From: Tetmemena sp. SeJ-2015
Taxonomy: Eukaryota; Ciliophora; Spirotrichea; Sporadotrichida; Oxytrichidae
NCBI GenBank assembly: GCA_027382625.1
Contig: JAJKFJ010021759.1
Location: 1-64,000 of the forward strand
Direction: 5' to 3'
DNA length: 64,000 nucleotides
The notes under the pieces are model-generated. The model made no database searches. It was not told where the DNA came from and was given only the letters and a program-made list of their open reading frames with translations. Shown piece after piece: positions 1 through 64,000 of the stretch. Each line of letters begins with the position of its first letter. The stretch's first letter is position 1. Both the position numbers and the translations under genes were made by a program.

Positions 1-1
1 A

Positions 2-531
2 AAAGACGCTCCATGGGATAATTTTGACGAGCATGCAGAGCGAGGGTTCAAGCCAGGCTATCAACTATTAACTAACAAAGACTTAGAGGACTTGCCCCTC
101 CGGCAGATATAAGATAACGGGTATCTACTCATGTGGATAGTAAATGCCAAGAAAGACTATGCCTTTAAGCTGGCCAGGCATCACGGCTACACGTAAGGAA
201 GTAATTGTAAACTTAACTTAAATTTAGATTTGCTGAGACGTTGATTTGGGGAAAAATTAATTAAAAATCGGAAGTCAAATCAGGAAATGGCCACTATCTG
301 AGGCATTCATTTGAAGAACTACTAATTTTCAAGAAAGGAAATGTCCCCATCAGAGGGGAAGGATACAAATTACCGAACCTGCTCTGTCAAGAGCCACTGC
401 CTAACTCAGAAAAGCCCAGAGCAGTGTACGCTGTGGCTGAAAATCTCATCCCTGGAGGATTCATCTTGGAGATATTTGCACGCAGACATAATCTTGGAAA
501 TGGAAGAGTGTCCATTGGCAATTAACTATGA
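2..531 (+). CDS. MT-A70 family adenine methyltransferase, 3' part
   Basis: The 5' end lies outside the window. Reading from base 2 with TAA=Q gives KDAPWDNF, the catalytic motif region (family consensus DPPW), then a typical MT-A70 core: LPLRQIQDNGYLLMWIVNAK, ETLIWGKIN, GHYLRHSFEELLIFKKG, LIPGGFILEIFARRHN, and the end VSIGNQL before TGA at 529-531. A 35-nt GT-AG intron (193-227) joins GYT to FAETLIW. MT-A70 proteins transfer methyl groups to N6 of adenine in RNA or DNA; ciliate relatives (MTA1/MTA9) write DNA 6mA in the nucleus. The second motif position is Ala instead of Pro. The family call is firm; which subgroup it belongs to is not settled. Confidence 0.88.
193..227 (+). other. GT-AG intron in MT-A70 gene
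   Basis: Begins gtaagg and ends tttag. Removal joins GGC TAC AC to A TTT GCT and restores the conserved GYTFAETLIW segment; read through, the frame meets TGA. Confidence 0.85.
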
Positions 532-672
532 GGAAATTATATTCTGAGGAGATCTCCTCATCTTCGTATTTAATTTGCATTTAGAAACCTTTACCCCTAT
601 TTTAAAAATGCTACCTTATTATTTTCTAAATCACCTAATAAATAAGGATCTTAATTTAAATAATTTTAATAA

Positions 673-1175
673 TATAGGTCAAATACGAATAGTTGATAAT
701 CAATTGAAAAAATAATGAATTGAGCGACTGCGAATTACAAGACGGAGTTTAATTAGTTTACCGAAATAATTAAATAAATGAAATAATGGCACACTCTAAA
801 TCAACGCATTTCTAACAATCATTGAGACAGATGATCTCCGTTTCACCTTATTACCGAAAACTCTATCATTACATTGGAGAAATAAAACTAGATGGAGATA
901 AATGCAGACTTTTCAATCATGAGGAAGAATTTCACCCAATCAAAAAATTTCAATTCCCAAGAAGGCGATGAGATTCAATATAAAAGATGTCATCCATGAA
1001 TGGAAAGAATATATCAGTTACACTTCGTAAATAATATTCAGATAACTAATAGATCTATTAATTCACATTCCATGCTTTGTTCGTATTCTGACTTGTAATT
1101 AAAAAGAATGTCTTTTCGCACTGTTGTATTCATTATTTTTCTATTTCATTATCAACTATTCGTATTTGACCTATA
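673..1175. mobile_element. ~500 bp TA-flanked inverted-repeat element (copy 1)
   Basis: Starts TATAGGTCAAATACGAATAG and ends with its reverse complement. Left and right ends match, with a few mismatches, for about 50 bp. TA dinucleotides at both ends fit Tc1/mariner-type target duplication. Length 503. A 61-codon frame from 786 shows no recognised domain. It sits just upstream of the truncated surface-protein copy, whose ATG is only 36 bp away. Confidence 0.85.
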
Positions 1176-1210
1176 TCAAATAGAAAAATCACTCTTAAGC
1201 TCTATAATTT

Positions 1211-2850
1211 ATGAGAATCTAATATTAATATAAATTAAATCTATATTATTTTAGCAGTGCCCTTCTTTTGCTCTGCTCTTTCTAATTTTTTTAACAAATT
1301 TATTTATTTGTGTTCTGGAGTAGTTTCACAACCAATTGTAATAGGCTCAATAAAACAACTATATTGAACACAATCGAAGATTAGCAGATAAGCATTTTCG
1401 ATAAATAGTGTGGGAGAAGAAGCAAACTAGGACTTTCTTCTAGGAGTTGAATCTTGCTCATAGAAATGTGAAACTTGTTCAGGTATTCAGGCTAATTAGT
1501 GCAGTTCCTGTAGCGACTCATATTTTGTTTAATTGTTGGAATATTTTAATAATTACTTGAAAGATTCTTAGTGCTTACCTTTGCCTAAGCAAACCGCAAA
1601 AATAATATAGCCTAATCTGAAACACAAATATGTTAATCTTGTCCTGAAAACTTGGAAACTTGCAGCAGCGCAACTACTTGCACATTTTGCAAAGTTGGAT
1701 ACTACCCTCACGAGGAGGAATGTATTTCTCATTGACGGCTTTAACCCAACAGAGTAAAATGGAACAACTTCTTCAAGTGCTTGTAATCCCTCTACTTTGA
1801 CAGATGCTCACGATATTATTTTATGATTCATTATTATTCAAATATAGATCATCATCATTTTAATAATAAAGTATTAAAACTAGATTTAAAGTGTCTTGTC
1901 TGATTATCATTAAACAACAGACACTTAAGTGAAGCATATCAACCAAATGGATTAGCAACTTTCCATCACGATTCTTCAGAGGTCTGCAAAAATGCTAGCC
2001 GCTAATTAACTCCTTAATGCCAATGGCAGAGATAGTTTGCTATCTAATCATATTTTCATTAAATAATAAAATAATATGTTAAATAAAGAATTATTAAGAG
2101 CTAAATTATGAAATAACAAAATGCTACCCTCCTTCTCCTCCATAAATAAGAGTTGCAACTAACTCCATGCCTAACCACTGTGTCAGCATCATTTCCAAAT
2201 ATTAAATAATAATAATAATAATAATTAAGGGAATTAAAGGGCCCCCGGCATAAATAAGATAGGCCGTGACGTCAATGATATTGCTGTGACGCACTTATCT
2301 GACGCACACAAACCTACCAGCCGAATAGGGATATTAAACACGTGGCACCCCCGCCACCTCACATTCTGAGCAGAAGCTCCCGGCTTCTGCGTACCATCCA
2401 AAAAAACCTAGAAGGAGAAAAAAATCCGGTAGCTTCGGACCGAGAGCAAGTCGCTGCTCCGTAGCGTCTGGCTTCGCTGTCCAACTGCATGACTGAGTGT
2501 TTGCCCATAGATCTCGTCCCTCCACGCCTAACAGGATTAGGAGGGTGAGTGGGAACCACTCACCTTTGATTATCTCTCCAGTGAGCAGCTCACCACCTTC
2601 CCCAGGGCTTCGGCTGCCATTATCCCTTGCCTCTTTTAAGCACTCACCCACCAGCCAATGGATTACCAAACCAAAGAGCCTTCAGGGAAAGGGCGACCGG
2701 TGCCTAGTGCCGGTCGTGTGCGTCCTGAATTTTAACTTTCTAATTTAATAATAAATATTAAATAAATAACACTTTAATATGAGTATTATAACGATGCTCC
2801 TCATTGAACATTCATTGACTTCTAAGTAAATTTCGATTCAAAATCTAAGA
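1211..2850 (+). pseudogene. Truncated copy of the CADG / Cys-rich / YHYH surface-protein family (unit 0)
   Basis: Starts ATGAGAATC like units A and C and encodes a hydrophobic leader (SSALLLLCSF). The cadherin-like domain is missing. Cys-rich parts follow: GVESCSQKCETCSG near 1448 and CPENLETCSSATTCTFC near 1640-1700, broken by a TGA where the paralogs read Cys. The start of the YHYH domain, CYPPSPPQIRVATNSMPNHC, lies at about 2123-2180. After a GC-rich insert a single further block, FIDFQVNFDSKSKK, appears near 2820. The rest of the YHYH domain and the GPI tail are absent. I infer a decayed tandem copy. Confidence 0.7.
2197..2765 (-). mobile_element. GC-rich insertion bounded by 13-bp direct repeats
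   Basis: About 2230-2735 is far more GC-rich than its surroundings. It is bracketed by AAATATTAAATAA at 2197-2209 and 2753-2765. On the minus strand it ends in an (ATT)n tail next to the left repeat, as a retroposed SINE would. It holds perfect hairpins: GGTGAGTGG-GAA-CCACTCACC (about 2543-2563) and CGACCGG...CCGGTCG (about 2694-2717). A 111-codon minus frame (2334-2669) resembles nothing I know. Alternatives: a structured ncRNA gene, or an IES with an unusually long pointer. It splits the YHYH region of unit 0. Confidence 0.5.
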
Positions 2851-3109
2851 AAATCAATCTTTTTATTAATTTATTCGACCAACAAAAAATAAAGAAAAGC
2901 AGATCATGAAAAAAACTATATATATTGAATATGAATACATGATCGTGGATTGATTTAAGTTAGAAATACATTAAGTTTGTCTCTTCGTTGTGTGATTAAT
3001 ATAATATTACGCTTTAAATATAGAGTTTTTTAATTTAAATGTCTACCTCAACAACTACATCTACTTCAACAACCACTACTACATCTACAACAAAAAGCTC
3101 AACCTCTAA

Positions 3110-3353
3110 AACTTGAGAGTGACAACTGAGGAGGCAAGCTCCTAGAGTAACCAGAGTATCCCTCCCGATCAACAGAGACTCATCTTCGCAGGCAAGCTCA
3201 AAGAAATACTAAAGTATGCTTACACTTGAGTACTTTTGAACAACATCCACAACAAAATTTTTAACAAGGACAAGCAGAACCCTCAGCGATTACAACATCC
3301 AAAAAGAGTCTACCCTACTAAAGCAACTTCTCAAAATGCAGACACTAAACTGA
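3110..3353 (+). pseudogene. Ubiquitin gene remnant
   Basis: A frame from 3110 contains IPPDQQRLIFAGK (about 3158-3196), a signature of ubiquitin residues 36-48. After a broken stretch and frame change, SRTLSDYNIQKESTL follows (about 3275-3319), matching ubiquitin residues around 54-69. The N-terminal part is divergent and shortened and the C-terminal Gly-Gly is missing; the frame ends in TGA at 3351-3353. Just upstream (3041-3109) is a Thr/Ser homopolymer-like tract. Damaged and non-functional as it stands; it could be a germline-limited pseudogene or a scrambled fragment. Confidence 0.75.
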
Positions 3354-4037
3354 AAACGATACTGATGGAGTAATAAATGGAAACTATAGATGTTATTTAG
3401 CGGGAGTTGACTCCCTCATTAAATTTAAAAACATAATGCTTTTAAACTATCTCTAATTTAATATATATCACTTTTCTCCTGTTGTCTATCTTGATTAGGT
3501 TTTGCTTACCCACTATCATGTATTCATATTCACCCTATAAGCAATGAAGATTTGAGTTTAATGTAATTTCATTTTTTAAAATAATCATTTTAATCTTCCC
3601 AAAAAAGAAGTAATCTAAATTAAAAAATTCTTTTTTATAAAAAAACATTAAAAGTATTGCAAATATATTAATTTTATTATTTTATAAATTCTTTTCGAGC
3701 TCATTTACATTATAATTTATAGGATTAATATTAGAAAGAATGAAACAAATAGATGAGTAAATTAATTTATCTCTTTATTTTACATCCATTATATTAGTAA
3801 CTTTTAACAGTAACAACTTCTAAAACATAAGATTTCTTTTTTATTTACTTTTTTATTAATTAAGATTACATAAATATAAGTTTGAGTATTATATCATTTA
3901 TTTAAGCTAACAAATTATTATTGCTAAAATAAATTAATATATTCTACTAAAAAATAACTCTATAATTAAATAAGGATCCCAATTCTAATCGATTAATTAA
4001 TATCTAATAGTGAGATCACCCTAATACCTTTATAATT
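3354..4037. other. AT-rich spacer before unit A
   Basis: No coding signal seen. The last ~40 bp (ttaatatctaatagtgagat onward) are shared with the stretch just upstream of unit C (about 20,800) and probably hold the family promoter. Confidence 0.5.
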
Positions 4038-7000
4038 ATGAGAATCCAGTTCAAGATAATCTTAAACAGCCTTCTTCTAGCGGCAGTCTACTTCTGCACT
4101 GCTCTCTCTCATTCTTTAAAAATAATTGAATTAGAATTCAAAACGAGAATTAGATTCACAACTGGCTGCTGTAGGCTCAATATATATTAAATAAATAAAG
4201 CAATCAGTGACTAGTTTGTTTCCATATTTGAGAAGAGCCTTTATATAAATCTAATTTATTATTTCACCATGGATTATGACTATCCTCTTTCTTTTTCTCT
4301 CGTAACTTAACGTGGAGATCCACTTCCAAGCTTTATCAATATGTTTTTAAATGGAGAGATCTTGCTTTTTCAAGATTCCACAAAAACCGATACTAACCTT
4401 AAGGAAATTAACATACTATTCTATTGTTTTAATGATCAACTCAGACGATGGGTCATATTTACTCAGAATAATTGCTATGAATTTATAAATTAAGTATAAT
4501 AAATAGGGCTGGAAAAACAGCTTCACAGGATTTTACTCTGAGAATTGAAGGATGCTCATATTTTTGCAAAACTTGCACTGACGTTTCATATTTAGACTGC
4601 ACTTCTTGCGAAGCGCCTTATTTAATAGCAATTAATTTAAAGGTGAAAGTTTGTTTAAAATTTCTTGAAAGATTCTTAGTGCTAAAAGTCATCTCAATGC
4701 ACTGGAAACACTTATCCTGATACTACTACAAGAAAATGCTAATCTTGTCCGAGCTCCTGCACAGCATGCAGCAACGCAACCTCTTGTTCTTCTTGCCAGG
4801 TTGGATACTACCTTCATCAAGGAAAATGTATTTCCAACTGCCCAATCGGCACTTTCCCATCAGAGTAGTAAACTGGTATTTCAAGCGTATGTATTTCATC
4901 GACACTGATTACTGAAGAAGATAATATTAAAGGATAAATACAAAATAGAAGATCGATAATTTACATATATTTATAGAATAGACAGTATAACGAGTGCTTA
5001 GAGATTTAAATAATCTATAGTAATTAAGATTTAGTATACTAATAAAATAAAAAGTTTAAATTTGTCCCTGTTTATCAATTCAAAAAGTGATAAGAAGTAA
5101 TTATGTAGAGATCTCGACTCATTGCTTTGTATCTTCTTAAAAGGATCACTCTAAGGGATTTCTAGTTTAGTAATTAATAATTGAGTGAATTTTAATGGGC
5201 CCCTTAAGCCTTTTGGTTGCATTAGCAGTCCCAAATCTTAGCTAGATATCCTCTTTTTTTAAAGAGATTCTTTAAGGAATAATTAATGCTAAAATCGTTA
5301 GGAATGGAAAATTTGCAAATTATCGTTGAGAATTTATTAACTTATCCCTTTATAAGGAAGTTTAGTTATGGATTTACTATTGGAATATTTTTTTTTAATG
5401 ACTTTATTTTAAGATAGTCTAAGGGTTACTAAATATTTTCAAGAGGCTATTGTTATTTTTTATGCCTTAAAGTCTAATCCAAGATGTTTAGGATTTTGGG
5501 TCTTATCTTCAACATTATATGGACGAGACTTATTGTGATAGCTAAAAAGGGATACTATTTGGGGTTACTTTCCCAACTTCTATTTTTATTAAAAATAAGG
5601 AGGAGGAGCAACTAACAGTAAAAAACATGGCAAGCGCAGGCAATCAGTGATTTTTAAATTACGGTGCTTAAATATGCTTGATGGGGTTTATAATTCATTA
5701 ATGGAATAATTGATTTAGCATGCCTTGTCTGATTATCATTTGACAACTGACACGTCAGTGATGGAATTTACAGTGATGAATTCTGATCTTTTTGGATGTG
5801 TTTCCTCTGAGGTTTGCAAACAGCCAAATCTTCAATTAACTCCTCAATGCTCATGGCAAAGAAAATTTGCTATCCAATCAATTATCACATTTATAAATAA
5901 TATATTTTAATTCCTTTCTATAAGATTTAAATTAAAAAGCAACTAAATGCTACCCCTCTTCGCCTCCCCAAATAAGAATCGCCACTAACTCCATGCCTAA
6001 TCACTGCATCAATACTGAGTAAAAACAAATAGCATCACAAATTCATATTACATTATAGCTGCGAAATAATTGGACCATAGAATAATTAATAAATTAAATT
6101 ATTGTGGAATCAGAGTTTATTCTTAATGAAATAATTATTATACCATTCGATTCATTATTAATTTCTTAGATATTTGTAATATCGTAACTTTTGTAAGGAG
6201 CAGTCATCTAATAATTATAATGGTCTAGTATTATCAACAAATTTAACAGTCAATTAGTTACAAACTCTAATCACTTTAAATTAATCATTGATTTCAATTA
6301 AATCCTTAACTATAATAAAACAGTTTAATCAAGTCCGAAGGAAGCTCTCGTCGACTTTTAAGTTAACTTCAATACTTATTCAGCCGAAATCGACCCAATC
6401 AAATCTAACTTAATTTAATTGAATCTTATATTAAAACATTCAGGTTGAGAGATCTTTTGTCCATAAATTAAAGTTTGAGGATCTAGAAAAGTTTTTTCCC
6501 ACTAATTTTAATAAAGATAAATATAATCTTAAATAAGAAAAATGGGCACTATCTATAAATAAAATGTGTATGGATATTTGTATTGAGGTATTCTCCTCCA
6601 CTTCTTTATTAATCATCTTCTTTAAGCGAAGCTAGTTTTAGCAAAGATTTGCTTGAGATGCAAGTACATAAGGATCTTTATTCATAAATGGTTATTTAAG
6701 TAAGACTAATTTAAAGATGAATCTCAAGCCTAATATAAATTCAAAAAATATTTAATTCAAATAAAAAAGGCAAGAATGTTTTGTATGTTGCTTATTTTTG
6801 ATTAAAATTATATTATCACAAACTCAAATAATTAAAATAGATAACTAACTGTAGCTCAAGGGAGGCAACAGTATTTTTTCATAACGATATCTTATTCTTA
6901 ATAAAAATCTTTGCCGAAATTAAGGCTAAATAATTAGAATAGTCTCTTCATTATTTCAGATCACAATGCTACCTCCAAATTTTAAAATAGCTGAATTAAG

Positions 7001-9191
7001 CATTAAACCCTTTTTCTTACTATATTTTTAAAAAGGAATGAAGGCTCTATTTCAGTTTTTAGAAAATCGATTTATACTTATCTAAGTTTTTTTTTATTAT
7101 AAATGATTGATAATCTAATGAAATGATAAATTAAATGATTTTTAAATCATTTTAAATGATTTGAAATTCTAATTCTATATTCCCTATATCATTGAATGAA
7201 GTTTATATACTATTTATAATAGAATAAACACTCTCTTCTTTATTCAAATGTATATTTCTTTTACGTGTATTTCTTCAGAGTAAAAGACAAAAAAAGACCA
7301 AAAAAATCTTAAATTTAACATTATGAAGTTTAAGGTCTTCTTTTTACAATCGTAATTAAACCTTTTACAAATTTTTTATTTATTTTAACAAGAGTGAATA
7401 CAAAAGACATCATAATTAATCTATGAAAAAATCTATGATAGGTTTTAAAATTAAATATGAAACTTATCACGAATTTCAAAATAAGCTCTCTACCCTGGTT
7501 AAATTATAAGGAAGCAGTAAAGATTATCTTTAAGCTTTGTTTAAATTAAGGGAATTTTTCATAAATGGCTAAATAAATTGAGAAAGAAATTAATTATTAA
7601 AATCGCAGATGAAAACTAACACTCTGCGATGCGGTAGTGACTGGGTGGCAAAGATGCCTGATTTATTGAAGTTTAGATCTTACAATTGGGATAATAATTA
7701 TTATTATATATAATCTCAAGGCGGTAGAAGAGATTGTTGGGGTTTCAATTAATGGAGTTCCAATAAAGCAAAGCACCACAAGTGCAGGCTTAGATCCTCT
7801 ATATCCTAAGGCCTAAACAGATGATCTAAAATCCGTAGTTTCGACTATCGATGACTGTGTTGGAAATTGGGATGAGGGTAAATTAAATTTATTTTTTATT
7901 CTACCACTATAGTTCAGTATGTATTAAATTAACTTAATTATAAGCTCAACTTTTTTAATTAATTTATTTTTATATTTATTCTAAGCTTTCAAAGTATCTT
8001 TTAAGATATATATATATATATATTTTTTTAACAATGGTTTATTTTTGTTGATTATCTAAAAACATATTTTTATTGTATTGCATTTGAGAGATGCTTCGCA
8101 TTGTAAAATTAAATCTCTTAAGTCATCTCTAAAAGCAATAAATATTAATTTAATTATATTTTAAAGAAACTTAATAGCTTTTCTCTGTCATTGAATAAGA
8201 TCTATGAACTGAAAACTTTCAAATTAAATTTTTTAAAATTTTATGATTTTTAAAAATTATTATTTTCATGAAAGCTTCTGATACTTTATCTGGCATTTAT
8301 TTTTAAAAAAATTATTTTGTCACGTAGTTTGATTATCAACAGAGATCTCATATATAAAAAATAACCTATCACAATTAACATTTAATTATACTACACAACT
8401 TCTCCTTGTATATTGAATCCCGATTTCATCCCTCAAGGAACTACATGATCTTTATTTTTCTCAATTAATTTTTGCTTATCTAATACCAAATGTGGCTCGG
8501 ATCCAATTCAATATATTTAGAAGAATTCACTCAAAAGCTTCATAACAAATAAAGCAAAAAATATTATAGGATTCGCTAAAGATGGTCACCTCATCTTGCA
8601 CTATATCAACCCAAAAACTAAAAAACCATGGCAACCCTGCGAGGTAGACTCATGCAACATGGTCAAGGTGGGAGACTCATATGCATATGCCCATACTTTG
8701 TTCCACCCCTATACTGTAGGGTGCTGGGGTCTCGGATCTTATAAAACAAATATAATTATCTTCCAACGATTATGCCGCTACTTGCACTACAAATTTTTTA
8801 ATTATTTCTAAAATTGAATTTATTAAACAAGAATAATAATTATATATTTCTTAAAATAATGATGAATGATGAATAATTGAGCATGTAAAAGAATAATCAA
8901 GTTCCAACCTCTTTATAGAGATCAGACTTAATTAAACAACTCAAGCATATTTCTTAAAATAAATAACTTATTTTATGAAAAGATAGATTTAAATCTATAT
9001 TTCTATATTCTAACTTACTAAATATTTTAATTTATAAATAATTGTATAAAATGCTAAGTTTTGCGGTTCTGATAGCTATGCTACACTCCTTATATTATAT
9101 TTAAAGACTCGGCTTCACATTCAAACTAATAAGTGCAATTATTAATTTATCTTTTATAACAAGTCTCTTTGTGATAGTCACTTTGCTCTGA
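4038..9191 (+). CDS. CADG / Cys-rich / YHYH GPI-anchored surface protein, unit A
   Basis: ATG 4038 opens a signal peptide (MRIQFKIILNSLLLAAVYFC). Next comes a weakened cadherin-like part (GDPLPSFI near 4312), then Cys-rich repeats (EGCSYFCKTC, near 4548; FLKDSQC...NTYPD; CPSSCTACSNATSCSSC, near 4760; CISNCPIGTFPSE). DYHLTTDTSVMEFTVMNS (5725) leads to the YHYH region: CYPSSPPQIRIATNSMPNHC (5947), ALVDFQVNF (6335), LRCGSDWVAK (7628), VSINGVPIKQ (7743), DDCVGNWD (7848), PWQPCEVDSCN (8627) and YAYAHTLFHPYTVGCWG (8680). The end is a hydrophobic tail SLFVIVTLL then TGA, fitting a GPI signal. AT-rich gaps between blocks are IESs or introns and shift frame. The family function is unknown; a surface antigen is my inference. 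Confidence 0.7.
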
Positions 9192-9769
9192 GAAATTTAA
9201 CTTCAAACTAATCAATTAAGTAAAAGTAAAGGTACACCTGCTCCTTTAATTATAATTTACTCAGATTAGATTTATAAGCCACGTCATAAAAACAAGATGC
9301 AATAATTTCAATATTTCAACAATAATAATTTACATTATATAAAATTATATGAACCAAATCTTGATTTTCTAGCATATACAATCAACATTTATAAATTAAA
9401 ATAGTGGCTCATAAGAGCATTAACATATTTTTAAATTAAAATGATTTCAATTAAATATTATAATATTTAATATCTTTAGCTTTCTTTATTTCGAGGAATA
9501 ATTTATTAATTTATCTTTAATTTAATGAACAAATAATTAATTTTAAATAAAATAAATCTTTTTGCTATATATCTATCTCTCTAAACATTTTATATTTTAG
9601 ATTCATTTTATATTCAAGCATTAATCTTTGAAGAAATATTTTTGGGTCTGAGCAATTTAGAAATTTTACTAGGAACTATATTACTATATTATTATAGTAA
9701 GCCTAAAACATCTGAGACCTTTTACATAAGTTTATTTTAAAACGTAGAGATACTATAGAGATTGAAGAG
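9192..9769. other. AT-rich 3' flank of unit A
   Basis: Contains the 3' motif AAAGTAAAGGTACAC (about 9223-9237), shared with units B and C just after their stops, and a block near 9640-9690 (gggtctgagcaatttag) that recurs downstream of unit C near 24,400. Otherwise nothing. Confidence 0.5.
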
Positions 9770-9960
9770 CAAAGTAAGCGAAGAAGGCATACGCTGAGAT
9801 GAATATCACTCCTGTTTTTAATGTTCCATACTCGCCAGAATTCAACCGCATTATGTATTACTAGAGCTTTGCTACGGGAAACTGAGTAGTTGTAAGAGAG
9901 TGGAAGAAGAGAAGACAAAGTTATGTGCGAGATAAGGTAGAGTGAATATTTAGGAAAAGT
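9770..9960 (+). mobile_element. Decayed Tc1/mariner-like DDE transposase fragment
   Basis: One frame reads AKQAKKAYAEMNITPVFNVP then YSPEFNRIMYYQSF. This matches the conserved C-terminal 'vPYSPefNpIE' block of Tc1/mariner/IS630-type transposases, which precedes the catalytic acidic residue. Here the usual P-I-E is R-I-M, and a TGA follows within a few codons. No intact ORF or terminal repeats were found around it, so this is a relic. Confidence 0.65.
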
Positions 9961-9978
9961 ATTTAAGCTTAACTTAAT

Positions 9979-10440
9979 GACTTAAGTCACTTTTGCTTAT
10001 CTGGGAAGAAGGGATTCAGGTTCCTTTCTCTCTTCTGTTAATGAGACCAGATGGACCTAGCTTCCTCATCTTCGAACCTGCTCCCGCATCTATGTGCACA
10101 ACTCCGACTTCAATAAGCACTATAGAGGTTGAAGCTTCCATTTTTATTCATAATGTAAAGGAATGATAGATATTTTTGTTGTTTTATGAGGAAGATCCAA
10201 ATTGTTTAATGAAGGCTGAAATTTAGAATTAACATATAATAATTTTATTTACAAAAGCTTACCTACTTATCAATGCTGATATATCAGCAGACAATGAATC
10301 TTAAGGCTTTATTAAGGATTTTATATTGCATAAAAGAATCGCATAGAATGATGCTGCAGATAAAACCTATTGTGAATTTAAGTATTATTCTCATTTCCTA
10401 TAAGTTAACTAGTTTAAATTAATCAACTCTTTTATTTTTC
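9979..10440 (+). CDS. Orphan coding block, protein not recognised
   Basis: After an upstream TGA one frame stays open as SLLLIWEEGIQVPFSLLLMR, continues through FLIFEPAPASMCTTPTSIST and EASIFIHNVKE, and stops at TGA near 10,164. Deleting a 30-nt AGGAA-flanked insert (10,159-10,188) removes that TGA and continues EDPNCLMKAEI, then, after AT-rich sequence, ISADNESQGFIKDFILHKRI. Neither an ATG nor a plausible C-terminus is attached. It could be an isolated macronuclear-destined segment whose partners lie elsewhere, or a pseudogene. Confidence 0.4.
10159..10188 (+). other. Putative 30-nt IES, pointer AGGAA
   Basis: AGGAA occurs at 10,159-10,163 and 10,189-10,193. Removing one copy plus the insert removes an in-frame TGA and joins HNVKE to DPNCL. 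Confidence 0.5.
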
Positions 10441-10797
10441 TTTGTAAAATATATTTGAAGAAATACAAAAAGATTTGGTATCCTTCTGATTTATTGTTGT
10501 AAAGATGAAGTGTACAATAAGTAACATATCCAAAATCCCAGGATGGGTACCTTCACATAGGAGCAAAACTTATCTATATTCAAGCCAAACTGATGCTTCT
10601 CGAAAAATTTGTATTAAAAATATAATTTTACCTCTCTAAAAAGTTTCTCATTTTCAACTAAAGAAATTGCCTATCATCTTATGTGCCACTAAAGGATCAA
10701 TAAAATTTGCTATATCTATGTCAATCTATCTTGTTTTAAGCGTGTTGAAATTTGAAATTAAAGCATATAAAGACAATATTAAAGTCTCTATTTTAGT

Positions 10798-12012
10798 TCA
10801 AAGAGCTGGGTATTAAGTATCGAAAGCTTGTATACCACAGATTCCTGAACCTTCGACTGCAGCAACACGGACGTATCCGTTCTCACCCCAGCTTGCACCC
10901 CAAGAGTTCTTGACGATGAAGTACTAAGTATCGTTTTCAACTCCATATCCAACAATCAGCATACCATGGCTGATTTCATTTCCACACTTAGGATCAGTTA
11001 CGATGCCGCTAGAGTAGAGATAAAGAGTACCGTCTGTGGTGAAGTCCAAAGCAGTGGGAATGGGTCCTTAAGCAACGGCTTCAAGCAGAGCCTGCTTTGA
11101 ATTTGCAGGCACAGTTTTGTAACCCTTGTTAGAAGATTTGCCTTGAGATCCATTGTATTTGCATTTATCTTAGTTGTCGGTGTAAGGGTAATCAGCTTCA
11201 GTAACGAGAGGGTTGCTAGCAGTGTACTCAAAGGCTACATCGTAGCTTCCTCCACTGCAACCATAGTTAGTATCATTACAGTCGATCAGCTGTTGCTCTG
11301 AGAGTTCCTGTAATTCTCCACCATTGTAGATTTTGTCAAAGCCAGCAAGAGATCCAGTGACTGCGAAAGCCCACGATGATCCACAATATGAACCTTGATC
11401 CTAAACGGGGCCGATTGCTCCCTTCTCTCTCCAGTCAACTGAAGTTCAATTAAAATATTCATAAACTTTTTAGAAGTAGGGATTGGAACAGCATCACTTG
11501 TAATGATGGCGAAGCTGGTCTGAGTTTAGATTAAACAAGAGCATTAAATAGTTTGCTGAGGCTTCCCCTTAGGCTTGATGAATCCTTGCATCTTTCTTCT
11601 CTCTTCAGAACTCAAGTCTGAGAATCTATTTAAGTGAAGCTTGTGAGTCTTGGTTGGGTCTGAATTGTGAGCCTCAACTTAAGCCTTAGACTGGAAGTAC
11701 AGTTTCATTCGGGTAGTGAACTCCTCAACTTAGCTATCACTATCTTTAAATATAAATAAGTTGCAATTTTTCTCTATTTTCCAAAGCAATATAAGATTTG
11801 CCTTGGCGTAGTAAGAAGTCTTTATGTTTGTAAATAAATTTTGAATTTAATTATATAATATCATAGTCAAGGTACTCGTAGCGTGCTTCTGGAATATCAA
11901 TCATGCTCTTCTCAAATAAAGCAGAGAAGTTGCTTTGAGAACTTTAAGTCAAGGCAATTCCAAGGGCCACAGTGCCAACCACAGCAAGTGCGAAAGAGGT
12001 AGAAGTCTTCAT
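10798..12012 (-). CDS. Cathepsin L-like papain-family protein with Ser in place of active-site Cys
   Basis: ATG at 12,012 begins a signal peptide ([20 protein letters not shown]). An inhibitor_I29-type propeptide follows ([20 protein letters not shown], then [15 protein letters not shown]). The mature domain starts [18 protein letters not shown]. Where papains read CGSCWAF it reads CGSSWAF: catalytic Cys to Ser. The catalytic His region ([12 protein letters not shown]) and Asn region ([14 protein letters not shown]) are intact, with the SEQQLIDCN and CSGGS motifs. TGA is at 10,798-10,800. A pointer-flanked IES splits the mature N-terminus, and a second frame break lies near 11,830-11,900 (a TAC-flanked 61-nt excision would fix it). 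Likely lysosomal or secreted; probably non-proteolytic or altered. Confidence 0.9.
11441..11472 (-). other. 32-nt IES in cathepsin-like gene, pointer GAAGT
   Basis: GAAGT at 11,441-11,445 and 11,473-11,477 flanks an AT-rich insert with no GT-AG ends. Removing 32 nt turns a frameshift into [14 protein letters not shown], the expected start of a papain-family mature domain. Confidence 0.85.
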
Positions 12013-12914
12013 TAATGATTCAAAACGATAAAGATAGTACAATAAATTATTATAATAACTGCAGTTAAATAGAAAGATCCAAGCTATTTTTGGAATCAAA
12101 AAATTAACTTCCAATAATAATATTTTTACAAAAACTTTAGCCTTCTAATTTATTTATTATGATCTATCTTATTTCAAATTGCATATCAAAGGCATTAAAA
12201 TAACCCTAAATATCATAATAAGATAAGAAAGTGAAAATAAGTTATATTTAATTTGATTCTTTATAAATACTAATATTCATGTGAGACAAACACGAAATTA
12301 CTCAAAAATAACTACATGATCCATCCTATGATGTATTCACCCTTATAGGTTTTTTTGCCATTCTCAACATCAAAAAAAATCGCAATGATTTGAGAGTGCC
12401 CACTTTTAAACCCCCGCATTTGAAAAATTGCTTTGGGAGATGAGAAATTTTAGGTTCCTAAACGCACTTCTAAGTTTCAAGATGTGCACATCAATTATTT
12501 GATTGATCCTCAAACTCTTCGCCACGAAGCGCACTTCAGTTTGGAGTAGCGCGCAAAGATCTTTGATCAATAATATAAATAAAGAACCTTCCTTGAAAAT
12601 AAGTTAATAGTATAGATTAGGTTAAAATATCTTAACTCATCAGTTTGCAACTATTAATTTCGTAAAACAACTTTTAAGAGGAATAACCCTGGAACATTCT
12701 AGTTTATAAATAAAATGTTAAATAAATACGTTTTTACTCTTAAAATTTTGTGATATATCTTTTCAATTTAATACTATTTATTTAAAAATTAATTTTTTAT
12801 TAATTAAATTTTTTAAAAAATTTTTAACTTTAATTTAATTTTTACAATAGTAAATTTTTTTTTCCTTCTTTTTAAAAATTAATTTAGGGTTTATTAAAAA
12901 AAATTATTTATATC
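12013..12914. other. AT-rich spacer between cathepsin-like gene and unit B
   Basis: No convincing coding segment seen. This is the divergent 5' region of two genes. Unit B lacks the start and promoter block seen in units A and C. Confidence 0.4.
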
Positions 12915-15900
12915 TCAAACTACCTTCTTTTTGTAGCGGTATTAATAGGTACTGCTCTCTCAGATTCTTTAATATTTTAATTCAGGGAGAGAATTAGTTT
13001 CGGAGCCAGTCGCTTCAGGCACAATATAAAAATTAAATTTGCAATCGCTTTGAAGACAACTGACATTTTCTAGAGTAGCGTTACTTTTGATGCATCCCCT
13101 TACTTCACAGCAGACGCTGACTCTGGGCTTACTTACACTCTTGAAACTTAAAGCGGAGATGCGCTTCCAACTTTTATAACTGCCTACTCTAGCGGGTCGA
13201 TCAGTCTATTAAAACTTATATTTTATAAAAATCTGAGTGCGATCTTATCTTAAATATATTTTATTTAAATGGTTAACACTGACGCTAACGATTACCTGCT
13301 AAAAGTAGTTGCTACAAATATATTAAAAATAGTCAAGGATAAGCTGCATCCTAACCATTTACTCTTAGAGTTCAAGGCTGCTCTGCAAACTGTGATACTT
13401 GCACGAGCACTTCGGATTCTGGTTGCACTTCTTGCAAAGCCTCATATTTAATAGTTGTTTATTTAGCATTTATTAAATTCAACGAGGGTTAAATAGTATA
13501 AAGCGATGTGAATTAAATTAAAAATTTTGTGAAGAGCATTCTCTCTGCTTTTCCCGTTTTTTATTCCCAGACTTCATTATCTTGAAGATTACTTTTTTTT
13601 ACCAATTATCTTTCCATTTTAATTAAGAAGCAATATTTATTATGATTCGCTATTCACTCTCCTCAATGAGAATAGTAAAATAATTTAGTTTACTGATTTA
13701 CTGGGGAAAAAAAGTTGAATTTCCACTCTATTTTTGAATTAAAAAAATATCTAATTTATCAATAAATTAGAAACAAGAGTCAATAGTCTTTGCTAAAATA
13801 TTGTTTAAATAACTTTTAATTAATTTGTATTTATATTAAAACAATTTATTTAATCCATATTTCTTGAAAAATTCTTAATGCGTGGAATCTTCTTCCTGCA
13901 GTGGAAATACATATCCTGACTCTGATGAAAGAAAATGCTAATCTTGCCCGGACACTTGCACAACCTGCGACAGCGCAACTGCTTGCACATTTTGTGAAGC
14001 AGGAACTTTCCTTTACGAAAGTACATGTATTTCTCACTGCCCTATGGGTACTTATCCATCAGAGTTGGTATCAACCACTTCAAGTGCTTGTAGTCCATGG
14101 GCTTTGGTTACTAATGAAGATAATATACAAACATTAAATATAAATTTAAAATTTATCACTACATAAATTTATAGAATAGAGCCTACTATGAGTGCTTAAG
14201 GTTATAGAGCCTCTAAATAATTTATAATAAAATATCTTGACTGATTATGAATTAACAACTGATGCATCAGTTTAAGATTTCAGCGACATGGATTCAGAAG
14301 CGTTCACTTGCGATTCTTCTGCGGTCTGCAAATAATATTTTACATTTATTAAAGAATTAATAGAATCTCAGGGCATAAATAAAACACATGTTATAGATTA
14401 ATACATCAAAAAATTTTTTGACTAATAAATTTTCTGAATTAACGCAAAATAAGCATTAAGGGTTGGCCAAAATTAGATTTTAATAAAAAGCTTATTCCTT
14501 TTTCTTTATTCAGTCTGAGTCTCTTCCATTTGCTGGACGTTAAAAAAAATTATTATAATTTGTTATAATGGGGGCAGAGATAATTATACTGCTTCCTGAC
14601 TATAGTTGGAAATTCCATGGGTTTAGTTAAAATCTTTAAGAAAGGGGATGTAAGAAGTGATCTAGATTCTAAAGAGATAACGATAATTCTATTCGTGAGT
14701 CGGCAACTAGGTTAGACATAATAAGGGTCTTCTTTTGTTATCCACTTCACCTTTAGCTAGTTTAACAGTTACCATAATTCCATTTTATATCTCAATTCGA
14801 AAAATTGAGATGCTATAATAAAGGAAAAGGACTTCACTATTTGAACTTCGACTATTTTTTTAGGCTTATCATGAAGCCTCTTTTACCGTATTAAACACTA
14901 TAAAGAGAGCCAACTAATAAAATGAAGAATTATGTCTTTCTCGAATCAAACTAAAATTAAAATATATCTTCATTAGCCGAGGTTCTTGATTTTAGCTTTC
15001 TAATTTAATAATCTTGGCAAATAAGATTCCGACTCAATAATCAGAACTTTGCCAAGTGGAAGAGAAAGTTTGCTATACAATCAAATATTTCATTTTAAAA
15101 CTCATAAAAGTTAATGAGAATAGAATTTTTAAGTTGTAAAATTTATATATAGGTAAATGCTACCCCTCTTCTCCCCCTCAAATAAGAGTGGCCACTAACT
15201 CTAAGCCTAATCACTGCATCAACGCCGTCTAAAATTAAAACACTGTTTAAATTAATATTACATTCATTAAATAGTTTAATCGAGTCCTAAGGAAGCACTC
15301 ATAGACTTTTAAGTTATTTTCGATATCAAAACTGCCTCAACAGACCCAATCAAATCTTTATATTTATATACATTTATACAAATTCAAGATGAATTAAGAT
15401 AAATCTAAAAGATTAAGAGACTTTAGTTGATTTAATTCTTTAAGAATATCTTATTTAAATTAGGCCCAGTGAAAGTTGGAATCTGTAAAATTTCATAATA
15501 TAGGTCAAATACGAATAGTTGATCACAAAATATGAATAGTGTAAATATCAACTGAAAATCAATTACAGGCTGGAGTTTAATTAATAACTTAGATAATTAA
15601 TTTCTAAATAAATGGAAAGCAAATGAAACCTAAAACTAAAACAACATTTGCTCGAGATTCAGTAAGATAGCACTCAATGCAAAACATTCCTCATTAATTG
15701 TGAAAAATCTTCCAATCAAAATCATGTAAGAATTGATCTTTGCCAATTTCATTATTGTTTTAGCCAAGCAGAGAGCCATTCTAGATAATGGTTGCGCATT
15801 GTTTTCTGAAATTTCCATCATGCAAGTATCAAATTAGGAAGACATAAACTGACTTCTATCTGCATTCTACATTCACATCCGCAATTAAAACTCGCCCTTT

Positions 15901-18900
15901 CGTTTGTAATTCTGCTTGTATTTAACAAAACGTAATGTTCTTCCGTTGATATTTACACTATTTATATTTTGTGATCAACTATTCGTATTTGACCTATAAA
16001 TAACTATTGTTTATAAAAATATCCCCATCCAATTTTCGTTAACCACCTTTTTGAATTTCAAAATTTAAATTTAAATTTATTATCGCAAAGATTTTATATT
16101 GCCTTCTAACTTTCAAACAAGACTCATTTTAATTCAAAGTGAAGATGATTTTTTAAAAAAATAAGACTGATTTACATATATTGTCGGAAAAATACGAACA
16201 TTCAATTCTTGAAGAAAAAAAAGTGAAAAAAGCTACTTAATTTTTTATAAATGCTTTTTAATTTTTTTAGTCATTAATTTTATTCATGTAATTTCAAGAA
16301 AAAATATACACTTTGCTTGCAGATTTATTCAAACTTTTTCTTTAACTCTTTCTTATAAAAGGGAAATGAAAATAATTTCATTAAATTTGTACCTTTTTAA
16401 TTAATTTTGAATAAAATTTGAAAAATTATCATCAAATTTATCCATTTCTGTTTTGCTCTATATAAAAAATATATAAAACTAGTAAAAATTATTATATAAA
16501 AGTCCTACAACAAAAGAAATAAAAGCACAGCTTTTCATTTATAAAGAAATAAGATTTTAAACATAGAAAAAGTAATTATATTTAATTGGTTAAGACTTGA
16601 ATAAGTTCATTAAGTTAGGAAGTAGATCATAAAATCCACATATTATGCAACCAATTACTCATCTCTCATATCAACTTCTGCTTATAAAGATCCTAGGGTA
16701 AAAGGATGGATGGAACCAGATATGATGGATTATTTTTGTGTTAAATTCTACTAGCTTAAATTCTTTTTTATAATCTAACTTTTCTATTTTTTCATTAAGT
16801 TTGTATTTGAGAAAATAATATGGCTCAAATACGAATACATCATAAGCGAAAATACTTTTTAAAATTCAAAAGTGATTTGATGTACATGGTAGCTGATATT
16901 TATTAAATTCATTAAATTTAAATGACTTTAAGAATAAATGGGATTAGAAAGAGGTCAGCTTCTACAGACACTGCGAGTCAAGACAAAATATTCACCATAG
17001 GAACTTTAGTAAAATCTAAAACAATTCAATTAGGTTAAGCTACTACATTAGCTCAGGTAAGATACAATATTGCTTGTCATATTGAAGAATTATAGTGATG
17101 GGAAAGATAATATTCAAGAAAGAAGTTGAATAAGGAGAAAGTAAACTACAATAAAGTCTTAAAAAGATGGAAAAAATTCTCAAAGTACTAAAATTATGAA
17201 CTATTAGCTGAAGATGTCTTGTGCAATTACTTAAATACTAGCCAGTACTCTTATCCTTGTGTCAAATTTGCATTTTAAAAAGTATTTTCGCTTATGATGT
17301 ATTCGTATTTGAGCCATAATTTTTAATTTTTTAACCTTCTTCAAACTTATAAAATTATAGATTAAATGATTTAGAATATTGGTCGAATAATCAAGAATAT
17401 ATATTTTTATTTACTATAAATTTTAAATTTGATAATCTTTCTTAAATTTACATTGCTATTTATTTCACATATTAAAGATTTTTTTTAAATCTTCAATAAT
17501 TTAAAATTAAATATAAAGTACTTTTTAAGCAAATTAATTAAAATCTCAGTCGAAAACCAACACTTAAAGATGTGAGAGTGACTGGGTGGCAACTGTTCCT
17601 GACAAGTATAGTTTCAAATCTTTCAACTGGGATAATATAAATCATAATATATTTTGTTTACCAAATTTATGTTTTCCAACTTAAATATTTTAATGATTAT
17701 AAACCAGATACAAATATCTTCTTCTTTTTGACTGCGATAATTTTTTAGACGAGTATCATTTTCTTATTTTATTACTCTTAATTCCGTGATGGAGGCACAA
17801 ATCTATTTAGATTAATAAGTCCCACTCAAGCTAATTAAACTTCTCACTCTCTCTCTCTCTTAGTTTGGACTATTACTCTGTGAGAAATCTAAACAAGTTT
17901 AATATTAGCGCGATAAAATGAGTAAACTAATTTTCTAATCCTCAAAATTAAATTATCTTAGCTAATTTTTTAAATATAGCTTTACATTGATTATTCTAAA
18001 GCTATTTGAGGCTACTTACTTGCCCTTTTCTTATATTCAGTGTTAGTTTTCATTTAGTATTTTTTTAAAGGAAAATATTTATTAATATTATGATTAAATT
18101 ATAGCCTTTAGACTCATCTTCAAATATAAAATAATTTTTATACAAAATTACAATCCCTAATTGATTCTCACTTATAAAAAATAATCTAAAGGCAATAGAT
18201 GAAATTGTTGGTATTTCCATCAATGGAGTACCTATCAAGTAAAGCGCCACAAGTGCAGGCTACGATCCCTTGTTCCCCAAAGCTGCGTAATCCGGTGTGA
18301 AACCAGCAGCAGTTGAGGTAGACGACTGCCTAGGTTACTGGGATGATGATCAATTAATCTATTTTTAATTCTACCACTATAGTCCACCATTAAATTAAAT
18401 TTATTTAAACTTATTTTTGAAATTTTAATATACTTCTAATAAATTTTAAAAGTATTTCTTTAGATATATTTTAATTAGAAGTTTTTCTTTAATATAGTTA
18501 AGATCTTTTTAATAAAAGAATTAGCATTTATTATTAAATGAGAGATTGATTTATTTGGCAGTTAAAGCATTTATTTTAAATATTTTTTTAATTATTAATA
18601 AATATTAATATGATAATTTTTAAAGCACAGCAAGTCTCAAAAATTTGAAAAGAGCACTCTTGTTGGCTTGTATTTCTTCTTTCATTTACCTTCTTTCATA
18701 ATAGTCCCTAATATGAGACCTTTATAAAACCTATAAGCTAATTCAATATTTGAATAATCTTTCGACATAAACTTAAAATAATATTTCAAAGTTTCTAATT
18801 AACCACATTTAATTTGATAATACTACACTACTTCTCCTTGCTTTATGAATCCTAGCTTTATCCCTGAAGGTACCACTTGCACTTTATATTTGTTTTTTGC

Positions 18901-19554
18901 TCCTCAAATTCTAAATGCGGAGAGGATTAAATCTCTTATATAAAGGAGAATTCTCTCAAAAGTTTTGTAAAATTGGACCATATGAGAGTTTCTGGAATCG
19001 CAAAAGATGGTCACCTCATCTTGCATTACATCAATCCAAAAACTAAAAAACCCTGGCAACCTTGCGATGTTGACTCTTGCAACATGATCAAGTTCAAAGA
19101 TACTAAGATAAATGCCTACGTCTAAACTCTATTCCATCCCTACACTGTTGGATGCTGGGGACTTGGATCATATACAATTTTATATTTTATCTTCTAATGA
19201 TTATGCCGCTTCATGCTCCTCAAATTAAAAACAATTTCATTAATAAAATTTTTAATTAAGATGATGCAATTATTTATCTAAATTTAAGAAAGTAAAACTC
19301 TGTTCAATTTAATTTTGAATTTCTTGAAGATTTCTTATTCTTCTAAACTTAGTTTAATATTTTAAGTTAAGTTTTGAAATATAGAAAATTAATTTTATCA
19401 AATACAAAGATTTGCGAAGTTGAAACAGCAAGCAACAGCTTTGGTACACTCTTTATATTTAAATTTAGTTACTCGGCTTCACATTTAAACTAATAAGTGC
19501 ATTTTAATTTATGATGCAAGCTTGATAGTACTCTCATTAGTCTTGACTATATGA
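12915..19554 (+). CDS. CADG / Cys-rich / YHYH GPI-anchored surface protein, unit B
   Basis: Opens with a signal-like segment, NYLLFVAVLIGTALS (no ATG found directly upstream). The cadherin-like domain is well kept: VTFDASPYFTADADSGLTY (about 13,086-13,140), then GDALPTFITAYSSGSISL. Cys-rich repeats follow (GCSANCDTCTSTSDSGCTSC; CVESSSCSGNTYPD; CQSCPDTCTTC), ending CISHCPMGTYPSE. The YHYH domain spans CYPSSPPQIRVATNSKPNHC (about 15,160), LRCESDWVATVPDKY (17,567) and VGCWGLGSY (about 19,150). It closes with DASLIVLSLVLTI then TGA 19,552-19,554, a GPI-like tail. A one-base shift near 13,330 separates NDYLLKVVATN from PFTLRVQGC, although unit C is continuous there. Two inverted-repeat elements lie in the AT-rich gap between 15.4 and 17.5 kb. 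Possibly functional only after excisions. Confidence 0.68.
15499..15998. mobile_element. ~500 bp TA-flanked inverted-repeat element (copy 2)
   Basis: Same terminal sequence as the element at 673-1175 (TATAGGTCAAATACGAATAG and reverse complement). Here the terminal repeats match for roughly 57 bp with a couple of mismatches. TA at both ends. Lies in the AT-rich gap inside unit B. The interior differs from copy 1. Confidence 0.87.
16819..17318. mobile_element. ~500 bp TA-flanked inverted-repeat element (copy 3, variant ends)
   Basis: Starts TATGGCTCAAATACGAATAC and ends with the reverse complement; the match extends about 42 bp through the CATAAGCGAAAATACTTTTT block. It shares the core TCAAATACGAATA with copies 1 and 2 but has a different subterminal repeat, so it is a sister subfamily. 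Exactly 500 nt with TA ends. Short frames inside (about 60 codons) resemble nothing known. Confidence 0.87.
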
Positions 19555-20834
19555 CATTGAGCTAATCCATATGGTAAAAGTAAAGGTACACATAGTCCTT
19601 TATTTATAATTTACTAATATTAGCCATTTAACTCACTATAAGAAATGTTCCAAAGTTTCAATATTTCAACAACCAACACTTAATTTTACTAAAATTATTC
19701 AATTAACATTTTCAAATACCTATAATCAAAATTTATGATGCTCACGTCAATTCAATTTTAATGGAAAAAATTTTATTTTTATCAATTCCAAAAAATATAT
19801 GTTCTCAAATTAATTGCTTTAAATATTTTGAATTTTGAATTAAATTATAGAAAACAAATTCTCTTCTCTCTTTTTTTATGTATTTCAATATAATTCGATC
19901 TGGTCTTAATACCCAAAACTTATTATTTTTAAATGAGTTTTAGATTTTTTTTTAAATAGGAAAAGATAATTTATATTAGCCAATAGAATACCTATTTTTT
20001 AATAATTCTTCAACAGGATGTGTATGTATGAAAATAAAAGATATTTATAATGATTGCTGAAGGAGGTTTCAGTTTTAATGAATAATTATATCATTATTGA
20101 TAAAACTTAGGTGTGCCTCCGTAAGAAGGAATGATACCATTAGGCAAATAAATTTGAAGAAGATCATCTAAAGCCTAGTAATAATTAAAAATCATAATAA
20201 ATATTATAGATGATTTATTCTTAATTAAATCCTAACATTTTCTCGCAGGACTGTTAACTGAGTTATTTTTTATAAGCGATAGAATTTTGAGACTGGAGTT
20301 ATAAAAGAGTGGTGACAGATATTTAATGCTTATTGCATTTAAATTAAACTAAGGCAGCCACATCAAATAGGCTTTAACTACACATTAGAGTTTATCAAAT
20401 TTTTTTAATACAAATAATTAAATCATATTATAATTATGAGAAATTCTTTAAATAAAACGATTTTACAAATCTGCTTTTACTTCTACTTTGCAAATAAATA
20501 ATATTAATTATAAGATCTTGTAAGCAAAGAATGAAAGAAATTGATAGGTAATTTCATTTTATTTCATCAATTTGCGACCCATTAAATTTGTTATATATAG
20601 AAATAATTTTAATTGTAATTACTTAGAAGGATTTCCAATATATAAATTAAAATAATTAATTGCTTTACTCTTGATTGTTTGTGATATCTCATATTTGGAG
20701 TTAAACACACACTTACTATTGCTTCAAATAAGATTCATTAATTGATTTGTTTTCTAATAATTTAATTACAATACGCATCTAGATTCAAATTATATTATTA
20801 ATATCTATTAGTGAGATTAACCTAATTATCTTTT
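19555..20834. other. AT-rich spacer between units B and C
   Basis: Begins with the family 3' motif (AAAGTAAAGGTACAC near 19,583). A short minus-strand frame near 20,107-20,180 (LPNGIIPSYGGT) faintly resembles the end of a Sec14/CRAL-TRIO domain. The last ~40 bp match the upstream block of unit A. Confidence 0.4.
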
Positions 20835-23800
20835 ATGAGGATCTAATTAAATATAAATAATTATTTGAATCTCAAGCAACCTCCTTTTGGCTTCGCTATT
20901 CTTGGGTGCTGCTCTCTCTAATTGTTAAGTATTTTATTTTTAATTCAGGAAGAGAGTTAGTTTCCTAACCAATTGTTACAGGCACAAATAAAAATAAGCA
21001 CTTCAATAAGTTTGTAGACTATTACAATTTTTACGACTAGCCTTTCTTTCGATCCAACTCCTTACTTCTCAGCAGACGCCGACTCGATGCTTACCTATAC
21101 AATCAACGCTTAAAGTGGCTCACTTCCAAATTTTATAGCTTCTTACATCAATGGGGTCATCAGTCTTTTTAATTAAAAATAATTATAAATCTTCACACCA
21201 TGATCTATCATTATTTTAATGAAGAACTCAGATGCCAATGATTACCAACTCAATTTATTTGCCACAAATATTATAAATAATCAGGGATAATATGCTTCAA
21301 GACCCTTCACTCTCAGAGTTCTTGGCTGCTACTCTACTTGCAACACTTGCACTAGTACTGCCGGAAATATGTGCACTTCTTGCAAAGCCTCTTATTTAAT
21401 AGTGGATTATAAGAGTGAATGAAATTTTAATTATTTCTTGAAAGATTCCTAGTGCAGAAGTTCATCTTCCTGCAATGAAAATACTTATCCTGATTCTACT
21501 GCAAATAAATGCTAAACTTGCCCTCTCCCTTGCTCAGCTTGCACCAGCGCAACTACGTGCACATTTTGCTATCCTGGGTCCTATCTTTACCTTGGGAAGT
21601 GCCTTACTCACTGCCCTCTGGACACTTTTCCTGTAGAGGGGGACGGAGCTACTTCAGGAGTATGTAGTCTAAAAGCTTACACTTCCTAAGATGAGGATAT
21701 TCAAAATCTTCATAAAATAAATGATTAAATTGTCTATTTAAGTGAAAGAATAATGCGTACAATGAGTGTAAAGCTTTCCAGGAAATCTTTTGCAAATAAA
21801 TTTATATTCTTAGTATCTTGACTGAATATGAGTTGACAACTGACGTGGGTGTGGAGGACTTTGGCTTCATGGATTCAGAGAGATACTTCTGTGATAACAC
21901 TGTCGTCTGTGTGAAAGAGAACCTTCAAACGTCTCCTCTTTGTCAATGGAAGAGAAAGTTCGCAGTCCAATCTTTCATTTCCAGCAATAAAATAAAGATA
22001 ATAAAATATCATTTAAATGCTACCCCTCTTCTCCCCCGCAAATTAGAGTGGCCACTAACTCCAAACCTAATCATTGTATCAACGCAGTGTAAAGTTTAAC
22101 TAATTTAGCAAAATATATATTAATGTTGATCTTTTGGTTTACTCGTACCCCAAGGAAGCTCTCATCGATTTCCAAGTTGATTTTGATTCAAAACTTAGTG
22201 AAATCAACCCAATCAAATCTTTTTATATTTTTTTAGTAAATTATTAAAGGAATTAAAAGTGAAGATGTAAATGTCAATTATATAGTCTTGGAATTAATTA
22301 ATCATGATATTTTTTATACTTTAAATAAACTTGCTTTTATAAACCTCTTTCTTATTCAAATTATAGCCTAAAGTGAAGAGTTTTTGATTCTTTGAAATTG
22401 CAGCATGAGAAATTATTTTTAAATTTAAAGTAAACCATTTATAATTTATTATGCACTCCGAAAATCAACATTCCTTCGATTAATTTTTAAGTTTGAATTA
22501 AGTTTAAATATTAAATTGATATATCTTTTTAGAAAAATTACCACCTTTCTTTTAAAAGTCTTCTTTCAAATAGTTTTATAAAAATAGATTTATTCACAGC
22601 TATTTAATCATTAAGACCGATATAAAAATTTTAAAATATGTACACCTGATTAATCTAGAGCTTTCATTAGATTATGATTAACAATTAAAAATATTTTTTT
22701 GTTAAAATTGGAATTAAAAAATCATGGCAATAAATTTGTTTATTAAAAAATTTTCATCTAAACTACTTCTTTATTTACTAAAATAATTAAAAATAGAGAA
22801 ATATTTGAATTATGTATCTCAGTTGAGAGCTGATAACTTGAGATGTGCAAGTGATTGGGTGGGAGAGGTGCCTGATTTACTTTAATTTAGATCTTACGAT
22901 TGGGATGGTAATAAATAAATATATAGTCTATAAGCAGTAGATGAGATTGTTGGTGTTTCAATTAATGGTGTTCCAATTAAGCAGAGTGCTTCAGAGGATG
23001 GCTACGACCCACTGTTTCCCAGGGCTTACGGGACCAGTGTGAATCCCGTAGCTGTTCCTGTCGACGACTGCCTAGGATATTGGGATCAAGATGAATTTTT
23101 TATTAAATGCTTATTTTACAATTCTACCACTATTGAAAGATTGCTTAAATAATTTATTACTTTATTTTATAATATCATAACAGTGTTTTTATTTTAAATT
23201 GAAATATTTTTAATATTTTATTATAACTTTTTTGTTTACTTATTTTGAGTGTGGTATACTTCACAACTTCTCCTTGCATTAACACAAACTTCGTTCCTTA
23301 GGGAACTACTTGTTCTTTTTAATTTTTGCGAAGATAACAATAATTGCGCCTCAAACTCAATTGTATATCTTTACTAGAATTCACTCTAAACTTTCTTAAC
23401 AGTGGGAAACAAAAATGTTGTAGGAATAGCAAAGGATGGCCACTTCATCTTGCACTACATCAATCCAAACACTTAGAAGCCATGGCAACCCTGTGAGGTA
23501 GACTCATGCAACATGGTCAAATTTGATGATAATACATATGCCTACGCTCACACCATGTTCCACCCATACACAGTAGGCTGCTGGGGCCCAGGATCATATT
23601 CTTATCTTTTAATTTTATTATCCTCAAACTTATTCTCAGCAGACTGCTCTTCAAATGCTATAATCAATTTTATACCTACAATCTTTTTAGGTTACCATAA
23701 TTAATTAACTAAAAGCTAGCCTCTTAATTTAAATTTTCCTTATTCTAAAAAGATAAAATAAAAAATAATTATATTTTTTCTTAATAGAATTGCTTTTATC

Positions 23801-23974
23801 TAATCTTAATATAATTTGTATGAAATGGTGAGGTATGTGACCCTAACTTCTAGAGCAGCTTTGCCACACTCCTATAAATAATAAACTCGGCTTCAACGTA
23901 TTAAGTGCAGTTTATTGAATTATTTTGATGCAAGCTTGATGGTGGTGCTATCTTTGGTCTTAGCACTTTAATGA
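20835..23974 (+). CDS. CADG / Cys-rich / YHYH GPI-anchored surface protein, unit C
   Basis: Most compact copy. ATG 20,835 (MRIQL) is followed after a small frame break by the leader LLLASLFLGAALS. The CADG-like domain reads LSFDPTPYFSADADSMLTY...GSLPNFIASYINGVISL and runs unbroken into PFTLRVLGCYSTCNTCTSTA. Cys repeats: FLKDSQCRSSSSCNENTYPD, CQTCPLPCSACTSATTCTFC, CLTHCPLDTFPVE. LTEYELTTDVGVEDFGFMDS (21,815) precedes the YHYH domain: CYPSSPPQIRVATNSKPNHC, LIDFQVDFDSK, LRCASDWVGEVPD, VSINGVPIKQ, DDCLGYWD, VGIAKDGHFILHYINP, PWQPCEVDSCN, YAYAHTMFHPYTVGCWGPGS. The tail DASLMVVLSLVLALQ ends at TGA 23,972-23,974 (GPI-like). Gaps are short AT-rich insertions. The domain names rest on motif resemblance. 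Confidence 0.72.
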
Positions 23975-24639
23975 AAAGGTAACAAGTAAAGGTATACTCA
24001 TTAAATATAATTTAGTAAGATTGGCCATTAAACTCATCTCATAATAAATACTGCTAATATTAGCAATAAATCGAGACTAAGGGCTATATTTTTATATTAT
24101 CAATCAAAGTTTTTTCAACACCTAGAATCAACATTCATCATTAGATTTCAAAGCGCTTAAATAATAAATTTTGAGAGAAAATTTAAATTAATTAGCTAAA
24201 TTATAAATTTTGAATTTAATTTTCAACTTATGGAGGAATCGAAGAATAAAAACTCTACACTCTCATAATAAAATGAATGTATTAATTATAATTTAGAGGG
24301 GTGTTGCCTTACGACTCAAAGGGAAAGCTAACTATTTAGAGATTCAGTAGATTGGTAAACCTGGATTGAGAGGGAAAGCTTTTGAACTTTAAAGGTATAT
24401 TTGGGCCTGAGCATTTCAGAATGCTTTAAATTTTACCAAGGACTCATATTATCATATAATATGTATTGGAATAAGAGAAAATTAAAACTTATCAAGTTTA
24501 ATTTAATTTCATGATAAAAATATTCCACCTTTTCTTTGTTTTTAAATAATAATTGAAAGAATGATTTCAAATTTTTTATTATTTTACAAAACTTTCATAA
24601 AATCTTCAAGAAAAACATTAAAATAAAGGAGGAAAAAAT
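23975..24639. other. AT-rich 3' flank of unit C
   Basis: Holds the shared 3' motif (AAGTAAAGGTATAC near 23,987) and a block near 24,400 (gggcctgagcatttcag) matching the unit A flank. No gene recognised. Confidence 0.4.
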
Positions 24640-25633
24640 ATGGAAGAATAGAAAAAGCTACTTAAATATATTTAAAGTAAATGTGCACGCCTTTTTATTA
24701 AATTTTTAATAGTAATTATTTTATTAAATTGTTAAATACTTCATATATAAAAAATTGTTTTTAAAAGGTATAACAACATATCTAATGATTCTCTTGTTTC
24801 ATTAAAAATTTGTTTATAGCGTGGAGTAAAATAACTTGAACGAGAAAAGAAGTTATGAATGAGCTTTTGGAGAGAGGAAGCTACTAAGAGGCAAATAAAT
24901 TCAAGTTCGATAATTTAGGAAAAAGATATCAAATAATTCTTAATAACCTTTCATTTAGAGTCATTCTCAAAATCAATTCTAACAAGAATCTGAAAATGAT
25001 AAAGTGGAAAATACATTAGAACAATAACATGCGTTGTAGCAAGAATATCAATACTTTGTTACTTTGAAAGAATCGAAAGTATAAAATTAAAAATATGTAG
25101 TTTCTGAGGGCTCTCAATTTCAAAATGAGGTGTAAGATTGTAATAATGAGAGTTTTCAGAGCTTTCCGCTGTATTTTGATGAGGAAGTTTTTATAAACCC
25201 TTCAAAAGAGGAGGAAGAAGTTTTGAAAGATTATAATGAATATCTTTCAGAAGATGAGGATTAGGAGACAGATGATGAGGACATCCAATATAGCTAATCT
25301 TTGGGCTAATTATCTCTTTTGAAAGCTATTAAAATAGTGGCTAAGTCAGATGATTTCACAAAGAAGACAATATTTAGCAGTCGTAATTTTGAAGAACTAA
25401 TTGAGTCTCTAAACCAAGATCAGACTGGACAAAATTATAAAATGGTAGAGCCTGTCTTGGCAACGGCATACATCAAGGCCAGATTGAAATTCATGAATTA
25501 CTTCTACAAGGGCAGGATGAATGTGAGTAATAGAGAGACTGTTCCTCATAAAACTATTTAGATGAGAAATGATTTCGCGAGAGAGATAGTAGAAACACAG
25601 TCTTCATTCAGGAGGAGGGCTGAATCTGTTTGA
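24640..25633 (+). CDS. Unrecognised acidic protein
   Basis: From about 24,970 one frame runs open for ~220 codons to TGA 25,631-25,633: Gln-rich, then Glu/Asp-rich (EEEEVLKDYNEYLSEDEDQE), then a mixed C-terminus (VEPVLATAYIKARLKFMNYF, ending SSFRRRAESV). The start is uncertain. ATG 24,640 (MEEQKKLLKYIQ) could be spliced through a GT-AG intron of about 150 nt, with one more frame break near 24,950. No domain recognised. The composition suggests a cytosolic or nuclear protein. Confidence 0.6.
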
Positions 25634-25979
25634 AATTTTATTTTATAATTTAGAATTTAGTTGATAAAAGATAAATATAAAGAAAATATATATCATAATT
25701 TGAAGTGATTCATATCTAGATATCTAATAAATTATACTCCACTCAACATATTTCTTTATTTTTTACTTTTGATATTAACTCAGCTTGTTGCTACTTTTTG
25801 TATTTTAAATTAGAATTGAGATAATAAATATTTTGGCAATTATAACTATTTTTCCTGAACTTAAATAAGTGAAATCTCCTAAAACTTTCAATATTGATTT
25901 CAATTTGATTGACATTGATATAATTGACATTGATTTAAAAATACTTGTAAGTATTGAAAAATAAGATTAGTTAAAGAGA

Positions 25980-26638
25980 ATGGCATAAAACTAGAGAACT
26001 GCAGATGGTAAAAACTTGAATCCTGTTGTGAAGACAGCGAGTGATTTAAGTTACAAAGATAAGGACTATTTGAAGAAGCGGACTTAAATTGAGCTTGATG
26101 AAACGACTGAAGATGAAATTGATAGCTATGAGGGTAATTAGTTTAGTAATTTTAATTTGATGGTTAGTTTATGATATGTTGCGCCACATAAATGATCCTG
26201 AACATCCTCTGACTCTCGAGTAGTTGAATGTAGTTACTCCCGAGCAGATAGTTGTGGATGACAAGGCTAACTACGTCAAGGTCGCTTTTACTCCTACCAT
26301 CCCTAACTGCACAATGGCTACTCTCATTGGCTTAATGATTAGAGTTAAGCTTCATAGATCACTCCCTTCCAGATTTAAGGTAAACTACTGAAATCTATAC
26401 TCACTATTATTGTAGGTTGATGTTATGATTGAAAAGGGCAAACATGATACTGAGAAAGAGATAAACAAGCAATTATGTGATAAAGAGAGAGTTCTAGCTG
26501 CCCTTGAGCAAGCAAACCTATCAAGTAATATTTCATTTTTTATAAAGAGGCACTTTAGAAATTGTGAACAAGGGATTATTCAAATCAGAGAAGGGGCATG
26601 AGGAATACTTAAAGCAATTGAAACTCAGTTTAGCTTGA
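25980..26638 (+). CDS. CIA2: MIP18/CIA2 family protein (cytosolic Fe-S cluster targeting)
   Basis: The protein starts at ATG 25,980 ([17 protein letters not shown]). Its core is the MIP18 (DUF59) signature: [19 protein letters not shown], then [66 protein letters not shown], ending LEIVNKGLF...LKLSLA, TGA 26,636-26,638. Three GT-AG introns are inferred: about 26,133-26,167, 26,381-26,415 and a ~25-nt one near 26,524. CIA2 with CIA1 and MMS19 transfers Fe-S clusters to nuclear and cytosolic apoproteins. Length (about 165 aa) fits the family. Complete and undamaged. Confidence 0.93.
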
Positions 26639-27364
26639 TTTTATAATACCAAATCTATATAAGTTTATTTGCATCAATTTACAATAAGAGAGAAATATAT
26701 CGCCCTTTATCATTCATAAGAGAGAAAATATAAGAACAACTTCGAAATAAAAAAATTAATTAAATTATTTTTGCAAACATATTAATTTTTTTTAAATATC
26801 ATAAGAATTAAGAAGTTAATTGATTCAGATTATCAATGATGATAATTCACAATTAAATAGCATATGGGAATAAAATAAAAATAGTCTTCTCAATGTTTTG
26901 AATAGATTGTTGAATAATTTTAGAATTAAAATTTATAAGCAATTCAACAGAAGTGAGTAGAAGAATCTCTCGTATACATAGAGCTTAGAAAATATGATTT
27001 GATGTAATTGCCACTTGTGAGACTCTCTAAATTACTAATATGTTTGTAAGTAAATATAGTTATTAATATGGAGATGAAGAAGAGTGTAAGAACTACTACA
27101 TGTCAAGATGATATTCGAAATAGCAGTTTTTTAAAATTAAATTCTTTTAAAATTTTAATTAGCTGGGTAATAAAAGAATTTAACTGATATTATATTTTAA
27201 AAAAGCATATTTTATTCAAATTCATTACAATAATTAATAAATTATAAAGGGTTTTAATTCTTTTCTTAATTAAATAAGAGCTGTATTTTCTTTTGAAATT
27301 GATTGTATTTTAATTAGATTTGATAGTTAATAAAAATACTAGTTATTTATTCATAAACTTAGCA
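26639..27364. other. AT-rich intergenic region
   Basis: No supported gene. A few short open stretches near 26,900-27,110 lack family resemblance. Confidence 0.4.
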
Positions 27365-30300
27365 ATGGAAGAAGGATTTGATTAGCTTACTAAGAGCAAA
27401 GAATATTCTACTCAACCCTTGAATTCGCCAAAGCCTATACTCACTCAATAAAATTAAAATCTATCACAAGGATCAATTACAAATTATAATTATATTCGTA
27501 GGAGTAATTTATGAAGTTCAGGAATTCCAGGTTATTAATGATGCCTAAATACAAAATCAGACTCTGAAAACTAAAAGCACTCATTTTCTGATTTACATGA
27601 ACTCTTCTTTTAGCTTGCCCACTCTAATGCCTACATTTTATATTCCTTCTTATCTTTTATTTTCCTATAGGAATGGAAGATATTCTTAAAAATTAATCTT
27701 TAAATATGGATAAGTTATCATAATTTTGCGTTTCTTAATCTCTTATTTAATTTTTAATTCTTTAATTAAATTAAAAATGATAAGCTAGATAATCAGTCGA
27801 TTCTTGAGGAGGATTAAAATATTCTTAGAAATTAGATTTCCTAAAATCAGTAAATATTAGCAGTAAAGGAAGGTAATATGTTGAGAGAGCAATACTTAAG
27901 GGGGCAATTTCATTCTCAGAGCATGAATTTAAGTTCAGGAGAGGGAAGCACTCTCATCAAGAACTTAATAGAAACTCTCTAGAATCAAAATATTGCTCTG
28001 GGAGCTTCAAGTCCCAAAGAGGAATCAGAGTCTACCAACAAGGTCTAGAATGAATTCTACTCAGAGACCAAGATGAGGGAAATCATGCAGGAGATTGTAA
28101 CTCCCCTTGCAAATGAACTCCTCAACTTCTAAAGATAGAACAAATACCAGGCAAATGAAGTTAGAAAGATATCAGAATTCTAGAAAAATATAGACGCTGA
28201 TCTTATTCCATTAAATTATTTTAGTAGTACATTTGATCTACTTTCTATAAACAAGAGACTACTAGACTAGCAGGACATTAAAAAGCAGTAGCACACCTTT
28301 GCTCTTCAAATATAGTCGCATGAACTCACACTAAAGAAAAGACATGATAAAATGAAGGAGTAAGTCACCATACTTAAGCATCGCCTCTCTGAACAAAACT
28401 CAAGCATCAAGACTTTAGAAAATACGATGCTCAGCAGAAATGAGAAACTAGAGATATTTGAGCAGCAGATTATCTCTCACAAGGATAAACTAACCAGCCA
28501 GGTTAATGCCTTTTATGAGATTCAGAGGAAGGAAATGCGCAAAGTAGAAGTAAACTTGAGAGAGTCAGACACTTGCCTAAAAGAGATGAAACTCAAGGTT
28601 GATAGTCTTGTTGAAAATTTGCAGAGATAGATGGTGGACAGCATCACAGACATCTTTAACAAAGTAAAGGCAGAGGACGAGAGATATGATGTAGTCAATA
28701 AAAAGCTTGCAGATCTCCCCAAGATTTAAAATGACTTGAAATTCTGTATCTAAAAAATTAAAAGCTTCGAGAAAGAGCAGTGGTCTGCTTTTGAGGAAAG
28801 CTAATTCGTTGAGAGATGTATCCCTATGCTCACACACTTGCAGATATCTGAGGCACTTTAGGCAGTATTTTAAGGGGATGAGTAGTTCCAAAAGCAATTG
28901 ATGGACTTTGAAAATAAAAAGGTTAAGGAGCTACATGAGTTCTTCATTTTCAGCAATGGCAAAGCTACTAATTTAAGAGCATTAAAGAACAGAGTCCTGT
29001 TCTTAATGAGGAACTATTACAAGGAATGTAAAGGAGTGTATGCTTTTAACTTTGGCAGAGACTATAGACCAGATATGCCCGATGAGGAGATAGAGTATCT
29101 TAATTAGGGTATACTGTTCTCACTCATCGAAAGGGATAAATTTATAAACCAAATAAACTCTAATTCAAAGTTTAAGATATATGAGCTAGATAGGCAGGTA
29201 CAGGCTCTGCAATATAAAGTAGAGAACATGTTTTACTAACCTGCGACTACTTTTGAAAATCAGGATAGTAAAAAGGGATTTGAGAAGTCTTCCACAGTTG
29301 ACTTGATGGGAGTTTCCAAGAGAGCATCTCAGCGATCGATTTCAATGGCTGATGAGCACATGATAGATGAAATGAAGAAATTGCAGCACAATCTTGACAT
29401 GAAGGTGAGGGAGATAGAGGTAAGGTAATTTACTTCACTCAAGTCTACCGGCTCAGTTTTTCAAAATTACTTCATTACTAAGAAGTACCAGATGAGGGGC
29501 ATGCCCAAAATACCATCTTCAAGAAGAAACATTAAGAGTCTAGCTAAGACACTAGCACACTTAGATCTCTCCACTTCTCATCAGTTTAATAAACTAAAAG
29601 ATGAAGTCTCTGAAAAGCTGGTGGAAATGCTTTAATAATTTTATTACGTTTGCTTGAAGAGGAAAATATAGATCTACTTGAGCTGTAAAGATAAGCTACT
29701 TTGATTCAGGAAATTGCAAATAGACCCAAAGGGTTCTCTGAAGAGGAACTCTCCAACTTGAAGCAAGAACTAGAAGAAAGATTCACAGGTATGCTAGATA
29801 ATGTTTTAAAAGGGTAGATGGACAAATCAGATCAAGACCTGACCAGATACCAATAAAAGATATAAGAGCTCAATGAGTAGATATCAAGTCTTAAGTCAAT
29901 TGCTGAAAAGCAGTCAACTCTTTTAGAGAGGAGATCAAACGAGTTGGACATAGACATAGATTAAATTAGGCAGACTCTGAAATTCGAGTATGAGGAGTTC
30001 TTCTAAAACAGGAAGCAAATAAAAGCAGACATAAATTATGATAATCAGATGACACAGAACAAGATAATTGAATTCGAGTAGAGGCTTTTGCAGAGTGAAA
30101 ATTAAATTGAGAACATCAACAAAGCTCTGAGCTTAGTGCTTGAGTCTTAGAAAATAGAGCATTTGATGGTCTCCTAGGACTTGGATGATAGAAAATAAAT
30201 AGGACTCTTTGGTACAAAGAAGAACTCAGAAATATTGGGTAGTGCAAGCTAGCATGTAACTGCTCCCAAGAACAATGAATTATCGCCTTTGAGGAAATCC

Positions 30301-31027
30301 TAAGCCAATCAATCTCTGCATCAACATAATAAAAGTAAGGCTGACTAACAAGATTAAAGTATACTTAAATAAGATGAAGTAAAATAGCGGAACACTGTAT
30401 TTGTGGATAAGAACTGCATATCTTGTAGTGGGAACTCCTCAGTCATCCTCTCTCACATTAAAGTGGCTTGCCTGAGCTATCAAAACAACCCAGTGAGTTA
30501 CCAAGGGATGACTCTCAATATGAATGAAATCAACCACATCAAGGATAATCTGCTCAAGGAATGCCAAAAGCTTATCTATCCATTTGATTCTTCTCAAACT
30601 TATTTATCATTACTAAGATAAGTTTGGTGGTTTGCTTTATCAAACTTCTAATCTTTAAAAAGGCAGCAAACAAGAAGAGAAAGTGCAAAAGATTAAAGTG
30701 AGTTCTATTTCTCGCAATCCTATAACAGTGCTGAGCAATGAGTCCTTGAAGAGCAAGTATAAGTAGAATAAAAACTAGTAGACTGGAGAGAGAAGTAGTG
30801 ACATAGTAAGTGCTTGGGCTACCAATTTGGATGAGTCTACCTAGATTTAGAGAAGCAGTGTTCATCAACAGCACTTGATTAGCCATGCAAAACAACACTA
30901 AATAGACTTAAGAACTTCTAAGATCCAAGAAGGCATTTATAAATTTAACTTATATTTAAAAACTAAATAGATATTCCATTTAATTTTAGTATATATTTGC
31001 CAAGTTTTTTCATTCTTTTATAAATGA
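27365..31027 (+). CDS. Large coiled-coil protein
   Basis: ATG 27,365 (MEEGFDQLTKSKEYS). After at least one unresolved interruption (27,490-27,670) the frame MEDILKNQSLNMDK joins, by removing a GATAAG-flanked IES, to LDNQSILEEDQNILRNQ and then runs open for more than 1,000 codons. It is rich in Glu/Lys/Gln heptads (for example LKQELEERFTGMLDN), i.e. long coiled coils. A short conserved-looking part (VFVDKNCISCSG) lies near the C-terminus. TGA 31,025-31,027. Two further pointer-flanked IESs (29,628 and 30,594) interrupt it. I cannot assign a family; cytoskeletal or ciliary scaffold proteins look like this. Confidence 0.75.
27709..27778 (+). other. 70-nt IES, pointer GATAAG
   Basis: GATAAG at 27,709-27,714 and 27,779-27,784. 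The AT-rich insert carries TGA in the incoming frame. Excision joins SLNMDK to LDNQSILEED. Confidence 0.82.
29628..29650 (+). other. 23-nt IES, pointer TGCTT
   Basis: TGCTT at 29,628-29,632 and 29,651-29,655. Without excision the frame hits TGA at about 29,701; with it VEML continues as EEENIDLLELQ. Confidence 0.85.
30594..30639 (+). other. 46-nt IES, pointer TCAAACTT
   Basis: An 8-bp repeat TCAAACTT (30,594-30,601 and 30,640-30,647) flanks an AT-rich insert. Removal joins YPFDSSQTSNLQKGSKQEEK, and the frame then stays open to the end of the gene. Confidence 0.9.
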
Positions 31028-31060
31028 TTAACCAAAAATTATTTTTTCTATTTAATTATA

Positions 31061-31829
31061 ATGATAAACATGAATGAAGATTTTGCTTTGAGACAAGGTT
31101 CTCCAAGGCCGGTGGAGAGCGTATTTACTCAATCGAAGTTAGCAGCCTCAGCAAATAAGTACTTACCTTACAGTAGCAGCAACACCAGCAACCACTAAAC
31201 TTCAATGGGTTACAAAGGACTCATCTCAAGGAACAAGACCAGTTAACTCTAGAGGGAAAAATAAGCTTCCAAAACAAGCTAGCACAATTAAACTTTTGAC
31301 TTCATGGCCTCCAGAAATAGCAGAGGCCAGAGTCAAGGCATGCAGCAGACTTAATACTCCATCTAGGATGAGGACAGCCAGAGTTTCTTGCAGATAGGCC
31401 CTGCCAATTACAACTCTAATTCAAAGCTTAATCACTTGCATTATTATTTGTTTGAGGTTAGGCTCTGTGGGTTTTACAACTGACTTCTCAAGAACATTCG
31501 CAAATGAAAAGGCAAAGTTGAACTCTCTTCCAGCTGAAGGGCCTATTGCCAGGATATAGATAAGCAGACAGTCAAACCAGACTGAGCTGAGGAAGAAGTA
31601 GAATTCCACTCTTTCAAACTAGAAGACTACTCCAAACAATCTTCAATATCTAGCTGCTATTGAGGAAAGAAACTCAAAACAAAACACCATCGATTTAGAG
31701 ATTGGGGTAGAGGCAAGAACATTAAACGATGGCTCCCTTGAGAGCAGTATTGCAAGCGTAAAAGGAGGAGCACATTAGAGACATTCAACTTCAATTGGAA
31801 TGGCTAGGTCCAATCTTAAGAAAATATGA
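31061..31829 (+). CDS. Ser/Gln/Asn-rich protein, not recognised
   Basis: Begins at ATG 31,061 or 31,070 (MNEDFALRQGSPRPVES), 33 bp after the stop of the previous gene. Low-complexity Ser/Asn/Gln sequence (SSSNTSNHQTSMG; SRNSRGQSQGMQQ) continues after a TCAA-flanked insert to RTFANEKAKLNSLPAEGP and ends GMARSNLKKI, TGA 31,827-31,829. About 230 residues after excision. No domain; looks disordered. The close spacing and same strand as both neighbours say little in a ciliate. Confidence 0.65.
31421..31487 (+). other. 67-nt IES, pointer TCAA
   Basis: TCAA at 31,421-31,424 and 31,488-31,491. Removal joins NYNSNS to RTFANEK and bypasses an in-frame TGA. Confidence 0.62.
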
Positions 31830-31947
31830 ACCCGTATTTCTATAAATGAGAATTTAATTTAATCAAATAAAAGGTAAGTCCTTTCCTGATCTGTAGCATT
31901 TGAGAATAATTAAATCTTTAATCAAATTTAAATCAAACTTATAAGTA

Positions 31948-32879
31948 ATGGCTCAGCCTACTAGTAGCGGTAGTTCAAATGCTCTTGATAATCTGAGAGA
32001 GTGGATTCGAAGCAACGGAGTTAAGACTGACAACTTTATGCAACTCCTCAAGCAGGAAGAGCAGTCCAATCCTTAAGGATTTAACAAGAGATGTAAGTTG
32101 ATATCCTGAATAACAAAGACTAGTGCAGGAGTTGTTTATGCTGATGAGGAAGTCTTCGATTCAAGTTGAGTTGTAATCCCTCATGCTCTAATCACTCGAG
32201 TAGAACTGTCTATCAGCTGATTTAAACATCTCTGAGAACCCACTTGGTCAACTATTGGAGGTGTCTTAGCTATCCAAGTCTGGTAGTAAAGATCTGCAAG
32301 ACTTAATTAATCTACTGAAGGAACAGAACTTATCTCCTACTGAGGACATGCTTTTTTAGTTTGAGTCGATAGCTGAGCGTCTGCACTACGAGTGCTCCTT
32401 CCTCTAGCTCAAGAATGAAAAATTAATCAACAAGCTTGAAAACAATCTAGTGCCACGGAAAGAGAGGAAGTTCGCTCTCAAAGAGGTTCTTGAAGCTTTA
32501 TTAGAAGGGAAACTCAAGCACGAAGGCAAGGAATTGTCGCAATATGCAGCTAAAATGGCTATAGATACTTAATCCAAGGAGGCTTAGATGATAGATCAGC
32601 AGAGTGAAGTACAAGCATAATCTTCAGCCATTGAAGAATCTAAGACCCAGGGAGCAAGCTTGGAGCTTCTTGAAAGACTTGGTCAGCAAGTTCAGGAAAT
32701 GGAAACAGAGATAAGCAAAATGAATGAGATCATAACCATTCAGTACGCTCAACTGCCTCCTGTAAGCTTTATTGCAATATTAATTCTTATAGGATGTAGC
32801 GCAAAGCAAAATTAAACTTGCCCAGCTAAGAGATCAAGTTAAACAGAAAGAGGATTTACTCAAACGCAAACAGTAATGA
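31948..32879 (+). CDS. Coiled-coil protein, possibly HAUS1-like augmin subunit
   Basis: ATG 31,948 (MAQPTSSGSSNALDNLREWI), TGA 32,877-32,879. A 31-nt GT-AG intron near 32,095 joins NKR to LQELFMLMRK, and a second (about 32,763-32,793) joins YAQLPP to DVAQSK. About 290 aa, mostly helical or coiled coil. The C-terminal block (ITIQYAQLPPDVAQSKIKLA) resembles the 'LPPDLSLAKLK' segment I associate with HAUS1, which recruits gamma-tubulin to spindle microtubules. Length is also near HAUS1. The assignment is from memory of one motif, so weak; the coding call is strong. Confidence 0.8.
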
Positions 32880-33088
32880 TTTCTTACAATTTAAATGTCC
32901 TCAACTTTACTTAGGGAGAGATATATAAGATATGAGAAGTAAAAGAGATTTAAATATTTTTAAAAAACTATGATAAATACACTCATTACCATCCAGTCAA
33001 TATTTGAATCTATAAATGGTCCTCTTTTAGATCGATTCTTATCCTTCTTAACATCTTAAAAAGCAACTGCTCAGATAGTCAGTTGTTC

Positions 33089-36000
33089 TCAATTGTCTGA
33101 AGACTCGACCATTTTAACATCATTAACGTCTTCAGCATGCTTAAGTGAAGCATCTTATGCTTACTTTTTAGTTGATCTTGGCTTTTTGACTGGCTCACTC
33201 TTGTTTTGAGCCTTCTTTGCAGATTTTAATTTGATTTATACATCTCCCTTAATATCAGCACTTTATTAAACCATAGTACAGCATACCATCAATTGACATA
33301 TACTAAATAGGTTTATTTTAATGCTGCTGAAGACTCTGAAGTTTAAGACTTAGAACTCTTAGGGTTCTTGTCTGCCTTTTCTTTCTTGATAGCCTTAGTC
33401 TTCTTGGACGCTGCAGATTAATCTGCCTTTACTTCCTCAACTTAGATCAAACATATTTTTAAATCGCTGCTGGCTCTTTGCTGGCAGCGGCCTTCTTCAT
33501 TTTAGATTGAACCCCACTGGTCTTCTTTTCACTGGCTGCGAGAGTTGGAGAAGCCTGTGCTTGGGTTTGCTTGCCAGCCAAATTAACCCCAGAGGTAAAC
33601 TAGTTAATAGTCATCTGCTTCAAAAATATATAACTTATAGCTGATCTAGGGTCTTAAGTTACTTGATGATGATGTCTGCTGTTGCCTCAACGTTTTCAAC
33701 TGTGATTGTAGCAGCTATCTTGGCAGTGGATAGTTCAGCTTGCTTCTTCAGAGCCTCAATCTCCTTCTGTTTCTTAACAATCTCATTTGTTCTCTGCTGC
33801 TCTGCTAATACAGACTTCTCTTTCTCAATAGGGTCCGCCTTTTTAAAGAAGTTTGTGAGGACAACTTTGGGGGCTTGATCTCGTTTGACTACTGCTTGCT
33901 GATCCCTCTCTTTAAGTTTTTCAGTTTTCTCACTGCTTCCCTTGGGAACCTTACTTGCTTTCTCTTTGTGAGAGAGCTTTGAATCGTCTTGTGCTTTGGA
34001 ATCTTAGAGGGAGGTCTTAACAGAAGAGGGTCTATCTTGGCCTTGACTCAATTAATGAGCAGCCTAAGGAGTTGAAACCGGCGCACTTAGTTGGTTGTTT
34101 GAGTTGGCAGTGTTCTGCTCAGTTTCTACTTCCATCATTTACTGTAACCCAGCTGACTGCTCCTTCTCATTTACACCCAATCCACTTGCAAACTAGCCAA
34201 AATAAAAATTCATATAATTATCTAGTAGCTTTTTGGCTTTTACTCAGTTTCCTTAAACAGCAACTTAGGTTGTTTGTTAGGAGTGAGTAGATTAGAGATT
34301 GGCACTGTTGCTTTTTCAGCTGCTTTAGCTGCAGCAGCTTCCTATTTCTGTTGCTCCTTTAGTTCCTATCTCTCTAGAATCTTTTCTTGCTTCTGTTATT
34401 GCTTGATAGCTTGCTTCTCTTCTTTGGCTTTGAGTGCCTCCTCATCCGCCTTTCTAATCTCCTCAAGTACTTCTTGCAGTCGCTCATTGAATGTAGTTTT
34501 CAACTCCTCATCGTCTTGTAAGTTCAGTTCTATCAGAGTGCTCTCAGTAGCATACCATCTCTAGCGAGGGTCTTCCTGTTTCTTATCCTTCTCAAACAAG
34601 TCCCTCATCTTCTTTTCAATGGACTTCCTGCTGCACTCAGGATAAATAATAGTATACTTTTAGTTGAAGTCGTCGATCAACTTCTGCTTGCTCTGGAAGG
34701 ATCCATGCATCATTTTCACCAACTCAGCCAACTTGGAATTGATGGCCTTGGAGTTGAATTTGCTTCCAGTGCCTCCATTCTTCTCATCTTGATTTGCCTC
34801 GCCATCTTCTGTAGGCTTGACTTAGAGTGGGAAGTGAGCAGTCTTGGGGAATGCCACAGCTCTGTACTCTCTCAAGTAGTTAACGACTCCCCTCTCCTTT
34901 GAGTCCTGTAGAAATACGTAGTGCTGTAAGTTGCCATTCATATTGTTAGATTGCTTAGTGTACCTGTTAGCGTATGCTTCTCTCCTCTGATTCAGCTCCT
35001 ATTGAACTTGACTGCCCTCTTACTGGCTGAGCATGAGTTCACTTGCACTAATGTAGTCGTCAGGCACTATGAAGTCTTGCTCAGACTGGTTCTCCTGCTC
35101 TTCCTCCATCAGCATCTTCTCAATCTCGTCGTCTTCTGCGTCGTCCTCCTAATTCTCTTTGTTGACGTCTTCTCCATTCTGCTCATTCCACTCTTCTTCT
35201 GAACTCATCTCGTAGTCTATGATAGTTTCATCCTTCATTAGTGGACGTCTTGGATCAAGGAACGCACTCTTCTTTTCAAACAGCCCAAAATACTTCATGA
35301 ACGAGTCTTCAATTATAATGCACTTCTTCTTCTCTCTAGTCCCACTAGTCATATCGAGGGCTCCGTATGCTTTGAAGAATTAAGTTATTTATACAATGTC
35401 TCTGAGTTATAAAATAATAGATTAAATTCAATATAATATTTATGAAAATAATTATAAAGAATTGTCTTAAAGATTATTTAGATGGATATACCTCAGTCTA
35501 GGTAATGAAAGATGATCCAAATAGTTCTCTAAAACGCTTTTGCAACTTAATGGCTTCACTCTCGTGCATCTGAGAAGCTTTAAGATTTGGGTTTTGTAAC
35601 TTAAACGGACGAGGAAATACTTCCAACTACACATTGTTATTAAGACTTTGATTTTGATGTTTTTAGTCCTCTGCAAACTATTTATTTATAACTGGGCCAG
35701 CTTTCTGTTCCACTGTAGTCTTTTTCAACATGTTGAGGAGGGTATTAGTCTGGACAGGAGGCTGGTTGGTCTTTTGCATCTTGGGGGGATTAGGGTTTTG
35801 CATTTCCAGTTTGGCCTCTTCTTCTTGTTTTCTCTTGAGTTCGAGTCTTTGCTACTTTTCAAGTTTTTCTTGCTCCTTGAGTTTGAGCTTCTCTTGAGCC
35901 TGCCTCTCTTTCTCGGCTTTCTCTTTTTCCTTCTACTCCTCCTTTTCTCTCAACTATCTTAGTCTCTCCTGCTCCTTCTACTGCTTCTCTTACTCCTTCA

Positions 36001-37569
36001 TTATCCTTTCTTGCTCCTTCTGCTGCTCCTTTTGAATTCTCTCTTGCTCTTTCAATTCCTTTTCCCTTTGAGCTTGCTCTTGCTTTTATCTTTCTTGGTT
36101 CTCTTTATCCTTGAGGAGTCTCTCCTTCTCAATTTGCTATTGAAGAGCAACATTCTCTTTTCTTATGATTTTGTTGTACTTCTCTTGCTCCTCCACAATC
36201 TTGGGAAGATCCTTCTCCTCCTTTGCCTTCTCTATCAGTCGTACTACCTTTTCCAAGCATTTCACCTTCTCTTGCAACGAAGAACGCTGACTCCTCTCTG
36301 TTTTCACCTACTTTTGGATATCTGAAGATGGGAAATTGGACAAGTTAGTCACCTCCCAGAACCAAAGAGCCTGCTAAGCTTCACACTCATAAATGGAGTT
36401 ATTATAGTCTCTAACGCCATAGGACCTACGCTCTGCATTCCTCAATATAATCTAGCTCAAGTCAAATTAGTTTTTCAATGCATCTATCAGTGCAGGCTAT
36501 TCATGATAATCGGCTAGTTGAGTTTGGAGATACTCCATGCAACTTTGAGTCAATTTGGCTAGTGTTTGACCACTAAAATATATGTCAAACTAACTCAAAA
36601 ATGGTACCTATTTTCAATGGTGCAAGCCAAGCACTTAGAAATGTCAATTTCAAGCTCATTTTAAACAGCCTGTTACTCTTATTGAGAGAGTTCTTTGTTC
36701 AAATTTCTGATCAGGTTATTTTTGAGAGAGTTCTTGAGCTCATCGGGCAAAGCATTCTGGTCTATGACTCCTTACTTAGAGCTTTAGCCCTTATTCAAAT
36801 GCTTTTCCCGCGCTGCGGAGCCCTCATTTATTACATCTCTCAATATGGTGGCAAAATGCTCCTTTTTGGCTTTCCATTCAACAACCTACACAAGAGTCAC
36901 TCTTTAAAGTCACTTACCTTTTCTGGCAAAACAATAGTTTACTCTATCTTTTGAGGAGTTGACTTCTTTTCCTTCTTTGGCTTTTTGCCATTAGATTGTT
37001 CAGTACAAGTTGCGCTTTGTAGATGAGGCTTGTCCATGCAGACATCTGCATTGAGATTGGCGGGGATCCCTGCGGCCTGATCTTGGACGAGAGCAGTAGA
37101 AACTTTGACTTCCTCTACGATAGCAGGCTTGGCTTTGAACATACTTTCGATCTTTGGCTGTGCCTCCTTTTTAAGAGTCTTGACTTCCTCTTTCTAAGTT
37201 CGTTTCTTGTCTGCTTTCTTTTCAGGCTTTTCAATGTTTGAATCCACTGATGGTTGTTAGACTTCCTCTTGGGCGCCATCTTGAGCCTGTTTGCCTTTTT
37301 TAGACTATAATATATGGCACAATTTTTATGATGATGGACTGCCTTGGCTTTTTAACTTTTTCAGTGAGATTAACTTCGGACTGCTATGCTTTGGGGAACT
37401 CCTTTGACTTTGGCTTCCTTAGTCTCTTGGCCCTTTGATCTTGCTTGACCTCCTCCGCTTCTTAGTGCTCGTCCTCTTGCATAGTTTGATCTAGCTGTTC
37501 AGAGGAGAGAGGCTCCTCTGATGAGAGATTACGATCTCCCGCAATTGTGGAAGGCTCTGGACTTATCAT
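33089..37569 (-). CDS. CHAF1A: Chromatin assembly factor 1 large subunit (p150/CAC1) homolog
   Basis: ATG at 37,569 (MISPEPSTIAGDRNLSSEEP). The order fits CAF-1 p150: a basic N-terminus, a long Glu/Arg/Lys 'KER' segment (EKERQAQEKLKLKEQEKLEK, about 35,830-36,130), then the hallmark block FLDPRRPLMKDETIIDYEMS (about 35,220-35,280), an acidic ED stretch (EDDAEDDEIEKMLMEEEQE), and a C-terminal winged-helix-like part (KLIDDFNQKYTIIYPECSRK; RWYATESTLIEL). A PIP-like motif, KVVLTNFFKK, lies further downstream (about 33,860). The complex deposits H3-H4 at replication forks. Introns are evident (about 36,560-36,595; 36,880-36,920). The last ~260 codons (Lys/Ser-rich, TGA 33,089-33,091) contain unresolved breaks. 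Confidence 0.88.
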
Positions 37570-37723
37570 TAAAATATCTCACTCGCAAACTTGTTAAATT
37601 TTAAATTATAATCCTAACAATGACTCGCTCACCCTTAAGCTTTAATTCTTAACTCTTAGTGAAATTAATAACTATCATACAAGAGCACCAATATAACTTC
37701 TTAAGCCTTTCACATTCAGATCT

Positions 37724-38206
37724 TCATGTGGCAATAACCAAGAGGATGAGCACGAATAAGATGAGTGAAAGACACATAATAGTATAGAGGGTGCCAGCAT
37801 CGTTGGTTTTGAGCAGCTGAGAAAGTTTTTTGTTAACGTAGTTCATTTTATCTTAGGTCTTGTCCATTTCCTAATTGAGTTTCTTGACCATGACAGTTTG
37901 CTTGTTGATCTCCACATTTATATCTTCAGCATGGTAGTGGAGTCTCTTAGCTACCTGCAAAATAGAATTAGGGGTTAGTGTTTCTTACGTCAATGATCTC
38001 GTCAAATTAGTTGTCCTGCTCCTCTATCAAGTCCTTGTGCTTTTGCATTTCTATATTTTCTTAACTAGATTATTATATTCTTTCTAATTCTTATCGAATG
38101 ATTAGTGAGATAGAATCAGCAGATAATCAGTTGATGCACTTAATTGATTAACTTAAGTAACTCCAAATCTTTATAGCTTCTTCCACCATTCTGCAAAAGA
38201 AGACAT
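37724..38206 (-). CDS. Qc-type SNARE, tail-anchored
   Basis: ATG at 38,206 (MSSFAEWWKKLQRFG). One frame break lies near 38,060. The C-terminal half is a SNARE helix: EEQDNQFDEIIDVAKRLHYH, then AEDINVEINKQTVMVKKLNQ, with the ionic-layer Gln in INKQ as in syntaxin-8/6-type Qc SNAREs. A transmembrane anchor (TIMCLSLILFVLILLVIAT) ends at TGA 37,724-37,726. A GT-AG intron of about 34 nt (about 37,956-37,989) interrupts EIID-VAKR. Acts in membrane fusion. The exact compartment cannot be told. Confidence 0.82.
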
Positions 38207-38236
38207 CTTAAATGACTTGGCAAGTGGATTAATAAG

Positions 38237-38839
38237 TCAGATCTCACAATTGAGGACATTATCGACGTCTTTAGTAAAGTCGTACATGGGATCGTGTTGT
38301 TAGCCATCTGAGTTGCACTATCCTACTTGATTAGCTCTGGTGTGGTAACGCATCTGACACTTTTGGCACTGATTCATTGAGTTGTCGCGCATAAGAGTCA
38401 AGTGCTTCAGCAGATAACTCTCTCTTCCCTCCAAATACCTTCGCTGAGCTTCTTCTGTTAGTATTCCATTGGCAGCTGCTGTCATGACATCTGCGTGTGA
38501 TCTGAACTTGAAGCAAGTGCCGTCTAGCATAAATACACTCATTATTCCAGAACCTTGTAAAAGACAGTCCTTCAGGTTTCCATACTGCTTTCTATAAAGG
38601 TTTTCTTCGCACTTAGGAGGCATGTTGTCGAGCATATGCTTTGACATATGCTGTAAGTTTGTGTACAAGTCCCCTGGATTTGTGGTAACTATGTAATCCA
38701 CCAAAAAGTAAACTCATATAAATCATTAAGTCTTTTCTCATTATAATCTCAGATTTAGATGAAGACCTTTTCTGCCTGAAGTTACAGTTGCAGGTTTGGA
38801 AGTAGATTTAGCCTTTTTAGATTAGGATGAAGATTCCAT
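38237..38839 (-). CDS. Small conserved-looking Cys protein, not recognised
   Basis: ATG at 38,839 (MESSSQSKKAKSTSKPATVT); an intron or IES near 38,705-38,780; then DYIVTTNPGDLYTNLQHMSK, GTCFKFRSHADVMTAAANGI and a zinc-ribbon-like cluster, NQCQKCQMRYHTRANQVGQC, ending DFTKDVDNVLNCEI, TGA 38,237-38,239. About 165 aa. Even codon use and no low complexity say it is real. The CxxC-x14-C pattern may bind metal. It starts 63 bp from the divergent tetraspanin-like gene, so they share a promoter region. Confidence 0.7.
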
Positions 38840-38902
38840 TGATTTTATGATTTTAATTTACAGTTCATCAATTGATTCAAAGCATGAAAGGAGAACAATA
38901 AC

Positions 38903-40424
38903 ATGAGTAATTGGAATATCTTTGATTATGCGGGTGAGTGCGTCATTTAAGAGTTTTCCTGATACAGATACTGTAAATCTTTTTTAAAGAAACAATTTAA
39001 TATGTACTATCTCAGACATACAAACCATAAGCAAGACGCTATCGGAAAGATCCTCTTTGGAGTTGTTGCTGCTGAATTGGCTGTAAGACTCCACAATTTA
39101 TATGACTGAGATGGCTAAATACTAAATAGGTGGCTGCTGTGTTCTATCTCTATTGGGGAATCAACGTTGGTTCTAGTGACACTTTGGTTGCTGCAGACTA
39201 CAAGGGAACAGTAGTAGGAGCTACAGTCGGATATGCTGCTATCCTTCTTGCAGTGGCAGGCTTAACTTATGGAGTCCTCAAAAAGACTCATAAAAAATTA
39301 GTCACTATCCCTTATGTCATCCTACTTACAATCATAGCTATCAGTTTCTATGCTATCGCCTACGTTGGCCCTAAGATTAGAGGTATGTAAAACTTTTAGG
39401 ATTTAAAATGCTATTCTGAAATCAGCATTGTCTGATTGTAACTTTCAATCTAAACTTCATAATATAGATAGAACAGCAGAGGAGATGGCAACTCAGTGCA
39501 AGCCAGAGAACATTACCAGTGATATGAGGAAGCTTGACGCTTTCTACGATCAAGCTAACTTGATGCTGTGTGGAGCATCTTGCCCTTGCAATGCTAGTAA
39601 GTATCTTGCGCCTTCGTTTAGTCCTTTTCTATAAGGCATTTTTAATTTGCAGCCCTTAATATCTATAATTAGACCCAAGCGACTGGTAAAGTTCATCATC
39701 AGGATCTAGTAGCAGCGGATCTCTACTTCCAATCTCTACTCAGGTTTCTACAAACTCTAAGAGCTTGATCATAGTCACAAATCCCAATGGAGCAAACAAC
39801 TATCCTCAGTGCCCTGCCGCTGATGTAGCCATTAAGACTTTTATGGCTGCTAACTTCAACAATTTAGTTTTTAATAGCGCTTACACCCTTCAGTAGGGTC
39901 TATCTGTTTTGGCAGCGGTTGAGAATGACTTTGAATAACCACTCCTTATATTAATTTAATTGAATGCGCCGGGTACTGCAAGAAGTCAGTCTTCTATTCT
40001 TTCTCTGAAGTATCAAAAGGACTTCCTTACCAGAGCTGCCAAGATGGAGTAAACAAAGTCATGAACAAGTAAGCTAGCATCACTAGGTGGTCTGGTATTA
40101 GTGTTCGGAATTATCGCCTCATTTGGAGTGCTCCTGACTATCTTCTATATATTTCAGAGGAAAGGGGACCTAGAGGAGCCACTATAATCTATTTTAATTA
40201 AATAGAGAATTACTTTATTATTAAATATGCTAAGATATTTTAAAATATTCCTATATTATTAGAATTCTTATAATTATACTCCATCATTGAATTTAAAAGG
40301 CATGAAAGTGAGTGACTGGCCTTAAAGGATATTCTACTCTCTAGTTGAAGCCTATATCACTTAAAACATAATTTCTTAACTCCCTACGTAAGATGTTGTA
40401 GCATAATAGAAAGTGAAATTATGA
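38903..40424 (+). CDS. Tetraspanin-like four-TM protein
   Basis: ATG 38,903 (MSNWNIFDYA), then after an intron or IES MYYLRHTNHKQDAIGKILFG. TM1 (GVVAAELAVAAVFYLYWGI, across a GT-AG intron at 39,081-39,128), TM2 (GATVGYAAILLAVAGLTYGV) and TM3 (IPYVILLTIIAISFYAIAYV) are close together. A long Cys-rich outer loop follows (LMLCGASCPCNA, CAGYCKK, QSCQDGV), then TM4 (LASLGGLVLVFGIIASFGVL) and a short charged tail: the tetraspanin layout. Introns 39,384-39,428 and 39,600-39,653. A TTGAAT-flanked IES sits in the loop and a 4-nt frame break lies before TM4. The stop is uncertain; the first in-frame TGA is 40,422-40,424, 20 bp before the next ATG. Confidence 0.68.
39931..39959 (+). other. 29-nt IES, pointer TTGAAT
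   Basis: TTGAAT at 39,931-39,936 and 39,960-39,965. Removal joins AAVENDFE to CAGYCKKSVFYSFSEV and restores the Cys of the large loop. Confidence 0.9.
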
Positions 40425-40444
40425 TTCTATAATAACTCTTTGAA

Positions 40445-43400
40445 ATGGAGTCAAGTTTTTGCAAAGTTTAAAAAAGATAATTTTACTCTTCCTCCAAATC
40501 TAATTCACACCAATAATTAAGGCCTCTGTTCTATGCTATTCTACTGCTGCTTACCTTTCTTAAGCACGCTTAATGCTTCACTTTCGATGTAAAGCTGTTA
40601 GGTCAAGTAAACTACGACTGGAATGATGATATTTTGCCTTACTTTGCTGGGGAGGTGAGTCAATTATCCTAATAGAGTTCTGTTCCGAAATGATCCATTA
40701 CTAATCAATTAAATAGATGGTAACATATGAGACTATGATAGAGCATTGCTACAATCTCACTTAAGAATATCCCTTCTTGATTTCCTCAATGACCACTCTA
40801 AACTAGAAGACATTTAACAAAAGAGAGCTTCTAAGACTTCAAATCACATTCAGTAATTTCGTCTTTTTATAATCAGAAGGCTAAAAATAAATCTATAGAC
40901 ACACAGGATGATGCCTCTGCTAAGCTAAACTACTACTAAAACCTATTTTAAAATCCTTAATACTTCCAGCCTATTAAACTATTCTTGTTGTGAATTATTT
41001 TAATTCTATTGGCTTTAAGTTTGATGTTGAGAAGTCATATGTGCTCTTGGTGTCTGGATAAAATGCAAACTCTCTCTCCTCTTTGAATATGGTGTTGTCA
41101 GAGATATCGTACTTCATTTACAAATTCCTTAGAGGGGATCAGGCTTATGTGAATCTACTCAAGCTCAATATACTTACGTATGGATCCAGATTTACCCTAA
41201 TATTTTAGAGTGTATCCCTTAATGAACCCAGATGGCTACGAATACGTGAGATAGAGCTTTATGCTCCAAAATTATACGAGTGGATACAACTTGGGTGGCT
41301 ATATGAAAAATAGAAACTCAAGGGGCAGTCTTTGCTAAGCAATCTAAGTTGGTGTGAGTCTTAGGAATAACTATGATTACAAATTCGCAACAGATGATTA
41401 GGGTAGTGATGGTGACGACTGTATGGAACTTTACAGAGGCTCAAATTCGTTTTCAGAGGTTGAAACACAAGCAGTAAAATACGAAATAGAGTAGATATCT
41501 ACACTAGAGGGTCAAACTGGTTTGAACTACAGCTCAGTCATTTTTCTAGAAAGCCATGAAAATAAAAATGCTCTAGTCGTCCCTTATAATTACTCCTCTT
41601 AATTATTTTTACAACAAATAGCAGGACTCACTTTTGTTAGCATAGTAGGACATTAGAGTTTTCAAACTATTCTAAGAACTAAAATACACTATTGATCCAA
41701 TCACCAACTCTAATTTATCAGTTGGTTCGTCAGTTGATATATTTTCAGTGCCTAATAATGGAGACCCAGTTGATTGGGTATTTTAATCAAAGAAAATCTT
41801 ATCAATGACTCTTTATATGGCAGCTTCATAGTATTAGGGCTATGAAAATGGTGGGAATATATTCCTAGGCTATGATGAAACTTTAAGCCTCCTCAAAAGA
41901 AATCAAGATTTGATAACTACTCTGATTCAAAGATCTACTCGAAATCCATAGTAATTTTTTAAAAAGATTTTAATGATAAATATTAGGATCAAGGTTTATC
42001 TGCCTGACTTATGCTAAATGACATTGGAAGGGACTTACAACTCTAACTTATGCGACAAGACAAGTGACTTCTATGATCTCTTCCTCTTCAGTACATAGCT
42101 ATCAACAATAATGGAAGAGTGGATGTATCTGGTTCACTCCAATTCACTTTTCAAACTCAAATGCAAATCCATTCGCTATTTATGAGGTCAAGTCTAGCTT
42201 AGCCTTATTATTAAAGATGAAATTTGTGCATTTGAGTCGATTGACAATTAGGTTAAAAATACATGAATTATCAGCGTTCTTTATGCTTGCATGTCGTGGT
42301 TCAGTGTGCTTCACTCACTTTGGCTTCATCATTATTTTGAAAGATTGCAGCTTTACTCAGCAAATTCTTTTCTTGCGCATTGAACTCATCACTTGCATCT
42401 TTCTGAGATATCACATTCTGACTTCATACTCATGTAGCTGCTAAGATTCTCAGTCTCTTGATGTCATTTTCTCCTATTCACTAGAGGAACTCAAATCTTG
42501 ACTTTAATCTTCCTTTGAATTGCACCTTGCGCTAAGTATTGTAGATATTTTTCTCCATTAATACTAGCTGAATTTATTATGGAAAATGAGATTCTTAAAT
42601 TTTTAAAAATCACACCTATCAAATTTAAATTAAAAATTGGCAAACTTTTAAATTTAAACTTTTTGAGATGAATTAAGATTTGGGGAAAAACTGATTCTTT
42701 TTTAAGAAAAATTTAAGATGTGAATTAAGACTGTTTGCATTAAAACATTAATGTTTTAAGAATTCTTAATTAATTTATAGGGGTTTTTTAATAATTTAAA
42801 AATCTCATTTCCATAATAAATTCAGCTAGTATTAATGGGGTAACTCATCTACAATACTTAGCGCAAGGTGCCAATTCAAAGGAAAGAAATCGATTTGAGT
42901 TCCTCTAGTGACATAGAGAGAAAATGACATCAAGAGACTGAGAATCTTAGCAGCTACATGAGTATGAAGTCAGAATGTGATATCTCAGAAAGATGCAAGT
43001 GATGAGTTCAATAAAAAAAAATTCGGAAAATAATTTTTAAAAAAATGATGAAGCCCAAAGTGAGTAACAATAAACCCCGAAGCAAGCAAAAGAACGCTGA
43101 TAATTCATGTATTTTGAACCTAATTGTCAATCGACTCAAATGCACAAATTTCATCTTTAGTTGCAGTTTCAAAAGAACTCAACTAATCATACTACAATTA
43201 GCATTCCTGATCTCGAAGGTGATGGCCTCAGAGATATATTTTAATAGTGGTTATTTTTTCATTAGATGTCGGCATAATGATTATTTTCCACTATGAGATA
43301 CAAAACCTAACCTCAATCTAAGATGTGAAAGAGAGAATCTTATACAATGAATTCATAGACTTTACATTAAGCTTTGAAGATTCCTAATCTTCTATTCACT

Positions 43401-44879
43401 CTGCTGCTTCAATTAACTTGCAGCTACTTTACACTTACTTGAGCATAGGTAAAATTGAGGCATCGATCAACTAAGGAGCGTTTAGACTAGTAAACGTGAT
43501 AGGGCAAATATTCTATTCACTTTTTGGATTCTTCAATTTAGTTTGGTTCCTATAGGCCAAGTTCAACATTTTCAAAAAGCCTAGACGTAGAGAGGATAAA
43601 TCACTATCAGCATTTCAAGAAGGCGAAATTTTATACTATTTTTCCCTCAAAAATAGAGCTCAAAGTTCTGAATAGAAATGAGATAATCTATTTGCTTAAT
43701 TTTGAGATGTAGGACAAAGAAGGAGATGAGTATGGGGATGAAAAATACTCAAACTTCGACCCTATGAATAAAATGTATCAGTAGCAATCTACTTTACTGA
43801 GAACCTCGGAACTTGAAGACCCAAGTTTGAGGAATAGTTCGAGTGGCCATCAAGTTTTGGTATCTGATGTGTCTCTCAATAGCAAATTAGGCTCTGGAAA
43901 TACGAGTCAGAATCTGATGAATAGTCATTTCAACAGCAGCAACAAGAAAAACAATTTGCTTTAGATTGATGTCCCTAATAGCTACAGTGAAAGCCAGAGC
44001 AGTGGCTTATATCTTGACAGCACAAGGTCATTAATGCTATCAAGCAGAGCGCAACATAACAAATTTAAGGGCTAAAGAATGGCAGGCAACCAAAGGGATG
44101 TATTTGAGGATCAAGAAAGCAGCAATTATAATTCGATAAACTCAAATGACTATAACACTAATGCTTAGTTGAAGGGGCAAAGAAAATTAGCCCCTCAAGA
44201 TCCTTATAAAATGATGACTCCTGATAATTAATAGCACTTCATCAACTTATACAATAGAAATAAGAACAAAGTCATCAAAATTTTATATTATAAGTGTATG
44301 ACCAGGAGGAGCAAATAATTGATGGGAAAGTTGAAAAGATTGGGAGAGACTAGTTTGAAGTGATTAGCACAAAATAAGGGAAGCAGAAGATTATAAGAGA
44401 AAGAGATTCAAGAGGATCTAATCTTCCCATCAATAAAAGTAAGAAGAAATTTATAGAACCAATTCAGACCTTAATTCAAGAGGAAGAACTTGAGACTTCA
44501 TTTTCAAGTAGATCACAATAATATTACGACTATACAAATTCAGAATTAGGCAGACCATACAACTGACCATGATGAGCTCAGAGAATAAGTCTAAGCAATG
44601 AGCAAGCATGGGTCTAACTAGGATGTGCAAGTAGCCTAATATGGTACTGATGATATAAATATCCCTAGAGGGAGGGACATAAATTTCTATCGGTCTCTGC
44701 ATGATAACTTAAATCAAGATAACAACGACTTCCTAGACATAAACTTGACAGAAAGTTTGCAAAATATGAGCGTGAGCTATGTTGACCCTGTCCATTTAGA
44801 ACAAAGACCAGGTCCAGGGTATTCTACTTAAAAGTTTATATTTTAAGCATACTCAGGGATAATTTATCATTTTAATTGA
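40445..44879 (+). CDS. Membrane-anchored M14 carboxypeptidase-like protein, catalytic residues degenerate
   Basis: ATG 40,445; signal or TM segment LFYAILLLLTFLKHAQC; M14 fold motifs HCYNLTQEYPFL, YFRVYPLMNPDGYEYV, GSNSFSEVETQAVK and FLESHENKNALVVPYNY. The zinc motif HxxE reads GQNANS (both ligands lost), the Asn-Arg pair reads RNN, and the helix that normally holds the general-base Glu reads LSMTLYMAAS. Only the third-ligand His seems kept, so it is probably not a peptidase. After the ectodomain come a TM helix (VNVIGQIFYSLFGFFNLVWF) and a long Asn/Ser/Gln-rich cytosolic tail to TGA 44,877-44,879. An open block at 44,881-45,154 (LGPSFNQKGAQPIDNKDL) may be more tail. Interrupted by introns, at least four short IESs and a 948-bp inverted-repeat element. 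Confidence 0.8.
41171..41192 (+). other. 22-nt IES, pointer TAC
   Basis: TAC at 41,171-41,173 and 41,193-41,195. Removal joins NLLKLNI to PQYFRVYPLMNPDGYEY, giving the M14 'PLMNPDG' motif in frame. The pointer is only 3 bp, so the exact ends could differ. Confidence 0.58.
41666..41687 (+). other. 22-nt IES, pointer ACTATT
   Basis: ACTATT at 41,666-41,671 and 41,688-41,693. Removal joins VGHQSFQTI to DPITNSNLSVGSS; unspliced, the frame ends at TGA. Confidence 0.87.
42212..43159. mobile_element. 948-bp long-inverted-repeat (foldback) element inside the M14-like gene
   Basis: Arms of about 370-390 bp (42,212-~42,600 and ~42,790-43,159) are inverted copies with small indels. Outer ends are TAAAGATGAAATTTG and its complement, with TA at each edge. 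The centre is an AT-rich loop of about 190 bp. Short frames occur in each arm. Cutting at the two TAs joins NNNGRVDVSGSLQF...SLAQPYY directly to QLQFQKNSTNHTTISIPDLE in one open frame. A TT-based cut with a different upstream frame (NSNANPFAIYEVKSSLALLL) is also possible. Either way the host gene resumes, so it behaves as a transposon-derived IES. Confidence 0.82.
43232..43263 (+). other. 32-nt IES, pointer AGAT
   Basis: AGAT at 43,232-43,235 and 43,264-43,267. Removal joins PDLEGDGLRD to VGIMIIFHYEIQNL and keeps the frame open into the TM helix. Confidence 0.87.
44286..44296 (+). other. 11-nt frame-shifting insert, pointer TAT
   Basis: TAT at 44,286-44,288 and 44,297-44,299. Removal joins NKVIKILY to DQEEQIIDGKVEKIG, which then stays open through the cytosolic tail. 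Very short; it could also be an assembly indel. Confidence 0.5.
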
Positions 44880-45281
44880 TATAATTTGAAGGCACATTAG
44901 GTCCTTCATTCAACTAGAAAGGTGCTCAGCCAATAGATAACAAAGACTTGAAAATAAAAATCCCTCCTCTTTAGTTGAGTAGTTTGAATAAGGCCACTCC
45001 TACAAAAGATTAAGCACACGACTCTCCACTAAAACTTAGCGACCTAGTTCAACCTATTAAATAAGATTATGGACAGACACCTACAAAGTAAATGTCAAGT
45101 GCCAAAAAATAAAAATAGCAATATATTGAATGCGTCTTTCAACTAGTTAAGTGATTGATAAATATATTATAGTCTTTAAGGCAAAATATAATTTGCTAAG
45201 AAAAATCCGAGATTTGGGAAGCGTTTATAATAAATCAAATAAGAAGGGTTCTGTTATAAATTATAGCAAAATTTTCTCAAA

Positions 45282-50383
<5,102 letters not shown>

Positions 50384-50946
50384 TGCATTAGTTACAATTT
50401 TGAGATCTGTGTATCAAACAAGCTGTCAATTTTTTATTAAGTCAAATTATTTTATAGTCAAATTTCATATGAATTATATTAATTTAATATGAGTAAATGA
50501 TAATTTCTCATGACAGGCAATTTAAAATTGAAATTTAATATAGAAATTTTAACAAATAACTAGAGATAAATCACTCACTACCTATATTTACCTCCTATCA
50601 AAGATTTTAGTTGAGTAGGCTAATACTGCAAGTTTTGAGATGAAGATTTCCCAGAACTTTGGTAATTATTCTTAAACTTGCTTTAAAAATAAAATTTTCT
50701 ATTTATTTTTATAATTTAAATAATCTTGCACGTCAGTCAAAAGATTTATAATTTTAAACCAAAAAAATTTTAGCAAAGGAAAAATAATTTATTACCTTAG
50801 TATGTATACTTGTCAATAAAATAAGAGATAATTTTAAGCATAATTTTATAAGATTTTGAAATTTTTTGATTTTTAATTGATCTTGATAAATATTATTGGC
50901 AATATTTCCACCACGATATGTAACACATGTTTTAGGTGAAGTCACC
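50384..50946. other. AT-rich intergenic region between convergent genes
   Basis: No coding signal seen between the DYRK stop and the stop of the minus-strand gene. Confidence 0.5.
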
Positions 50947-52558
50947 TCAAAATATTATTTTTATATCCTCATCTAGACTTTCGATAGGTCTATTGTAAAA
51001 ATTTGGATCGAGTGCTGAGCTGAGTTGTTTATGAGATAAGCGAGTGTTATTAGTTGTGTGCTCATCTTTTGAGTAGCCTGCACTTCCAATCCTTGAAATA
51101 GGTTAGTTTGGATACTTTGATGTCTGTTCCCTGTCCCTAGTAATGCTCTTCAAATTCTCTCTCCTTCTTATGTTTCCTTCTGATTAGCAAGTATTTTCTT
51201 GATCAATGCTACCTTTATTAGGCTGGGCATGGTGATTTAGGTGATGTTAATGCATACTGCTAAGAGTCTTTTATCTCTTGTAGTCGTTTTAATTCGTAGA
51301 GCTTGAGTTAATGTCTCTGCTATGTGACTTCTGATTCAAAGTTCTCTCCATCTATTGCAGCTAATTTAGATTCTGAGTTCTTAGAACTTATAAAAAGCTT
51401 ATTAAATCTTTTAAATGTAACTGTCTTGTCTAAGTTCTGTGATTATTTAAGAGCATTCTTATTGTAGTAAGTCACTGCCCTTTGATTTAGTTCTCTCTCA
51501 TCGCTTGAGCAGCTGCTCGAAGAATCTGAAGAAAGATCATCATACTAGATAGTGCTTTTTCTTGGAATAACTTAAATAAATTACAACAGTTGCATTAGTG
51601 TTGCCTCCTCCTATGATTTTGTAATTGTTTGATTTACCATCTCTTATGTAAAATATAATGTACTATCTAGGAAGATTTCTCTGAAGGGGGCTCTTTGATC
51701 TTGAGGATGTTCTATCATTCAATATAGTCGATTTAGTATTCCCATCAGCGGGTGCAGCAAGCTATTTTGAGAGAATCTAGTTAGGTTGCTCATATTTGTT
51801 GAGGAGATAGTTAATTTGCGATTGCATATCACTTTTCATGTTCTTAAAAACTTCAGTAGTGGTTGCTTCTTTATCCACGTTGTTACTATTTTAAGCAAAG
51901 TGTTTGTTTCTCAAAGCAGCCTTTCCAGACCCAAGACTGCTCATTGAACTATTTTAATCGGCATTTGTAAAATTATTGACTTTAATATGATGCCTTTCAT
52001 TCGCATTAGAGTTAAGTCTTGAGGAAACATTATTCCCTAAAGAAGAGATGTTCTGAGTGTATTACTTTGATTTCTAGCTCTCTAATGTTTAAAATTTATT
52101 AGCTTCCCTTTCCACTTACTCTTCTTGTTGAGAGAAAACTTTCTGATTATAATTGTAGGGCTAGTAAGCCGAAGAAATGCTTGCTTAAGTAGCATTGTGA
52201 TTAGGATGGATGGGTCTATTCTTCTCAAAGCCCTTCTTTAGGTTGTTGAAGTTTGCTATCTTTCTTTACAATTCAAACTTGGAGGCTGTTAATCCTGTTT
52301 ACATCTAGAGTCTATAATTATTTAAACATTAAAACACTGTCTATAAGTGTCGCTTATCTGATTTTAAGTTTCAACTTCAGGCCTCGAGCTCATAGGATTC
52401 GCAGCTTGCAGTTTACTTTGATAATCAAACCTGTTCTTATTGATAACTACCTAGTTGCTATAATTATCGTTAATGCCATGAGTATGAACACTCGAATCTT
52501 AATTATTCAAATAGGCATGTGAGTTTATAGAAGAAGATGAGGCAATCTTTTTAGGCAT
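50947..52558 (-). CDS. Asn/Ser/Gln-rich protein, not recognised
   Basis: ATG at 52,558 (MPKKIASSSSINSHAYLNNQ). At least two frame breaks (near 52,250 and 51,560) separate blocks that all look coding: PIHPNHNATQASISSAYQPY, EREANKFQTLESQKSKQYTQ, DKEATTEVFKNMKSDMQSQI, LSSDSSSSCSSDERELNQRA and the end block PNFYNRPIESLDEDIKIIF before TGA 50,947-50,949. Predominantly disordered, ~500 residues. No known domain. The breaks are presumably IESs or introns like those in neighbours. Confidence 0.65.
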
Positions 52559-53122
52559 CTCTATATTCTTGCTCACCTTATCATATGCTCTTTGACTGTA
52601 GTTTTAATTCTATACTTTCTAACCAGTATTATCAAAACTAATATTTGCTAATTAAATATAATATTTCATAATTCATAATTAATGATATACTCTATTTATA
52701 AAATAATTTTTATATATGTAGAGTAACTGACATTTATTATTCAAATTAATTGTAGGTGAGCAATTTTTAAAGTAATGCTATTATTTTTATAATCACATCA
52801 AATAATATATTTTAAATTATAATTTACTCTCATTAAATTTGATATAATTCTAAGTTATGTGTAGAATATGAAAATAATATTGATGTAATTAGGTTTCTGG
52901 TGATTAGCATCATAGTCATTTGGTTGTAATTGAGCCTTATTGATTCTGTCATAGAAATTAAAGCCATTGGGTGCAATACCCTTACTTTGATAATCTTATG
53001 AATTAATCTATAAATAACTTCAAGGGTACAAAGTATATTTTTGTAAAACATAGTCAAAATATAGAGTTTAATGATTTTTGAATTTTTGCTAATAAAATAA
53101 TTTTTTGCCTTTATATCGCATC
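52559..53122. other. AT-rich intergenic region between divergent genes
   Basis: No gene recognised; presumably holds both promoters. Confidence 0.45.
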
Positions 53123-55459
53123 ATGAATCAGCTAGTTTCCCCAGAAGTTCTCGTTTCAATCCTTGAAAAGCAATTAACTGACCTCAAAATAAAACAAATC
53201 ACTAAAGATGATGTAAAGAGAATATTCAACACGCTCAAGCTTTACAAGAAAATAGAGTCAGATAAAAGATTTCAAGAAATCGGCCACAAACTATTTCAAG
53301 AGTTAGTAGAAAGAGTAAACTAGATTTTAAGTGCAGAAAAAAGCACAGAACCAAGTTAGTAACACTCGGAATAAAATAAATCCTCAAGTAATTAAGATAT
53401 CGCTCGGTTTAATGAAATCTTAAAAGAACTTGAAAAAATACAGATACTAGGTGACTTCAGAGTGAAAATAAAATAGATAGAAGAAGACGCTAACTCAAAG
53501 TCAAAAAAGCATACTTAAAACTCTCAATCGTAAATAAGTACTAAAAATTCTAATAGAGAAGCTAAAACTAAAGAAAAGGGAACCTTATAAATCACAAAAA
53601 GGGAAAATAAAGCAGACAGAAAGTAAAAGGAATCGCAAATCAGTAGGACAAACAAAAGAGATACAAAGAATATTTCAGAAAGGAAGAGAAGTAGAAGCAG
53701 AGACTGATCCAGGAAAAAGGAAAATGAAGCTAATCGAACTGATGAGAAAAACAAAGGGAGAATTCCTGAGACTACAAGTATAATTTAAGATTCTTTGACT
53801 AGGATATTGAACGATCATGATTTATTTGACGAATTTAAGTATAAGCTAATGCTCAGCTTTAATAATGTGGGGAATGTTGAGGAAAAGTTCCTATGCTATA
53901 GAGGATAGATAGTTAATGAATCAGCTTATAAAGGTCAGGTTGAAAAGTTTGAGAAGCTCCTAAGAGATGAACAATTTAGAAGAGACTAGTTTGCAAAGCT
54001 TGAATCAGTCTTACATATGTTTCATAACGAGGATAATTGCATAGATAGTTCATCTTCTTTGGACTGTAAGTTTTCAAAAAAACTTGGAAGCAAAAGTCCT
54101 AATGCACAAGACAAGTCATCAAATGATAATTCTTTGAATTAGATGGAGTTTAAGACTAGAATCGATCTTTACTTGGAATGGAAAAGAGAGCTAAATTAGA
54201 GAATACATCTATAATAGAATAATTGCAGACTCTCTTAGAAAATTAGCAACCAAAATAAGATTATTGGCATGAGATAAATTGAATTAGAAGAATTGGTTAA
54301 TTTGATGAGTGAGGTCAAAATAGATTGCAAAGCTGATGCCAACTTAATATAGAAGAAATCGATCATTACAAAATACCCTCATCAAGTCAAAAATATAGGC
54401 AAAGGAAATATTGTGACAAATACAGCAGATCCAAAGGCATTCTTGCTTTCACAAGAAAAGATATTTCATCTTGGAGGTACTCCAACTTCTTCTTCCCCAA
54501 TAATAGAAAACTCAATTCTATTAACCTCATAAAGCATAGAAGAATATATTAAACATAGAACTTAAAAAGAAAAGGAGGTTTAATTCAGATCCGACCAGAA
54601 TGAATTAAGTTCTTAAAATTCTAAGTGCTACTAATAGGTCTTCAACAATAATCAAACTTACTTACCAAACTAAATCGCCTAGCCTTTTATGAGCTACGAA
54701 TAATGCGCAACTCCTTTTCATTTCCCTCAGGCTTAAAACTTTTTGAGTCATCCAAGCTTAGATGGGAATCCATCTTTTCAAAACCAGAACTTTATGAATC
54801 AATCGGCTCCTTAAGCATTAGCCTAGTTACAATAGTATCAACATTACTAATAACCTCAGCCACTTCCCGCAGAAACGCAATTCTTATTTAACGTTTTAGA
54901 GTAGAGAGTACCTGGAAGTACAAGAAATCTTAACTCTGACATAAAGGAGTGCCTTAGAGTTAACCCAACAGCAGCTGAGAGAATCGTGGATTATTTCAAA
55001 GAAAGATAATTTGATCAAGCTATAATTCAGGCCTTTATTTAAAATCCAATTACAGTTGTCTAGCACATCATTCAATAGCAAACTGAGAGTCAATCTTTGA
55101 ACGCTTCAACGCCACATTAGTAAAGTAGCGAAGGAGATTAAAGCTAAACCATTCAAATCAGTTAGCATTAGTACAACATATAGACTAATTAACTGCCAGC
55201 TAAATCTGTTAACTTGATTTTGGAAGGTGCTGAAAGGGAGAATGACGAAGCTGAAAAAGAAAGGAAAAGAAAAGAGGAAAAGTACAAGGGATTGTAAGAT
55301 GCAGACGTAGAGGCTATGAAAGAAGTAGAAAAGCTAATGGAGTAAGCAGAAGATCCTCGAAAAGTTATGAGAATAAAAGCCATTCTCAAAAATAATCCAA
55401 ATCTAGTGCAATTTGTGAAGGACTCAAATATAAAGAATAGAAAGCTTTTGTTTAGCTGA
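53123..55459 (+). CDS. Large charged protein with one in-frame TGA, not recognised
   Basis: ATG 53,123 (MNQLVSPEVLVSILEKQLTD). The single frame stays open to TGA 55,457-55,459 (about 778 codons) except for one TGA at 53,705-53,707 in RSRSRD-stop-SRKK. The N-terminus is helical; the middle is coiled coil (KTRIDLYLEWKRELNQRI); a Gln/Pro-rich stretch follows; then a UBA/Sti1-like helical block (NPTAAERIVDYFKERQFDQA). The end is a charged helix (DADVEAMKEVEKLMEQAEDP). The TGA either replaces an Arg CGA codon or lies in a 30-nt AGGAA-flanked insert (53,681-53,710) whose removal keeps frame. No family assigned. Confidence 0.7.
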
Positions 55460-55565
55460 TTACTATTTTATAAGATTTATCTATACTTGATTTCTATTTT
55501 ATTTATTAAGTTTTAAAATTATTAAATTTACTTATATTCACTCACTGATCTTGATAACAAGGTCT

Positions 55566-56787
55566 TCAAATTTAATCGAAGTCTGTTGTCACTCTTTGAG
55601 GCTCTTAAATTGGCTTTGCAGAGTATGGCTCTTAGCTGCTACCTCTTGACATCTATCTAGGCCTACAGACCCAGCATTTTCCAATATTTCCTTTATCCTT
55701 TTGCCTATTATTTATTGAATAATACTCACTCATATTATCTTGTTTTCCATCGTCATGTCGAATATTACTAGTTGGGCCTGCACCAAATCCTAAGCATCCT
55801 TTATTACCTGTACCACCTTGACTCTAGTATTAGTCATTCTATAATTTCTGTGCACCTCCACTCTTGAACTAAATATAGTTGTCTTACTCTGCACGATTGC
55901 AATTGAAGTCAGGGTATTTCTCTGAAAAATGTTGAATGAGTTACTTTTTAAGAGAACTCAGAATCTAATCCATGTTATCTTGAATCATTATTTTGGGATA
56001 GAGCAAACCAGTTTCTCCATAAATCTTTCCTTTTATATCATTAGTTCGATGAGGCTGTGCGTTTATGAATAATACTTATTCAGTTATGTCACTGGCAACT
56101 GATATTGCACCTGCAACGTTCTATCTTATTTTGCAGTTGAGAACGTAACAGCTACAAAGCTTAGCGTGAAGACCGTCATTTTTATTTCCCCATAGTTCAC
56201 TCTCATAAATCAGGAAGACTGAATTTTTTAACAACTGTTTGATTTACTTGGAATATCTTTCTTGCTTTGGCTTTGCTTGAAGATATTCACTTTAATTTCA
56301 TAAGATAATACAAGAAAGATAAGATATTTAGATTGTGGCTTTGAAGATAAGTTATTTCTATCATTGATTTGATCATGCTAAGAGTTTGAAAATAAATTAT
56401 TAGGAAGAGCTAAAATCATTAAACCTTGAACTATCGTATCCCATGCTGTTTGCATCATTTTGAGCGGAGATATTTCTTGAGAGAGCTACTACTCCATTTT
56501 GCTCATTGAACTTAAATTAGCATTCTAAGACTTCACAAATACCTTCAAAGTCAAATACTTAAAGCCCGTTTCCTGAGTTCTCAGTGATCTTACAATTACT
56601 GATTTGGATGTTGGAAGGATTCACAAGTTGACTACTCTCAATTTGAGTCAGCGGAGTCTAAAGCTAGTTTGGATACAGCTTATTGATAGTTGTGAAAATG
56701 TTACTGTGGGTTGTAATGTTTATTCCATCACCTTAGTTTCTAGTTATCAAATTATGGTCCAGCCAACAACTGCTGTTTTCAATAAAA
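55566..56787 (-). CDS. Right-handed beta-helix protein, 3' block of a split gene
   Basis: The block opens without any ATG at ENSSCWLDHNLITRNQGDGI, continuing IQISNCKITENSGNGLQVFD, CQFKFNEQNGVVALSRNI and, after a break near 56,230-56,400, LIYESELWGNKNDGLHAKLC and CYVLNCKIRQNVAGAISVAS. These are parallel beta-helix (PbH1/NosD-like) coils with the N-x-G turns typical of the fold. The C-terminus is polar (GGTGNKGCLGFGAGPTSN) and ends TGA 55,566-55,568. The missing start is supplied by the block at 62,306-63,861: both edges carry the same 11 bp (TTTCAATAAAA on the plus strand). Function unknown; such repeats bind carbohydrate or act as scaffolds. Confidence 0.78.
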
Positions 56788-56882
56788 TTACTATTTTATT
56801 GAGTCTCAGATAAAAAGGAGAAAAGGATTAGTGGAGGAAATAAATATTAATTAATTTTATTTTTTATCAGCAATACAAAAAT

Positions 56883-57272
56883 ATGCCCCCCAAGAAGAAG
56901 GCCTCAGGAGATGCTTCCAAAGGAGAGAAGATTTTCAAGAACTTGTGCTCTGCATGCCACTCACTATCGGTAAGCATTCAAATCGAGAAGAGCATTAATT
57001 TCCTTAACTTATTTCTTAGGCTCACTCAACCGGTCCTGCCCTCGGAGGTCTACCAGGCTCTAACATAAAAATTAATAATCATCGCTTCTGGAGAAGGATT
57101 CAACTATTCTTCTGCTCTTCAAGCAAAGGCTACCCTCAAGTGGACTGACGGTAACTTGGACAAGTGGCTTAAGTCCCCAGCTGACTTTGCCCCAGGTAAC
57201 GGTATGGCTTTCGCAGGTATCGCAAGTGGCAAGGATAGACAGGATCTCATCGCTTACCTCAAGGGAGGTTGA
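56883..57272 (+). CDS. Cytochrome c
   Basis: ATG 56,883 (MPPKKKASGDASKGEKIFKN), then the haem motif CSACH. A 50-nt GT-AG intron (56,970-57,019) joins HSLS to AHSTGPALGG. A 16-nt CAT-flanked insert must go to join GLPGSNI to ASGEGFNYSSALQ. The distal part KWTDGNLDKWLKSPADFAPG, then NGMAFAGIASGKDRQDLIAY, has the Met axial ligand; TGA 57,270-57,272. About 108 aa, normal size. Electron carrier between complexes III and IV in the mitochondrial intermembrane space. Lies inside the split beta-helix gene. Confidence 0.95.
57064..57079 (+). other. 16-nt IES in cytochrome c, pointer CAT
   Basis: CAT at 57,064-57,066 and 57,080-57,082; the insert is 16 nt, AT-only apart from the pointer C, with no GT-AG. 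After removal the spacing from GL to GF (13 residues) equals that in other cytochromes c. Confidence 0.85.
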
Positions 57273-57725
57273 AAACTATAGTTCTACCATATTCGTAGAA
57301 AGAAGTTTATGGATAAAAGATAGTCTCTCAAATACGAGAAGCTGATACAGTCAAAATTAGTCAGCTGCAACTGTCTAATATTTAACTATTAATTACATGT
57401 AAACTCTTAATATTATTTAATATTAACCCTCTCTCTCTGAGAAAGAAAGAACTTAGTAGCTTAAAGGAGCTGATCTTAATTAGAGTGTCTAGAATTACCT
57501 TTCAATTTCAGTAGAGTGATTCTCTATTAATTTTGCATAGTATCTCCTTTTGCTGCCAATAAAATGGAGCGTGTGAGTATTTTTCGAAGGTTAAGGAAAA
57601 TATGAAATTAATTGAATAACGATTCAGCAATCAGAAAATGTATGGAAAACAACTTACTTTCAATTAACACTTGAAATTGCTAAAATATTCAATGTTCACT
57701 CATTTTAAGGCTTAAGATATAGATA
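57273..57725. other. Intergenic region, cytochrome c to CKS1
   Basis: Same-strand neighbours; no extra gene seen. Confidence 0.45.
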
Positions 57726-58508
57726 ATGAGCAGATAAGTTGAGAAGCCTGAGTACTCAGAGAGATATACTGACGAAGATTTCGAATACAGATATGTGGTA
57801 TTACCAAGGGAAAGAGGAACAGAGCTAAAGGGTAGGGGAATCCTCACTGAAGAAGAGTGGAGAGCTCTTGGAATCACTTAAAGCAGAGGATGGTAGCACT
57901 ACGCTTATCATAAGTAAGTCATAAAATTAGTTAAATAGTAATTGAACTTCTTTTTCACTATTCTTGAAATTTAAAGAAAAACAGAAAGCAAAACCCTTTA
58001 ATCTACTTTAAAACAATGAAGATAATCTAGATTTTAGATTTTATTAAAAACTCTATATCATCATTAAAAAAATTTCAATGACTTAAAAATAGAATATTTT
58101 TAATTGGTTTAATTTTAATGGAATGATAGTGAAACTAAAATAACTTCTGTTTGAGGAGCTTTATTTATAATTTAAACAATTTTTAACTTCTCTCAATTTA
58201 TGTAATTATCTCGTAAGAAATAGAAGATTGTAGACAGACAATATATAAATATATTTTATGTTAAAATATATTTAAATACAAATAAAGCAATGTTAAAGTT
58301 ATTTATTTGTTCGGTTTCATTTAAATTACTAGCTATAATAAGAATTTGTTAAAACATAGTCTGTAGGCATGAGCCTCACATTCTTCTTTTCAAAAGACCA
58401 CTTGGCACAGATCCAAGAACTGGGAAAGTTACGCAAGAATGCTTTTTATAACACTAAGCAAAGGTTCAGGAGGAGAGAGACAGATTCATCGCAATGCTCG
58501 CCTAATGA
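57726..58508 (+). CDS. CKS1: Cyclin-dependent kinase regulatory subunit (CKS1/Suc1 family)
   Basis: ATG 57,726 (MSRQVEKPEYSERYTDEDFE). YRYVVLPRERG, TEEEWRALGITQSRGWQHYA and, after a ~455-nt AT-rich interruption, HEPHILLFKRPLGTDPRTG are the CKS signature (phosphate-binding Arg and Trp residues kept; HEPHILLFKRP beta-hinge end). A short C-terminal extension (CFLQHQAKVQEERDRFIAML) ends TGA 58,506-58,508. Binds CDKs and adapts them to phosphorylated substrates. The interruption can be read as a GT-AG intron (57,914-58,366, giving YHKHEPHI, the family's usual spacing) or as a CAT-pointer IES. Confidence 0.94.
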
Positions 58509-58755
58509 CTAACCATTTAAATCTAACATTAACTTCTATCCTCTCTTTTATTATTTATCTTTGAGAAACTCACAAAATATCAACCCAAGAAATTCCGCTA
58601 TAATAATTCAAATGCAGTTAGTGATACCTAACTCAAATATTATGATGATATGAATTAAAATTGAATATGAATTAATTTCATAACTTTATAACATTAATTT
58701 ATCAAACTAAATGGAAAATACCCTCACTTCGTTATCTTCTTTTTTAATTCCTATT

Positions 58756-61700
58756 TCAAACTTAAGACTGCTTTCTGAATGATTTATGAGAAATAGGAGA
58801 ACTATTTAAGCTTATTTTAGGCTTAATGAGGTTCTGATAGTTTTGGGAAGATACTTGGAGTATGAGCTATGCATCAGTTCTGGCTCCAAAGAAGTATCCT
58901 TGCTTATCTGAAGTCTTTCCTCTTTTTTAAATTTATAATGATGATCTTTCATCAGTTTAATTTTTGAAATTATTCTAATAATCTTGGCTGCTTTTATTAG
59001 TGATTATTGTACCCATTTATACTTTTCTTTATTGATATTTCAAAAGAAAAATTATTATATAAATAAATTGATGACCATAACTTTTTTCTTCGAAACCATG
59101 AGCAGTATTGGTAATGCTTTTAGAGTAGAGTGATTTGAAAAGACTCTCTTAATTTTGATTCATTTAAGTTGAGAACCCTATGTTTGTACTTCTCATTATT
59201 TAATTTAATTAATAAATAGAATATCAAAAATAATTTAAGCTGCATTTTAATTTGCTAAATTTATTTGAATTTATTCATGTGTATTTTATTCTATTTTATC
59301 ATTTCTAATACGTTTATATAGTTTTTAAAAGGTTATTTTAATAAGTTAATTATTTTAAATAGAATATTTTGTTATCATTAGGGAAGTGGAATATTCATCA
59401 ATACTAAAATATACTTTCCTATTTATGATTTGATAGCTATGACCTTGGAATAGGTTTTAGTGCTCTGTAGTTCACAAAAAAATAAGCAATGAGCTGTTTC
59501 TGATTTTATCTGTACTGTTCATTAGTTTCATCAATAGGAATACGAGAAGTACTTTATGTTTTTGTTTAATAAAGATTTTTTATGGCTTCATTTTGGTCTA
59601 GATAAGAATTCTAGAATTGAAGACTACTCTGCTTTAAACTTAGTTGGGTGGAGTAATAAATGAACTTTTAACTCTTTCATCAGATTGTTAAAATCCTAAG
59701 TTTTATTTAAGGTGCTTATAATACCTGAGCTTTGAGTTTGGCTTTAAGGTGTAGGCAGTATTCATCAACTTATCGCCCTCATTGTTATTTGATAAATTAT
59801 TTTTCCTTAACTAGAGCCTTTGCTGCATATGAGGGGAGTTGTGATGGCTGTAAAGTCTGTTCTTTAAGTCTATTAATCTATTAGTTTGGATGCCTGATGT
59901 TTAAAAATCTGATATTGTTTTGTTCTAAAAAGCCTTCACTCTTAGCTGGAGAATAATAAAATTTTGTACTGAATGTGTCTAGTTATCTCATGTTAAATGA
60001 ATCGAACTTCTGAAGTCTTAGATGCTTTATTGGAGGATTTTGAGGGTACTTTTATAATGAAAAGTAGTCTTGATTGGACTAACTAATTCCTAAATTGTCA
60101 TTTATTTATTCTGTACCATTAAAAATAAGAAGATAATTTGTGGGCTATTTATCACCTCCTGAAGTAGTATCAATAGTTTAGCATTTATCATCAGCACTTA
60201 ATCGATATTGCTTTTTTCTATAGTCCTTTAACTTTATTTTAGATTGAATGTAGTTATCAGCAGAGGAATAATCTGTAAATTTTTGAGACTTCAATTATCT
60301 CTTCATTCAGTCTGTCTTGAATTAAAAGAGTGCTTGGCTTTTACAGTTTGAATTATTGACGGTGTGTATTTTGCGAACTTTAAGCTCACTATCATTCATA
60401 ATACGCTTCCAAGCTGATGCATGCTATTATAACTTAAGGAAATCTTCTTGCTTCATCGAATAAACTTGAAGAAAAAAATTATATTGCGCTGTTTGCGAAA
60501 TGCACTTAGCTGAAGTTGAATATACCATGTTTTAGGTTAGAGATAGATTATCTTATTCAAACTTTTTCTTTGCAAGTAAGTCTCCTTGATCAGGCTACTT
60601 TTTAGATAGCAAAAATGGCTTGACAATATCTTCATCACCAAGCAAGTTTAAATTTCCAGCTATGTAAAGTTAAAAGGTTGCTTGCTCTTTTTAACTTGAT
60701 TTTCCTTTAAAGAACTAGCTCTATTATCGCTTAGCTTTCATTGGATTTTGTCGAATACCTTTGACATCTTCATCTCGCTCCTTTGATAATTTGAATTTCT
60801 TAAAAACTTGAAATTCTCCTATCTTAATTATATAAACTTTATCAGCAGGTTCTCCCTCTCTAAACAAAATGCAATCCTTTGGTGTTACTCTAGTTTCAAG
60901 ATTCTAACTTAACTTGGCTAGAGTGTTCCTAGTTAACTTTGCAAATGGAGCAATCTTCTAAAGTATGCTAATCTTTTCATTAGTTATTCTTCGCTCTATA
61001 TTAGCAAGAAGCTTCAAGAACGAATTCTTGTTAAACTTACAAAATTAATAAGGATAAATATTGCTTATCAAAAAATTATTTGTAATAATATCTCAAGCCA
61101 TTTCTCATTATTATTCTTATAATGTGGTTAAAATTTATCTAATAAATTATCAATTTAGGAATATTATAAATATGATTTTTAAGCATTTTTAGCAGCATTA
61201 AATAGTTACAGCCAGTTTATTGCACACTTTAAAATAGCAAAAGATAATTTCAAAGTTGCGAATACAATCCTTAAAATAAGTTTAATTACTGCTAATTGAG
61301 AATCTTGGACGCATATTGCTTCATTAGTTCTTTGAGCTTTTTCATTTAAAATATCTTCTTAGCCAAATATCTCTCCCTCTCCAATTACTATACTTTCCTC
61401 TCTTTCTCTCAAAAAGTGAAAGGAGAAGTTGCTAACATTCATCCCCTTTTTATATTTAGGGAGTTACGACCCTGAGCTCTTCTCAATTTTAGGACTACTT
61501 TTGAAGGTTGAGCTAGCTGCCTCTGAGAATTCACCCATCTAATCTGCTTCATTGTCAAAAAAATCATCATCATCTTCCTACACATCTGAATCATCCATTT
61601 GTTAGTTGGATTCTTCTTCCTCTTAGATGTAGTCAAACTATTTGGATATATTTTTATTTCCATCTTTCTTTAACTCTTCAAAATTGAAATGCGATATAGC

Positions 61701-62171
61701 TTAATCCTATATTGCCTGCTAGCTTGGAGACAGGAAATCAGATTATGTAAGGTTGTCTAAATTTGAGGAAGTCATGAATACAGCAGAGTTTATCTTATTT
61801 TTAAGAAGCTTGTGTTTCTATTAAAACACCTAGTTTTAACTTATTGTCTTTCTGGGTCCTTAGCCCTTCTTGAAAAATCTATTTGAACACTTTAATAAAA
61901 TAGTATATAAACTTTTAGGAGTAGGTGGAGGTTTTTATTAACAAACGAGGCCTTTAAAGACAACGTAAACTTTCTCCGCATTATCCCCCACTCCATAAAT
62001 TAAGTTCCCCTTCAAATGATTCTCAATATAAAGACGTAAAGCTATATCCTACAGATCTTAATCATCGGCCCTCAGCTTCTGAAAGTAGGAAATAGCTTTG
62101 AGCTTAGCTTGGATTTGTTCCTAGTCTAATTTTTCTTAATTCGTGGGTTGCTACAAATTTGAGCTTGTCAT
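58756..62171 (-). CDS. Protein with cyclic-nucleotide-binding-like domains
   Basis: ATG at 62,171 (MTSSNLQQPTNQEKLDQEQI). The first cNMP-like fold is split by an acidic insert: LKGNLIYGVGDNAEKVYVVF ... SIVIGEGEIFGQEDILNEKA. A second, clearer domain follows near 60,760-61,030: NEKISILQKIAPFAKLTRNT, then KDCILFREGEPADKVYIIKI, GEFQVFKK. The rest is polar (for example YSSADNYIQSKIKLKDYRKK), and a last block (RGKTSDKQGYFFGARTDA) near 58,930 ends in TGA 58,756-58,758 after an AT-rich gap (58,940-59,460). AT-rich breaks also occur near 61,040-61,270. Resembles ciliate cNMP-binding proteins of the regulatory-subunit type; no kinase domain seen. Confidence 0.78.
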
Positions 62172-62305
62172 TTTAGTTTAATTGGATTATTAAAGAATAA
62201 AATATAGCACAAGGGGAATTCTACACCTTTTTAAAATAGTTAAGAAGATTGATTATTTATGATTTTTGAATACTTTGAGTTATCCTATTTACGATGTTAA
62301 TTTTA

Positions 62306-63861
62306 TTTCAATAAAAACAGCACAAGATGCTTTAACCTCAGTGATTTAATTGCTCCTAATGATTGCTCTTCTAAGATCACTATTGTAGCATTACACATTT
62401 GAGAGGTAAATAGCGTGTCCTTGATTCTTTAGAATATCATTTTTAACTATTTCAAGACTCTTAATCTTAAGTCTTTGAACAATAATCTGATCTTTGAGAC
62501 ATCCATAGATTTTATTGTTGCTAATTTTAATGTATACATTTAGAAGAAGTAACTAGTTCTCTCTTTTTTTTGAAACCTCCCTTGTTTAAGCATCAAGACC
62601 TTCATTGAGAATCAGATCTGTCAAAAACTTTTGCTGCCTAAAATGCTCTTTAGATTACTGGCTGATATGAATTGAATAGTTCTTGATTTGAATGAATCTA
62701 TTTGACTGGAGAATAATCTTCCTCTAGTTATTCATAGACTTTTAATCGAGTTCTTGTGCTAGTGAATAGTTTTCTCTGTTTGGCTGCAGTATTTTAATCT
62801 CTAGCGCATCTTCTTCGCATTTTTAAATAACTGAACTTGTCATTTTAAAGATCCTTGGATGTATTAGTTTAATAGAGCTTCCTCTTGTGTTTATAATTGA
62901 GCACTTGTCTAAGTTTATTATCGAATTGTAGCCACCATTCAAACCAACATGGAAATCACTAATCGTAGTTGAGTTTAGAGAAATTACTCCTACGAAATCT
63001 TCAATTAAATCATGGCCAGGTTTGCTTTTTCCTTCTCTAGTGGGATGAGGGGCTATTGATTGCTTGTTTATTATGAAGCAGCAATCTTCAACGTCAGTTA
63101 TTTCTACATAATAAAAATAATTGACTGAGACGTCTGCAGCTTGAGCTTTAATGAACTCATCCTTCTCTTTTTGTATTTGTTATAAGTCTTTAACACTGAC
63201 TATATAGCAAGTCAGTGATTTCTAAATAGCTGTCATTTTCTACAACAAAGCAGCTAAGTATACCCTTCTCATGTTCAATTTGAGAGTCAATCGAACTTTC
63301 TTCTATATTATCAGATCTCTGTTCGTTGGCAAGTTATCTTCCTTCTACTCTGTGAGAAGAGTTCTTGTTCTTAATAATTATCCCTGTGGATTGCTTCATA
63401 TGTTTCTTCTGTTTGTTCTAACTTTCTTCAGCTTTATTCCTATTGAATGTAATATGGACTTCTTGTATAATAGCAACTTCGTTTCTTTTCAGAGGGCTAC
63501 TCTGGTCCTTTGATTATTGATTGAGTATCTGATTTCTTGATGAACTTTAAGACTCTTAAGACTTCCTACCATTTAATAGAAAGTCCACAATTATACTGCC
63601 ACCACAGACTTCAATGACTGTGCCAGGCTTTCCTATCAGAGTAATTGGCTTTGAAATTAGAAGTGTATGGACTCTAATAGTCTCTGCAGGTAGTTCTATA
63701 ACTTCCCCTACCTATGAATTGTCAATAAGCTTCTGGATATGTCTTCCTAATTCATCTGTGAATGAAAAATCGCTTTACTTTAGTTTAAACTCAGAGGGAC
63801 TCAGAGTTGTCTCCCCATGCCTTCCATTATCTTTTTTAATTATACTCATGAATGAGTCCAT
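62306..63861 (-). CDS. Right-handed beta-helix protein, 5' block of a split gene
   Basis: ATG at 63,861 (MDSFMSIIKKDNGRHGETTL). A beta-helix entry segment follows (VGEVIELPAETIRVHTLLIS, KPITLIGKPGTVIEV), then coils such as CSIINTRGSSIKLIHPRIF, SSVIQKCEEDALEIK and ILKNQGHAIYLSNVQCYN. One 4-nt frame break at 63,195-63,201 is the only obstacle before about 62,900. The frame then runs past ASCAVFIE without any TGA into the cyclic-nucleotide gene's ATG, so the block has no stop of its own. The 11-bp repeat at its end matches the start of the block at 55,566-56,787, which has a stop but no start. Confidence 0.8.
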
Positions 63862-64000
63862 ACTCTAATCTACCTGTGCATTATAATCAAAATAAAAAAA
63901 ATTACTTAGCAATTTACTTTTACTTATATTTAATTTACTCTTAATAAATATAAACCTTTTAATATAGTTTGCTTTTTAAAAATCGAATAGTATAATTCTA
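63862..64000. other. AT-rich 5' flank of the beta-helix gene
   Basis: No coding signal; window ends here. Confidence 0.5.

Follow-up and report, generated by a model that had tools for sequence, protein, structure and literature searches.

Gene content of the locus

The minus strand of the window (the whole stretch of 64,000 nucleotides analysed) carries two blocks matching PF13229, the Pfam beta-helix family, on either side of an interval that holds other genes (Table 1). Block 1 (63,861-62,306) begins with an ATG at 63,861 and has no stop of its own. Block 2 (56,787-55,566) ends in a TGA at 55,566-55,568 and lacks its own ATG; its stop-to-stop frame extends to 56,903, with no ATG ahead of the repeat described below. 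Block 1, read on into the sequence that naturally follows it, scored 30.9 bits against PF13229, and block 2 scored 35.2 bits. The earlier note had described a start without a stop, a stop without a start, and beta-helix coils in both blocks, all of which we recovered. The second half of block 2 (MDS 4) taken alone gave no Pfam match at E 1.

Table 1. Features of the locus in order of position, with the pieces of the outer gene as predicted
Feature	Position	Strand	Remarks
MDS 4, outer beta-helix gene, with TGA stop	55566..56242	-	open frame to TGA
Probable IES, 147 nt, pointer TCAAAC	56243..56389	-	longest pointer among 163 frame-restoring candidates
MDS 3, outer beta-helix gene, no own upstream ATG	56390..56787	-	PF13229 35.2 bits; coding signal drops upstream of pointer
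Pointer copy 2, TTTCAATAAAA on plus strand	56777..56787	-	direct repeat
Nested interval, 5,518 nt between pointer copies	56788..62305		left edge also in contig C3620
Cytochrome c gene	56883..57272	+	boundaries by eye; joined protein PF00034 37.1 bits
CKS (Cdk regulatory subunit) gene	57726..58508	+	boundaries by eye; joined protein PF01111 105 bits
Gene with cNMP-binding-domain matches	60310..62171	-	ATG at 62,171; PF00027 matches
Pointer copy 1, TTTCAATAAAA on plus strand	62306..62316	-	direct repeat
MDS 2, outer beta-helix gene, ends in 11-bp pointer	62306..63188	-	PF13229; coding signal drops nearby
Probable short IES, 25 nt, pointer GACTT	63189..63213	-	frame restored by removal; longest pointer (tied) among 125 candidates
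MDS 1, outer beta-helix gene, N-terminal part	63214..63861	-	open frame from ATG at 63,861; residues 3-94 homologous to paralog C2798:3104-3379

Neither block stays in frame unless one small segment is excised from it. The putative 25-nt (GACTT) and 147-nt (TCAAAC) IESs are the likeliest, as the best candidates of their sets; the former is tied with a 22-nt alternative at 63,209-63,230 (pointer GCTAT). With these removed and the blocks joined, the predicted protein has 864 residues from four MDSs and scores 61.1 bits against PF13229. Searches for homologs of the joined proteins in a large protein collection (E 0.001, 7,998 candidates scored), for homologs of residues 470-610 in the same way (E 0.01, 136 candidates) and for PDB matches to the 864-residue protein (E 1) returned none.

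Cytochrome c and CKS, both on the plus strand, look complete within the interval as judged from their coding regions. The cytochrome c gene has a 50-nt GT-AG intron at 56,970-57,019, and a change of frame fits a probable 16-nt IES at 57,064-57,079 (pointer CAT), in agreement with the earlier note; both were placed by eye. With intron and IES removed, the protein aligned to cytochrome c iso-1 over residues 8-105. In the CKS gene, a probable GT-AG intron (57,914-58,366, by eye) interrupts a protein that aligned without gaps to Cdk regulatory subunit 2 (4y72_C) over residues 12-82. The third gene, on the minus strand, had been described as a cNMP-binding protein. Its two parts matched PF00027 at 23.0 and 24.3 bits, both below the 27.5-bit cut-off, an AT-rich interruption lies at about 61,080-61,300, and most or all of the gene appears to be inside the interval. 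The three genes lie side by side in a single interval and form one visible layer of nesting. None of the genes examined showed scrambling.

The 11-bp repeat and the proposed join between the blocks

The two outer pieces share a direct repeat, TTTCAATAAAA, where each borders the interval; its copies lie 5,529 nt apart. Fusion at this repeat keeps the frame and yields ASCAVFIENSSCWLDHNLITRN, as had been claimed, so that the coding pieces flanking the interval would form one reading frame. The outer gene would thereby lose 5,529 nt, the interval plus one pointer copy. We estimated how often such a repeat arises by chance from 5,000 dinucleotide shuffles of the two transition regions. A shared 11-mer occurred within regions of 249 x 233 bp in 6.0% of shuffles (in frame, 1.9%), and within the 71 x 81 bp around the coding edges in 0.36% (in frame, 0.04%). 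The wider region also contains a 12-mer repeat, which lies in AT-rich noncoding sequence and is not in frame. Across the 146-Mb assembly the AT-rich TTTCAATAAAA was found 1,826 times (918 + 908), or about once per 80 kb; the reversed 11-mer, used as a control, was found 771 + 806 times. Because the sequence is frequent genome-wide and arises by chance in the wider region, the repeat on its own is only suggestive of a join. It is the repeat's position, frame and coil register that make the case.

Coil register was assessed by aligning the junction ends to the PF13229 profile. The last 53 residues of block 1 matched profile positions 80-117 (18.3 bits) and the first 40 residues of block 2 matched positions 121-150 (15.6 bits). 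Joined, they matched as a single stretch over positions 80-150 with 36.2 bits. When block 2 was instead extended into the sequence naturally lying upstream of it, no match was obtained at all. The pointer join exceeded all eight hand-made off-register joins (24.8-32.3 bits) and all nine scored in-frame microhomology joins of at least 6 nt (18.8-29.5 bits), these nine coming from a listing that also has three further joins of 6 nt and 19 of 5 nt. It thus ranked first among the 18 joins scored, ahead of 17 alternatives. The coding score falls at both copies of the repeat; this codon-bias signal is weak, as several windows inside the blocks are also negative (e.g. 56,380-56,560; 62,980).

Block 1 could instead continue directly into the cNMP gene as one long protein. 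TGA is the sole stop in code 6, with TAA and TAG read as glutamine, and the linker contains no TGA, leaving the frame open from 63,395 to 61,071 (ORF 61,071-63,395). Since the frame runs on in this way under a code with a single stop, the absence of a stop in block 1 is weak evidence when taken alone. A linker of about 45 stop-free codons would nonetheless be unremarkable with one stop codon in use, and the cNMP gene has an ATG of its own. Between 62,200 and 62,260 the linker has a GC content of 0.22-0.24, and its coding scores are negative in all minus-strand frames. Continued toward the cNMP gene rather than joined to block 2, the junction fragment dropped from 36.2 to 20.0 bits. On the coding scores and this drop we rejected a beta-helix-cNMP fusion protein, the least probable of the alternatives considered.

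From the features at the repeat we infer a join between blocks 1 and 2. The best explanation of the locus, with a probability of about 0.86, is a single beta-helix gene whose two parts are separated by an interval with a pointer at each end and other genes inside. The earlier note had read the locus in the same way, and coil register, coding signal and a paralog favor that reading.

A competing explanation is that two separate beta-helix genes meet here by accident: block 1 would be a 5' part continuing elsewhere (e.g. in a distant MDS), block 2 the 3' part of another gene, and the 11-mer a chance AT-rich match. We consider this unlikely. The frequency of the 11-mer in shuffles of the wider region leaves room for it, and beta-helix coils are so alike that a fair register is possible by luck. 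The existence of a paralog, and the lack of alignment to that paralog across the exact join, also fit two genes. Against them stand the maintained frame, the best score of the 18 joins and a coding signal that falls at the repeat copies. In addition, a genome-wide protein search (8 candidates, all 8 scored; 6 matches) found, besides this locus and contig C3620, only the N-terminal region of that paralog, at a sensitivity low enough that the paralog's middle part was missed.

The paralog and other contigs of the assembly

The distant paralog, in contig C2798, lacks the interval: homology to block 1 and weak homology to block 2 share one open frame there. Block 1 matched positions 3104-3379 and 3822-4688 with scores of 155 and 156 (maximum of 300 shuffles, 91). 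Two stretches resemble block 2: 4623-4817, which scored 69 and shares that open frame, and 5349-5561, which scored 73 in a later frame. These block-2 matches are modest when set against a null of 300 shuffles (mean 49.4, sd 5.4, maximum 74), and 66 nt of the nearer one coincide with the end of the block-1 match. The paralog's ORF matched PF13229 with 36.5 bits over about 4401-4829. About 76 residues around the junction are missing from the paralog, which picks up again at the block-2 stretch PSNIQISNC; past the block-1 match, it aligned to the joined tail no better than shuffled sequence did (score 19, p 0.84, 2,000 shuffles). For both reasons the paralog provides no test of the exact join.

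An assembly or amplification artefact, with the cytochrome c/CKS/cNMP segment brought into a beta-helix gene by chimera formation, is very unlikely. Chimeras do occur in this assembly: contig C3620 is itself an inverted-repeat chimera of the same region. It crosses the left junction and is 100% identical to the window from 53,420 to 57,169, confirming that junction only; the right junction was found in a single contig. As C3620 reads through the left junction, we rejected a pure assembly artefact. Moreover, an artefact would not be expected to produce an 11-bp repeat that keeps the frame and falls where the coils are compatible, and the known chimera is inverted, whereas both blocks here share one orientation.

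A 48-mer spanning the join had no match in the assembly with up to three mismatches. A 20-base telomere-like repeat had only 67 matches (24 + 43), overlapping ones counted, which suggests that the assembly is mainly germline. The missing joined copy is therefore weak evidence against the join.

Proposed mechanism and relation to known nested loci

On this reading the window comes from the micronucleus (germline) of a hypotrich-like ciliate, and its beta-helix gene is spread over four MDSs. As a new somatic nucleus develops, recombination between the two copies of the 11-bp pointer would link MDS 2 with MDS 3 and retain a single copy. For the outer gene, the 5.5-kb interval would behave like an IES, because pointer recombination would join the MDSs on either side of it. 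The inner genes may be kept as separate somatic chromosomes, cut either from other germline copies of the locus or from the excised piece. Both the developmental join and the way in which the inner genes are retained are steps that we infer. The earlier note had argued that removal of the interval would also remove essential genes, which must then be retained on other somatic molecules. That argument is weaker than stated, since the assembly contains a second cytochrome c gene (C2873) and other CKS matches, which may be equivalent to those here.

A more specific scenario for the origin of the arrangement is one that we regard as unlikely. A single event would have carried the three-gene block into a beta-helix gene that had until then been uninterrupted, the 11-bp repeat having been made or found at that event (as a target-site-like duplication or a microhomology) and now serving as pointer, with the paralog representing the state before the move. 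If true, this would give the birth of a nested germline locus that can be dated.

The beta-helix nest is probably a further case of an arrangement already well described in related ciliates. The counts given by Braun et al. 2018 (PMC5940158) place other loci inside 1,301 of 15,811 Oxytricha MAC contigs (8%), with 1,163 of the 1,301 nested cases at depth 1 and the deepest at insertion depth 4. Like those described there for Oxytricha trifallax, the present locus would have loci for other somatic chromosomes between two MDSs of an outer gene. The cases published there were mapped to sequenced somatic contigs, whereas the somatic side is predicted here, and one layer is seen here in contrast to their maximum of four. 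Given these counts, and a published pointer that bridges three other loci, the suggestion that this nesting is extreme is not supported, and the accepted picture of nested Oxytricha loci drawn in that study is unchanged. If borne out by somatic DNA, the locus would be a further nest, with no scrambling seen so far, from another hypotrich-like germline genome, and the paralog, seemingly without the nested interval, would help to date the origin of such nests.

Another close counterpart is the Russian doll locus described for Oxytricha and Tetmemena in eLife 2022 (PMC9797194), where a long conserved pointer bridges three other loci. As described in that report, a single pointer joins MDSs across three other loci, as it would here. 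Two of the bridged loci are scrambled there, whereas none is seen scrambled among the genes examined here. The pointer of that locus is partly conserved between species; the present locus was examined in one species.

A beta-helix gene probably divided around other genes

The earlier note had described two halves of a right-handed beta-helix gene meeting in frame at an identical 11-mer, and we observed the repeat, the frame and the coil register alike. Both halves (blocks 1 and 2) lie on the minus strand and flank an interval of about 5.5 kb that carries two other genes and most or all of a third, with gene boundaries read by eye from the sequence. Each block forms an open frame given a single excision. 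For block 1, the pointer GACTT was level with the alternative GCTAT among 125 candidates, while TCAAAC was the longest pointer of 163 frame-restoring candidates for block 2. The right-handed beta-helix profile PF13229 matched block 1 with its natural continuation (30.9 bits), residues 1-137 of block 2 (35.2 bits) and the joined protein (57.7 bits in a 644-residue form, 61.1 bits in an 864-residue form). The last 221 residues of block 2 had no Pfam match at E 1.

Features of the proposed split beta-helix gene and of the interval between its blocks
Feature	Coordinates	Strand	Details
Block 1	63,861 (ATG) to 62,306	-	open frame given one 25-nt excision
Block 1 candidate excision	63,189-63,213	-	25 nt, pointer GACTT
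Block 2	56,787 to TGA at 55,566-55,568	-	open frame given one 147-nt excision
Block 2 candidate excision	56,243-56,389	-	147 nt, pointer TCAAAC
Cytochrome c gene	56,883-57,272	+	PF00034, 37.1 bits
CKS gene	57,726-58,508	+	PF01111, 105 bits
Probable CKS intron	57,914-58,366	+	453 nt
cNMP-binding-domain gene	from ATG at 62,171	-	two parts, 23.0 and 24.3 bits; 3' end provisional

The repeat and the coil register across the join

Two copies of the 11-mer TTTCAATAAAA, at 62,306-62,316 and 56,777-56,787, are spaced 5,529 nt apart; across the whole assembly this sequence is present 1,826 times, roughly once in every 80 kb. When the wider regions (249 and 233 bp) were dinucleotide-shuffled 5,000 times, 6.0% of the shuffles shared an 11-mer by chance and 1.9% shared one in frame; around the coding edges (71 and 81 bp), dinucleotide shuffles gave 0.36% and 0.04%. 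Because the wider region also contains a shared 12-mer that is noncoding and out of frame, repeat length alone proves little. TTTCAATAAAA was the longest of 32 in-frame shared words of at least 5 nt. Coding signal also drops at the block edges: the score for the right frame was slightly positive just inside the blocks (2.2 at 62,380; 1.4 at 56,740), while every minus-strand frame scored below zero in the linkers at 62,200-62,260 (GC 0.22-0.24) and 56,800-56,860 (GC 0.30-0.32). This score is weak, and some windows within the blocks were negative too.

The coils continue in register through the join. On PF13229, the final 53 residues of block 1 fall at positions 80-117 (18.3 bits) and the opening 40 of block 2 at positions 121-150 (15.6 bits); joined, these fragments formed a single stretch over positions 80-150 at 36.2 bits. 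With its natural continuation, the block 1 fragment scored 20.0 bits, and the start of block 2, when extended into the sequence naturally upstream of it, had no PF13229 match. Compared with the 36.2 bits of the pointer join, eight hand-made off-register joins reached 24.8-32.3 bits, and joins at nine of the 12 other in-frame shared words of at least 6 nt, namely all except three 6-mers, reached 18.8-29.5 bits; the remaining 19 shared words are 5-mers.

A search across the join found no joined copy of the gene in the assembly. At 56,779-56,802, a perfect 10-bp inverted repeat (TCAATAAAAT / ATTTTATTGA, 4-nt spacer) shares bases with the left pointer copy and thereby places an inverted pointer core just within the interval.

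Assembly context and support for the junctions

The window covers bases 1-64,000 of contig C2831 (88,357 bases), one of 5,213 contigs in a 146.2-Mb assembly. TAA and TAG must be sense codons for the window's long open frames, a C4A4 telomere-like repeat had 67 matches in the assembly (as a 20-mer, overlaps counted), and short pointer-bounded interruptions are present within genes of the window. These features fit the germline (micronuclear) genome of a ciliate that is probably hypotrich-like, judging by its genetic code and telomere type.

A second contig, C3620 (13,038 bp), matches window positions 51,045-58,592 and then doubles back in inverted orientation, with 100% identity over 53,420-57,169 and lower identity on both sides. 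It looks like an inverted chimera from amplification or assembly. C3620 confirms the order of block 2 then the cytochrome c gene in assembled germline DNA, and the left junction is present in two contigs. Block 1 occurs in C2831 only, leaving the right junction supported by a single contig.

A divergent paralog

Searching the whole assembly with the joined protein gave six matches: three at its own locus, two in C3620 and one in a further contig, C2798 (3119-3379, 40% identity to residues 8-94). Block 1 homology in C2798 spans 3104-3379 and 3822-4688, with local scores of 155 and 156 (shuffle maximum 91, n=300). Sequence resembling block 2 lies at 4623-4817 (score 69), in the same open frame (3717-5114) as the second block 1 match and overlapping it by 66 nt, and again at 5349-5561 (score 73); both scores are modest against a null mean of 49.4 (sd 5.4, maximum 74, n=300 shuffles). 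The open frame matched PF13229 at 36.5 bits. The paralog is without about 76 residues around the junction of the split gene, and sequence past its block 1 match scored no better than chance against the joined tail (19, p 0.84). This comparison, which does not cover the exact join, suggests that both blocks belong to one kind of gene. Within 10 kb around the paralog, no cytochrome c, CKS or cNMP protein was found at E 0.01. C2798 contains, at about 3,100-5,600, a divergent beta-helix paralog without the nested interval.

Genes inside the interval and their further copies

The interval's cytochrome c protein aligns with residues 8-105 of cytochrome c iso-1, its gene being interrupted by a 50-nt intron and a probable 16-nt IES. 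The CKS protein aligns ungapped with residues 12-82 of Cdk regulatory subunit 2. Its probable intron, 453 nt versus 50 nt in the adjoining cytochrome c gene, is AT-rich (GC 0.14-0.30) and may contain an IES. Both parts of the cNMP-binding-domain gene score below the curated cut-off of 27.5 bits.

The earlier note had placed essential genes within the excised interval. Cytochrome c and CKS are indeed inside, and they are probably not irreplaceable, judging from candidate further copies in the assembly. A second cytochrome c gene was located at about C2873:167,020-167,786, with interruptions of its own; by eye, the first is placed as the intron at window position 56,970. Under code 6, a frame of 600 codons is open in the adjoining 10 kb, versus 150 under the standard code, which is what a ciliate contig should show. 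Matches to CKS were found at C2701, with an in-frame TAG, at C3212/C4375 and C1507/C3247/C4568, without in-frame TAA or TAG, and at the window locus itself and C3620. Bacterial-looking contigs also occur in the assembly, such as C3167 (GC 0.61, measured on a 3.2-kb locus). Cytochrome-c-domain matches without in-frame TAA or TAG lie in C3167, C1832, C1762 and C3721, contigs that may be bacterial contamination; GC at the three loci measured was 0.61 in C3167 and 0.44 in C1762 and C3721.

Nested loci

Braun et al. 2018 (PMC5940158) give a definition of nesting and report for Oxytricha that 1,301 of 15,811 MAC contigs enclose further, nested loci (depth 1 in 1,163, depth 2 in 125, depth 3 in 11 and depth 4 in 2), with 1,847 contigs found embedded only. 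An eLife 2022 paper (PMC9797194) describes an 18-bp pointer connecting MDSs over two loci and a second pointer spanning three, and suggests that longer pointers aid joining over greater distances. By these published counts and pointers, the split beta-helix gene belongs to a common class. With the inner genes arranged next to one another, a single nesting layer is visible, and the description of this nesting as extreme was not borne out against the Oxytricha counts.

During development, the 11-bp pointers would recombine and the interval would be removed from the outer beta-helix gene. The inner genes would persist on other molecules, for which either the excised piece or further copies of the germline locus would be the source. 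In the passages considered here, a paper on circular DNA (PMC6765146) does not take up what becomes of nested genes.

Elsewhere in the window are a chromatin assembly factor 1 subunit A-like protein (34,213-35,427, minus strand) and a protein kinase (47,920-50,160, plus strand).
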